A stretch of 64,000 nt of DNA from assembly GCA_963855995.1 (NCBI GenBank), contig OY979716.1:55512907-55576906 (forward strand), in the 5' to 3' direction. The notes under the pieces are model-generated. The model was not told the DNA's origin. It did no database searches and worked only from the letters and a program-made list of their open reading frames with translations. The DNA comes from Muricea muricata. Its lineage: Eukaryota > Cnidaria > Anthozoa > Malacalcyonacea > Plexauridae. The position numbers and the translations under genes are program-made. Position 1 is the stretch's first letter. Each line of letters begins with the position of its first letter. Positions 1 to 64,000 of the stretch are shown here, in pieces.

Positions 1-142
1 TATCTACAAATTCTTTGAAATCTGAAAATTAACTCAACATATAGTATTTAAATATAGTATATAAAGGATATTGTAGGAATTTCTTATTGGGTTAAATTTG
101 AAACATACATGTAAATATGTATGTCAAGAAACTACTGTTATT

Positions 143-346
143 CAGTGGCGGATCTAGCGTAAGTCAAAATAAACTTACCACAGCTCGTTCTAGGATATAT
201 TTACATTTTAAAATACCTTCAAAGCAACTTCATTGGTTAGATTTTATTCTTTTGAAATTCAGAACCTATGACATTGTTATAAAGTTATTTTGAATTTAAA
301 ATTGAGCTGCTATAATTTATTTTGACTTACCCTGGATCTGCCACTG
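143..346. mobile_element. 204-bp hAT-like MITE
   Basis: The ends are inverted repeats of about 30 bp: the left end starts CAGTGGCGGATCTAGC and the right end is its near-perfect reverse complement. The 6 bp GTTATT stands directly on both sides, consistent with a target duplication, although a TTATT-rich flank blurs its exact length. There is no coding capacity. The terminal motif resembles the end of the larger hAT remnant at 13,889, so a related transposase may mobilise it (inference). Confidence 0.6.
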
Positions 347-929
347 GTTATTATTATTCTATTTATGTCTGACTGTAATATAAACATCTGTTAGTTTTAA
401 GTTAAGTGTACTGTATAGCAAAAGCAAAAATTTAGTTCTAAATTTTGCAGGTGCTGTTTACATTTATCTTTAAGAATATTTTCCTGTCTTACAATTACTT
501 CTTTATGAAAGCAATCTTCACTATTTGCTATTTGTTATTTTGACACTTTATGATCTTTAGTTTAGCTCATGAGTAGTTGGTCAAGCTGGTTCAACTGCTT
601 TATGCATTATTCATTTTGAACAGAGACAAGGGCTTACTTGTTCCACTCTTTCATTTTGAGGGCCCTCATTGGTTGGGGCCTGGGGCAAGTAGATCTCCCT
701 TCCCCCCTCTGTGGAGCCTGAACAGAGAAATGGAATCCCTGATCATACAGAAAATATTTCTACAAAATGTTGTTTTAAAGCTGATCTTGTGCTTGCGCTA
801 TCCCCCCCCCCGATTTAAACAACCAGCATGGGAGTAGACAAGGGGAGCATAGTGTAGATGTAGTAAAAACCCTCTCCATGGTAAGACAATATCCGTAAAG
901 GAAAATTTGAAGAATATTTCATCCAGTAT
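347..929. other. AT-rich DNA, no gene recognised
   Basis: The open frames here are short and resemble no family I know. A C-rich tract lies near 804. This may be the 3' flank of the Harbinger remnant that follows, but I could not find a matching Harbinger terminus. Confidence 0.4.
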
Positions 930-1930
930 CTAAATTTGTATCTGGCCTGTCTCTTTTTCTAGCCAAAGTTTTTCAGTCAGTACAGCTCGAACGTTTTCAG
1001 CCTGGGATGACGAATCTCGTACCTTTGTGCAATTTCGCATTTGCAGAACCTCCCTGATCTTTTCTCTATTTCTTTTTTCACTCGTGACCGGATCAATAGA
1101 AAGGTCCAGCTTCTTTGGAATTGTGTCACCCATAGCTAGACAAACATTATGCAGCACCATACATGCCAGTGCAAATATTCGCATATTTTCGGCGGAACTT
1201 TCACACTTTCGCAGCAATACGCACCACTCCCCTTTAACTGGCCATAGGCACCTTCAGTTACCATACGAGCACGGCTTAAACAATAATTAAAGTATCTTAA
1301 CTGCGTCGGTGTAAGGTTTCATATGCCATGGTGCTATTGGGAATCACCAACAATCATAGGGGGGACAGTTTGTTTGGCTATCTTCTTTCCTATTGAAGGT
1401 AGGACATTACCGCTTTCAATATTCGACCATAGCTCAGTTGATTTAAAAATGATGGAGTCGTGTGAGTTTCCAGGATATCCGCAACTGCCCCATACAAATC
1501 GATAGTGCGAGTCTACCAACGCCATGAGAACAATTGAATAAAAATTCTTGAAATTGTGGTATTCCTTACAAGATTCCAATCCACCTGGAGGGCATGTAAG
1601 GGAGATATGACAGCCATCGATTGCTGACCAACAATAAGGAAATTGCCACATTTCTTCCATATCAACGACTTTATTACGGAACTCTTCCTCCGAATGTGGC
1701 ATGTATTTGTTGACACTTTCTTCCCATAACACTTCAACAATGGCTTCAGACACCTCCCTTGTTATCGTTGCACATGTTGACACTCCAAGACCACACAGTT
1801 CTGATATTGTGTGGTAGTATGTCCCACAGCCTAGACGGTAGAGGCATATAGCTAGGCGTAAAGCTGGCTCCATGGGCTCTTCAACTACAATCTTGGCCAA
1901 AAGTTTGAGGAACGACTCGAAAAATTTCCA
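930..1930 (-). pseudogene. PIF/Harbinger transposase (DDE_Tnp_4), broken
   Basis: This reads right to left. A catalytic-domain segment at 1334-1930 carries the first Asp (SAIDGCH) and the second Asp (IVGDS), and a segment at 930-1290 carries the Glu region (MVTEGAYGQLKG) and the C-terminal helix with CMVLHNVC, the usual layout of Harbinger nucleases, which cut DNA with a D-D-E triad. The frame is broken by a stop just after the second Asp (about 1333) and by a single-base shift near 1215. No initiator ATG is seen at the right end: the frame runs upstream to about 1930 without one, so the N-terminus probably lies in another exon. The copy is inactive. A probable Harbinger end (GGCCTGTT reading inward) lies at 4738. 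Confidence 0.8.
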
Positions 1931-2151
1931 AACATCTACTATAAAGGCGTATTAAAACAATATCGCGCCTCCCCCTGCTCCCCCCATTCAATGTTGCTGT
2001 GTGACATCTCTACTGCATGTTTAATTGATGTCTGTAGTCAATGACCAGCCATAAATATCTACCTCACATCAACATTGTGCGGGGGGAGAGGGGGAGTCAT
2101 CAGATTTGAGCAAAACTCAATCATCGTTCTACCATTTATGGCCAAGATTGT
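1887..2151. repeat. 265-bp repeat, copy 1, with 13-bp inverted ends
   Basis: The stretch begins ACAATCTTGGCCA and ends with its inverse. A second copy, slightly shorter because of a missing C-rich tract, lies at 4090-4353 in the same orientation. The left edge overlaps Harbinger coding sequence, so this may be a duplicated piece of the Harbinger 5' region rather than an independent MITE. Confidence 0.6.
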
Positions 2152-2514
2152 CTGAAATTATCTCGATATCTTTTTTACACAAAAATGTGCCATTCCATGT
2201 CCTTTTCTTTCTATTTCTTGTTTACTTTGATGACGGAACCTTTTCAGGACTGACTGTTCTTTATTTTGTATTACCGGGAACTTATTTTAAGTTAAGGTGG
2301 CTCTGCTCAAGTTCTATTTGCTACATGTTTACATCTGGGTGGCATAATCATCACTTACTCAAATATAGCACATAGTTTACTTTAATCAGGAAGAGAGCGA
2401 TACAGCATAATCAGACAAAGACATTATATTTTTATAAAAATCATATGCTCAAATATATCAACACTAGTTTAGAACATCGTGTGAAATTTTAAGTAGTGCC
2501 GAGACACTGTAACT

Positions 2515-3081
2515 ATGCCGAATATATCGCGTACACAACAACGACTTGTGTATATTGTTACGTACAGCAGAGCAGACACTCAGAAATTTCCGAATAGAAG
2601 AAGCTTTGCTGATGCAATTGTGGAGGCATGGGCTGCGTCAGGTTTCGATATTGAGCATTGGGTTGTTTCTTTGGAAGTGCATTCTAACCAATTGAGTGAG
2701 TGTTCTGACGAGGACATGAATCTTTACCATTATCACATGGCACTTCAGCTAAAAAGGAGAGGAAGATGGCTTCAGGTTTGCGACTACCTTGACCAGAAGT
2801 TTGGAATTAAAGTGAACTTTAGTGATCACCATAATACATACTATAGCAGTTACAGGTATGTGACTAAAGAAGACAGGAATTCTGAACATTCTGAGTCGCA
2901 TCCAGATTTACAAAATCCGCCCACCATTACATTGACTCTACGACCACCTGGCAGATCTTTGCTTCCTTTGCCAGTTAACATCAACCCTTCTCCCTTTTTC
3001 TGCCAAACTCTAGCCATTCCAGTTGTTGTCGCAGTTCTCATTGGATTAAACTTATGTATAAACAAGACACCATCAAGATAG
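2515..3081 (+). CDS. HUH/Rep-like endonuclease domain protein (candidate)
   Basis: Residues 1-131 look like a rolling-circle replication initiator endonuclease. They show a hydrophobic strand YIVTYS (13-18) in the motif 1 position, a His-Tyr-His triplet at 72-74 (the HUH metal site), and YVTK at 115-118 (the YxxK catalytic Tyr/Lys). Order and spacing match the three motifs of Rep nucleases, which nick single-stranded DNA and stay bound through the Tyr. From about residue 132 to the stop the frame is only the antisense of the Tc1-like gene and is probably not original protein, so the real protein appears cut off after the nuclease domain; there is no helicase domain. I know similar unnamed proteins in cnidarian genomes but cannot name the family. 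Confidence 0.55.
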   Translation: MPNISRTQQRLVYIVTYSRADTQKFPNRRSFADAIVEAWAASGFDIEHWVVSLEVHSNQLSECSDEDMNLYHYHMALQLKRRGRWLQVCDYLDQKFGIKVNFSDHHNTYYSSYRYVTKEDRNSEHSESHPDLQNPPTITLTLRPPGRSLLPLPVNINPSPFFCQTLAIPVVVAVLIGLNLCINKTPSR

Positions 3082-3560
3082 AACGACACTTCATTTGTCC
3101 AAAAATCTTCGTTTAATTTGCTGAACCATTTAACCTTTCTGCAAAATCGTCTCCTCAGTACTCTATCTCTTTCCGATAGAATTCCTTTCTTCCGTCTTTG
3201 GAGAAAATCGTAGCCATTCTCATTTAGAATACGCGAAAATGTCCGTCGACAAACAACGTCTAAACTGAAACCAGTCTCAATGACCAGAGACTCAACAGAT
3301 ACATTGGGCTCATGCAATCGCAGAGCATTTAGCGTACGTATTAAAGATCGAACATTTCTTGAGTTCAGTTTTCGTGGCCTTCCCTTTTTCTTGCATTTTT
3401 TTGCATTTTCAGGCTTATTTATTGCCATATTACATATCCTATGGCTAGATGATTTCAAAATCTTGCACTTTTTAGCAATCTCGCCATATGATGCATTGTT
3501 TTCTACCCTTAATAAGTGGGCGTAAGCTTTTTGAACGGCTGTTATTTTCTCACCAGGCAT
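2850..3560 (-). pseudogene. Tc1/mariner-like transposase, N-terminal part
   Basis: The 236-residue frame has an N-terminal helix-turn-helix region, a GRPRKL basic hook between the two DNA-binding halves (about residues 60-65), and the start of the DDE domain with the first catalytic Asp (FYLDGVLF). Family members then continue through a second Asp and a final Asp/Glu; here recognisable similarity stops after about residue 210 (GGRRVNVMV) and the remaining tail overlaps the opposite-strand HUH frame. The catalytic core is therefore incomplete and the protein is predicted inactive. Its start lies about 360 bp inside the right inverted end. Confidence 0.7.
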
Positions 3561-4089
3561 TTTGAAATGTACAACTGGATTTCCAAATCGTTTGTTGACG
3601 TGTTAATTGAATGAGACAAAAATGGACGGTGCACAGCGCTTAGTGACGTATTCACTTATAAAATAAAGGCACATGATGAACAAATAAAAATGTCGTGTGT
3701 ATTACTTGCACATACGCAAAAACCGACAATTTTCCCACAATTCCAGTTCAAAAAAGCCACAATTGCCTGATATTGAAAACAAATCAAAAATACGTTTTGA
3801 AATGTCGGTTTAGCTGAATCTCCGTCTTATCATTTACACAACTGATGTAGAAACTTTAACTGTTATTTGTAAGCTGTCCACATTAAAAATTTATCTTAAT
3901 ATATTTTGCAGAACCACCTTAAGTTAAAAACATAAAAGAACTGAAAAACCAAAAAAACCCACAAAGAATTTGAAAATAAAAAACACATAGAAATTTTTTA
4001 TATATATATTTGTTCGAAATGAAATGATGGAAGTGTTTTCATTAAAAGAAATGCATTTCTCACATTAAATAAGAAATTAACAATTTCAG

Positions 4090-4353
4090 ACAATCTTGGC
4101 CAAAAGTTTGTGGAATGACTCGAAAAATTCCCAAACATCTACTATAAAGGCGTATTAAAACGATATTGCGCCTCCCCCCATTCAATGTTGCTGTGTTACA
4201 TCTCTACTGCATGTTTCATTGATGTCTGTAGTCAATGACCAGCCATAAATATCTACCTCACATCAACATTGTGTGGAGAGTCATCATTGAGGGGAGAGTC
4301 ATCAGATTTGAGCAAAACTCAATCATCGTTCTACCATTTATGGCCAAGATTGT
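4090..4353. repeat. 265-bp repeat, copy 2
   Basis: Direct copy of 1887-2151, with the same 13-bp inverted ends and most internal bases. It lacks part of the C-rich tract and has a rearranged G-rich segment near 4275. Together the two copies bracket the Tc1/HUH insert. Confidence 0.6.
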
Positions 4354-4737
4354 ACATTTTTTCTTTCCAAAACATGGCGTATTCTATTAAAGATGACGGT
4401 GAATATCTTCCTTGACACTCTAAATGCCTTTTTAAATCTAGAATCGGAATATGTATAACACAAATTTGTTCACGTTGTTCGAATTTGGCGCCATACCGCG
4501 CTGCACGTGCGCCACACGGCAATGTTGATTTTTATGCAACTTACCGCTGCTCATAAGGATTGCATATTGTGTTTTTTTGGTTCGACACATGCAAGGTTCG
4601 GCGTTTGAAATAAATCGAACTTAACTGATGATTTTTAAATTCGACATTTGAAACAGGCGTCGATTTTTTTTTTCAATTTGGTCGAATGTAATACGAATTG
4701 TATTCGATACATGCAAAATGCGACGTTTGGAACAGGC
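4354..4737. mobile_element. Probable Harbinger terminal region
   Basis: The last bases (reverse strand) start GGCCTGTTCCAAACGTCG, typical of Harbinger ends. The inner part repeats related words (TTCGAC, TTTGAAACAGGC) in both orientations. It abuts the 3' end of a tRNA-Thr at 4742. A short reverse frame (4331-4522) may be the N-terminal exon of the Harbinger protein, but this is weak. Confidence 0.5.
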
Positions 4738-4741
4738 CAAA

Positions 4742-4812
4742 GCCCCATGTGAGATTCGAACTCCCGACCTTCAGTTTACAAGACTGCCGCTCTACCTCTG
4801 AGCTAATTAGGC
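4742..4812 (-). tRNA. tRNA-Thr(TGT)
   Basis: The reverse strand folds as a class I tRNA: anticodon loop CTTGTAA (anticodon TGT) and a consensus B box GTTCGAATC. The 7-bp acceptor stem has one mismatch (GCCTAAT against ATGGGGC). This is the first tRNA of the cluster order. Confidence 0.75.
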
Positions 4813-5083
4813 CTGAACGATCTTATGGAGCGGTAGTTACGCGTGTGTTAAGCAAATTTTTTACAATTGTTATACATTGTTCTTCACAAACATATCATCA
4901 AACATAGCTTGCTATTCAGGAGATGGTAATAACTCAGGCATAAACTATATTAAAATTCCGTTTTCAGTCTCATTAAAAATAATTCAACGGAAATGAGAGA
5001 AAAGATTCGGATAGAGATTTTCCGTAACACAATATTTTAAAATTCAGGATGACAAGTACAAGACAATATTCTTCCGCTTGTTA

Positions 5084-5190
5084 GTCAGATTGGCCGAGCG
5101 GTTGAAGGCGTCAAAATTAAAGAATGTTTAAGGTTTGCAAAGTGTTTTGGTCCACAATTGTGGGCAAGGGTTCCAATCCCGCATCTGACA
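5084..5190 (+). tRNA. tRNA-Leu(TAA)-like with intron
   Basis: The acceptor stem is perfect (GTCAGAT with ATCTGAC) and the A box is TGGCCGAGCGG. The anticodon stem TCAAA/TTTGG encloses anticodon TAA and an intron of about 24 nt that contains TTTAA, able to pair with the anticodon. The long variable arm CCACAATTGTGG marks class II. The T-stem has two weak pairs, and the B box is GGTTCCAATCC instead of the GGTTCGAATCC seen in dispersed copies, so function is uncertain. Confidence 0.6.
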
Positions 5191-5548
5191 TTGGAAACAA
5201 ATCTGCGATTCAAAAGCCCACTTATATTTTTATTTAAAACAAATCGTTTGAAAGACTTCGCGACTATTAACTAATATCCACTAATATTTTGTAGAAAGTT
5301 TTCTTTTACATATTAATTTACACGCGGTGTAATGGTAACATTGCAGACTTCCGCATTAAAAGGTACTAAAAAAGGAAGATCAACAAGAGACTTTTTTCTT
5401 TTTCTTAGAAATATAATGTATAAGTAAATGTTGTCATGGAAGCAAATTTTGAGCACGCCCTTGTGCAATTGTTTCCAAGCATAAATTTGAGTGAAGGAAC
5501 TAAAATAAAGCGTTATGATTAGTTGATCGCTGGATACACAAACCTGCT

Positions 5549-5617
5549 GCCTCAGTTCAGGGGTAGAGCGGTAGTCTAGTAAACTGAAGATCGTGAGTTC
5601 GAATTTCACATTGGGCT
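5549..5617 (+). pseudogene. tRNA-Thr(AGT) pseudogene
   Basis: The anticodon loop CTAGTAA gives AGT and the T-arm is present. Compared with the dispersed copy at 37,945, three nucleotides (TTA) are missing at the acceptor/D-arm junction, and the 3' acceptor strand ATTGGGC no longer pairs well. Confidence 0.65.
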
Positions 5618-5911
5618 TGTATCTTTCTATATTTCAATCAAGAGCTAAATCTACTCCAATTTTGGTGTAAAATATATTTTGAAGCTAGAGTTGGAATTTT
5701 TCATCAAAACGGAGTCTTTCTGTATGTCTTTATTTCACTGTACTTTTGGAGTTGACAGTGTAATGATAGGTCGGATATCGATGAAAGTAACTGTACTTCG
5801 ATTCAGTGTTTATCGCCGTGATTGCGAATCTAGGGCTTTTGGTCTGTCATGTCTACCTTCGTGTGAGATTGACAAAAGCGTTTGAAAGCTAATGTAGTGA
5901 TGGCTGATTGC

Positions 5912-5991
5912 GTCGCGGTTGTTAGGATTCAAACCTATGCTCTCACAGGAAGACAGATTTTAACACCGTCGCGCTAATTCTTTACCACCAC
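5912..5991 (-). pseudogene. tRNA-Ser-like, anticodon changed to TAA
   Basis: Homologous to the better preserved tRNA-Ser(TGA) at 20,255, with class II variable arm and B box AGGTTTGAATCC. Here the loop reads GTTAAAA, so the anticodon is TAA rather than TGA, and the acceptor stem is altered (GTGGTGG against CCGCGAC). Confidence 0.5.
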
Positions 5992-6728
5992 TACTTGTAC
6001 GATCCGCTTCCTAAATTTCTCTTGGTTCCATGCAAATGTGTGCTATTGAGAAGATAATGTCGACGAACTGCTTTTTGCTAAATGGCGTGAATGGTATGGT
6101 AAATTTTAAAATTAAAACGAAATTCTTCAGAAAAGTCTTACTCTTTATGAGCCGATTTAGTCCACTGACCAAGGAAAGAAAATTAATGAGGCGTTCCTTT
6201 GAAGTTTGCATAAGATTGCAATGCGCGCACCTAACAGAACAGCAAAGGACATAAAATGTCAACAACAGAAAGAAATTAACCTCCTGTCTTATGTCTTCTC
6301 TTCAAAAGACGTCAATATGATTTTAACACGATTTTTTATCCCAATGTATTTGGCTAAAACGTACTTCCACCACATTTTACGTCGGGATCAATTCGAATAG
6401 TAAATATACAAATTTGTTTGGCAAAGGTTAAATTTGGTGAAGACATCGAAGGTAAAGGGTTATGATCAATTGCTTGCTCTACACACAAATATATTGCGTC
6501 ATTAGCTCTGGGGGTACAGTGGTGTTTTTCCGTGCCTTTATTGTTTTCCAATGAAAATTTATTTAAGTCATTCGTAGTGTAGTTTAGTGAAAAAATATCT
6601 GTCGTCTCTTATGTATTTTGCTTTACGTTTTTAATTCAGGTGTTCTGTCCTTTAGTGTTTGTTGCGGGATTTCAAGTAGCCACAATTTTTGATGTACGTC
6701 GAATCGATTTTTTGCTTAAAAATCAACC

Positions 6729-6795
6729 TCCTTCGAGCCGGATTTGAACCAGCGACCTACGGAACACAGCCTTCTTCCAACTAAGCTATCAAAGG
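6729..6795 (-). pseudogene. tRNA-Tyr pseudogene lacking anticodon arm
   Basis: Compared with the intact 103-nt tRNA-Tyr at 21,070, exactly 36 bp are missing: one of two CTTCCAACT direct repeats and everything between them. The loss removes the anticodon and part of the intron. D- and T-arm sequences remain. Confidence 0.8.
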
Positions 6796-7257
6796 ACGCG
6801 CACGTGCTCATACTCATGATTAAAGTATTGATGAATAAAATCTGTGAGCTGATTTTCTCTAGAGTAGACAGTCACCCACACATGTTCGGATTGGGTGTAG
6901 AAATATTTAATGTAGATAACATCTCAGTAATGTGTTAGATTTTATCTCAAATTGTTTTATCCGCTAATAGGGAAAGTTGGATGAGAAAAGAGAAAATATA
7001 ATTAAGAAAGCAACTGCTGTGTTAAGCAAATTTTTTACAATTGTTATACATTGTTCTTCACAAACATATCATCAAACATAGCTTGCTATTCAGGAGATGG
7101 TAATAACTCAGGCATAAACTATATTAAAATTCCGTTTTCAGTCTCATTAAAAATAATTCAACGGAAATGAGAGAAAAGATTCGGATAGAGATTTTCCGTA
7201 ACACAATATTTTAAAATTCAGGATGACAAGTACAAGACAATATTCTTCCGCTTGTTA

Positions 7258-7364
7258 GTCAGATTGGCCGAGCGGTTGAAGGCGTCAAAATTAAAGAATG
7301 TTTAAGGTTTGCAAAGTGTTTTGGTCCACAATTGTGGGCAAGGGTTCCAATCCCGCATCTGACA
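7258..7364 (+). tRNA. tRNA-Leu(TAA)-like with intron, unit 2
   Basis: Same sequence as the unit 1 copy at 5084, with the same variant B box. Confidence 0.6.
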
Positions 7365-7722
7365 TTGGAAACAAATCTGCGATTCAAAAGCCCACTTATA
7401 TTTTTATTTAAAACAAATCGTTTGAAAGACTTCGCGACTATTAACTAATATCCACTAATATTTTGTAGAAAGTTTTCTTTTACATATTAATTTACACGCG
7501 GTGTAATGGTAACATTGCAGACTTCCGCATTAAAAGGTACTAAAAAAGGAAGATCAACAAGAGACTTTTTTCTTTTTCTTAGAAATATAATGTATAAGTA
7601 AATGTTGTCATGGAAGCAAATTTTGAGCACGCCCTTGTGCAATTGTTTCCAAGCATAAATTTGAGTGAAGGAACTAAAATAAAGCGTTATGATTAGTTGA
7701 TCGCTGGATACACAAACCTGCT

Positions 7723-7791
7723 GCCTCAGTTCAGGGGTAGAGCGGTAGTCTAGTAAACTGAAGATCGTGAGTTCGAATTTCACATTGGGCT
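7723..7791 (+). pseudogene. tRNA-Thr(AGT) pseudogene, unit 2
   Basis: Same 3-nt deletion as the unit 1 copy at 5549. Confidence 0.65.
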
Positions 7792-8085
7792 TGTATCTTT
7801 CTATATTTCAATCAAGAGCTAAATCTACTCCAATTTTGGTGTAAAATATATTTTGAAGCTAGAGTTGGAATTTTTCATCAAAACGGAGTCTTTCTGTATG
7901 TCTTTATTTCACTGTACTTTTGGAGTTGACAGTGTAATGATAGGTCGGATATCGATGAAAGTAACTGTACTTCGATTCAGTGTTTATCGCCGTGATTGCG
8001 AATCTAGGGCTTTTGGTCTGTCATGTCTACCTTCGTGTGAGATTGACAAAAGCGTTTGAAAGCTAATGTAGTGATGGCTGATTGC

Positions 8086-8165
8086 GTCGCGGTTGTTAGG
8101 ATTCAAACCTATGCTCTCACAGGAAGACAGATTTTAACACCGTCGCGCTAATTCTTTACCACCAC
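8086..8165 (-). pseudogene. tRNA-Ser-like, unit 2
   Basis: Same as the unit 1 copy at 5912, with the TAA anticodon. Confidence 0.5.
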
Positions 8166-8902
8166 TACTTGTACGATCCGCTTCCTAAATTTCTCTTGGT
8201 TCCATGCAAATGTGTGCTATTGAGAAGATAATGTCGACGAACTGCTTTTTGCTAAATGGCGTGAATGGTATGGTAAATTTTAAAATTAAAACGAAATTCT
8301 TCAGAAAAGTCTTACTCTTTATGAGCCGATTTAGTCCACTGACCAAGGAAAGAAAATTAATGAGGCGTTCCTTTGAAGTTTGCATAAGATTGCAATGCGC
8401 GCACCTAACAGAACAGCAAAGGACATAAAATGTCAACAACAGAAAGAAATTAACCTCCTGTCTTATGTCTTCTCTTCAAAAGACGTCAATATGATTTTAA
8501 CACGATTTTTTATCCCAATGTATTTGGCTAAAACGTACTTCCACCACATTTTACGTCGGGATCAATTCGAATAGTAAATATACAAATTTGTTTGGCAAAG
8601 GTTAAATTTGGTGAAGACATCGAAGGTAAAGGGTTATGATCAATTGCTTGCTCTACACACAAATATATTGCGTCATTAGCTCTGGGGGTACAGTGGTGTT
8701 TTTCCGTGCCTTTATTGTTTTCCAATGAAAATTTATTTAAGTCATTCGTAGTGTAGTTTAGTGAAAAAATATCTGTCGTCTCTTATGTATTTTGCTTTAC
8801 GTTTTTAATTCAGGTGTTCTGTCCTTTAGTGTTTGTTGCGGGATTTCAAGTAGCCACAATTTTTGATGTACGTCGAATCGATTTTTTGCTTAAAAATCAA
8901 CC

Positions 8903-8969
8903 TCCTTCGAGCCGGATTTGAACCAGCGACCTACGGAACACAGCCTTCTTCCAACTAAGCTATCAAAGG
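8903..8969 (-). pseudogene. tRNA-Tyr pseudogene, unit 2
   Basis: Same 36-bp loss as the unit 1 copy at 6729. Confidence 0.8.
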
Positions 8970-9431
8970 ACGCGCACGTGCTCATACTCATGATTAAAGT
9001 ATTGATGAATAAAATCTGTGAGCTGATTTTCTCTAGAGTAGACAGTCACCCACACATGTTCGGATTGGGTGTAGAAATATTTAATGTAGATAACATCTCA
9101 GTAATGTGTTAGATTTTATCTCAAATTGTTTTATCCGCTAATAGGGAAAGTTGGATGAGAAAAGAGAAAATATAATTAAGAAAGCAACTGCTGTGTTAAG
9201 CAAATTTTTTACAATTGTTATACATTGTTCTTCACAAACATATCATCAAACATAGCTTGCTATTCAGGAGATGGTAATAACTCAGGCATAAACTATATTA
9301 AAATTCCGTTTTCAGTCTCATTAAAAATAATTCAACGGAAATGAGAGAAAAGATTCGGATAGAGATTTTCCGTAACACAATATTTTAAAATTCAGGATGA
9401 CAAGTACAAGACAATATTCTTCCGCTTGTTA

Positions 9432-9538
9432 GTCAGATTGGCCGAGCGGTTGAAGGCGTCAAAATTAAAGAATGTTTAAGGTTTGCAAAGTGTTTTGGTC
9501 CACAATTGTGGGCAAGGGTTCCAATCCCGCATCTGACA
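9432..9538 (+). tRNA. tRNA-Leu(TAA)-like with intron, unit 3
   Basis: Same sequence as the copy at 5084. Confidence 0.6.
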
Positions 9539-9896
9539 TTGGAAACAAATCTGCGATTCAAAAGCCCACTTATATTTTTATTTAAAACAAATCGTTTGAA
9601 AGACTTCGCGACTATTAACTAATATCCACTAATATTTTGTAGAAAGTTTTCTTTTACATATTAATTTACACGCGGTGTAATGGTAACATTGCAGACTTCC
9701 GCATTAAAAGGTACTAAAAAAGGAAGATCAACAAGAGACTTTTTTCTTTTTCTTAGAAATATAATGTATAAGTAAATGTTGTCATGGAAGCAAATTTTGA
9801 GCACGCCCTTGTGCAATTGTTTCCAAGCATAAATTTGAGTGAAGGAACTAAAATAAAGCGTTATGATTAGTTGATCGCTGGATACACAAACCTGCT

Positions 9897-9965
9897 GCCT
9901 CAGTTCAGGGGTAGAGCGGTAGTCTAGTAAACTGAAGATCGTGAGTTCGAATTTCACATTGGGCT
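9897..9965 (+). pseudogene. tRNA-Thr(AGT) pseudogene, unit 3
   Basis: Same 3-nt deletion as the copy at 5549. Confidence 0.65.
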
Positions 9966-10259
9966 TGTATCTTTCTATATTTCAATCAAGAGCTAAATCT
10001 ACTCCAATTTTGGTGTAAAATATATTTTGAAGCTAGAGTTGGAATTTTTCATCAAAACGGAGTCTTTCTGTATGTCTTTATTTCACTGTACTTTTGGAGT
10101 TGACAGTGTAATGATAGGTCGGATATCGATGAAAGTAACTGTACTTCGATTCAGTGTTTATCGCCGTGATTGCGAATCTAGGGCTTTTGGTCTGTCATGT
10201 CTACCTTCGTGTGAGATTGACAAAAGCGTTTGAAAGCTAATGTAGTGATGGCTGATTGC

Positions 10260-10339
10260 GTCGCGGTTGTTAGGATTCAAACCTATGCTCTCACAGGAAG
10301 ACAGATTTTAACACCGTCGCGCTAATTCTTTACCACCAC
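10260..10339 (-). pseudogene. tRNA-Ser-like, unit 3
   Basis: Same as the copy at 5912. Confidence 0.5.
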
Positions 10340-11076
10340 TACTTGTACGATCCGCTTCCTAAATTTCTCTTGGTTCCATGCAAATGTGTGCTATTGAGAA
10401 GATAATGTCGACGAACTGCTTTTTGCTAAATGGCGTGAATGGTATGGTAAATTTTAAAATTAAAACGAAATTCTTCAGAAAAGTCTTACTCTTTATGAGC
10501 CGATTTAGTCCACTGACCAAGGAAAGAAAATTAATGAGGCGTTCCTTTGAAGTTTGCATAAGATTGCAATGCGCGCACCTAACAGAACAGCAAAGGACAT
10601 AAAATGTCAACAACAGAAAGAAATTAACCTCCTGTCTTATGTCTTCTCTTCAAAAGACGTCAATATGATTTTAACACGATTTTTTATCCCAATGTATTTG
10701 GCTAAAACGTACTTCCACCACATTTTACGTCCGGATCAATTCGAATAGTAAATATACAAATTTGTTTGGCAAAGGTTAAATTTGGTGAAGACATCGAAGG
10801 TAAAGGGTTATGATCAATTGCTTGCTCTACACACAAATATATTGCGTCATTAGCTCTGGGGGTACAGTGGTGTTTTTCCGTGCCTTTATTGTTTTCCAAT
10901 GAAAATTTATTTAAGTCATTCGTAGTGTAGTTTAGTGAAAAAATATCTGTCGTCTCTTATGTATTTTGCTTTACGTTTTTAATTCAGGTGTTCTGTCCTT
11001 TAGTGTTTGTTGCGGGATTTCAAGTAGCCACAATTTTTGATGTACGTCGAATCGATTTTTTGCTTAAAAATCAACC

Positions 11077-11143
11077 TCCTTCGAGCCGGATTTGAACCAG
11101 CGACCTACGGAACACAGCCTTCTTCCAACTAAGCTATCAAAGG
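11077..11143 (-). pseudogene. tRNA-Tyr pseudogene, unit 3
   Basis: Same 36-bp loss as the copy at 6729. Confidence 0.8.
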
Positions 11144-11605
11144 ACGCGCACGTGCTCATACTCATGATTAAAGTATTGATGAATAAAATCTGTGAGCTGA
11201 TTTTCTCTAGAGTAGACAGTCACCCACACATGTTCGGATTGGGTGTAGAAATATTTAATGTAGATAACATCTCAGTAATGTGTTAGATTTTATCTCAAAT
11301 TGTTTTATCCGCTAATAGGGAAAGTTGGATGAGAAAAGAGAAAATATAATTAAGAAAGCAACTGCTGTGTTAAGCAAATTTTTTACAATTGTTATACATT
11401 GTTCTTCACAAACATATCATCAAACATAGCTTGCTATTCAGGAGATGGTAATAACTCAGGCATAAACTATATTAAAATTCCGTTTTCAGTCTCATTAAAA
11501 ATAATTCAACGGAAATGAGAGAAAAGATTCGGATAGAGATTTTCCGTAACACAATATTTTAAAATTCAGGATGACAAGTACAAGACAATATTCTTCCGCT
11601 TGTTA

Positions 11606-11712
11606 GTCAGATTGGCCGAGCGGTTGAAGGCGTCAAAATTAAAGAATGTTTAAGGTTTGCAAAGTGTTTTGGTCCACAATTGTGGGCAAGGGTTCCAATC
11701 CCGCATCTGACA
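11606..11712 (+). tRNA. tRNA-Leu(TAA)-like with intron, unit 4
   Basis: Same sequence as the copy at 5084. Confidence 0.6.
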
Positions 11713-12070
11713 TTGGAAACAAATCTGCGATTCAAAAGCCCACTTATATTTTTATTTAAAACAAATCGTTTGAAAGACTTCGCGACTATTAACTAATATC
11801 CACTAATATTTTGTAGAAAGTTTTCTTTTACATATTAATTTACACGCGGTGTAATGGTAACATTGCAGACTTCCGCATTAAAAGGTACTAAAAAAGGAAG
11901 ATCAACAAGAGACTTTTTTCTTTTTCTTAGAAATATAATGTATAAGTAAATGTTGTCATGGAAGCAAATTTTGAGCACGCCCTTGTGCAATTGTTTCCAA
12001 GCATAAATTTGAGTGAAGGAACTAAAATAAAGCGTTATGATTAGTTGATCGCTGGATACACAAACCTGCT

Positions 12071-12139
12071 GCCTCAGTTCAGGGGTAGAGCGGTAGTCTA
12101 GTAAACTGAAGATCGTGAGTTCGAATTTCACATTGGGCT
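12071..12139 (+). pseudogene. tRNA-Thr(AGT) pseudogene, unit 4
   Basis: Same 3-nt deletion as the copy at 5549. Confidence 0.65.
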
Positions 12140-12433
12140 TGTATCTTTCTATATTTCAATCAAGAGCTAAATCTACTCCAATTTTGGTGTAAAATATATT
12201 TTGAAGCTAGAGTTGGAATTTTTCATCAAAACGGAGTCTTTCTGTATGTCTTTATTTCACTGTACTTTTGGAGTTGACAGTGTAATGATAGGTCGGATAT
12301 CGATGAAAGTAACTGTACTTCGATTCAGTGTTTATCGCCGTGATTGCGAATCTAGGGCTTTTGGTCTGTCATGTCTACCTTCGTGTGAGATTGACAAAAG
12401 CGTTTGAAAGCTAATGTAGTGATGGCTGATTGC

Positions 12434-12513
12434 GTCGCGGTTGTTAGGATTCAAACCTATGCTCTCACAGGAAGACAGATTTTAACACCGTCGCGCTAAT
12501 TCTTTACCACCAC
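12434..12513 (-). pseudogene. tRNA-Ser-like, unit 4
   Basis: Same as the copy at 5912. Confidence 0.5.
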
Positions 12514-13250
12514 TACTTGTACGATCCGCTTCCTAAATTTCTCTTGGTTCCATGCAAATGTGTGCTATTGAGAAGATAATGTCGACGAACTGCTTTTTGC
12601 TAAATGGCGTGAATGGTATGGTAAATTTTAAAATTAAAACGAAATTCTTCAGAAAAGTCTTACTCTTTATGAGCCGATTTAGTCCACTGACCAAGGAAAG
12701 AAAATTAATGAGGCGTTCCTTTGAAGTTTGCATAAGATTGCAATGCGCGCACCTAACAGAACAGCAAAGGACATAAAATGTCAACAACAGAAAGAAATTA
12801 ACCTCCTGTCTTATGTCTTCTCTTCAAAAGACGTCAATATGATTTTAACACGATTTTTTATCCCAATGTATTTGGCTAAAACGTACTTCCACCACATTTT
12901 ACGTCCGGATCAATTCGAATAGTAAATATACAAATTTGTTTGGCAAAGGTTAAATTTGGTGAAGACATCGAAGGTAAAGGGTTATGATCAATTGCTTGCT
13001 CTACACACAAATATATTGCGTCATTAGCTCTGGGGGTACAGTGGTGTTTTTCCGTGCCTTTATTGTTTTCCAATGAAAATTTATTTAAGTCATTCGTAGT
13101 GTAGTTTAGTGAAAAAATATCTGTCGTCTCTTATGTATTTTGCTTTACGTTTTTAATTCAGGTGTTCTGTCCTTTAGTGTTTGTTGCGGGATTTCAAGTA
13201 GCCACAATTTTTGATGTACGTCGAATCGATTTTTTGCTTAAAAATCAACC

Positions 13251-13317
13251 TCCTTCGAGCCGGATTTGAACCAGCGACCTACGGAACACAGCCTTCTTCC
13301 AACTAAGCTATCAAAGG
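13251..13317 (-). pseudogene. tRNA-Tyr pseudogene, unit 4
   Basis: Same 36-bp loss as the copy at 6729. Confidence 0.8.
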
Positions 13318-13616
13318 ACGCGCACGTGCTCATACTCATGATTAAAGTATTGATGAATAAAATCTGTGAGCTGATTTTCTCTAGAGTAGACAGTCACCCA
13401 CACATGTTCGGATTGGGTGTAGAAATATTTAATGTAGATAACATCTCAGTAATGTGTTAGATTTTATCTCAAATTGTTTTATCCGCTAATAGGGAAAGTT
13501 GGATGAGAAAAGAGAAAATATAATTAAGAAAGCAACTGCTCAAATCGAACATTACCTGCTTGTATGTTGAACAACTACAGTCTCTTTATTGAATTCTTCC
13601 GTAAGAAAGAGAAAAC

Positions 13617-13685
13617 CCCGACAGGTTTCGAGCCTGAAATCTTCTGATCCGTTGTCATACACCCTATCCATTTTGCGACATGGCC
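13617..13685 (-). pseudogene. tRNA-Arg(ACG)-like pseudogene
   Basis: The reverse strand has an Arg-type D-arm (AAAATGGATAGGGTG) and the loop region GACAACGGATCAGAAG, close to tRNA-Arg(ACG). The base before the anticodon is A instead of the invariant T33, and the 3' acceptor strand does not pair. Confidence 0.55.
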
Positions 13686-13989
13686 AGCTACTTTTCAACT
13701 TCGCTGATAAAATATGCACAACCAACACAAATTTATCCTGAACTCGCCGCGTTTTTGGTGAAATTGCAATGCCATTCTGGTATGAAGTATGTAAATGTAA
13801 AAAATAGCTCGTCGCCTGATATTCGAGTATGCCCCTTCTACCTTCCGCAAAAAGTGATACATTTAGAAAGCGCTTACGACTAGCTGCTTTCAGGGGCGGA
13901 TCTAGCGGTTTTTCTGACTAATGCGCAAGCGAGCGCCAAAGGATTCCTAGGGGGGTCCGTGGGCATGGCCCCCCCCCCCGGAAAATTAA

Positions 13990-15316
13990 TTATAATGTTC
14001 CAACAGCAGCAGGATTAGACGAGGCAAAATATTGACAGTAAATAATGTTCCAACAGCAGCGAGATTAGACAAGGTAAAATACTGATAGTAAATAATGTTC
14101 CAACAGCAGCAGGATTAGAGGAGGCAAATATTGATGGTAAATAATGTAAGTTCCAACAGCAGCAAGATTAGACGAGGAAAAATATCGATAGTAAATAATG
14201 TTCCAACAGCAGCGAAATTAGACGAGGCAAAATATTGATAGAAAATGTTCCAACAGCAGCAGGATTAGAGGAGGCAAACATTGATAGTAAATAATGTTCA
14301 AACAGCAGCAAGATTAGACGAGGCAAAACATTGATAGTAAATAATGTTCCAACAGCAGCAGGATTAGAGGAGGCAAATATTGATAGTAAATAATGTTCCA
14401 ACAGCAGCAAGATTAGGCAAGGCAAAATATTGATAGTAAATAATGTTCCAACAGCAGCAGATTAGACGAGGCAAAATATTGAACAGCAGCAGATTAGACG
14501 AGGCAAAATATTGATAGTAAATAATGCTTCAACAGCAGCAGGATTAGAAGAGGCAAATATTGATAGTAAATAATTTTCCAACAGCAGCGAGATTAAACGA
14601 GGCAAAATATTGATCGTAAATAATGTTCCAACAGCAGCAGATTAGACAAGGCAAAATATTGATAGTAAATAATGCTCCAACAGCAGCAGGACTAGAGGAG
14701 GCAAATATTGATAGTAAATAATTTTACAACAGCAGCGAGATTAGACGAGGCAAAATATTGATCGTAAATAATGTTCCAACAGCAGCAGATTAGACAAGGC
14801 AAAATATTGATAGTAAATAATGCTCCAACAGCAGCAGGATTAGAGGAGGCAAATATTGATAGTAAATAATTTTCCAACAGCAGCGAGATTAGACGAGGCA
14901 AAATATTGATCGTAAATAATGTTCCAACTGCAGCAGGATTAGACAAGGTAAAATATTGATAGTAAATAATGTTCCAACAGCAACAGGATTAGACGAGGCA
15001 AAATATTGATGGTAAATAATGTTCCAACAGCAGCGAGATTAGACGAGGCAAAATGTTGATTGTAAGTAATGTTCCAACAGCAGCAGGATTAGACGAGGCA
15101 AAATATTGAAAGTAAATAATGTTCCAACAGCAGCAGGATTAGACGAGGTAAAATATTGATAGTAAATAATGTTCCAACAGCAGCGAGATGAGACGAGGCA
15201 AAATATTGATAGTAAATAATGTTCCAACAGCAGCAGGATTAGAGGAGGCAAATATTGATACTAAATAATGTTCCAACAGCAGCGGGGTTAGAAGAGGTAA
15301 AATATTGATAGTAATT
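13990..15316. repeat. 50-bp minisatellite, about 26 copies
   Basis: The unit is near AATAATGTTCCAACAGCAGC followed by (A/G)G(A/G)TTAGACGAGGCAAAATATTGATAGTA. Copies differ by substitutions and small indels and some alternate between two subtypes. Reverse-strand open frames here are a by-product of the repeat. It lies between the hAT transposase remnant and the hAT terminus. Confidence 0.9.
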
Positions 15317-15349
15317 CATATTAATTAAAGTATTTGTGGGTACATGTAC

Positions 15350-15915
15350 ACTTGTTTATCATCCAAAACATCAAGAAACTGCATTCGTGTCGGGTTTTGC
15401 CGTGCAAATATATCCACAACTTCATCAATATCGACAGTAATATCGTTATTGATGTGCATCATAGCTAGTCCGTCAATCTCTCATTAACCATAGTATTTCT
15501 GAGCCACGTCTTCATCCGACGCAAAGCAAATACGGAGCGTTCACACTCATAGGTTGTTACAGGAATAACTGCCAGGATTTTAAAGGCAACAAAAATGTTT
15601 GGAAATGACAACTCGTTGAAGTTTCTCAGCATATCTACAATGTTATCATACTCCACCTTCTCAATACCGGATCTCCAACTTGTTTCCCACAACGCTAGTT
15701 CTGCATGAATTGCACTGATATTGAGCATGTCATCCTTGTTCGCTGTCACGAATTTCATGAATTCCGTTTTCCAGTCGATATTCTTGCAGCGGATAATATT
15801 GCTTGGCAAGATGTAGAATCCTCGGTAAACGTCGCACATTTTCTGTGATAATGTGATCCAGGACTGGTATAGTTAACTTCAGATGATAGAGATCACGGAT
15901 TATTTTTCCTGAACT
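15350..15915 (-). pseudogene. hAT transposase C-terminal (dimerisation) remnant
   Basis: The reverse strand encodes the hAT C-terminal dimerisation region: a strand ending LAVIPVTTYECERSVFALRR and then KTWLRNTMVNERLTD, at 15,465-15,839. Similarity continues downstream in another frame (GLAMMHINND) and upstream in a third frame to about 15,915, so at least two frameshifts are present. Zinc-finger and catalytic regions are missing. Inactive. Confidence 0.75.
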
Positions 15916-15919
15916 ATCA

Positions 15920-16740
15920 TATCATGATGCCTTAGACTTGTCTCGTTTGGAAATGTTAAGTACACGGAGGCATTGCACTTGTAAACAGTTCGTGAATAAT
16001 TTAAGATGTGTTAGCGGTTTAGATAACCCTCTTCATGACATTGTTACAACCCATGTAAGTCCAGTTACTCAATATAACCTTAGATTTGAACCAACATATT
16101 AAATACAAATTAATACGGACCGATTTAAAATTTTTGTTACTGTAAAATACATATAAATAGATTTTTCTAAATTATGTAAGATTTTATTTACTCTACCATG
16201 TAATTCAGTTTTCAACTGCCTAAGTGGTTTTATTAAACAAATTCATTCGATATTCAGAGTAGTGATTTTGCTAGTGCGTTGTCAGAGGATGTTCGGACTG
16301 ATGAAAACACTAGCTCTTTTAAGAGCTCCTGCCCGTGTAGACAAACGTCTGACGCTTTTCACAACACGCAAAAATTGACTGAACATGATGAAAACCGTGC
16401 AAGTGAAGCGTTTTTACTATTTCCCTGTCCTCATCCAACTTGTTATGGGTGAATAAATGGTACAAGAAACTCCAGCAAACATTATTCGAGGGCTCATAAG
16501 GGAGAAGAATGCTCCATAAAAGCATCTATAAAAGAAAGATGGAGACGACGAGGACAACGAATGCTTAATTAAGTCTTATCCAGCTCGAATTTGGTAAGTA
16601 AAATTTATAACAAACCAACTTACCTTCTTCGATATATAGTTTCCAGATTCAAAGTATGAAATATCCCAAACTTCCCACCAACGTAGCAGCGTGCGCTGCC
16701 AGATTCAAGTGGGGCAGTTTTGAGCATTTCGCATTGGGAA
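15920..16740. other. AT-rich DNA without recognised gene
   Basis: Short frames only. The segment is part of the foreign DNA between the two halves of this tRNA-cluster copy; nothing else recognised. Confidence 0.4.
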
Positions 16741-16742
16741 AT

Positions 16743-16888
16743 CCACTAGGCCTTCAATTTTCCGCGTTTCATTTTCCCTTTCCCCTCCCTTAACACGCCC
16801 CCTTTTTAATTTCTGAACTCCGACTGCTCCTCGACCAGCTCCAATTCCGATAAAAATAAAAATTTAAAAATTGAAGGCCTAGGACTAG
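16743..16888. repeat. Foldback of about 146 bp
   Basis: The arms CTAGGCCTTCAATTTT and AAAATTGAAGGCCTAG lie near the two ends and pair over about 20 bp. It sits exactly at the right edge of the foreign DNA. Confidence 0.5.
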
Positions 16889-16889
16889 G

Positions 16890-16936
16890 CTGGACCTGAA
16901 GTTCACAACACTGTCGCTCCAACGCTGAGCTAATGA
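16890..16936 (-). pseudogene. Decayed tRNA fragment (cluster position 7)
   Basis: The reverse strand begins CTTCATTAGCTCAGC, a recognisable 5' half with A box. The 3' half is cut off by the insertion. Homologous to 22,540, 26,965 and 45,410. Confidence 0.4.
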
Positions 16937-17343
16937 AGAATTTACTGCATAAACCATGTTTTTGGATGGGTACATTTTATCTCAGTTTAAGGCTGGAAAC
17001 TTAGACACACAGGCTGCTTACGAGAACAGAGGTATAAAAAAACTTAAATATAAAAATATTTATGTTAGCCGCAAGGATCGAATTACGAAACCATTGAGAC
17101 ACATCTTGCCCCAACAATCAGCAACCAAGCGTTCACAAATTGGCTGCATTAAAATCAACATAACAGATCGTATTATGTGATTTGAAAGCGTCTGCGTTAA
17201 TGATCAATATTGGAATTTTTCCCCATTTAAAATACACACATATTTTTATATAAAAAGAAGGCTTGTGTTACTTGTGATTTAACAACTAGACATTTACCAA
17301 CAACACGCAGTCGAATCTGTAGCCTTTCTGTGTGAAATCTATG

Positions 17344-17412
17344 AGGATGGGATTCGAACCCACGCAGACAGAGTCCATTGGATTAGTAGTCCAACACCTT
17401 AACCACCTCATC
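17344..17412 (-). pseudogene. tRNA-Ser pseudogene
   Basis: Homologous to the intact tRNA-Ser(GCT) at 23,000 but lacking about 10 nt of the D-arm, with the anticodon changed to ACT. Confidence 0.65.
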
Positions 17413-17723
17413 AACTGTATTGGAAAGTTTCTCCATTTTCTTTAAATTCTTCTAACAATCCAGCAAATAAGTACCTTTATTTTGCAAACATGATGATTAG
17501 TGATCACACGAAAGGTTATCATCCCATGTAACGTTCAATACTTGTGCCAAATCGAAACGCTTTTCTGGAAAAAGAAATCACGAGAACTAACTAGAGTTTT
17601 TAAACTGAAAGTAAGTGCAACATTTACTCTGTGTTTATGGCCGTGTTTTTGAATCTAAGGCTTTGTCTCTGCCATTTCTATCGTTGCGTGAGAATTGAAA
17701 AAAGTATAATGATTTTTGAGTAG

Positions 17724-17808
17724 GTCGAGGTTGGTACCTTTCTAACCTACGCTCCCAGAGCGAGACTGATTCCTTGTCCGTCGTCTTAACGCTTCGTCAT
17801 GCACAACT
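17724..17808 (-). pseudogene. tRNA-Ser-like pseudogene (cluster position 9)
   Basis: The class II variable arm CGCTCTGGGAGCG is intact. The anticodon loop CAAGGAA lacks T33 and the T-loop is replaced by TTAGAAAGG. Not expected to function. Confidence 0.5.
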
Positions 17809-18161
17809 GCTTGTATTTCAAACTCGCGTGCTAAATTTGTCTTATAAAGGTCCATGAGAACGTGTTCTATTGAGAAGGTGATTACGACGAGCTGCTTTTT
17901 TGCGAATGGCATGGTCAATTTTGAAAATGAGTAGAAATCCTTATTGTTTAAAAGCCGATTATACCCAGCAACCAAGAAATAAACAAGACAATACAACAGT
18001 GCACCGAGCCACCAATATAACTTCCTGATATTGAGATGCTTACTTCTGTGTCAATGAACTATATAGGTGCAAAAGTTACAAATTCAATTCGGAAAAAAAC
18101 AAAAATGCTTTTAGCTTTTATGATTGCTGAAAAATTGCCATGAAAGAAATTAATGCTATTA

Positions 18162-18233
18162 AGCCCCACGTGAAATTTGAACTCACAACCTTCAGTTTAC
18201 AAGACTGCCGATCTACCTCTGAGTTAATGAGGC
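18162..18233 (-). tRNA. tRNA-Thr(TGT)
   Basis: Anticodon loop CTTGTAA. The acceptor stem GCCTCAT/GTGGGGC pairs fully with wobbles. The B box is weakened (GTTCAAATT). D-arm GAGGTAGATC. Confidence 0.7.
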
Positions 18234-18517
18234 AAGCTTTCGCATCCCGAAAGATGTTATGCAGTGGTGGTTACACGTGTGTTAAGCAAATGTTTTAAAA
18301 TTGTTATACATTGTTCTTCACAAACATATCATCAAACATAGCTTCCTATTCAGGAGATGGTAATAACTCAGGCATAAACTATATTAAAATTCCGTTTTCA
18401 GTCTCATTAAATATAATTCAACGGAAATGAGAGAAACAATTCGGATAGAGATTTTCCGTAGCACAATATTTTAAAATTCGTGAGGAAATGTAGAGGACAA
18501 TATTCTTCTGCTTGTTA

Positions 18518-18624
18518 GTCAGGTGGGCCGAGCCGTCGAAGGCGTCAAAATTAAAGCATGTTCAAAGTTTGCAAAGAGTTTTTGTCGACAATTGTGGGCA
18601 TGGGTTCGAATCCCACATCTGACA
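18518..18624 (+). tRNA. tRNA-Leu(TAA)-like with intron
   Basis: Homologous to the copy at 5084 but with the consensus B box GGTTCGAATCC. The 5' half has GTCAGGT, giving one weaker acceptor pair, and the anticodon segment is AAATTAAAG. Confidence 0.55.
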
Positions 18625-19349
18625 TTGGAAACAAATCTACGATTCAAAAACCCACTTATATCTTTTGTTTAAAACAAATCGTTTGAAAGACTTCGCCAGT
18701 ATTAACTGATATCCACTGACATTTTGTAGAAAGTTTTCTTGACATATTAATTTACACACGGTGTAATGGTAACATTGCAGACTTCCAAATTAAACGGTGC
18801 TAAAAAAGGAAGATCAACAAGGGACTTTTTTTCTTTTTCTTAGAAATATAATGTATAAGTAAATGTTGTCATGGAAGCAAATTTTGGGCACGCCCTTGTG
18901 CAATTGTTGCCAAGCATAAATTTGTATAAAGTGTGGCCGTTAACTGGTCCGGGACAAGAAAATAATTAAAATGTTCCAGATATTGATTTTTCAGAAAGCA
19001 GCCTCCTTCAAGTGAACAACGCCATTCACTGAAGGTCAAATTGATCGTAACAAGAAAATAATGCAATGCTTTACAAGAATGCATTGCGGGTATCAAGGAA
19101 AACAGCAAAGGCCATAAAACTTAAAAAGGAAAGAAAATAACCTCATTTATTACGCTTTCTCTTTAACACACATCAATTTACTTTTAAAATGATTTCCGAC
19201 CGATATTTATTAAAACCTTCATCCGCTATATTTTAGGTTATGGTAAGTTGAAATAGTAAATGCATCAATTTGTTTGCCGGAAGTTAATTTGCGTGAAGGA
19301 ACTAAAATAAAGCGTTATGAGCAGTTGATCGCTGGGTACACAATGTGCT

Positions 19350-19419
19350 GCCTCATTAGCTCAGGGGGAGCGGTAGTCTAGTAAACTGAAGGTCGTCAGT
19401 TCGAATCTCACATGGGGTT
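19350..19419 (+). tRNA. tRNA-Thr(AGT), short D-loop
   Basis: The loop CTAGTAA gives anticodon AGT. The D-loop is 2-3 nt shorter than in 37,945. The acceptor ends in TGGGGTT, losing one pair. May be a pseudogene. Confidence 0.5.
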
Positions 19420-19510
19420 TGTATCTTTTTATGCTTCAATAAAGAGTTAAATCTACTCCAATTCTGGTGTAAAATATATTCCGAAACTAGAGTTCGAATT
19501 TTTCGATTGG

Positions 19511-20043
19511 CATTTATAGTACCTATTCCATATAAGGTAAGTGATTGCACAATATGCAAGAGCATATACACGACGCTGAAGAGCATATACATGACGTGGA
19601 AGAGCATATACATAATGCTCGAAAATAACAACATGGCGCATATGCAGAGAGAGGTTCAGCCTTACTCGCCCTTCGGGCTTGCACTTTAGCTAAATTTGGT
19701 GAAGTAGATACAGTCCCAGTGAGGGAGAATAACCCTTTTAAAATTGAGGAAAAATATAAGAATATAAGAAAAAAAGTATTCGTGTGTCAAGAAGAAAAAA
19801 AAGCATAAAAGAAAAGCACGTAACCGGGCTCGAACCCGAAACAAACAGGGCTAAAGCGCACGACCTAAACCACTGAGCTAATGCAGCGAATCGAAAGTTC
19901 ACCGTTAAAAACTAAATTTATACTGCTTATGTAACCTATTATATTTGAAACGTTGTGTATATGCTGTTCAGCGTCGTGTATATGCTCTTGCATATTAAGT
20001 ATATATTACTCCATATATGGAATACGTACGGTAACTATATATG
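19511..20043. mobile_element. 533-bp foldback element in the tRNA cluster
   Basis: The arms of about 100 bp start CAT(T/A)TATAGT and share repeats of GAGCATATACACGACGCTGAA in inverted orientation. The element splits a spacer that is continuous near 25,160. The 8-bp AATTTTTC lies on both sides and may be a target duplication, although 6 extra bases stand between it and the left arm. Confidence 0.65.
19820..19893 (-). pseudogene. tRNA-like sequence inside foldback
   Basis: The reverse strand has A-box-like TAGCTCAGTGG and a perfect T-arm around GGGTTCGAGCCC, but the acceptor strands do not pair and the anticodon stem is poor. It may be a tRNA-derived promoter region of a SINE-like element. Confidence 0.4.
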
Positions 20044-20254
20044 AATTTTTCATCAAACAGGAGTCTTTCTGTACGTTTTTATTTTGCTCCACTTTTAGAG
20101 TTAACAGCGCAATGATAGGTCGGATATCAATGAAAGCAATTCGATTCAGTGTTTATCGCCGTGATTGCAAATCTAGGGCTTTTGGTCTGTCATGTCTACC
20201 TTCGTGTGAGATTGACAAAAGCGTTTGAAAGCTAATGTAGTGATGGCTGATTGC

Positions 20255-20334
20255 GTCGCGGTTGTTAGGATTCAAACCTATGCTCTCACAGGAAGACAGA
20301 TTTCAACACCGTCCCGCTAATCCTTTACCACGAC
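20255..20334 (-). tRNA. tRNA-Ser(TGA)
   Basis: The acceptor GTCGTGG/CCGCGAC pairs completely, the loop GTTGAAA gives anticodon TGA, a class II variable arm is present and the B box is AGGTTTGAATCC. The D-arm is atypical, so activity is uncertain. Confidence 0.5.
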
Positions 20335-21069
20335 TGTTTGTACGATCCGCTTCCTAAGTTTCTCTTGGTTCCATACAAACGTGTGCTATTGAGAAGATAT
20401 GTCGACAAACTGCTTTTTGCTAAATGGCGTGAATGGTATGTTCAATTTTAAAATTGAAACAAAATCGTTCAGAAAAGTATTACTCTTTATAAGCCAATTT
20501 AGTCCACTGACCAAGGAAAGAAAATTAACGAGGCTTTCCTTTGAAGTTTGCGTAAGACTTCAATGCGCGCACCTAACAGAACAGCAAAGGACATAAAACG
20601 TCAACAACAGAAAGAAATTAACCTCCTGTCTTACATCTTCTCTTCAAAAGACATCAATATGATTTTAAAACGATTTTTTATCGCAATGTATTTGCTAAAA
20701 CGTACTTCCATCACATTTTCCGTTGCGATCAATTCAAATAGTAAATATACAAATTTGTTTGGCGAATGTTAAATTTGGTGAAGGCATCTAAGGTAAAGCG
20801 TTATGATCAATTGCTTGCTCTACACACAAATGTATTGCCTCATTAGCTCCGGGGGTACAGTGGTGTTTTTCCGTGCCTTTATTGTTTTCCAATGAAAATT
20901 TATTTAAGTCAGTCCTAATGTAGTTTAGTGAAAAAATATCTGTCGTCTTTTATCTATTTTGCTTTACGTTTCTAATTGAGGTGTTCTGTCCTTTAGTATT
21001 TGTTGCGGGATTTCAAGTAGCCACAATTTTTGATGTACGTCGAATCGATTTTTTGCTTAAAAATCAACC

Positions 21070-21172
21070 TCCTTCGAGCCGGATTTGAACCAGCGACCTA
21101 CCGAACACAGCCTTCTTCCAACTAATAACTGCAATCTACAGTCCACCGCTCTTCCAACTGAGCTATCGAAGG
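21070..21172 (-). tRNA. tRNA-Tyr(GTA) with intron
   Basis: The reverse strand has CCTTCGA/TCGAAGG acceptor pairing, D-arm TAGCTCAGTTGG, loop CTGTAGA with anticodon GTA, an intron of about 30 nt directly after the anticodon loop as usual for eukaryotic Tyr tRNAs, and T-arm GCTGGTTCAAATCCGGC. This is the best preserved Tyr copy here and the reference for the deleted copies in the tandem units. Confidence 0.85.
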
Positions 21173-21446
21173 ACGCGCTCATACTCATTAAAGTATTGAG
21201 GAATAAAATCTTGGAGCTGATTTTCTCTAGAGTGGACAGTCACCCATAAATGTTCGGATTGGGTGTAGAAATATTTAATGTAGCTAACGTCTCAGTAATG
21301 AGTTAGATTTTATCTCAAATTGTTTTATCCGCTATTAGCGAAGGAAATAGGGAAAGTTGGATGAGAAAAGAGAAAATATAATTGAGAAAGCAACTGCTCA
21401 AATGTTGTATGTTGAAAAACTACAGTCTCTCTATATTGGTTAAGGC

Positions 21447-22183
21447 ATGAGGGAGAGGTTTTTATTTAACTGTGAAAACCTATTCTTTTTTTCCGGAGGT
21501 TTCCAAATTGAAAATTCAATTCTATAGCGCATTTCGTTAATTGTTTAGGTACAAATCTTTTATGAACCAAGAAACTATATATTGAATAGGTTTAATTTCA
21601 ATGACACTCTGTATTGTTGTATTTGTAAAGGAAAATTAATTCTATTGTTGCAATTGTCAATCCAACCTATCATGAATTCATGTAATTAACAGCATGAATT
21701 ATTATACAGTCTGTTGTTTTAGCAACTCGTTACAAAGACAAATGGGCGGTAAGAGCCTCCGAAGCTTGGCCTTACAGTAGGTGCATGTCGCCGACCCAGC
21801 TCAATGATTCGATATCACTTTTTGAAGTTAGAACTCACTGCATGGCTTGGTTTACTTTACATAACGATACAATCTATGTACTGGAACTCTGTTTATTTGA
21901 AGATGTGTGTAATACGTGGAAAATTAAGATTTGAAAGAGTTGAAATGTATGTTTTAAGCGAGTTTTGTTGTAATAAGCTGATTTCAAACGTAAAATTTTC
22001 TGAAGTTATTATTTTCCGTAATAACCCAGTAACTGGTTATTATTTTTCGTAATAACCTTCAACCCCGCATTTCCCTCGGAAAAATCAAATATCACCGCCT
22101 GCTTTTAGAATGAAGAAGGTTGTTACGGGAAAATTAAAAACCGACGAAAAACAAAAGAATATGGTCTGATGAGTTTATAAATA
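21447..22183. other. Insert of about 735 bp between Tyr and Arg segments
   Basis: Absent from the equivalent interval at 26,600. It contains a duplicated CGTAATAACC motif (about 22,015-22,056) and no recognised protein. Origin unknown. Confidence 0.45.
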
Positions 22184-22207
22184 TAATTCTTCCGTAAGAA
22201 AGAGAAA

Positions 22208-22279
22208 ACCCCCAACAGGTTTCGAGCCTGAAATCTTCTGATCCGTAGTCATACACCCTATCCATTTTGCGACGTGGCC
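22208..22279 (-). pseudogene. tRNA-Arg(ACG)-like
   Basis: The reverse strand has the loop GACTACGGATCAG with anticodon ACG and a CAGG/CCTG T-stem. The acceptor strands GGCCACG and TTGGGGG do not pair, and T54 is C. Likely pseudogene. Confidence 0.6.
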
Positions 22280-22539
22280 AGCTACTTTTCACCTTCGCTG
22301 ATAAAATATGTGCAACCAACACAAATTTATCCTCAACTCGCTGGGTTTTTGGTGAAAATACAATGGCATTCTGGTATGAGGCGGCTTTTGAAAGTATGTA
22401 AATGTAAAAAATAGCTTGTAGCCTGATATTCGAGTATGCCTCTTCTAGCTTCCGCAAAACGTCATACATTTTGAAAGCGCTTAGGACTGGCTGCTTTTCT
22501 CAAAAACAATTTGTTAGTAATGCATTTAATTTATAGTCG

Positions 22540-22605
22540 CATGTAATTTTCGAACACACAACCTAAAGTACACAACACTGCCGCTCCAAGGCTGAGCTAA
22601 TGAAG
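22540..22605 (-). pseudogene. Decayed tRNA (cluster position 7)
   Basis: Reverse strand CTTCATTAGCTCAGC, GGAGCGGCAG and TGTTCGAAA are in tRNA order. The acceptor does not pair and the anticodon is ambiguous. Confidence 0.4.
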
Positions 22606-22999
22606 TACTTCCTGGATAGACCGTGTTTTTGGATGGGTACATTCTATCTCAGTTTAAGGCTGAGATACAGGCTGCTTACGAGAACAGAGGTGAAAAAAAA
22701 CTTCAATAAAAAATAATTAAGTTAGCCGCAAGGATCGAATTACGAAACCATTGAGACACATCTTGCCCCAACAATCAGCAAACCAAGCGTTTACAAATTG
22801 GCTGCATTAAAGTCAACATAACGGATCTTATTATGTGATTTGAAAGCGACTGCGTTAATGATCAATATTGGAATTTTTCCCATTTAAAATACACACGTAT
22901 TTTTATATAAAAAGAAGGCTTGTGTTACTCGTGATTTAACAACTAGACATTTACCAACAACACACAGTCGAATCTGCAGCCTTTCTGTGTGAAATCTAA

Positions 23000-23080
23000 G
23001 ACAAGGATGGGATTCGAACCCACGCGGATATAGTCCATTGGATTAGCAGTCCAACGCCTTAACCACTCGGCCACCTCGTC
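23000..23080 (-). tRNA. tRNA-Ser(GCT)
   Basis: The reverse strand matches eukaryotic tRNA-Ser(GCT) closely: GACGAGG acceptor, TGGCCGAGTGG A box, GTTGGACTGCTAATCCAA anticodon arm (GCT), class II variable arm, and GGGTTCGAATCCC T-arm, with the full acceptor pairing once a G-T wobble is allowed. Likely functional. Confidence 0.9.
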
Positions 23081-23423
23081 AACTGTATTGTAAAGCTTCT
23101 CCATTTTCTTTAAATTCATCAAACAATCCAGCAAATAAGTACCTTTATTTTGCAAACATGGTGACTAGTGATCACACGCAAGGTTATCATCCCATGTAAC
23201 GTTCAGTACATGTACAATGAAGTCATGTTCTACTCAGAAAGTGTGCCAAATCGAAACCCTTTTCTGAAAAAAGAAATCACGAGAACTCACTAAAGTTTTT
23301 AAGCTGAAAGTAAGTGCAACGTTTACTCTGTGTTTATGGCTGTGATTTCGAATCTGGCGCTTTGTCTCTGCCATTTCTACTGTCAGGTGAGAATCAAAAA
23401 AGTATAAAATGATTTTTGAGTAG

Positions 23424-23507
23424 GTCGCGGTTGGTACCTTTCTAACCTACGCTCCCAGAGCGAGACTGATTCCTTGTCCGTCGCCTTAACGCTTCATCAT
23501 GCACGAC
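23424..23507 (-). pseudogene. tRNA-Ser-like pseudogene (cluster position 9)
   Basis: Same decayed anticodon and T-loop as 17,724. Confidence 0.5.
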
Positions 23508-23866
23508 TGCTTGTACTTAAAACTCGCGTGCTAAATTTTTCTTAGGTCCATGAGAACGTGTTCAATAGAAGGTGATTTCGACGAGCTGGTTGTTTGCCAA
23601 GTGGCGCGAACGGCGTGGTCAATTCTTAAAATGAATAGAAATCCTTATTCTTTAAAAGCCAATTATACCCAGCGACCAAGAAATGGACAAGTCAATACAA
23701 CAATGCCCCGTGCCACCAATATAACTTCCTCTTATTGAGGTGCTTACTTCTGTGTCAATGAACTATATTGGTGCAAAAGTCAAACATTCAATTCGGAACA
23801 AAAAGAAAAATGTTTTCAGCTTTTATGATGGCTGAAAAATTGCCATGAAAGAAATTATTGCTACTA

Positions 23867-23938
23867 AGCCCCATGTGAGATTCGAACTCACAAACTTCAG
23901 TTTACAAGACTGCCACTCTACCCCTGAGCTAATCAGGC
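23867..23938 (-). tRNA. tRNA-Thr(TGT)
   Basis: Anticodon TGT, D-arm GCTCAGGGGTAGAGT, B box GTTCGAATC. The acceptor has one mismatch at G-A. Confidence 0.75.
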
Positions 23939-24208
23939 AAGCTTTCACATCCTGAACGATGTTATGCAGCGGTGGTTACAATTTTTCAAAATTGTTATAC
24001 ATTGTTCTTCACAAACATATCATCAAACATGGCTTGCTATTCAGGAGATGGTAATAACTCAGGCATAAACTATATTAAAATTCCGTTTTGAGTCTCATTA
24101 AAAATTATTCAACGGAAATGAGAGAAAAGATTTGGATAGAGATTTTCCGTAACACAATCATTTAAAATTCGTGATGACAAGTAGAAGACAATATTCTTCC
24201 GCTTGTTA

Positions 24209-24315
24209 GTCAGGTTGGCCTAGCGGTCGAAGGCGTCAAAATTAAAGCACGTTGAAGGTTTGCAAAGTGTTTTGGTCCACAATTGTGGGCAAGGGTTCGA
24301 ATCCCGCATCTGACA
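24209..24315 (+). tRNA. tRNA-Leu(TAA)-like with intron
   Basis: Homologous to 5084, with the consensus B box. The A box reads TGGCCTAGCGG (G to T). The anticodon stem and intron are retained. Confidence 0.6.
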
Positions 24316-25017
24316 TTGGAAACAAATCTACGATTCAAAAGCCTACTTATATTTTTATTTAAAACCAATCGTTTGAAAGTCTTCGCCACTATTAACTGAT
24401 ATCCACTGATATTTTGTAGAAAGTTTTCTTTTACATATCAATTTACACGCGGTGTAACGGTAACATTGCAGACTTCCACATTAAAAGGTACTAAAAAAGG
24501 AAGATCAACAAGAGACTTTTTTCCCCCCCCTAGAAACACAACGCATAAGTAAATGTTGCCATGGAAGCAAATTTTGGGCACGCCCTTGTGCAATTGTTTC
24601 CAAGCATAAATTTGTATAAAGTGTGGCCGTTAATTTGTCCGGGACAAGAAAATAGATAAAATGTTCCAGATATTGATTTTTCAGAATGCAGCCTCTTTCA
24701 ACTGAACAACGCCATTCGTAACGAGAAAAAGTGCAACACTTTACAAGAATGCATTGAGGGTATCAAGGAAAATAGCAAAGGCTATAAAACTTAAAAAAAG
24801 AAAATAACCTCGTTTATTACACTTTCTCTTTAACACACACCAATTTACTTTTAAAATGATTTCCGACAGAAATTTATTAAAACCTTCGTCCGCCATATTT
24901 TAGGATATGGTCAGTTGGAATAGTAAATGCATCAATTTGTTTGGCTAAGGTTAATTTGCGTGAAGGAACTAAAATAAAGCGTTATGATTAGTTGATCCTT
25001 AGATGCACAAACGTGCT

Positions 25018-25090
25018 GCCGCATTAGTTCAGGGGTAGAGCGGTAGTCTAATAAACTGAAGGTCGTGAGTTTGAATCTCACACGGGGCTT
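25018..25090 (+). pseudogene. tRNA-Thr-like with AAT anticodon
   Basis: Body as in the Thr(AGT) copies, but the loop reads CTAATAA, so the anticodon is AAT (isoleucine), and the B box is GTTTGAATC. Probably a decayed Thr gene rather than a real Ile tRNA. Confidence 0.5.
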
Positions 25091-25391
25091 GTATCTTTCT
25101 ATGCTTGAATCAAGAGTTAAATCTACTCCAATTTTGGCGTAAAATATATTCCGAAGCTAAAGTTGGAATTTTTTATCAAAACGGAGTCTTTCTGTAAGTC
25201 TTTATTTTACTCTACTTTTGGAGTTAACAGTGTAATGACAGGTCGGATATCGATGAAAGTAACAGGACAAGTGCAACTTCGATTCAGTGTTTATCGCTGT
25301 GATTGCAAATCTAGGGTTTTTGGTCTGTCATGTCTACCTTCGTGTGAGATTGACAAAAGCGTTTGAAAGCTAATGTGGTGATGCCTGATTG

Positions 25392-25471
25392 CGCCGCAGT
25401 TGTTATGATTCTAACCTATGCCCTCACAGGAAGACAGATTTCAACACCGTCCCGCTAATTCTTTACCACGA
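25392..25471 (-). pseudogene. tRNA-Ser(TGA)-like
   Basis: Homologous to 20,255, with a damaged B box (ATGATTCTAACC) and altered acceptor. Confidence 0.45.
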
Positions 25472-26215
25472 CTGCTTGTAGGATTCGCTTCCTAAGTTTC
25501 TCTTGGTTCCATGCAAATGTGTGCTGTTGAGAAGATAATGTCGACGAACTGCTTTTCGCTAAATGGCGTGAATGGTATGGTAAATTTTAAAATTGAAACG
25601 AAATCGTTCAGAAAAGTCTTACTCTTTATAAGCAGATTTAGTCCACTGACCAAGGAAAGAAAATTAACGAGGCATTCCTTTGAAGTTTGCGTAAGATTGC
25701 AATGCGCGCACCTAGCAGAACAGCAAAGGACATAAAACGTCAACAACCGAAAGAAATTAATCTCCTGTCTGACATCTTCTCTTCAAAAGACGTCAATATG
25801 ATTTTAAAACGATTTTTTATCGCGATATAAAAATGTATTTGGCTAAAACGTACTTCCACCATATTTTAGGTTGCGATCAATTCGAATAGTAAATATACGA
25901 ATTTGGTTGGCGAAGGTTAAATTTGGTGAAGACATCTAAGGTAAAGCGTTATGATCAATTGCTTGCTCGACACACAAATGTATTGCCTCATTTGCTCTGG
26001 GAGTACAGTGGTGTTTTTCCGTGCCTTTATTGTTTTCCAATGAAAATTTACCTAAGTCATTCGTAATGTAGTTTAGTGAAAAAATATCTGTCGTCTTTTA
26101 TGTATTTTGCTTTACCTTTCTAATTGAGGTGTTCTGTCCTTTAGTGTTTGTTGCGAGACTTGAGGATACACAATTTTTGATGTACGTCGAATCGATTTTT
26201 TTGTTAAAAAAACAA

Positions 26216-26322
26216 CCTCCGAGCCGGATTTGAAGCAGCAACTTACGGAACACAGCCTTCTTCCAACTAATAACTGCAATCTACAGTCCGCCGCCGGTCT
26301 TCCAACTGTGAGCTATCAAAGG
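26216..26322 (-). pseudogene. tRNA-Tyr(GTA) pseudogene
   Basis: Retains the GTA anticodon and intron but lacks TTCG in the 3' acceptor strand and has insertions in the D-arm (GCCGCCGG, CTGTGAGC). Confidence 0.65.
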
Positions 26323-26631
26323 GCGCACACGTTTTCTTAATCATGATTAAAGTATTGAGAAATAAAATCTGTGAGCTGATTTTCTCTAGAGTGGACAGTC
26401 ACCCACAAATGTTCACATTGGGTGTAGAAATATGTAATGTAGTTAACGTCTCAGTAATGTGTTAGATTTTATCTCAAATTGTTTTATCCACTATTAGCGA
26501 AGGAAATAGGGAAAGTTGGATGAGAAAAGAGAAAATATAATTAAGAAAGCAACTGCTCAAATCGAACATCACTTGCTGGTATGTTTAACAACTACAGTCT
26601 CTCTATTGAATTCTTCCGTAAGAAAGAGAAA

Positions 26632-26703
26632 ACCCCCAACAGGTTTCAAGCCTGAAATCTTCTGATCTGTAGTCATACACCATATCCATTTTGCGACATG
26701 GCC
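26632..26703 (-). pseudogene. tRNA-Arg-like pseudogene
   Basis: Homologous to 22,208, with the anticodon changed to ACA (GACTACAGATCAG). Confidence 0.5.
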
Positions 26704-26964
26704 AGCTACGTTTCAACTTCGCTGATAAACAATGCGCAATCAACACAAATTTATCCTCAACTCGCCGGGTTTTTGGTGAAAATACAATGGCATTCTGGTA
26801 TGAGGCAGCTTTTGAAATTATGTAAATAATAAAAAATAGCTCCTGGACTGATATTCGATTATGCCCCTTCTAGCTTCCGCAAAACGTGATACATTTAGAA
26901 AGCGCTTACGACTAGCTGCTTTTCTCAAAAACAATTTGTGAGTAATGCATTTAATTTTTAGTCG

Positions 26965-27019
26965 CATGTAATTTTCGAACACACGACACAACGCTGCCGC
27001 TCCAACGCTGAGCTAATGA
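26965..27019 (-). pseudogene. Decayed tRNA (cluster position 7)
   Basis: Homologous to 22,540; a few bases around the anticodon side are missing. Confidence 0.35.
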
Positions 27020-27326
27020 AGCATTTACTGCATGAGTTTTTAATCTTTATGAGTTCGAGTTGAAGAATCGAGTTCGAGGTTAAAAATCGAGTTCTAGGTA
27101 AAGTATGATAAATTCGAGTTAAAATCAGTGTGAAAATGGCAACATACGTTTTTTCCAAGTAATTTTTATATAAGTTTAGTTGCAGGTCCTTATGATGTCC
27201 AAAGCAAATTTTTATTTAAAATTTTCCCAAAATGTGCAAAGTTCCTTTTTGAGATCGTGCTGTGATTCTTTCATTGGCGCATCCAAATCCCTTGAGAAGA
27301 TCACACAACAAGAAATATGCCAAGAA

Positions 27327-30172
27327 TCAGGGGTGGGTGGGTGGGCGAGTGGGTAGATAGATACTATGTCCATGCGGATTAATTTTTCTCTTCATACCAC
27401 TTTTCAGCTTTGAAAACCTTTCTACATCTGTAAACTCGCGAGCTTTACTAGTAATTTCATTCCAGTCGCACCCATCCTCTATCATTTTCGTTATGGTATG
27501 ATTTGGTATCTGGACTGGTTTCATGTGTTTGTGTTTTTTAAGGATAGAATTGACATATTCATCTGCTGGGCGACTTGGTTTGACTGCAGTACAAGTGTGC
27601 GTTCCCTCATGGTAAATAATGACAGTAGTTGCCGGATGACCGTCCTCGAACTAAAAATTTGTTTTTGCTTTGCATGGAGTTTGGTCAGCGGCATAACCAC
27701 AACAAGAACACAATCGCCTACCGCAAGATGACTTGAACTGAACTGTGTTGAAAGTCTTAAACTGTTGTATGTAAGGCCACTGTATATTATTGCACATATA
27801 AGAACCTTTGCATTCAGCGATTCGTCTGACTCCTTCAAAGCCTTTTCGACTTGATGAGATATAGGCGTGCCATGGACGTCCATCCTTACTGGATTGCATA
27901 AGATTAGTTTGATTGCAAGGCAGACAATACCGACAAAATGGACATTGTTTGACTGGTTTTTCCTAAAAAAAAAATAAATTGAAAAATCACATGCTGTATT
28001 TATCACGTGATTGCGGGTATCTTGAACTTGCGTCCGATTTGCGTCAGCCAGCGAGTGCATGTAGAAAGAATATCTCATTGGAAAATGCCATATAGTTGCA
28101 CTGCCTTAAAATCTACTTTTATAATATAGATAAGGGTATTTTACTGGGAACTAAAACACTCGAAGCTCTAGTACGCCCCTACATCTTAAGTGGCGTAATT
28201 TCCGTAAGTCACACTAAGGAGTGACATAACAATTCCCGCCTTTTTCAATGCTTTACAAATGGCTTATAGTTCAAGGCTTCTGGATTTATCCTTTTCTTCT
28301 GTTGTAGTTCATATTTTTGTGTTTAAATTTGATAGCTTTATGCTACTTTTGAAGCCATTGTTGTGTTCTAGAGCATTTTATTTATTGAACGCTTAAGATT
28401 CTAATATAGCTATATGTTCTTTTTTATGACATGACTAGCGAGAACGAGTGAGATATCGTCTTGCCACGAGAACATAAAATCTGTATCTCCGCGCCACTGT
28501 GGAATATCCTATATATACCGGGTGGCACAAAAAAACGTGCCCCCTATTTGATTTGATCTAACAGAAAAACTAGGATAATTATCACCACCAAATAAAGCAC
28601 ATCTTATCCAGGAAGGTTTAACTTGAATTTTGATATGTTATAATAAGATTTTGAGGCAACTTCAGCTAAGATATTGACACTTTAAGTCGAACATGTGTTT
28701 TTGAGAATGCCAAAAATTTGAAAAAATGGCCTATTAGGTTAATCTCAGTACCGTCGTGAATATTGTGCATTATATTTATGTTAACAAAAAATTCAAAGCA
28801 ATTTTCATGGAATTTCTAAATGTTGTTAATATTTCCTTTCAATTTCCGGCATCAAGCACAAATTCTGAAGATAAATTTTAACGAACATCCATCAAAGATG
28901 TCAACATCGAGAAGCTTTTGTTTCAATGCATACCAAACGTGCAATTAACAGTTGCTGCTTTTGACAGACATCATTAGGTAATCTACTCCATCACGTCAAC
29001 CAAAGGGACAAAATTGTACCCAAAATCACCATAACAAGATTCAGAAAGCACACATGTGTAATCTGTTGACTTAATCTGTCATACCTGACTGTTACCACTT
29101 TCTCCTTTTAAAAATTTGTCTTTTTCATGATTATCCCTAAACTGCGACAAGATTTTTGACTGATTAATTAGCAGACTACACTCATTGACAAGTGCAAGAG
29201 CTGGGTAAAATCTTAATGAGTTAATGCCTTCATTCAAACTCCACTCCATATATAATTATATTATTTTACACCATAGTCTCATATCCATAATTATTTTCAG
29301 CATCTATAATCTTTTGGAAACAAAAAAATACATGCTGATTACCTTAGTTTTCAGGCCTCCAGACAACCCTACAGGCAATAATGGCTTGCCGGGGCTATAG
29401 CACTCTTCATCCCACCTCTCAAATTCATCCTGTTTCCTTTTGTTGGTAAAGTGATCCTGGTATGCAAAAAAGACTATGGTATATAAACTAACATTTATTA
29501 GTTTCATTAAATGTATTTATGCATGATACAATATGAAAACAGTAACAAAGTTTGTCATAACAAATGGTCATGCAACGCATACTTTTCTATAAATCTAATG
29601 TCCAAACATTTGAAAAATTAATGAATTTTTTTCCAGACATAGAACTAATACTAGCATGGTGCATGACCAATTGCTACAGCTAGTTTAGCTACTGTATGAG
29701 AATTGTTTTCAAATTCTTTAACATTTACAGTCCGGAAACATTTTCAAATCAAACCAAACATGATTATTTATTGGAGCAAGGATGGATTTTTAGATGGGTG
29801 AGGGTAAGGGGTGCAACTCTCTAGCCAGGACCAGCGTGGGTGCAGTGAGGTGTAGTAATTTCTGTAATAGCATGATAGGCATCATGCAGAATGTCAATAT
29901 ATTGCTAACCGCATAGGTTGTTGGGTATGTGGCAGTACACCACAGTTGACCAGGCACACTTCGCACTGCCAGATCATATTTGATCCACCCCCTGGACTGG
30001 GCAAGTTCATTTGTTTCACTAACTAAATATTTCCTAACTTCAAACTGTTTAAAAACCTGAACTTTGTATTAATAAAATTTACCTCCTCCAATTTCACATT
30101 GGTGTTTTTAACAACTGTGCATGCTTCACTTGCATCATCACTATCAGAAAGTACAAGAGTGGGATTATAGTT
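27327..30172 (-). pseudogene. Spliced Cys-rich (FLYWCH/WRKY-like?) element protein, one nonsense codon
   Basis: Three exons fit GT/AG rules and stay in phase: about 30,172-30,083 (acidic, ending VKLEE), 29,456-29,343 (38 codons, DHFTNKRKQ to GGLKTK), and 27,962-27,327. The last exon starts with CPFCRYCLPC, then GFEGVRRIAECKGSYMC, a second CSCCGY group, and a His-x-Cys end (GTHTC), in all a Cys/His pattern like zinc-binding WRKY-GCM1/FLYWCH folds of transposon proteins. A single TAG at 27,648-27,650 interrupts this exon; the frame continues correctly after it to 27,327. The first exon and true start were not found. Function not known; DNA binding is the likeliest role. Confidence 0.5.
27963..29342. 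other. Intron-like AT-rich DNA
   Basis: Lies between two exons whose edges are 3' splice TTTTTTTTTTAG and 5' splice GTAATC on the reverse strand. No other gene recognised. Confidence 0.4.
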
Positions 30173-30997
30173 GATTCTAATAGTGATTTCACCACCACCG
30201 CATAACTTCTAGATATAGTAACGGTAAAGCATAATTGTAGATATACTGTAGCAGATGGAGATGATATGTCATAGCAATAGGTCATTTCATAGTCATTGTC
30301 TAAAATGTCAATAAATGTCACACACATATATTTTTCTGTCGCTTTATCTTCAATAGTAATGACCTTTCATAAATGGTAAATGAGAAGATTAATTAATGAA
30401 AATATTTTCCATTTAAAAAGGCATTGAAATATGTTGATTTCATAGCTCTTTCGTCGAGTTTGTTACCACCATCATGAGTGAATAAATTATCATATATTAT
30501 GAAAATTTACCGCTGACAAAAATGCTAACTCGATTCCTGAACTCGAACTCGTAGACATAACTCGATTTTATCAACTCAAACTCGGTTTCATTAACTCGAA
30601 CTCATAAAATAGAAAGACCCTTTATATTCAGCAATATGATATCCTTTGTGGGGGGGGGGGATAATTTGTAAACAGCAACCTTGCTAATAGTGTATTCGTT
30701 ACATAGGCGTAGAGTTTTGGTTTTGTCTGGAGGGGCTCAATGGCTCGTCTTAATGATTCTTAGGACTAGGAGGGTCCGGGGGCATTCCCCGCAGAAATTT
30801 TTTAAAATTAGGGGCTCTGAAATCGCTCTTGTAAGTCACTACATAATTTAATCTTAAATACATTTATCCATCCCAGTGAAAGTCTTGCATAACAATATAT
30901 TTTTGTTACAAAATGGCATTTCTTTTACAAGTTACACAAAGGTAAGTGTACTGTGTACCATCACGGTATAACTACTAGTAGTACTATAACCTTATGC

Positions 30998-32139
30998 TTA
31001 TTTCAACATTGGAAGTCTATTTAAATAACATGAAAGTGTTCTTTCGTACACTTGACTTAAAATAAAATTGTCAACAAGATTATCAATATCCAAACAGCTG
31101 AAAATATCCCTGTGTGTATTCATCAATGCAATTGCGTTAAACGTTCTTGTGTCATTCTGGATCGTAGATACGTTTTCAGGCAAGAATTACCTCTCCGCAG
31201 AGCAGCTTGACACAGATAGTGTAAGTATGATTCTGACGAGGGAACTTACTTCTGTAATAATATTTCTGAATGTGGCATTTTTAGACAGAAAAGCAACAAT
31301 GGACTGGAAATCTTCAAGTACTTCGTTATCTGCAGCAGCTTTGTCAAGAAGAATGTCCCTATGCAATTTAAGCCTTGGACCATTTATATCCTCCCGATAG
31401 TGCTGTACGATATAATTGACTTCTACTTCTTTTCCAAGTAGAAAGTGCTCAACCCGAGTAAGTTGTCGGGATGTTTCATCAGGCTCAAATCTTTCAGTCA
31501 ATCCCACCAGAACACTATCCAATATAGTAAAGTATTTAATCCTGTAAAACTCTTGAGGTGTTGAAGGGACAAAAGAAACACCAGCTCCATCGTCTAACCT
31601 TCTTGGAATTCTTTTTTGCTTAGATAACTTAGGATTTTTGATCAAGTCAGTAAGTGTTAGCACACTTTGGCTGGCATGCCAAATGTTTGAAAAATGATCT
31701 TCATTCCTAGCATTTGAAACAGATTCTTTCATGCACTTAATTACTTCTTCTGATTTGCTAAACGAGAGCTGTTTTCCTTGCAAACCAGAGCTGTTTTTCT
31801 TGCAAACCAGAGCTTCCACCTTCTACAATGGTGAAGACCATCCTAAGAACTTCAATCAGGAAGAAAGTGTTCAAGCTTGACAGAGACTTTAAAAAGCCAC
31901 CTGCTTTGGCACCAGAGTCATTCTTTTCTGTTGCATCTACATCTTTTAACCAATTAAGAATAGCTATGTAGTTACTGCAGATTGCTTCAAGAGAAACTAA
32001 TCTCATTGTCCAGCGAGTAGAGCAAAATGGCCTAAGAGACTTTCTGGCACCATTGAATCCATCACTCTTGTTGAATTGACTAAACCAAGCCAAACGTTTG
32101 GGAGAACCACGATTGAATGCAATTAATACTCTAATATCA
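30998..32139 (-). pseudogene. hAT (ZMYM1-like) transposase, C-terminal half
   Basis: Begins right at the Crypton junction in the frame DIRVLIAFNRG, followed by the conserved CSTRWTMR region and the helical domain. It ends in the dimerisation region near SSCSAER (31,187) and ERF-like NAIALMNTHRD (31,100). A direct repeat of GAGCTGTTTTTCTTGCAAACC near 31,770-31,815 shifts the frame, and stops/frameshifts follow SAER. Inactive. Confidence 0.75.
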
Positions 32140-32177
32140 TTTTTTTTAGTTTACTCGCTTCTGATTGGTTAAAAAGT

Positions 32178-32230
32178 GTGCCGATTAATCCTTAATCGGC
32201 ACATTGTGCCGATTAAAAATTAATCGGCAC
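32178..32230. promoter_or_regulatory. Two identical-armed 25-bp hairpins
   Basis: Two perfect stem-loops (11-bp arms GTGCCGATTAA, 3-nt loops TCC and AAA) lie at 32,178-32,202 and 32,206-32,230, 35 bp before the recombinase ATG. They could be recombinase-binding or promoter elements (inference). Confidence 0.7.
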
Positions 32231-32264
32231 AGTAACGAGCCGAGCCCGCGGGGAGCGGGAGTTT

Positions 32265-33785
32265 TTGAAAACAAAAAAATATAAACAAAGTTGTGAAGCA
32301 ATTTTTAAAAAAATGGATTATGTTGATTTTTTCGATGCCGAAACTGACAATATTTTAGCTTCAATGGACGAAAACGTATGCTTTCAAGTTGACAACAAAG
32401 CTGTGGCTAATGAAAAGTTGTCTGAAAATAGGTTTCCGGAACTAACAGAAGACGAAGTTGACTCGCTTTACGCAAAAGCTAGTTGTAACAATACGAATAG
32501 GACGACAAAAACATGGTTAAATACCTATATTTCTTGGGCTAAACTTCGAAGCCAGAGGCAGGACATAGAAAACCTATCTCCACGAGAACTGAATTCAGTT
32601 CTTGGCCAGTTCTACGCCGAGTTAAAAAAGATAAACGGCGAAGATTACCAACCGGAAAGTTTAGCTGTAATGCAAGCCTCACTTGATCGTCATTTAAAGG
32701 AAAAGGGCTACACACTATCCATTGTTCGAGACCCACAGTTTCATTCCTCTAACAAAATATTAAGGGGGAAAGCAACTAAATTACGTGAAGAAGGAAAGGG
32801 AAGCAGACCGAATGCTTCAAAGGCACTCACCTGGCAAGAAGAAGCTGAACTGTGGAAAGCTGGCAAGCTCGGTGATCACGACCCCGAAACGTTAATCCAT
32901 ACAGTTTGGTTCACGTTAACTCAACATATGGGACTGAGAGGACGGCAAGAACACGCTCTGGCTGACATTGACGACTTTATGTTTGGAAAAGATGAAAACG
33001 ATGTCGAATATGTCCAATTCAACGATTTGAAGCCAACAAAAACCCGTCAAGGTGGCCTGAGAATGAAACGACGAGGTCAACTTCCGAAAATGTTTGCCAC
33101 AAACGACTCGACATGTCCTGTTGCCATCTTCAGATCTTATCTCTCTCACCGTCCAGAAAAGCTCAAAATGTCTGGTCCACTGTACCTGGCAGTCAAATAT
33201 AAACCCAAAACTAAGGTTTGGTACAAAGCCCAGAAAATGGGAACTAACCGTCTCGGCGAAATCATGAAGCGAATCGTGCGAGGGACAGCAGTTGAACAAA
33301 CTGGAAAGCGTCTAACAAACCATAGCGCCAGAAAAACCGTTGTTAAAAAGCTGGACGACGCGAATATTCCACGAGCACAGATAGTATCGGTTACAGGTCA
33401 TCGCAACGAAAAGTCCCTGGATGATTATGTAGATTCTTTCTCCACCAAACGCTCGAAGCAACTATCAAATATAATCAGCGGGAGTGAAACAGTGAATACC
33501 CTCAGCGGTTCACACAAAGTTGGTCCTCTGCAAATACGAGATGGAAACAACAGCCTTCCTTCTACTTCTGCACCGCCGAATGCTGTTCCACAACGACAAT
33601 TTCCAGTGCTGAATTTGGCAAATTTGGCTCAAAACATGGAAAACTCAACGATAAATGTAACGGTAAACAACAACATCCAAATGCCCCCATCCTATTTCGA
33701 CAATCGAGAATCCGAACAATCCTGCTCAAGTGCTGCTGCTAAGCGACGCCGGGTCCTTCCTTTCTATGACAGTGACTCTGATTAG
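32265..33785 (+). CDS. Crypton tyrosine recombinase (DUF3504-type), intact
   Basis: The 506-residue frame is uninterrupted. An N-terminal core-binding region (residues about 70-180, TKTWLNTYISWAKL onward) is followed by a catalytic domain with Arg225/227 (GLRGRQEH), the HxxR box His353-Arg356 (NHSARK), His379 (TGHRNEKS) and the nucleophile Tyr388 (LDDY). This is the R-H-R-H-Y set of tyrosine recombinases and the arrangement of animal Cryptons and their domesticated relatives (ZMYM2/3, QRICH1, KCTD1). The C-terminus is Ser/Asn-rich and ends KRRRVLPFYDSDSD, with a basic stretch that may be a nuclear signal. An alternative start is Met17 (AAAAATGGATTATG). All catalytic residues are present, so the element may be recent and active. 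Confidence 0.85.
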   Translation: MKTKKYKQSCEAIFKKMDYVDFFDAETDNILASMDENVCFQVDNKAVANEKLSENRFPELTEDEVDSLYAKASCNNTNRTTKTWLNTYISWAKLRSQRQDIENLSPRELNSVLGQFYAELKKINGEDYQPESLAVMQASLDRHLKEKGYTLSIVRDPQFHSSNKILRGKATKLREEGKGSRPNASKALTWQEEAELWKAGKLGDHDPETLIHTVWFTLTQHMGLRGRQEHALADIDDFMFGKDENDVEYVQFNDLKPTKTRQGGLRMKRRGQLPKMFATNDSTCPVAIFRSYLSHRPEKLKMSGPLYLAVKYKPKTKVWYKAQKMGTNRLGEIMKRIVRGTAVEQTGKRLTNHSARKTVVKKLDDANIPRAQIVSVTGHRNEKSLDDYVDSFSTKRSKQLSNIISGSETVNTLSGSHKVGPLQIRDGNNSLPSTSAPPNAVPQRQFPVLNLANLAQNMENSTINVTVNNNIQMPPSYFDNRESEQSCSSAAAKRRRVLPFYDSDSD

Positions 33786-34015
33786 AATTCTTGTTATTTT
33801 AAAGCAATGTTTTAAAGAGTTTTAAATATGTTAAATGTACAACATTTCACACTTGTTCACCGGTTAAGTTTGAGAATAAAGCCGTGTAAGTGCTTAGTGT
33901 TACAAAAAACGCTTGTGACTTTTGCACGAATAAATTATGAATTGTAATAATTATACATATTTGAGACAGAAAATAAATTTATTTAAATGTAGCGTCGGCT
34001 ATAAAATGATATTAA

Positions 34016-34179
34016 TAGGAAATTACACTTGTTCTCGAAGTATTAATGAAAAATCTCACTTGTGTTTGGCGAAATATTTATAATACCGCTCGTGCTACGC
34101 ACTCGCGGTATTATAAACATTTCGCCAAACACGCGTGCGATTTTTCATTAATACTTCTCGAACCGTGTAATTTCCTATA
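34016..34179. repeat. 164-bp near-perfect palindrome at the Crypton 3' end
   Basis: The arms of about 78 bp begin TAGGAAATTACAC and end at a centre GTGCTACGCAC. They differ by only a few bases. The outer arm end coincides with the Crypton border. Confidence 0.8.
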
Positions 34180-35366
34180 CTAATCAGGTTGAGCATATCT
34201 CTAATTTGTTTGTTGTTTTTAATTGCATCTTGGACTGCCAGGTTGAGATTATGTGCACGACAGTGGACATATGTTGCATGACTTTCGTCTTTAAAAATCT
34301 TTGTCCGCAAACCACTGACATGACCAGAAACATTTGCTGCGCCATCGTAACACTGTCCTCTGCACTTATTAATGGAAAACTGGAATCGTAAAAGAACATC
34401 TTTGACAATGGCATATATCTCATCACTAGAAGTAATCGAAGTTTGATAAAATCCAAAAAATAGCTCTTCAATCAAAAAGTTTTCCTGGACAACTCGAAAA
34501 CAAATGCTAATCTGTTCCTTATTGGCTACATCAGAAGTTTCATCAAAGTTAATACCATAATATCCTGCATTAATTGTCATCACTTCATCTTTTAATTGTT
34601 GCAAAATTGCATAGCTAAAAGTTTTCAAGATCTCATTGGTAACTTCTGGTGATAACCATTTAAATTTCTCCTCCCTCTTTAACCATTTTTGAAGTTCTAC
34701 AACATCATCAGCCCTTTCTTCAAGTAAAATCATTAAGTTAGATTGTTCTTCAACCTTACTTCTCACCGGTAGTCCTTGGCAACCAAGGTATCAAAGACTT
34801 GTGAATATTTTAACCAACGCAACCCTGTTGTCTTTCATTTGTTTTGCATGATCATTGCTATATAATTGTGAAACCAATTGTTTTCCTTTTGAAGACGTGA
34901 ATAAAACTGCAGCTCGATGAAAATCCAATTTTTCGTGAGACTGAAATTTTCTAACGCCTTTTTCCAGTTTCCAAAACCATCCTCAACAAAACACTTGGCT
35001 GAAGACATCTGTTTCGATGAAACAGGTAATGGCATGTTGTCGTCCCTCGCGGCTTTGCATGTGCTACAAAACGCTCTCTGTTTTTCATTCTCGTAGATTA
35101 ACCTGTTAAACTTTTGTTTCCAGCTTTCTTGAAAAGTTCTTCCACATTTCCTCTTGACATTGTTTTCATGTTGTACAGTTGTTTGGCTACTGCTAGTACC
35201 AAAGTCTTTCTCAGGCTTAGATACTAGGCTCAACCAACAATGAACCAGCATCATAATCTACATCTGAACTTATCAGTAAATCAATGTTTTCGGAGTCATT
35301 GTTAGATGGTTCATCTTCATCAATAGGATTGGTTGGTTTTCGTTTTCTGATAACTAATTTGTCCAT
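34180..35366 (-). pseudogene. hAT (ZMYM1-like) transposase, N-terminal half
   Basis: ATG at 35,366 (MDKLVIRKRKPTNPID), then a frame change; a TTF-type zinc-finger region at 34,835-35,254 (FQESWKQKFNRLIYENEKQ, FCSTCKA, DGFGNWKKA); then the start of the catalytic domain at 34,180-34,766 with NFDETSDVA (first Asp region) and CYDGAANVSG and VHCRAHNLNLAVQDA, standard for ZMYM1-like hATs. Frame changes near 35,225 and between 34,766 and 34,835 show decay independent of the Crypton insertion. Confidence 0.75.
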
Positions 35367-35399
35367 ACTGAAATGTTTATTCATGAAGTTTCATGATGA

Positions 35400-37515
35400 T
35401 AAATGCGAACGGCACTAAAACCAAAGCGGTATCTCTGCGGTGATGGTATACTTCATTTAAGCGAATTAAGTCTGTTCGAAAACCAGCCTGCCGTGAAAAG
35501 TGCGGAAAGCGGTTGCAAGAATTGCGAATTCTTGAATATATTTGAATCATATATTCATATATCTGCTATATATTCCTTAAGACAAGGTAGGGAATGCTGC
35601 GGAGCTTTAATTATTTTATAGGTTATTGGAAAATGACATTTAATTATGCAACCCAAAATATATTCAGTGGGATAGTGTGCATTACTAGCCTGCCAGTACA
35701 TTGCTCAGCTTAACTCAGTTTGTCTGCCAGAAGATATCATGTTTCAGACTGGCATAAGGGGTCAAAAGGGGTCAACGTTGAACGAAGTCGAAATGCAAAC
35801 GCCTTATCGATAAGGAATAATTTTTGAACTCTGAAATACTTAGTTGTTGTATAATTATGTTTGTTGGAAATATTTGGTAGATCATAAACACACGAAATTT
35901 AAAACTGTCATAATTCCACCGCAAATAATGTCGAGTGAACAGCAGATGCGTTTTAGAAAGAAGTTAGCACAAATGGTAATGTTGGAAAATTATTATCGAC
36001 AAAACAAATGCGCTTTAATACAATTTCACAGACGCGATACTATCGAATAGAATGTATGTTAAAATTCCATTGCAATTTAATACGAGATTTAATATTGTCG
36101 TGCGAATAACAAACTCGTTTTAAATTGTAGTACTTGACTATTTGCGCAAACAGCAGACTTCAAAAATGAATATATTCAGAAAAACAAATTGTCTTCCTCT
36201 CGCATATATAATTTAACCTTGATAAGGCATTTGCTTTTGAGTTTTGACCACTGGATAGTGCATCGTAATACAAAATACAAATAAAATTGAAGCCGGAAAC
36301 ACTTCATATTTTGAGAGCGGCGACCATGTACAAGGGCCCCACTCAAGAATTAAATCAATGTAGTTTCTTTTAGAAAACTGTGAAAACTTTTCTTCCAAAA
36401 TGTAAGGTATATGTCCGGTAGTAGAAATCTATAGTGTTCGATGCTCAAGTGGGGCCATTCAACATGGCCGCGCAAGTCTAAAAATGTGACGTACTTCTGG
36501 CTTCAAAACCCAACAATCCAACAATCCAACAATAGATGCGCTATTGAGCTTTATGCTTTTGACTAACTACGATTTAAAAAGCCAGCCTGAAACATGATAC
36601 CTTCTGAACACAAAACATAGTTGGTGACAAAACACAGGTGAGGAAAGGTGTTCTGCGCATTTCCGAACGCGCATGACCACAATGCACTGCGGTAAACATG
36701 GTTTGAGATAAATTCTCCCCTACATACACACATTAGGTTTAACCAGTGATTGAAACAAGGCCTGGGTCTATATCAAGTTTAGCTTACTGATTTTTACCAG
36801 ATTTTCTTAAAGTTTTTTTTAACTCTCAAATTGTTTATTACACATTTAGTGGTCGGGAAGGGGTTGGAACAGTTTATTTTATAAATATTAAACTTCAACT
36901 ATCATTACTATATTGCCAGCAGTAAATAGACGGCAGCCGGCTGTCTAGTCACTTAGAATATTAACACAGTCAATGCAGTTGGTATGTCGCACAACAGCAA
37001 TATTATAACCCAGACATGATTAAAATATCTTACACACAATTACTAATTCAAGAAGAACAGACTAGCAACTTTATAGAAACGGATTTAATGTGAAGTATGA
37101 GTACAAACGAAATAAATATGTACATACTATTTTGTGATAAGCGGGATGAGATCGACCCAAGCCGATGTGTCTAACAATATTCTGTGATTTCTCACTTCCT
37201 CTACGAGTAATTCGTCTAGTATTCCTCAAAATCAACGACACTCGCTTCTCCAACGTTTAAATTTTAATTAACCTGCTCACATACACTTTCTTGTTGCTCC
37301 TCAAAAGCCGCCATGTTTTTAACAGCATCATTTAAACAATATTATTGCTTTATTTTTATCACGTGAAATCAGACCACGCGAAGTTCGCCCTGAAAGTAGA
37401 AAACACTTCTACTTCCATGGCGTGTCTGCAAGCTCCTAAGCGTACGGAAATTCTTACACAAGAAAAGTATTGCGCATGCCCAAGCAACTTCGCTCCGCTC
37501 GTGCGGGCGAAGCCG
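35400..37515. other. Non-coding segment with foldbacks
   Basis: No recognised protein. Contains an inverted pair AGAAG(A/G)TATCATGTTTCAG(A/G)CTGGC at 35,730-35,755 and 36,580-36,605, which may bound an element of about 880 bp, and the foldback listed separately. Sequence related to the tRNA-cluster spacer resumes near 37,515. Confidence 0.45.
36288..36506. repeat. Foldback element of about 220 bp
   Basis: The arms of about 60 bp begin TTGAAGCC(G/A)GAA and include GGCCCCACTTGAG-type sequence in inverted orientation. Nested inside the 35,730-36,605 inverted pair. Confidence 0.55.
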
Positions 37516-37944
37516 CTGTAATGGAAAATGGCCTTTAATTGGTCGGGGACAAGAAAATAGATAAAATGTTCCAGATATTGATTTTTCAGAATGCAGCCTC
37601 TTTCAACTGAACAACGCAATGCACTGAAGGTCAGATTGATCATAACGAGAAAAAGTGCAACACTTAACAAGAATGCATCGCAGGTATCAAGGAAAACAGC
37701 AAAGGCCATAAAACTTGAAAAAAAAAGAAAATAAACTTGTTTATTACGCTTTCTCTTTAACACACATCAATTTACTTTTAAAATGATTTCCCACAGAAAT
37801 TTGTTAAAACCTTCATCCGCCATATTTTACGTTATGGTCAACTGGAATAGTAAATGCATCAATTTGTTTGGCTAAGGTTAATTTGCGTGAAGGAACTAAA
37901 ATAAAGCGTTATGATCAGTTGATCCCTGGACACACAAACGTTCT

Positions 37945-38016
37945 GCCTCATTAGCTCAGGGGTGGAGCAGTAGTCTAGTAAACTGAACGTTGTGAGTTCG
38001 AATCTTACATGGGGCT
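37945..38016 (+). tRNA. tRNA-Thr(AGT)
   Basis: Complete acceptor pairing GCCTCAT/ATGGGGC, D-arm GCTCAGGGGTGGAGC, anticodon AGT, B box GTTCGAATC. Best Thr(AGT) copy in the window. Confidence 0.8.
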
Positions 38017-38229
38017 TGTGTCTTTCTATGCTACGTTTTTATTTTACTCTACTTTTGGAGTTAATAGTGCAATGATAGGTCAGATATCAATGAAAGTAAC
38101 AAGACAAGTGCAACTTCGATTCAGTGTTTATCACCGTGATTGCGAATCTAGGGCTTTTGGCCTGTAATGTCTACCTTCGTGTGAGGTTGAGAAAAGCGTT
38201 TGAAAGCCAACGTAGTGATGGATGATTGC

Positions 38230-38301
38230 ATCGCGGTTGTTAGGATTAAAACCTATGCTCTCACATGAAGACAAATTTCAACACTAATTCTTTACCACGA
38301 C
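38230..38301 (-). pseudogene. tRNA-Ser(TGA)-like, deleted
   Basis: Lacks about 8 nt of the D-arm relative to 20,255, and the B box is changed (GTTTTAATCC). Confidence 0.45.
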
Positions 38302-39035
38302 TGCTTGTACGATCCCCTTCCTAAGTTTCTTGGTTCCATGCAAACGTGTTCTATTGAGAAGATAATGTCGACGCACTGCTTTTTGCTAAATAGCGTGAAT
38401 GATATGGTCAATTTTAAAATTGAAACGAAATCCTTCAGAAAAGTCTTACTCTTTATCAGCCGATTTAGTCCACTGACCAAGGAAAGAAAAATAACGAGGC
38501 ATTCCTTTGAAGTTTGCGTAAGATTGCAATGCGCCCACCTAGCAAAACCACAAAGGACATAAAACGTCAACTACAGAAAAAAATTAACCTCCTGTCTTAC
38601 GCTTTCTCTTCAAAAGACGTCAATATGATTTTAAAACTTTTTTATCGCAATGTATTTGGCTTAAATGCACTTCCACCATATTTTAGGTTGTGATCAATTC
38701 GAATAGTAAATATACGAATTTGTTTGGCGAAGGTTAAATTTGGTGAAGGCATCGAAGGCAAAGCGTTATGATAAATTGCTTGTTTTACACACAAATGTAT
38801 TGCCTCATTAGCTCTGAGGGTACAGTGGTGTTTTTCCGTGCCTTTATTGTTTTCCAATGAAAATTTACCCAAGTCATTCGTAATGTAGTTTAGTGAAAAA
38901 ATATCTGTCGTCTTTTATATGTTTTGCTTTACGTTTCTAAGTGAGGTGTTCTGTCCTTTAGTGTTTGTTGCGAGATTTGAAGTATCCACAATATTATGAT
39001 GTACGTTGAATCGATTTTTTTTGTTAAAAATCAAC

Positions 39036-39135
39036 CTCCGAGCCGGTTTGAACCAGCGACCTACGTAACACAGCCTTCTTCCAACTAATAACTGCAATCT
39101 ACAGTCTGCCGCTCTTCCAACTGAGCTATCGAAGG
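39036..39135 (-). pseudogene. tRNA-Tyr(GTA) with broken acceptor
   Basis: Anticodon GTA, intron and D-arm as in 21,070, but the 3' acceptor strand lost TTCG, and the T-arm lost one base. Confidence 0.65.
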
Positions 39136-39429
39136 ATATTGTTGAAGTATTGATGAACAAAATCTGTGAGCTGATTTTCTCTAGAGTGGACAGTCACCCA
39201 CAAATGTTCGGATTAGGTGTAGAAATATTTAATGTAGATAATGTCTCAGTAATGTGTTAGATTTTATCTCAAATTGTTTTATTTGCTATTAGTGAACGAG
39301 ATAGGGAAAGTTGGATGAGAAAAGAGAAAATATAATAAAGAAAGCAACTGTTCAAATCGAACTTTACACACTTGTATGTTGAACAACTACAGTTTTTGTA
39401 TTGAATTCTTCCGTATAAGAAAGAGAAAA

Positions 39430-39500
39430 ACCCCTACAGGTTTCGAGCCTGAAATCTTCTGATCCGTAGTCATACACCCTGTCTATTTGGCGACGTGGCC
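39430..39500 (-). pseudogene. tRNA-Arg(ACG)-like
   Basis: Homologous to 22,208, with anticodon ACG and unpaired acceptor strands. The CACTA-like element inserted 15 bp away. Confidence 0.5.
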
Positions 39501-39964
39501 AGCTACTGTTCAACCACGGGGCGAAAAGTTCGGTTTGCAACGCAAGCAAAATTAAAGAAAATCATGTTACAAAGTTGAAATTTGCCAGAATTTGCTAATT
39601 TTGCCGGGTATGAAAAACATTAATTTGCCGTTCGAGCAAACCAGTTCGACTACCGGTCGATGGCCGCGAAGTGAATAGTGCAAACCTGCTTGCAAACCTT
39701 GGCAAAATGAAAGTTTTGGCCTAAAATTTGCTCACGCGTAAACAGGTCTGCAAACCGCGGGTTATTTGCGCCAGGTTTGCCTCGCGGGTAAACATGTACG
39801 CAAACCTAAATTTTGAGACACGATTGCCGCGTGGGTAAATTCATACGCAAACGTATAGTTTGCTAGGTGATTTTCGTATCGATTAAACTCGTGCGCAAAC
39901 TAAAAACTGGTTTTCTGCAGACTAGCCTCATAGGTAAACTCTATGCAAACTTAGTGTTTCTTAT

Positions 39965-42900
39965 AGGGTTTACCCACGGTTACGCGATCGCGCATTCCAA
40001 CTTTTCGCTATAAATTTTAATGTTACCATTTGTATGCTACCATTATAACCATGTGCAATGAAACAATACACGGTATCCATAGACAAAAACTGCTATACAA
40101 ACAGCTATACATTGCCTAATCTCTAGGCGATGAATATATCAATAAGCGTTTTCTGCGTCTGATAATTACCCTTCATAACTTTGTCGTAGTTTGCTCTTTC
40201 GCCCAGAAACCTGGTCAAGGGAGACCGGCCAACAAACTCCAGGTATTTTAAAAACCACCTGAAAACTAGTAAGTTTTGAGCACAGGTTTTACTAACTCCA
40301 AGATAAGACTCGAAAGGTCAACGTTCCTGTATTTTTTAGGTGATTTCAACAATACCAACAGTACCTGTTTTTTGACATTACAGCTGTGTAGCCAACCAAA
40401 CGGGCAAAAATTTAGACAATACAAATGCATGTATCGTGGTCAAATATAAAACTAAAAGATCAGTGACGAAAAACCTGTTTATTTACATAATATTACAAAA
40501 GAACCAGTGCTTTTTTGCGATAATTAAAAACACGCATTTTAAACCATCGCAAAGATTAACACAGATTGACATAGTCATAAAGACCTCAACAAAAGTTTGA
40601 AGAAGGCCCAAGAAAGCTTAGTTTTAAGGTCTGATTTAGTCGTAAAATTTCTGCAGCGTCAAATGCAATTCAAGCAATAGATAATTGAGATAAGTCAACT
40701 CATGATCTATTGTTTCAATTGCACTTTTCTAAGCTTTTGGATACAATACAATATGCAACATTATGCAAAATGCACTCTTTGATTTACCCTCTGCTCTTTA
40801 AAGAGATAGGTATGGTAATCTTTATTCAGTCTAGCACTGCAGAAAAGCTGATTCAATCTAATGAAAAACGTTCTGGAATTTTCAAACCTAGCAGCATTTC
40901 GTATTTACATATTGTACGACATGGGCATGCAACCTGTAAGTCTTTTAGGTTCATCTTATTACACATATTACAGTACATGTATCATGGTAGTTTCTCCAAT
41001 ATTAAAGCTTGTTGAATCATCATTGAAAATAACAGCTTTCTCAACCTCGTAGTTGCAATTTTCCAAGCAAAAGTTTTTTACCATGTGGCATTTCCTCGCA
41101 CTGCTGGTCATGGTAGAGCTGAAATCACCAAACTGTTAATTGGCACATTGTTGCTGACTGTTATGATCATTTAATTTTTCAGTGTAAAAAATGGATTACC
41201 ATATTTATCAAATATCCAAGATTCTTCTAGTTTCTACAAAGCAAAAGGTAGAATGTCATACAAGAAACTGTCATTGGCAAAGTTTTGAGGACTTCTCATG
41301 CCCAGCATTATGTTTTCGTTAGGATACAACAAAATGCCTTATATAGCCGTAGTTTAATTGAATCCGTTTTCACCATGTAAAATTCGAGTTGTTACATTAA
41401 TTATTCAGTGGGAAAATTATGGCCAAAAATTTGTGTTTCGGCTTTCATGGTATTGAGCTGGCTGCTGAAAGATGTGATTTTTTAAAAGATATGTTCCATT
41501 GTCAACTTAAATTTTGTTAAATAATCACCAAATGCTGTCAGTCACCTAAATGTTGCTGTTTACAATTTCATAAATTTATCATGGCAACCATGCAGTTAAG
41601 TAGCTTTAACCCCCCCCCCCCACACACACACACACACTCCCCAAAAAATTAAAATCAGCTAACAAGTGCACAGACAAAATGAAAAATACTGGTGACCTTT
41701 TATCAGGAGAGTTATAAGTTGTCTTCAATAATTTGGGAAGAAGTGATCAACCATCAATGTCAACTTATCAGTATAACCTGTTAATCAGTACTAGTAGGTA
41801 GTGTATAAGTTGACATTGCTGATTAGTGAACTTCCTAAACATCAATAAGCTTGACCTCTTGCTCACTAAAATTATTTAATAATTTTTTGCATTTCAAATT
41901 TTCTTTTAGTTGTTAATTCACAAGGTTAATGGCTAAAGCTAGTTGCTGCCAAAAACCTTGTCAACTGTAATAATTTCAGCTTCCTTCCAGTGGTTATGGT
42001 ATGCATTATCCAAGCACTAACTACAATATTTGCAGTTCACAAAATATTTTCCTCTCAAAACTTTCACACTTGGACACTGAAGTAACACTGAACCAAATTC
42101 AACTTGAGAACCTAATATATATAAAAGACGTAAATTTAGCATTTTATTGTTTTACTTACGTAATATTTGAAGGTGTTAATGATGGTACCGTATACAATTT
42201 TAAGCATCAAGCATCCTGGAGGAAACAAAACAAGTAAAGTTAACAAAATACCTCGGAGTTAATTCAGTTGTAATGCTTAAAAGTGTTTATGAGTTTCGTG
42301 AAAAATAGTAGCTACGCTTGTTAATATAAAAATCAAAAATGCTGCGGTTAACGAGATAAATATAATGAATTTACAGTCTTAAATAATTTCAAATGCCAGC
42401 TGTTTTGTAATGGCCTCAGAGCCTGAAAAAGACGCTAACAAAACTATCATAGTCATAAAATAGACCTTGCAGAAAGAAAGGATACTAACCTTCCACTTAA
42501 AGCATTTGATTTATTCCCTCAAATCCTTGGTTTGATTCGAAACAAAGCGATGCTTTACTATAATGTATGGAAACCATTTTGAATACTGGCTGATCTTTCG
42601 CACACAAAATACTGATTTTTTCATATCTTTTTTCAGCCAAATTCTTTAAATATCTTTCCAGAATGATGCAAGTGTGTTTCATTGTACCACGTATTAATTT
42701 TCAACCACCAGTTTATGCATTTTCCCAATTTTTTTTAGCAAAAACTCTTGGATCTCGTCTCGAAAACATTCCCTTGTCAGTTCGAAATTCAACATCAAAA
42801 GGAACAATTTGATTGGTCAACTTTCGCGCCAAAAGCTCGCGGAATGTTTTCCTTTTATTTTACATACGTCAAAAGTTGATATTTTTTTTAAAATTTGCTT

Positions 42901-43600
42901 TAAAAGTTCCAGGTTCAACAAAATATTAGTTTAATTATGCCATCATTATTCATTTATTCACGGTCTTTCAATATGGAGCATTAAGATAATATTCGCACAG
43001 CATAACAAAATTTTGGGCTGCCTTCGCCACTGCTACACAACTAAAAAATAGGTACAGTAGGCCAATTTTCCCTGATGATAGCCGTTGTGCTTTGCATTGG
43101 CTGTAAAAATTACAATCAAGCTTTAGCATTCAGATCGATTTCTATATTTTTGCTTAGGAAGTGCAAAAATATATTATTTAAAGATCATTGCTTGAAAGCT
43201 TAATTATTATGTGTAAGTATAAGCTTTTTCTATACATAAAGAGAATGAACACCTACCCATACCTTAGCCACGTTCGACTATCTCATTGGCTACTTAATTG
43301 ACGGACACTAAATTGCAAACATTTCGTATATAAAAGCACTATGGAAATAAGTACTATCGAAAGATAGAAAGAACTATCGACGAGTGGTAGTGTTTGGTGT
43401 TTAGGCAAAATTTATAAAGCTAGGGTTTAGAAGCTGTATAACTGCAATGCAAATGACGACACGTTAACAATAATATTCTCGTTTTAAATCTCAATATCTC
43501 TATTCGATCAAAATCTTGTTATAATATCTTAAACTTTAAATTATAACCATTCCTGCATATGGCAAATTTATTTGATTGTGATAGCTGTTTCAGTTTTTCC
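39965..43600. other. Interior of the CACTA-like element, no gene recognised
   Basis: Open frames up to about 100 codons lack recognisable motifs. A C-run followed by (AC)n lies at 41,611-41,636. A spliced gene with short exons cannot be excluded. Confidence 0.4.
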
Positions 43601-44099
43601 AAAGTTTATATCCTAATAACCTTTAGAAATCCACATCAGCAAACTCGTTGCAAATTTGCAACTAGCTTTGCAACTGAATTTTGCATATGCAAACCTATAC
43701 CGAAATTTAGATCAAACTAGTTTTTTCTTGAGGAATACTTTTGCCAGTTTTATCACGGTTTAATAGTTGAAAAGTTACTTTACCAATATGAATCATTGAT
43801 ACAAGGAACTCTAATATAGGCTGAATTAATAACCATTGCCGAATGGTCATTGTAAAAGGATCATTTTGGTATGTATAGTTGCACGATATTATATACGTTA
43901 GTCGTCACGATAATATTTTATTAATCAACAAGCCACTGATTTTGTTGATCGCGAGGCATTGCTGCATTTTTTTTGTGAAAAGACTTGTTATAATAATTTG
44001 TTGAGGGCTTTCCAAACAACTGCGTAATCTATTTAATTATTAGCACGCAACTAAAATTTCGATATAAGCGGAATTTTGGTTGACCGCAAAACCTAAGAA

Positions 44100-45130
44100 G
44101 TCCACACTTGCAAAACCGATGCAAATTTGCAAGCAGCTTTGCAATTTAATTTTGAATACGCAAACCGGTCGAAAAATTTAAAGCAATGTTTTTTTTGTTT
44201 GGCAAACTTTGCCACCGGTTTGCCCGCGGGCATTATAACTGCAAAGTTGCTTAGACGTTTGCCTAGATGAAACTTGTACGCAAATTTGTAGCAAATTTAA
44301 GCGTTGCAAACTTGGAAAACGCATGTGGGCAAACTCGCGCGCAAATTTATTCACTATTTTTGCGCATGGGTTTGTCTCATGCACAAATTTTCGGCAAATT
44401 GGATTTTTCACAAGCCACTGATTTTGTTGACGGCGAGCCATCGCCGCAATTTCTGAAAAAACTTGTTATAGTAATTATTTGATGAAGATTTACCAAGCAA
44501 CTGTGTATGTAATTTTTTAAAATTTTTGGCACACAACAAAAATTCCAATGTAAGTGGGATTTTGGTAGACCGCAAGACTTGAGAAGTCCATATTTGCAAA
44601 CTCGATGCAAATTTGCAAGCAGCTTTGCAATTTAATTTTGCATACGCAAACCTATCTAAAAATTTAAAGCAAACTCTTTTGTTTAGTGATCTTTGCCGTC
44701 GGTTTGTCCACGGGCATAATAACTGCAAAGTTGCTCAGGCGTTTGCCTAGGTGCAAACCTGTATGGAAGCTTGTAGCAAATTTAAGCATTGCAAACTTAG
44801 AAAACCCATGTGGGCAAACTCGTGGGCAAATTTAGTCCCTATTTTTGCGCATGGGTTTGCCTGATGTGCAAATTTACAAGCAGCTTTGCAATTTAATTTT
44901 GCATACGCAAACCGGTCGAAAAATTAAAAGCAAACTCTTTTTTGTTTAACAAACTTTGCCAACGGTTTGCCCGCGGGCATTATAACTGCAAAGTTGCTTA
45001 GACGTTTGCCTAGATGCAAACCTGTACGCAGATTTCTAGCAAATTTAAGCGTTGCAAACTTAGAAAATGCATGTGGGCAAACTCGTGCGCAAATTTAGTT
45101 GCTATTTTTGCGCACGGGTTTGTCTCATGC
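44100..45130. repeat. Subterminal tandem blocks rich in GCAAAC/GCAAAT
   Basis: Blocks near 44,100, 44,590 and 44,865 repeat the series GCAAATTTGCAAGCAGCTTT ... GCATACGCAAACC ... GGTTTGCCCGCGGGCAT ... TGCAAAGTTGCTTAGACG. Probable transposase-binding arrays. Confidence 0.7.
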
Positions 45131-45409
45131 GCAAATTTCGGCAAATTGCATTTTTCGCCCCGTGAACTTCGCTGATAAAATACGTGCAACTAACACAAAT
45201 TTATCCTCAACTCGCTGGGTTTTTGGTGAAATAATATGGCATTGTGGTATGAGGCGGTTTTTGAAAGTATGTGAATGATGAAATAGCTCGTGGCCTGATA
45301 TTCGAGTATGCCTCTTCTAGCTTCCGCAAAACATGATACATTCAGAAAGCACTTACGACTAGCTAATTTTCTCAAAAACAATTTGTGAGTAATGCATTTA
45401 GTTTTTAGT

Positions 45410-45477
45410 CGCATGTAATTTTTGAACACACGACCTAAAGTGCACAACACTGCCACTCCAACGCTGAGCTAATGAAG
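45410..45477 (-). pseudogene. Decayed tRNA (cluster position 7)
   Basis: Homologous to 22,540, with the GCTCAGC A box and TGTTCAAAAATT B box. Confidence 0.35.
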
Positions 45478-45880
45478 TATTTACTGCATAGACCGTGTTT
45501 TTGGATGGGCACATTTTATCTCGGTTTAAGGCTGGCAAATTTAGACTCACAGACTGCTTACGAGAAGAGGTGTAAAAAAACTTAAATATAAAAATAATTA
45601 AGTTAGCCGCAAGGATCGAATTACAAAACCATTGAGACACATCTTGCCCCAACAATCAGCAAACCAAGCGTTCACAAGTTAGCTGCATTAAAATCAACAT
45701 AACGAATCTTATTATGTGATTTGCAAGCGTCTGCATTAATGATCATTATTGGAATTTTTTCCCATTTAAAATACACGCGTATTTTTATATGAAAAAAGGC
45801 TTGTGTTACTGGTGATTTAACAACCAAACATTTACCAACAACACACAGTGGAATCTGTAGCCTTTCTGTGTGAAATCTAC

Positions 45881-45961
45881 GACAAAGATGAGATTCGAAC
45901 CCATGCAGACAGAGTCCATTGGATTAGCAGTCCAACGCTGTAACCACTCGGCCACCTCGTC
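45881..45961 (-). tRNA. tRNA-Ser(GCT)-like
   Basis: Homologous to 23,000, with anticodon GCT and acceptor GACGAGG/CTTTGTC. The D-arm has GTTACAGCG instead of GTTAAGGCG, and the T-stem lost one pair, so activity is less sure. Confidence 0.7.
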
Positions 45962-46308
45962 AACTGTATAGGAATGTTGTTACTCCATTTTCTTTAAATT
46001 CTTCAAACAATCCAGCAAATAAGTACCTTTATTTTGCAAACATGGTGATTAGTGATCACATGCAAGGTTATCATCCCATGTAATGTTCAATACACGTACA
46101 ATGAAGTCATGTTCTACTCAGAAAGTGTGCCAAATCGAAACACTTTTCTGAAGAAAGAAATCACGACAACTCACTAGAGTTTTTAAGCTGAAAGTGCGTG
46201 CAACATTGACTCTGTGTTTATGGACGTGATTTCGAATCTAGGGCTTTGTTTCTGCCATTTCTACCATCGTGTGAGAATCGAAAAAAGTATAAAATGATTT
46301 TTGAGTAC

Positions 46309-46392
46309 GTCGCAGTTGGTACCTTTCTAACCTACACTCCCAGAGCAAGACTGATTCTTTGTCCGTCGCCACAACGCTTCATCATGCACGAC
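46309..46392 (-). pseudogene. tRNA-Ser-like pseudogene (cluster position 9)
   Basis: As 17,724; first copy of the duplicated 290-bp segment. Confidence 0.45.
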
Positions 46393-46606
46393 TGCTTGTA
46401 CTTCAAACTTGCGTTCTAAATTTCTCTTAGGTCCATGAGAACGTGTTCTATTGAGAAGGTGATTTCGACGAGCTGGTTGTTTGCCAAGTGACGCGAGTGG
46501 CGTGGTCAATTTTGAAAATGAATAGAAATCCTTTAAAAATTCTCATCTTTAAAAGCCGATTAAACCCGACGACCAAGAAATGTATAAGACAATACAACAA
46601 TGCACC
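46318..46606. repeat. Direct repeat of about 290 bp, left copy
   Basis: Matches 47,157-47,447. It is ordinary tRNA-cluster sequence containing the Ser-like pseudogene, and it flanks the retroelement fragment. Confidence 0.75.
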
Positions 46607-47154
46607 CCGCCACGTTGCCGCATATGCGAAAACTTTTTTATGACATGCTGATAAATCGACTTTACCCCCAGCAATTTGATTAAATACTTGTTCTGAAATT
46701 AGATTACAACTAGCCCCAGAATCAATAATAATATTAATGATCTTATCTTCAATCCTCAGCTTCAACACATTGCCTTTGTTTGCATCATCAGCGTTAAACA
46801 CGTAAAAGTCTCTATTGCTTCCTTGTTTTTCTGCTTCTTCATTGCTAATTGCTAATCCCCGAGGCTGTAACATATAATTCAAATTCCTCTTTCCATGTGA
46901 GCCATCTTTGGGCCAATGTTGCTGGTTCACCAACAGCATCAAAACTAGCAGACCTGGCAGTCCGCTTAAACAAACAGACATGTCTACAATTAATCGAAGA
47001 ACAAGACCTGAAATGTTTTATCCTCGTCTCCAAATGTAGTGTTGTTTTATCTATCGCTTTATTTCATGAACTAAATCCTTATCTACATCAGATTACTTAC
47101 ATAATATTCAATTGAATAACTAACTAGTTCCGGTTCAGTACCTAATACACTACA
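46607..47154 (-). pseudogene. Ty3/gypsy-like gag-protease fragment
   Basis: The reverse strand shows a gag-start-like segment (GEPATLAQRWLTWKEEFELY at about 46,870-46,930), then an aspartic protease active-site segment IIIDSGASCNLIS at about 46,680-46,720. Most of gag is missing between them. An 8-bp tandem duplication (ATTAGCAA) near 46,847-46,862 shifts the frame. There are no LTRs, and RT and integrase are absent. The fragment lies between two direct copies of a tRNA-cluster segment. Confidence 0.65.
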
Positions 47155-47156
47155 GT

Positions 47157-47447
47157 ACCTTTCTAACCTACGCTCCCAGAGCGAGACTGATTCCTTGTTT
47201 GTCGCCTTAACGCTTCATCATGCACGACTGCTTGTACTTCAGACTCGCGTGCTAAATTTCTCTTAGGTCCATGAGAACGTGTTCTATTGAGAAGGTGATT
47301 TCGACGAGCTGCTTTTGCCTAAGTGCCGCGAATGGCATCATCAATTTTGAAAATGAATACAAACCTCTAAAAATTCTTATTCTTTTAAAAGCCGATTATA
47401 CCCACTGACCAAGAAATGGACAAGACAATACAACAATGCACCACGCC
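47157..47447. repeat. Direct repeat of about 290 bp, right copy
   Basis: Second copy. It begins inside the Ser-like pseudogene at ACCTTTCTAACC, so that pseudogene lacks its 3' end here (47,157-47,228). Confidence 0.75.
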
Positions 47448-47599
47448 ACCAATATAACTTCCTGTTATTGAGGTGCTTACAACTGTGTCAATGAACTATA
47501 TTGGTGCAAAAGTTAAAAATTCAATTCGGAACAAAAAGAAAAATGTTTTTAGGTTTTATGATGGCTGAAAAATATCCACGAAAGAAATTAATGCTATTA

Positions 47600-47671
47600 A
47601 GCCCCATGTGAGATTCGAACTCACGACCTTCAATTTACAAGATTGACGCTCTACCTCTGAGCTAATGAGAC
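47600..47671 (-). tRNA. tRNA-Thr(TGT)
   Basis: Anticodon TGT, consensus B box and D-arm. The 5' strand GTCTCAT pairs with ATGGGGC except for one position. Confidence 0.7.
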
Positions 47672-47955
47672 GAGCTTTCGCATCCTGAACAATGTTATGC
47701 AGCAGTGGTTAGACGTGTGTTAAGCAAATTTTTTAAAATTGTTATACATTGTTTTTCACAAACGTATTATCAAACATAGCTTGCTATTCAGGAGATGGTA
47801 ATAACTTCGGCACAAACTATATTAAAATTCCGTTTTCAGTCTCATTAAAAATAATTCAACGGAAATGAGAGAAACAATTCGGATTGAGATTTTCCGTAAC
47901 ACAATATTTTAAAATTCATGATGACAAGTAGAAGACAACATTCTTCCGCTTGTTA

Positions 47956-48062
47956 GTCAGGTTGGCTGAGCGGTCGAAGGCGTCAAAACTAAAGCATGTC
48001 CAAGGTTTGCAAAGTATTTTGGTCTACAATTGTTGGCATGGAGTCGAATCCCGCATCTGACA
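47956..48062 (+). tRNA. tRNA-Leu(TAA)-like with intron
   Basis: Homologous to 5084. The anticodon-stem region is altered (CAAAACTAAAG) and the B box is GAGTCGAATCC; likely decaying. Confidence 0.45.
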
Positions 48063-48438
48063 TTAGAAACAAATTTACCATTCAAAAGCCCACTTATATT
48101 TTTAAAACAAATCGTTTGAAAGCCACTATTAACTGATATCGACTGATATTTTGTAGAAAGTTTTCTTTGACATATTAAATTTACATGCGGTGTAATGGTA
48201 ACATTGCAGACTTCCACATTAAAAGGTACTAAAAAAGGAAGATCAACAAGGGACTTTTTTCTTTTTCTTAGAAATATAATGTATAAGTAAATGTTGTCAT
48301 GAAAGCAAATTTAGGGCACACCCTTGTGCACTAAACGAATATAGACGTAGTTGTAATATTTTTGCAGTTATTTTAGAGTTATTGGTCTATATAATCACTG
48401 CAAAATCTCCCATTGCATTGTTACTCAGTTATTACAAG

Positions 48439-48592
48439 AGAGAGGTTCAGATTTAGCTTCCAATTCCTCTACCGCTACCTTAATCTATCTTGTAGCTAAT
48501 CAGATATGTTGGACCTACCCGATTAACCAATCAAAATGTTTAAAAAGGGGGGGAGAGTAGTGGTAGAGGAAGTCAAATCTAAACCTCACTAA
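48439..48592. repeat. Foldback MITE of about 154 bp
   Basis: The arms GAGGTT(C/T)AGATTT and CTCTACC are in inverted orientation at both ends, adjoining the hAT MITE at 48,600. Confidence 0.55.
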
Positions 48593-48599
48593 GATAAAC

Positions 48600-49309
48600 T
48601 AGTGCTGTGCAAACTCCGGTTTTGTCATCTCCGGCTCCGGCAAAAAAAAAAACTCCGGCTTCGACAGAAAATTTTAGGCTGGTGCAAATTTGTCAAAATT
48701 GGAAATTTTTACAGTTTAAATTGGAAACACCATCTTTGTTTTTTATTTAACACTTCGCATTCTTTGCATTAACATTTTGTAATATGCATGATGCACGGTA
48801 TTGTATTTGCAAAACAAGACACAAGGTCAATGTGGTTAAAACTTTTTTTTATTGAACTTAATGAAAGCAAGTTTACCAATGCTTCCTGTTACAATGTTAC
48901 CCGCCAAAGAAAAGACTCACTCAGACGTTCCTGACAAGGGTAGTGTTTCAGTTATTCTTTAAGACACATATTCGACCTTTCATGTTGACAATATTGTAAG
49001 CATAGCACCGCAGCATTTGATGAAATTTTTAGATAACATTTTCACACGCTTTACCATCTTGCGGACGTCACAGTTATACAAAAATAACATAAAATGCAAT
49101 GATTATAATTTGTATGTTTGTAGCAAGCCATATTAGGCTGTATTTACTTTTTCGTCGATGGAGTTAGTTTTTTCGTTGATCTATGATAGAAGTTTGCAGT
49201 ACAAATAAGTGCTGCCGGAGTTTTGCCGGAGGTGAACAAGCTCTGGCTCCAGCTCCGGCTCCGGCAGAATACGTCAAAACTCCGGCTCCGGCTCCAGTGC
49301 ACAGCACTA
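48600..49309. mobile_element. 710-bp non-autonomous hAT element
   Basis: Perfect 11-bp terminal repeats TAGTGCTGTGC and an exact 8-bp target duplication AGATAAAC (48,592-48,599 and 49,310-49,317). Subterminal CTCCGGCTCCGG repeats occur at both ends. No transposase. Confidence 0.9.
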
Positions 49310-49676
49310 AGATAAACTTCTCAACATAACCAAAAGACATATACGTACGCAAAGCATAGCCATATATTCTATTTATTGGTTTGGAAAATTAATTGGGATC
49401 TGGAATATGCTATCGAAGTCGCAATACTCTGAGCAAAACCTATACTGTATATTGCAACGTGAGCATATTTTCTAGACTACGCGCTTTTATTTTATTAGTA
49501 CGGCAATTAATACGAATGCCATTATGAGGTACATATACTGCCAATTGAAAAATCATTCCCAATATTGTGTTTACAATGCATTTTTCCTATATGGACAGTA
49601 AGAAGAATTATGAAAACTGCAACAGTTGTTGAAAGATACTTTTAATATTGTTCATAAACCTTTAAAATGCTGTATT

Positions 49677-49735
49677 ACGACACGACACGACACGACACGA
49701 CACGACACGACACGCCACGCCACGCCACGCCACGA
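49677..49735. repeat. Pentamer repeat (CGACA)n to (CGCCA)n
   Basis: About seven CGACA units are followed by about four CGCCA units. Confidence 0.85.
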
Positions 49736-49739
49736 AATG

Positions 49740-51166
49740 AAAGCCATATAACAATTACTGTTATAAATACTTTCTTTAATCATAGCTGTTTGTTGGTTAA
49801 CGTTCAACTGATTTTCTGTTCTGATTAACAATGTTAAATTTGCAAATTATAGCAGTAAATTGTTAATAGGTCAACTATTTCTTCAAGTTCTGATTAAGGC
49901 CTTGTCCAAAATTACCAGGGGGAGGGGTGCAAGCTGGTGAAAATAAGTTGAAAACTGGCTCCCCCACAAGGAAGAGCATGACTATGATATTGTAATCCTT
50001 CCCTTGGCCCATGCCCATGAAATTTATGCCTCTTCCCTTTCCTTCTGTGCAAAAATAAATACATATCCAGGCAACAATTCCACAGATAAGTTTCAGAAAC
50101 CGTTCTCTGAATTCTCTGAAACTTATCATGAATCCTGGTCGTGCATCTAGCATTTTCAATATTTCTACAGATATAATATATTCTTTAACTTCTAGGTAAA
50201 TATCTAAGATATAAAATATTATTATCAAACACTCTATCTGTATTTATACTACGACTAGATATGGCATTATTTATACAATAATCAAGGCGATCTGTTTTAG
50301 AATTATCAAGGCCCATTTTACGACCCTACCTTATTAAAACTATGGCTTAAATGTTCACGACTCCCTTTTGAATGGTTCAGTTTTTAAAGACCCACCCTTT
50401 TGAAGGGTTGAAAAAATTAAGACCCTCCCCCTTTCCCCACCGCCTACCCCTTTGTAATTTCTGACAAGACCCTTAACAATGTAAATTAATTTGCAAAATT
50501 AAATTTCTTCTAACTTTAAGTGGTCTAACTCAACATTTCAACTTCCGTAATGTCACTGTTTACCCCCGTGGAGCTGGTTATCTTTTAGGCCCTTTTGAGG
50601 AAGCTAATTTGTTTATTGCTATATGCATTCGGTGTTTATTTATTACACATTCTATTTAAAGCACATGGAAGAGAATTGTGGGCTGGGAAGCTAATTTATT
50701 TTCTCCACATAGAGGACCTGTCAGAGATATTACGGTATCTAGTTTTAAAAGCGTAAATATCATATCGATAATGAAAAATAGAGGACATTGAACTGCACAT
50801 TTTAGTGCCCAACAATATTTCCCAAATGATGCATGTGCACATCAAGAAGGTGAGGTCTGATACTTGGTCGAAATATGCAAGTACTACCTTGGAAGTTGGG
50901 CTGCTTGCGACGAACACATGTATTATTACAATGAAAGTACACATTTGTGAACATGCTTTGAGGAGTGCCATTGTAAGAAAATTCTCTTGTCATCTTTGAA
51001 ACAATGACCATGTCGTTGGGCGCTATTCATATTTGAGTACTGTCTTTTAGTGGTTGTCCACACCCAAAACACGTCGATGTTTGCCTTGGGAAGAACTGTA
51101 ATAAATAGATGAGAAATTGCCCAAAGTTTGGACTTGGAAAACATGGATACTGTGGTTGAGGACAGC
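49740..51166. other. No gene recognised
   Basis: Short frames without motifs. C-rich stretches occur near 49,910 and 50,420. Confidence 0.4.
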
Positions 51167-54100
51167 TTACAGGACTTTGGTAGGTAGCTGGTGGTAATTG
51201 CAAAGGTGTTGTTGGTTGCTGTTGCGATGATGTTGGACGTGGCTGTAATAACCTTGGAGTTTGAGATATTGCTTGGAACTGCTACGCTGGCGTTTGACGC
51301 GTAGATACAGGTTGCTTCCTTGATGATGTTGGACGTTGTTGCAAAACATTGGATTTTGAAAAGATGTGGTTTGAGATGTTGCTTGGTACTGCAATGCTGG
51401 CCTTTGTTGTGAAGATCCAGGCTGGTCCCTTGATGATGTTGGACGTTGTTGCAATACCATTGGATTTTGAAAAGATGTGATTTGAGATGTTGCTTGAAAT
51501 ACTAACGATGGTGGTCGTTGCGAAGATACAGACTGCTGCAGGGATGTTGTCAAAGGATGACCATCGCATTGAAGGATTGCATTCAACGGTTGAAAAGGGT
51601 TCACTGATCGTGATGTTGTTGATACAATTTGTCGCTGGAAAGAAGACTGCTGGTCATGCTGGGAGAAGGGAGAAGGTCTTCAACATCCATTCTTGGGCTA
51701 TTTTGCGAAGAAATAATTCGTGGCACGATCGTTAACGGGGTTTGCTTCTTGTCCTTGCCTTTCTTTTGCGGCGCTTTTTCTCCCTTTCTGCCTCTGCCTT
51801 TAGGCATACCAAAAGTGACCGCTTTAGACAAATTAACTCTGGTACAACCTTTAGCGCGTTTTGAGCGGACAAGCCAGTGTAGGAAATTTTTTGGTCTGTT
51901 CGTCTTCATGCATGCTGCAGCGACATGAGCACGTACTGCTAGAGATGAGTAGCCCGGGCAATTGTTACATTCAACTCTACCATTCGCAAAAAAATTAACA
52001 ATATGCGGCTTTCTTGGGTCTGAATTGGATGCAGCGACAATAGTATCCCGAGACTGTTCAACCAAAGCCCCTGGTGTTTTTAAAAACTGGACGGCCTTCT
52101 CAACTAGTGCGTCAAGGATACTCCTGGGTATCCAATCGACGCCTCCATCCACCATTTCCGCGCAAATAGGATTCTCTCCATCATTGACACTTTTATTAAG
52201 CACACTTACATTTGATACACTTTCCTGAAATGTGACAGAATCTTTTCCACTGCAATCTCTTTTTGCTTTTCATTCATCTTATTCCACTTTTCTGGTGGTA
52301 CGTTTAGGTGTTGAAATTTATTTCTGATCTTGTACTCCCCCTTTCCAATGATCGCCAACTCAATTTCCTGCTTCTGCATGCTCACTATCTTATTTAAAGC
52401 CACACAGAAGGAAAACTCGTCAACTTTCTTCTTTTCATTGCATTCTTTTCTGACAAATTCTTGGATAGACCTGTTTGTTTGTTCCGAGCGATTTGTCGTA
52501 AACCTTTCAGGCGGAAATCCTAGATCCGCTCTTTGACAGACTGGAGCTATTGCTGAATGTAAGAAAGATGAGCTTTTTTGTTGGCAAAACCATTCATAAA
52601 ATTGCCTTCCCTTCTCATCAAAATTTGACCATCGTTCATTTAAGCTTTCCAACATTGCATAAAAACTTTCTTCATCAGTCGCATCAATTAGGCCACTCTC
52701 ATAGATAGTTCCAATTCGTTGTCCAAAAACGTTGGCAACAATATCGGTCTTTTTCTTGGCAGTTATCCCCAGTTCTAACAGCTTCTTTTCAATGGGTTTT
52801 CTTAGGTGTATTTCGCATAAAAGACTCATTGAACGATCGAAATTGATTTTAAATCCTTCGTGCAAAGCTTCTTCGTCATCCGTCCCGAACGCAAGAACGT
52901 CGCGTAACTTAGGCTCCAGGTTTCTCGGAGTACCTAAGCAGCGTAGGTATCTTTTGTTTTTTTCTCGTGGATTATTACTGGTCCAATAAATGAAGGATGG
53001 TTTCCATCCCTCTTGTTTTCCAATATTAAATGTTGGTAAGTGATATGTGTCACATTATATTCACCAATATTAAATGTTGGGTCCACTGTGAACGGCTTAT
53101 ATTCAGTTGGGTGGCAGCAAAAACGCTTGAGGTCTTTAATCTGCCTGTTGGTCGCCATTACGCACAAGGGTTCGGGTGCAACCCACGAATAAAAGCAGTT
53201 GTTCTTAACGAAGCTTGCTTCTTACCCTCACCGAGCAACCGAAACCATGGATCGTCGTCTTTTATTGGGTCAGCAGTGTTTTGTGCTCTCTGTTGTTTTG
53301 CATATCGTGAAAAATCCTTTACTTGCTGTCGGCCTCTTGGCAGTTCACCAGAGCTTGAGCATTTTGAAATTCCTCCAAGTTCGTCTGCCACCGTCGTATA
53401 TAATACATTGCGAGGTGTCATTCTTTTGGGGGCATTCTTCAGCAGAAATTTTGTGCTTTCCCATGTTCGGACGCAAGGTTGAGAGGATTGCTTTGAATTC
53501 TTTTGAGGACGTGACATAACAGGATGTTCAATATGACCTTTAAATGAATACTGGACCAAGCAAAATCTGTGAAGTTCCCCATTGCTCACTATAAAAAAGT
53601 AAAAAGATGCGTTGAAAATCTTAATGTTTAAACTCTGTTTCAAATTGAGGGCCTATTTCCAAAAGGGGGGATAGGAGGAGGGAATTCCCCCTAAATAACC
53701 CCCCCCCCTAAAATTTGGGGGGAACTCCCACCCAAGTCGCAAAACCTAAAGTACCACTGAGGGCTCTTACAAAAAAAAAATTAGGCATTTTTAGTCCTCG
53801 TCAAGTAAATTATATTACTGTAATGATTAAACTGAAAATCGTATAAATAAACATACGTTCAATCAAATCAATTCGTCGTCGAAAGTCACCGTCGCTTTTC
53901 AAGCGAAAGTATGTTCGTTTAAAAGTTAGCTTTTGACTTTCGCATCCCCCATGATTACATTGCGTCCAGTTATCTTCATACTTAACAAACTGATACTTGT
54001 TGCAGCTGTTATTAATCCACGAACCAGAATCATCGCTTTTGATATCATTTTTCAATTTCAAAGTATTTAAGTCCACTAAGAACAAGCGGTTATGCTCCAC

Positions 54101-54557
54101 ATTAATTGGCTGACAGTTGAAAACAAGTAGAGTCGGCACCAGCTTTCCGAAACAAAATAACACATCAACGACCTCCTAAGGAGGCGGGACGTACTTTTCG
54201 TTGCATAACACAGGGAGTAGAAGATTTCCTTTGTAGTATTCCACTTTGTAGTTTTCTGGGCGTTTTTCGATGAAACTATAAGACAATATTTTGATATTTC
54301 AAACACACGTTGCAGATGTATTGTTATAGAAATGGGTGTGAACATTGACAACAAGTTTCATAGTTATTAGTGCGTAACTCCTACCGCATTATATCGTTTG
54401 ATTTTTTTTTGCCATCGTTTTCTTCCACTATTTCAAGTGAGGAACCAGATGATTCAGAGAGAATGCTCTCATCTGATAAACTCAAAAGATAATTTTCTCC
54501 TGTCACACGAGTTGGTAGAGGGTCTTGTTTGTGAAGCTGCCTTTGTATGTGCCTTAA
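51167..54557 (-). pseudogene. MULE-type transposase, multi-exon, frameshifted
   Basis: Reverse-strand pieces in order: an acidic segment (54,557-54,397, ESILSESSGSS), a pre-domain (54,163-53,850, ending LKSDGDFRRRIDLIE), HIEHPVM to GLHPN (53,600-53,158), the catalytic region with FTVDPTFN (first Asp, about 53,085) and TDDEEAL (second Asp, about 52,880), the helical region 52,865-52,206, and a SWIM-like zinc motif VECNNCPGYS...RAHVAAAC near 52,000-51,900, then a Lys-rich and Gln/Ser-rich tail with internal repeats (51,604-51,167). This is the order of Mutator-like (MULE) transposases. Frameshifts lie near 53,160 and 52,935, and frames also change near 52,205 and 51,602, which may be introns or damage. 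Confidence 0.7.
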
Positions 54558-54648
54558 TAAAATATTAAAATAATACTGCTTTAGTCACAATTTTAACGGA
54601 ATTACTGATAAAAGTACACAGTGTATCAACTATATGATATAACCAACT

Positions 54649-55202
54649 GACCAATTCCATAATGACGAAATTTTGAAAAAAAGTTGAAATAGTAAAATTC
54701 ATTACCACAGCATTAAAGAGCATCCTAAAATTAGTAAAATTGTAAAGTTTGGTCGCGAAATGGTGTAAGAGAAAATATAGCCCTGCAAATTAGGCAAATT
54801 TTGTATACTTTTGTATTACAACCGGAAATTGCTAACTAAATTAGTAACAAACTTGCGCTTGTAATAACAAGGGCAAATAATGTTAGCCAATCGGAGCGTT
54901 TGTTGACATTTTACGCGCTCAACCAATCAGAATACGTTAAATTTACATCATGTAAACAAATGGAGTGAAAAAAGAGTACGTGTTTCTAAGCCATCCGTGC
55001 CATTCGATATTTACCTTTTCACTTTGAAATTCACAAATTCTTATAAAATGGCCTTTTTTCTGAAACTTTACCGCGGGGATTTTTTACATTTGATCTAGAA
55101 CGCCAGATATTTATTTTTAAATAACCGAGTTTTGACGCGTGCGAAGTGTTGGACAATACGAATGAAAAATACTTCATGTACTTAAAAAAAGATTTAAAAC
55201 AA
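54649..55202. repeat. Left terminal inverted repeat of the 5.1-kb element
   Basis: Inverted copy of 59,259-59,776. The match starts at about GACCAATTCCATAAT and ends at GATTTAAAACAA; this arm has an extra insertion of about 36 bp near 54,825. It contains two CCAATC/CCAATCAG boxes. Confidence 0.9.
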
Positions 55203-55378
55203 TAATTGTAGACTTAATGATAGTCTATTACTATATAAAAAACGTTGTAAAAGTATACCTGACGTTCTGAACGGAAGAGGATGTGATGTGTTCGTATCCG
55301 GTTTCGTTTCTGTACGCTGCAAGCATTCATTGCCGGATTCTGCGAGGCTTCGTGTAAACATGTACAAGTTACTTTATG

Positions 55379-56114
55379 TTACCGTGTTTGTGGCTGTGGC
55401 ATTTCAGAACGTCGCCAGTTGCTTATGATTTCGAGCAAATCACTCACTTCTGTTTCCTCCCGATTTTGTTCTTCGATCGGTTCATCGTCGTCGCTTTCTT
55501 CGTATTCGTCATCCCTTTGATCATCGCCTTCATCAGCTGCATTTCCAATGTTGATCAAAGATGAAACGGCGTTGTTTGCAGTCTGACCAAGAGACTCGAT
55601 CTTTGCCAATAACATCGATTGACAAAGTGGACAAGTACTAATCTCTGGCAGTATGCACTGAACATGGAAAGAATGTCCACATCCGTAGAAAACTTTCCAA
55701 ATTGGGCTGTTGTTTGTGCAATCAGGCAAATCACATTTCCTATGAACAAAATTGAAAAGTAAGTTTAAATATAATGTTATTATTGCACAGGCAGAAATTA
55801 TAAACCACCAATGCATAATCCTAACACCGAATCATTTAGTTGTCTCATCATACCAACAGGCATGAAAATTTGAGTAACAACTGTATGTAATGAATAGTTG
55901 AAATTAATATTTGTATATATATATATATATATATATGACAACATCAAACACGATTTCACCTGATGAGTGTGGTAAGCTTTGCTTACCATACGAAACAAGT
56001 TTGTAGTGAATAAATGTTTAAATGAAGTGACTCAAGTTTGTTTTCTTTGTTATATCCGCTCTACTTCGGTATTGAGCACTCTATTCATATGATTCTAAAC
56101 TCAATACTAGTCTA

Positions 56115-56196
<82 letters not shown>

Positions 56197-56252
56197 CGTA
56201 TACGTATACGTATACGTATACGTATACATATACGTATACATATACGTATACG

Positions 56253-56316
<64 letters not shown>

Positions 56317-56332
56317 TACGTATACGTATACG

Positions 56333-56371
<39 letters not shown>

Positions 56372-59050
56372 CACCTCCTTCTTAAGAAATTTATTGCAAT
56401 AAAAAATTATAACCTTTTTACCAATGTTCATTACCTGCTAGGGTCTGATGGCGTTTCAACTGAGGTAAATCCTAGAGGAAGCACTCGATTAGTGACAATA
56501 TACTCTCCAAACAGGTTGGGAAGTTTCCATTTACTAGTATGCTTGGGTTGTCTGCGTGCCCATGGTTGTTGGACTGCCATGCCAGGGTGGTAATAAAGGT
56601 CTTGAAACTTTAGTGTGAGAAATTTGGCTGCTTTTTCTTTCAACTTATTTATTTTTTTGCTACTGAAATGAAATCTTCTGGGAGGGACAAATATAGATTG
56701 GAATGAATGAAGCTCATGTTTGCAAGCATCAATTTCTTTTGCCTTGAATGAAATTTCATCTGCTGTGTCAGTCTCCTTGGTTCTTTTTCGTAATATAGAA
56801 TGAAAGTTCTCAACTGTATATTCATCAAATGCCACCAAATTTTGACGTAAAGTATCAGACATAGTTGAAGCGTTTTCTTGTAAGTGCAAAAATGTTGAAA
56901 GCATGATTAGTAATGCTTTGTTGTAGTGACGTCTTTGGAATACAACAAACATAACCCAGCAGTGGAGCAAGGATTGGCAGAAAAGTTCGTACTTGTTACA
57001 CTTGAACACAATTGAGTAGATGCTCAAAACTAGTGGGGTATAATTGTCAAGGAGGTTTAAGAGTGTTAGAAATTCAATGTCCTTGCATTTATGGAAGACT
57101 GATAAAATCATGTCACGTATGAGTGTCCATCCCCCATAGATTACTTCTAATAATAATGATATTCTCCATGGCTTTGGCTTCTTTGCCAACTTTGCTTTTT
57201 TTCCAAATAGGAAGGAGTACAGATCAGCAAATACTTGGTGGAAATTCAGCAGGACACACTCTCTGGCATTCAGTGAAATATGCAATGGACCAATGAATGG
57301 AACAACATTCTTCAGAGCTGAGGGTACTAAAGGATCACTGGAGTAAATCAACTGACGGAGGAAGAATTGCATGGGCCAATCGCCGACAAAAGGAGCAATA
57401 AAATTACTCAGATAAACATTTAGACCACTGGAAAGCATTTTGTTAATTGCGGTGAGAACATTTTCGCATGATTTCAGGTCAAGTTGTATGCTGTCAACAA
57501 GTTTGGTGTTGTCCATGGCTCTCATCTGCTGAATCTCAGTTTGTTGATAGTCATGGACAAGGAGTCGTTGCCTTTCAGCTTCGGGATCGAAGTATTTGGC
57601 CAGTACCCAATCAGGCATGTTTTCAACATATGGTTTTGAAAGAATGGACAAGTTGCTGGAAACGAAGCTCTTGACATTTGCAATCTCAACAGGGGACTTG
57701 GATTTGACATTATTTCCATAATGTGGGATTGCCTTCACATTTGGGAAAACTTTTAGCAGAAGAGTGGTCATGTGAATTGCTTGTGTCTGGGTCTTTGCCT
57801 CAGGTCTGTGTTGTGTATGTATGTTATGATAATCATCAATACAAAAGATGATGAGCTGGTTCTTCTCAATTGCTGATTCAATAAAGGTAAGAACACTACT
57901 TGAATGAGTGGATGATGATGATTTTGCTAAAACTTTAACAGTTTGTGGGTGAGCAGCCATACCAAGATTTCGGAGCGATTCAAGTCCTTGCTTAGTAATG
58001 CCAAACTGTTGAAGAGTTCGAGATAGAGCTACTTGAAATGCATTTGATTTTTGCGATTGGGAGTACATCATGATATAAATTATTACCATTGTTCGGATAC
58101 CACTTAGATGTTTACGTTCTTCAGACATGTTGTGAGAGTATATGGCATCTCTTATGCACTTATAAAGATTATGGGCACCAGCATCACTGCATATTTTTTC
58201 AAACATTTGAGGATCCATTTCTGGCTGGGTTAATTTTGAAATGAAAGATCTGATTTTGAAGATGTCATCCTTGAAATCAGGACAAAGGGATGCTTTCTTC
58301 ATTAATGCCTCATGTTCTTCTTTTTCAAGGAAAACACCATCAGCTGTTTGGCACTCTTTGTCTGCAACTTGTTTGGATTCTTGACTGATGTCAACTGTTT
58401 GGCTTGGTGAACTCAAAGTTATGGTACTGGAGTTACTTAATTGGCTATCAGGTGTTTGTTCCATGTTATTTGAGGTGATTTGACTTAGGCTTGGTGTCGT
58501 AGATGAATTCGCACTGTTTGTTGAACCACTGCTTGATTGGCTGTTGCTTTGCTGATTATTACTTTCCCCTGATGTTTGGCTTGTTATAATGTCAATGTCA
58601 TCAGTTGTTGTTTGCAGCATTTCAGGCTAAATGCATAATGAGATTGTGCGTTTTAGTGTGTATTGCATGAAAATATCTTTGGCCTGTAACCCTAATGGCC
58701 CAGAGAAAAGAAATTGTTGAACACTGTGTTCTATCAAAATTAAACTGCAGCATTTCAGTATTTCTACATACCTGTCTTTCTACTTTGATTTTTAGTTCAT
58801 CAGCCTGATTATTTGACAGAAGTCTAGAAAATTTTCGTTTTTTGAAACACTCGTTGAGACATGTTGTGCAAAGATTTTTTATGCCATGACCAGGAGTTGA
58901 TTCTTTTCCCATCTCTTGTTCGATGTATTTTTGAAAAATAGTGCCAAGACTGACCAAACCACGGGCTCGAAGGTTTACAATCTTTTCGTCTTCTCGTTTT
59001 GACCACGTTTCGTGAAAAGGATTGCTGCATGTTCTTTGAAATCGTGGCAT
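55379..59050 (-). CDS. 943-residue element protein with RING-H2 finger; candidate transposase
   Basis: Exons: 59,050-58,772, 58,626-56,435 and 55,739-55,379. Both introns have GT/AG edges (GTATGT...TTTAG and GTAATG...TCATAG), and the lengths sum to 2,832 nt, exactly 944 codons with no internal stop. Start: ATG at 59,050 ([10 protein letters not shown]). Residues 1-93 hold Cys/His groups ([10 protein letters not shown]); 97-180 are Ser/Thr/Gln-rich. The core has a hydrophobic strand ending in two Asp ([12 protein letters not shown], Asp357/358), later FVGDWP (Asp509) and [10 protein letters not shown] (Glu699), which could be an RNase-H D-D-E triad (inference). Residues 826-863 are a C3H2C3 RING (CDLPDC, GCGHSFH, CPLC), then an acidic tail. 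The RING suggests ubiquitin ligase activity or protein binding. I recall similar unnamed proteins in cnidarians and sponges. Confidence 0.75.
56110..56380. repeat. Compound microsatellite in intron 2
   Basis: Runs of TATATG, then TATACG, then TA, then a shorter TATACG and TA. It lies entirely in the second intron of the 943-residue gene. Long Tyr-Ile frames here are artefacts. Confidence 0.95.
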
Positions 59051-59258
59051 TTTGCAAGTGTTTTTGTTTAAGCTAATATTTTGACTCGAAAAAGGAACAG
59101 TTTTGCTGTAAAAAGCGCGCGAAAGTTTTAATACATTATACGAATATGTTCGCGTACACAATATAGCTGTTTGTGTGATATTTCCCCTGTTTTTTGCAAT
59201 GAATTTGATTTAGGATTTCGTTAAACTTGCATATTTTATGATCTTCGCTATAGTTTCG

Positions 59259-59776
59259 TTGTTTTAAATCTTTTTTTAAGTACATGAAGTATTTTTCATT
59301 CGTATTGTCCAACACTTCGCACGCGTCAAAACTCGGTTATTTAAAAATAAATATCTGGCGTTCTAGATCAAATGTAAAAAATCCCCGCGGTAAAGTTTCA
59401 GAAAAAAGGCCATTTTATAAGAATTTGTGAATTTCAAAGTGAAAAGGTAAATATCGAATGGCACGGATGGCTTAGAAACACGTACTCTTTTTTCACTCCT
59501 TTTGTTTACATGATGTAAATTTAACGTATTCTGATTGGTTGAGCACGTAAAATGTCAACAAACGCTCTGATTGGCTAACATTATTTGCCCTTGTTGCTTG
59601 TAATACAAAAGTATACAAAATTTGCCAACTTTGCACGGCTATATTTTTCACATTTTACAACGTTTTGCAACCAAACTTTGCAATTTTACTATTTTACGAT
59701 GCTCTTCAATGCTGTGATTATGAATTCTCCTATTTCGACTTTTTTTCAAAAATTTTGTCTATTATGGAATTGGTCC
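59259..59776. repeat. Right terminal inverted repeat of the 5.1-kb element
   Basis: Inverted copy of the left arm. The gene's start codon lies about 210 bp inside its inner edge, so the arm probably carries the promoter, including two CCAAT-type boxes. Confidence 0.9.
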
Positions 59777-59988
59777 ATTAAGATATTAACGAAAACCTTA
59801 AAAGATGCTCTACACCTTTTGGTTACTCCAGATCTTTTGACACTGATCTTTTCTCCACGCCCTCTAACTCAATATGTCTAAATTTATATTTAAAAAACAC
59901 TAACTATATTACGACGAAGAGTTGTATTAATATGATGGAGTTGGATTAACATTAGAGTTTATATAAATTAAATTAGTTTTACCATACC

Positions 59989-60078
59989 TTTTTATCGCTT
60001 TACTTGATACTGTTTCAGTGATATGTTCTTCATTTTCTGTAAGATCGACAACTGGACTTACGTCGTCTTTGATTCATT
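59989..60078 (-). other. Possible upstream exon of the MULE gene
   Basis: The reverse-strand frame DDVSPVVDLTENEEHITETV ends at a consensus donor (AAAAAG|GTATGG). It could splice to the acidic exon at 54,557, across the TIR element. Speculative. Confidence 0.35.
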
Positions 60079-60127
60079 ACAAGACGCAAGTCAAAATAAC
60101 CCCTGGTCATTGGCCCGTTTAGCTTAA

Positions 60128-60250
60128 TTTGAAGACATTAAAAGAGAATCTTAAAGCTAGTAAAACTGTAAAGTTTGGTCGCGAAATGCTGTAAAATGCG
60201 GGAAATATAATTAACCTTTCGAAGTTTGCAAAATTTGTATATTTTTGACC
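60128..60250. repeat. Fragment related to the outer TIR segment
   Basis: Resembles 54,710-54,815 (GTAAAGTTTGGTCGCGAAATG) in the same orientation. Relic of another copy of the family. Confidence 0.65.
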
Positions 60251-60633
60251 ACTTTTGAGCCAACAAGTGGATATCCACATGGACAATCCGAACAGGACAA
60301 CACGGACAGGGATAACGGGGACACGGGCAACGCACAACGCGGACACGTAAAATAATACGGGAAAAGGCAGTCAAAGCGGAAAATGAGAACAATTCACCTA
60401 TTTTTAACTACGTGAAACAATAGTTTGTGGATTGCCAATTCTGTCAAGTAGTGTATGTTTAATTTCATGATGAGTACTTAACATGACTAATAAATATAGC
60501 TATAGGAATATCAGGAAACAAATATCAACAAAATTAAGAGTTCTTCATTCGATAAACTAAGTAAATAAAGCAAAATGTTGTACGTATTAATATTTATCTG
60601 AAATCATACATAGATGTTTGGGAGGGTTTTTTT
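60251..60633. other. No gene recognised
   Basis: Contains a GGACA/GGACACG-rich imperfect repeat at about 60,275-60,350; otherwise AT-rich. Confidence 0.4.
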
Positions 60634-61043
60634 TGTTACACAGGCTGTTTTTATTGTTAGCATATGTACCTTATTCATACTTCATTTCACGCGGCTTTAA
60701 TTTTGCGATTATTTTAAGACAATTAATATTTCGAGAGACTTTATTTTCGTGATTTTGATGCGCGAAAATATTACAAGCTAGACAATAAATTTTGCAATAG
60801 CTTTCGTCATGTAAAGAACAAAATTCTGTTAATTTCATTTTGTGTGGACGCACTAATGAATTGCACACCTTTCTTTAATGTAGAAATTTAATCAGAAAAA
60901 AATAAAATTACAAATGGATTTCTTTCTTACAAAATCACAATCGCTCGTCCCTCACGCTCCAAAAATGTTTCCCTTTTCGTCCTTGCATAAATTTTCATAA
61001 TCAACGCAGGCGGAGTGCCTGCAATTTGCCCGGTCGGCACACA
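60634..61043. repeat. Candidate 3' LTR of the BEL/Pao element
   Basis: On the reverse strand the sequence TGTGTGCC starts right after a purine tract AGGGGAG (61,050-61,044), and a TGTAACA end lies at 60,634. The 5' LTR is outside the window, so the outer end is a guess. A short frame with a B-box-like Cys/His series (60,671-60,868) lies inside and is probably chance. Confidence 0.5.
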
Positions 61044-61114
61044 CTCCCCTAACAAATTTAAATGTATTTTAAATTTTTAAACAACAACAACTTCCTAAAG
61101 TTACTAAAGTTTCT

Positions 61115-63978
61115 TTAATCGTCCTTAGACTGTTCCTTAATCTTCTCCTTTGCAATCGCTGCTGACTTCCTTTCTTGTCTTTTCTTGGTTTTGTGTTCGT
61201 TTTCTTTGTTACATGCGTTGTGCATTTCTTGATCTTCTTTAACTGCACTCCGTATCTCTAAAGGACATACCAACTGCATGGGTCGTTCCAAGTAATTACT
61301 TTTGTGTAAGACAACAACTCCCCTAATAACACCGTCCTTTCCTTTCACGTGTTTGACCACTTTGCCTTTCATCCAACGTCCTCGGTTCTTTTCTTCTCCA
61401 ACAATTAGTACAATCTCCCCCATCTCTGGTACTGGTGATATAGTTTTATTCACACGATGGTACTCCATTAACCCATGAACGTATTCCCGCTGCCTCCTTG
61501 CCCATGCGTGTTGTCTGGCCAAAGTGAGACGCTTGTGAAAAGCACCGACTACATCATCATCATCTTCTTGCTCGTTTACTCCTCCTAATGCGTATGAATA
61601 GTATTTGGAGTTAGGACCTGCTCTTCCTCTTGATTACTTTCGACATATGTTAGAGGTCGGTTATTCAAATGCCTCTCGATATCCAATATCACCGTCTCTA
61701 ATTGGTTGAACAGCAGGTGCGATTTTCCCAAGGTCTTGTAAAGCGTCGCTTTAATCTCTTTAATTAGCCGTTCATATAGTCCTCCCCACCATGGAGACTT
61801 AGCGAGATTGAATTTCCAATGTATGTTCTGGGTCGCCAAATAATCATGTAGACGTTCACTCTTCCTGATTTGTTTTATCCACTTCGACGTCGCTATAAAT
61901 GTAGTGGCGTTGTCCAATACAATACGACTTGGCCTCGTTTTCCTTGTGATGAACGAGTTCAGCTTCTCTTGAAATTCGCTAGCGGTTTGTGATTTTGCCA
62001 GCTCTAAATGTACTGCCTGAGACGTTGCGCACGTAAATATGATTTCATAGCATTTCCCTTCTTCCTTCTTCGTCACTTTATAAATCAGAGGACCTGCGAA
62101 GTCCACTCCCGTAGTTTCGAATGGTCTCCCAGGCGTAGTGCGGAATTCGGGTAGTTGAGAGGTTGCTGGGGCTTTAAAAGGCTTTGCTGAGAAAACTTTA
62201 CAAACATTGCAGTTTCCGATCACTTTCTTAACCTTTGATCTGAGTTGAGGAATCCACCAGTTCTCTCGGATTAATGGCATTGTGCTCGCTACTCCCAGAT
62301 GCATCTCGTTATGGACGTGAGCAATAAGTTTGTTCACAGATGTCCCTTCTCTCAAGTACGTTGGTTGATATCCTGCAATTCTCCCCTCACATTTCAATAC
62401 TCCGTTCGTAGTGTCTTCTATCAATTTCCACCCCGGTGATTGCAGAGATTCTGGTACGTCATTGCTTTGCACTCTTCTTACCCATTTATCTCTGGCGTCG
62501 ACGATCTCCTCCGTCGTTAGTGGGCCTTTCGTTCACTGACTTTTCTTAGCTTTGAGCCGACAGTTGCTGACGAAGCGCAAAATCCATGCTGTCACTCGTA
62601 AGGTACACCAGTATGTACTTCGATCAAGCAGCTCATCCCATTCATCTGCTTCTTTCTCTTCGCAAAGGAAGACGGTTTCTGTAACTTTGTGCTCTTGGTG
62701 TGTTGCTTGGTTCTTCTTTAGCTCCGGCTGCTCTGGCCAATTTTCTTTGTTGAGAAGCCACTCCAGTCCAGTGATTAACTTCCGCGTTCCAACATTTTTT
62801 GTCGTTGCAGACGTCGCGGTAGATTCGTTTACCTTTGGCAAGATCACGCCTAACGGGTCGTAGATGCTGCCAAGATGACTGAGAAAGCTTCTTTTGGTGA
62901 TTGGTTCGTGTTCTGGGTAATTAGGAACTGTTACCTCGAGCGATTCTTCTCGTTTGTCCCATACGTGTCCCAGAAGCTTCGTAGGATTTTCCATGTCGTT
63001 GCTGTCTAACCATTCGACGTTACTTTCCCACTTATGAACTGGAAATTTACCGCTTTCGAGTATATTGCTAGCTTCTTCTTTAAACTTTGCTAAGCTTGCC
63101 ACATCGTCTCCTCCGTGTAGGAGATTATCCACGTACTTGTTTTCCTTTAACGAGTCGATGGTATCTTTGTATTCAGAGGGTTGATTCTCGAGGTGGTGTT
63201 GCAATGTGGCTCCCAGAATGAAAGGGCCCGCCTCTGCCCCAAACGGTACGCAAGTAAATCGCAGGTGATTCTCGATGCCGTTTACGTTGTACAGAAATCT
63301 AAACGAGTCGCGATCTTCTCTAACCTCAATCTGAAGGAAGGCCTTCTGAATGTCTGCAAGAACTAGATTTTGCATTGAGCGGGTTCGCACAAGTATGTCC
63401 CAAAGATGAGGCTGTAAAGAGGGGCCTGTAAACATACAATCGTTGATGCTGTCAGATGTTGTGTTGGGTTTGGCGCTCGCATCAAAAACCATTCGAACCT
63501 TTGTCGTGGTTGCATTTTGACGTACAACTGGTTTATGTGGCATATAGTAAACTCGGTCTCCAGTAGGGATTTCTGGGGCATTCTCAACCACACCAGCGCT
63601 TAATTGTTGGTTTACGATATCATCATATTCTTGTTTAAGTTCTGGTGTTTTATCTAACTTCCTATTTACGTACTGTAGCCGTTTTCTGCTTTGCTGTTCA
63701 TTTGTATCCATAGGTTTTCTGCCCGAAATCCATGGGAATGTAATCTGGTACCTTCCGTCGTCCTTTCTCGTAATGTTCTCCTTGAACTCGTTCAAAATCT
63801 CACTGTTAGTGTCTCCCCTATCTTCCACTCCCAAAACGTCTAAGCTAAACAGTTTCTCACAGTCACTCTTATCTCTAGTGAACATACATTGATCATCACT
63901 GTAGTCATCACCACCATGAACTACCCAACCAAAACTGGTTTCTTCAACTATTGGGTCCCCTTCTCCCCCTTTGCACAC
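61115..63978 (-). pseudogene. BEL/Pao pol polyprotein (RT, integrase), damaged
   Basis: The reverse transcriptase segment (63,978-62,533) has [29 protein letters not shown] and the catalytic box KYVDNLL; an N after the Asp is common in this group. The integrase (62,472-61,585) has a zinc-binding CNVC end, [13 protein letters not shown] and a final Glu in [12 protein letters not shown], the D-D-E triad. The C-terminal SH3-like DUF5641 (61,522-61,115) has EMGEIVLIVGE and GRW. One in-frame TGA separates RT and integrase parts (62,533-62,535), and a frameshift lies near 61,590, so this copy is not intact. The pol start lies outside the window. Confidence 0.85.
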
Positions 63979-64000
63979 GTTTTCTGTACAAATGCGACTG

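Follow-up and report, generated by a model that had tools for sequence, protein, structure and literature searches.

The window analyzed here, a 64,000-nucleotide stretch of the Muricea muricata genome (contig OY979716.1), contains a gene for a RING-finger protein enclosed between two long inverted arms. Two questions arise: what kind of element this is, and to which group of mobile elements it belongs. It is probably a recently active cut-and-paste DNA transposon from a lineage that cannot be assigned to a named superfamily; Rehavkus and AcademH were compared by description only. The transposon is probably DDE-type, and the RING-finger protein is probably its transposase.

Borders of the transposon and the insertion site

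Copies in the same genome place the complete transposon at positions 54866-59595 (4,730 bp), with the coding strand being minus. The sequence-only reading had extended the element to 54649-59776 and described two inverted arms of over 500 bp. The arms exist, but they are composite. Same-genome matches divide the arm near arm base 217 into an outer part of ~217 bp, which belongs to a MITE, and an inner part of 337 bp, which alone is the transposon TIR. A single TIR of more than 500 bp is thus ruled out, because genome copies split the arms at a 9-bp duplication. The left TIR (54866-55202, plus strand) starts with AACAAGGGCAAATAATG, is common to other copies, and is 99% complementary over its 337 nt to the right TIR (59259-59595, minus strand), which was delimited by comparison of the arms and by other copies.

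The transposon is nested inside an unrelated palindromic MITE. The left and right halves of the MITE lie outside the element at 54644-54865 and 59605-59779, respectively, with approximate outer borders, and the 9-bp target-site duplication gcttgtaat is found at 54857-54865 and 59596-59604. Joining the two flanks and removing one copy of the duplication yields a MITE of ~390 bp, which aligns across the join, in a single alignment, to all eight MITE copies fetched (79-91% identity); by comparison with these copies, the joined site contains gcttgtaat once.

Gene structure and the encoded protein

The gene consists of three minus-strand exons, 59050-58772, 58626-56435, and 55739-55379 (279, 2192, and 361 nt), separated by introns at 58627-58771 and 55740-56434. 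Joining at GT..AG sites yields exactly the 944 codons proposed initially, including the stop, and a protein of 943 residues. Exon 1 encodes an N-terminal C-x4-H...C-x2-C pattern; exon 2, an S/T/Q-rich linker and a conserved central domain with a candidate DDE core (D357/D358, D509, E699); and exon 3, a RING-H2 pattern C-x4-C...C-x-H-x2-H-x2-C...C-x2-C followed by an acidic tail and the stop codon. Intron 2 contains a TATATG/TATACG simple-repeat array at about 56102-56371, and a similar array is present in L026, a copy of the same family. A scan of the element for other open frames of 140 codons revealed none except in simple-repeat sequence.

Both terminal modules are conserved. The ligands of the N-terminal C-H-C-C finger (C8, H13, C61, and C64) are invariant in 7/7 aligned sequences. 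The eight zinc ligands of the RING-H2 finger, in the C3H2C3 order, are invariant in the six sequences aligned from the nine loci that have a counterpart of exon 3. Each of these six members matches three RING profiles, with the RING hits of the window protein all falling below the curated cut-offs. The C-terminal RING-H2 finger and acidic tail described from the sequence alone are both present. Among ten tested loci, nine have a counterpart of exon 1 and nine a counterpart of exon 3 (one of these loci, L046, with stops), and splice signals occupy the expected positions in most loci compared. Because exons 1 and 3 and the splice signals recur in other loci, the three-exon layout is not a product of chance, as had been argued from the joining of the exons without a stop. 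The explanation by a chance open frame is ruled out by the related genome matches, the conserved exons, the splice signals, and purifying selection.

Copies and subfamilies in the genome

The same genome contains 65 related coding stretches, 29 of which extend without a stop from exon-2 residue 57 or earlier to residue 727 or later. The 18 aligned sequences form seven subfamilies. The initial description of a transposon with a spliced RING protein is borne out by four additional copies belonging to its family, which also provide the second genomic copy with the same TIRs that had been proposed as a check, and by many related copies. Inverted ends of 271-672 bp were observed in 19 of the 29 oriented loci, and in most of the remaining ten the DNA examined does not include one of the ends. 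Both ends could be read in 23 copies, representing six of the seven subfamilies and the L044/L046 group. The 9-bp duplications are perfect and all different in 20 of these copies, two contain one mismatch, and one copy has a damaged end. Thus, several copies combine TIRs at both ends with a duplication of fixed length, two marks of a cut-and-paste TIR transposon, and several diverged families in one genome share termini, gene layout, and duplication length.

DNA identity within a subfamily is mostly 96-99.8% (for pairs above the 80% filter). The dN/dS ratio is 0.21 for the pair L035-L037 (dS 0.44), and 0.09 and 0.11 for two pairs near saturation (dS 2.6 and 2.0, respectively). Ten further pairs are saturated, and the values for five close pairs range uninformatively from 0.09 to 1.2. 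The compared copies retain introns, hence the element would move through DNA.

The central domain

The acidic residues D357/D358, D509, and E699 of the protein correspond to D264/D265, D416, and E606 of exon 2. All of them are invariant in 18/18 aligned sequences, which is compatible with the D-D-E triad suggested by the sequence-only reading. However, 20 acidic residues of exon 2 are invariant, 17 of them besides the proposed ones, and therefore invariance does not set the triad apart. A crude secondary-structure prediction places the first candidate Asp after a hydrophobic strand, and shows no clear strand before D509 and no clear helix at E699.

Comparison of the central domain with Pfam and with PDB sequences yielded no convincing match to a known transposase. 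Scans of contigs from IMG/VR and GTDB, which first required exact short peptide patterns, gave no match, nor did PADLOC, and no RING-bearing or 9-bp superfamily matching the element was found among the papers listed from the open PubMed Central library. The initial statement that no named superfamily matches this layout thus holds within Pfam, PDB sequences, and the IMG/VR and GTDB pattern scans.

Relation to known transposon groups

By insertion signature, the nearest systems are Mutator/Rehavkus and AcademH. In the available text of PMC6446971, Mutator/MULE duplications are of 8-11 bp, often 9 bp, a range that includes the duplication observed here; 9-bp duplications occur in MULEs, as do TIRs hundreds of base pairs long; and Rehavkus has a 9-bp duplication, one ORF, a PHD finger, and TIRs of 26-400 bp. 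Rehavkus/MULE thus share long TIRs and one transposase-like gene encoding a zinc-binding finger with our element, which could be a divergent member of the MULE or Rehavkus branch. This origin is rather doubtful, since the MULE domain (PF10551) is not listed for any of the 18 members at a maximum E of 10 (HMMER filters drop most matches above 0.1) and RING-H2 replaces the PHD finger, Rehavkus being known to us by description only. The C/DxxH motif between the second D and E, said in the accessible parts of PMC10045372 and PMC3706591 to be common to MuDR, hAT, P, Kolobok, and Dada, is also missing: the invariant H449, which follows D416, sits in GPLH, if D416 is the second D. Most loci scanned show no minisatellite beside the 3' TIR. 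Among nine loci, some without part of the element, six have no array; in L026, as in the window, a simple-repeat array lies in intron 2; L030 has one at the distant start of its locus; and in L028 a 15-bp unit occurs twice close to the 3' TIR. A helicase-less element of the AcademH type is improbable. The AcademH duplications of 9 or 10 bp (PMC10045372, as far as its text is available) agree with ours, but the protein has no helicase match, only RING families being listed in the profile search, and AcademH, too, was compared by description. Dada resembles the element in the N-terminal zinc ligands spaced C-x4-[C/H]...C-x2-C and in having a C-terminal finger, and differs in its 6-7-bp duplications, lack of TIRs, targeting of small RNA genes, CCHC type of the C-terminal finger, and a D1-D2 distance of 68, compared to 152 here if the D357/D509 assignment holds (PMC3706591, available portion). 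Finally, the RING protein might be a passenger or accessory protein of an element mobilized in trans by another transposase. Profile searches recognized no transposase domain in the element, as this scenario would predict; on the other hand, the RING gene is the only gene found in it, recurs in the examined subfamilies, and is under purifying selection where this is measurable, making trans-mobilization the least probable of these explanations.

Distant relationship with the mobile elements containing DUF6589 (PF20231), which has 104 matches in the same genome, is unlikely, although the regions of the first Asp and the Glu show some similarity. When blocks were compared without gaps, the best match of the D1 block (D-x8-H-x6-Q-x4-H) to the DUF6589 profile fell on an acidic residue, as did that of the E block, and the two matches were in the correct order. 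Among 424 frames searched with an HMM of the D1 region, the top two places go to the two DUF6589 frames that contain D1 (E 0.34 and 0.74; the best of 617 background frames has E 1.5), and both are aligned in the same register. These similarities are weak and non-significant. The two references in the block comparison rest on the same profile and thus do not count as independent; shuffled DUF6589 sequences score equally high at rates corresponding to about 0.07-0.5 occurrences per protein for the D1 block and 0.07-0.17 for the E block; and the D1 signal is mostly gone once the Asp and its strand are removed. Neither the D2 block nor the H block matches DUF6589, the E-region HMM missed its E, longer HMMs of the transposon family and the DUF6589 HMM found nothing, hmmscan produced no DUF6589 hit, and the hhalign probability is 0.2%. 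Hence, membership in DUF6589 is unsupported by hmmscan, hhalign, and HMM searches, and the weak resemblance serves as a lead. The term DUF6589 was not found in the open PubMed Central literature. We also considered whether DUF6589 elements carry an XPG nuclease, as has been stated for AcademX. No clear link emerged, because the nearest pair among the 26 XPG_I and 104 DUF6589 places listed is 13 kb apart and the next one 65 kb apart; the 3.5 kb at one XPG locus contain no relative of the 943-residue protein (best tblastn E 2.0).

Proposed mechanism and implications

Returning to the reading as a DNA transposon not assignable to a named superfamily, we suggest that the 943-residue protein would act as its transposase. 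The N-terminal C-H-C-C finger may bind the TIRs, and the central domain would act as an RNase-H-like DDE nuclease, with D357, D509, and E699 as its triad, to excise the element and join it to the target with a 9-bp stagger. The RING finger and acidic tail would serve in regulation or protein contacts, perhaps as a ubiquitin ligase keeping the transposase level in check or engaging host factors. A broader interpretation, which we offer tentatively, is that of a new eukaryotic DDE transposon superfamily that has expanded and recently moved in a cnidarian. Its transposase would carry a fused RING-H2 ubiquitin-ligase module, which may regulate the transposase's own level or host repair and chromatin factors.

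Should the central domain prove to be a DDE nuclease, the family would give the eukaryotic transposase tree a further deep branch. With several near-identical copies present in one genome, it lends itself to a transposition assay, and a transposase-RING fusion would allow one to test whether a mobile element controls its own movement via ubiquitin signalling.

Element borders and target-site duplication

The transposon corresponds to a 4,730-bp stretch (54866-59595, coding strand minus) that is common to other copies in the Muricea genome. Used as a query against this genome (453 Mb, 74 contigs), the left arm yielded at least 69 matches, a lower bound as 40 of 2,730 candidates were scored. Matches outside the window form two classes. 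The majority lie inside the first ~222 bases of the arm, often as closely spaced inverted pairs that correspond to a short palindromic MITE; the few others lie inside bases ~214-552 and are paired ~4-20 kb apart. The arms of over 500 bp, which the sequence-only reading took for one TIR, are thus composite, consisting of the 337-bp TIRs of the element and the halves of a MITE around them.

Four further copies of this family were retrieved, at 98.97 Mb of contig C1, at 51.8 Mb of contig C2 (L010-L012, ~15 kb larger), at C1:78.0 Mb (3,849 bp, with an internal deletion), and at C1:53.5 Mb (L014-L015, interrupted by insertions, one of them within the right TIR). All five copies start with AACAAGGGCAAATAATG and end with CATTATTTGCCCTTGTT. 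They are flanked by gcttgtaat (window), gtcaatact, tcgggaagt, tacgacagt, and, with one mismatch, tgttagctc/tattagctc. When the MITE halves in the window were joined minus one gcttgtaat, each of the eight MITE copies fetched gave a single alignment spanning the join (79-91% identity, ~390 bp, small gaps). Since the joined flanks make a continuous MITE and gcttgtaat occurs twice, a transposon with 337-bp TIRs entered the MITE and duplicated 9 bp. A second, degraded MITE piece (60136-60247, 77% identity) lies ~360 bp to the right of the split one. The insertion within the TIR of a sister copy is bounded by CTGCCTCGTACCC/GGGTACGAGGCAG ends; the C2:51.8 Mb and C1:53.5 Mb copies both carry insertions.

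A multi-family group in the genome

The second exon, used as a six-frame query, matched at least 65 stretches of the genome; this is a lower bound (61 of 742 candidates scored), and a few matches are two pieces of one copy. By hand count from the match table, 29 of the 65 are stop-free from residue 57 or earlier to residue 727 or later. Eighteen sequences out of the 30 loci returned, window included, were aligned (L044, L046, and L047 were left out). At 80% identity they form seven subfamilies, and the first members of these are 57-69% alike.

Of 29 oriented loci, 19 have inverted ends of 271-672 bp; six have an arm truncated by the locus border (L026, L037, L039, L051-L053), and L025, L030, L047, and L048 yielded no such pair. 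Copies covered at both ends have AACAAGGG at their termini, the damaged L049 excepted. These copies, 23 with the window family included, represent six subfamilies plus the L044/L046 group; for the seventh subfamily (L051-L053) one end was covered. The 9-bp duplications are perfect in 20 of the 23 copies, and these 20 are all different; L013/L027 and L034 have one mismatch each, and L049 has a damaged end. Among 19 of the perfect duplications tabulated, in raw counts uncorrected for background, position 7 is A in 12 and position 9 is T in 11, with no strict target. Locus pairs passing a filter of >80% identity over 600 bp are mostly 96-99.8% identical, and therefore some movement is recent; some pairs at 80-85% occur within the L035/L037 subfamily and among L044-L047.

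The encoded protein

The exon structure read from the sequence proved exact: exons 59050-58772, 58626-56435, and 55739-55379 (minus strand), joined at GT..AG sites, give 944 codons including the stop, that is, 943 residues. In tblastn, exons 1 and 3 were each found in nine of ten loci, and L046 has stops in both. Among the loci whose splice signals were read, donor 1 lies immediately past the aligned end in five of eight and six bases further in L037; in L035 and L051 the alignment stops elsewhere. Acceptor 1 is present in 4/4, donor 2 in 6/6, and acceptor 2 in 7/7 of the loci read.

The exon 1 residues C8-x4-H13 and C61-x2-C64 are invariant in all seven aligned sequences; against Pfam, this exon gave five families with one member each (best E 0.0048), a chance-like result. 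Exon 3 has a RING-H2 pattern with eight ligands invariant in 6/6 aligned sequences. Three RING families match every one of the six members and several more match five, and all RING matches of the window protein are under the curated cut-offs. In the PDB, the exon 3 profile finds Transcription elongation factor 1 first (E 0.0004, across the ligands and the tail); further matches, RING E3 ligases among them, are weak (E ≥0.04).

Selection was assessed by dN/dS in 18 chosen pairs of the 18 aligned sequences. The ratio is 0.21 for L035-L037, members of one subfamily (dS 0.44). Two pairs at dS 2.0 and 2.6 gave 0.11 and 0.09; ten pairs are saturated, and five near-identical pairs range from 0.09 to 1.2.

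Asp357/358, Asp509, and Glu699 are a candidate D-D-E catalytic set, hypothesized from sequence. They are invariant in 18 of 18 sequences, as are 20 exon-2 acids in total, among 209 alignment columns identical in all 18 rows. Asp357/358 follow the hydrophobic stretch LIIFCIDD, Asp509 is within FVGDW, and Glu699 within a 13-letter stretch. A crude Chou-Fasman average predicts a strand ahead of Asp357, no clear strand ahead of Asp509, and no clear helix at Glu699.

Relatives and published groups

The statement that no named superfamily matches held within Pfam, PDB, IMG/VR, and GTDB. Pfam listed no family for the window protein's central domain, and the 18 members gave six families with one or two members each (E 0.0035-0.13), again chance-like. 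The single sequence had three chance-level PDB matches (best E 0.4) and the profile none; pattern-based scans of IMG/VR and GTDB contigs gave no confirmed relative.

DUF6589, a domain of other mobile elements abundant in this genome (104 matches listed), was compared as a possible relative. Alignment of the element's profile to DUF6589 by hhalign showed no link, and longer HMMs of the protein and the reverse search found nothing. An HMM of the region around Asp357/358 (D1) put two near-identical DUF6589 frames in the top two places among 424 (E 0.34 and 0.74; best of 617 background frames, E 1.5), in the register D-x8-H-x6-Q-x4-H. In an ungapped comparison, the D1 block scored highest at the Asp of the DUF6589 'DN' (z ~5) and the Glu699 (E) block at a DUF6589 Glu (z ~4.2), each the best of ~620 positions; the outcomes for the two references count as a single result because both derive from one profile; the Asp509 and invariant His blocks had no sensible match. 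In shuffled DUF6589 sequences, D1 scores as high occurred at 19 (L062), 80 (L065), and 126 (L054) of 165,960 positions, and E scores at 20 (L054) and 45 (L062) of 170,440, that is, ~0.07-0.5 and ~0.07-0.17 per protein, respectively. Window frames reached such scores at 0, 6, and 9 of 18,168 positions for D1 and at 1 and 2 of 26,806 for E. Deprived of its Asp and strand, the D1 block stands out no more in L054 and L065. The resemblance is taken as a lead only. Some DUF6589 loci (L057 and L061 among L054-L065) contain a C2H2-looking insert.

By insertion signature, the nearest published groups are Rehavkus and other MULEs, which share 9-bp duplications and long TIRs with the element (PMC6446971), and AcademH, with 9 or 10 bp (PMC10045372). 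TIRs of arthropod MULEs are given as 13-1193 bp (PMC13359780), and a nuclease is mentioned for AcademX (PMC10045372). The genome has 26 listed matches to XPG_I (e.g., L068), several on short similar frames; these are perhaps mobile elements carrying an XPG nuclease.

Neighboring and other features

A 522-codon open frame (32217-33785, plus strand) matches Pfam DUF3504 and QRICH1, with phage-integrase below the cut-off; we take it to be a Crypton-like tyrosine recombinase. Retroelement pieces at 61115-63999 (minus strand; DUF5641, Integrase_H2C2), of which 62533-63999 has no Pfam match, are presumably BEL/Pao-like. Open pieces at 51601-53652 (minus strand), carrying TNRSEQTNRSIQEF and a CxxC...H finger, look by sequence like a Mutator-type transposase; the two scanned have no Pfam match. 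One GFP-family place in the genome has three stops in its read-through and, for this reason, probably consists of exons and introns. Its two translated pieces match PDB fluorescent proteins, one best 2rh7 and the other red fluorescent proteins, which come from Renilla and other cnidarians; this points to a cnidarian as the likely host.

Mechanism

Several families that share one conserved gene show insertion at the DNA level, bounded by TIRs and accompanied by a 9-bp duplication. The 943-residue product would cut and join DNA, the N-terminal finger may recognize the TIR, and the RING and acidic tail could serve in regulation or recruitment. The transposon group is real, recently mobile, and multi-family.
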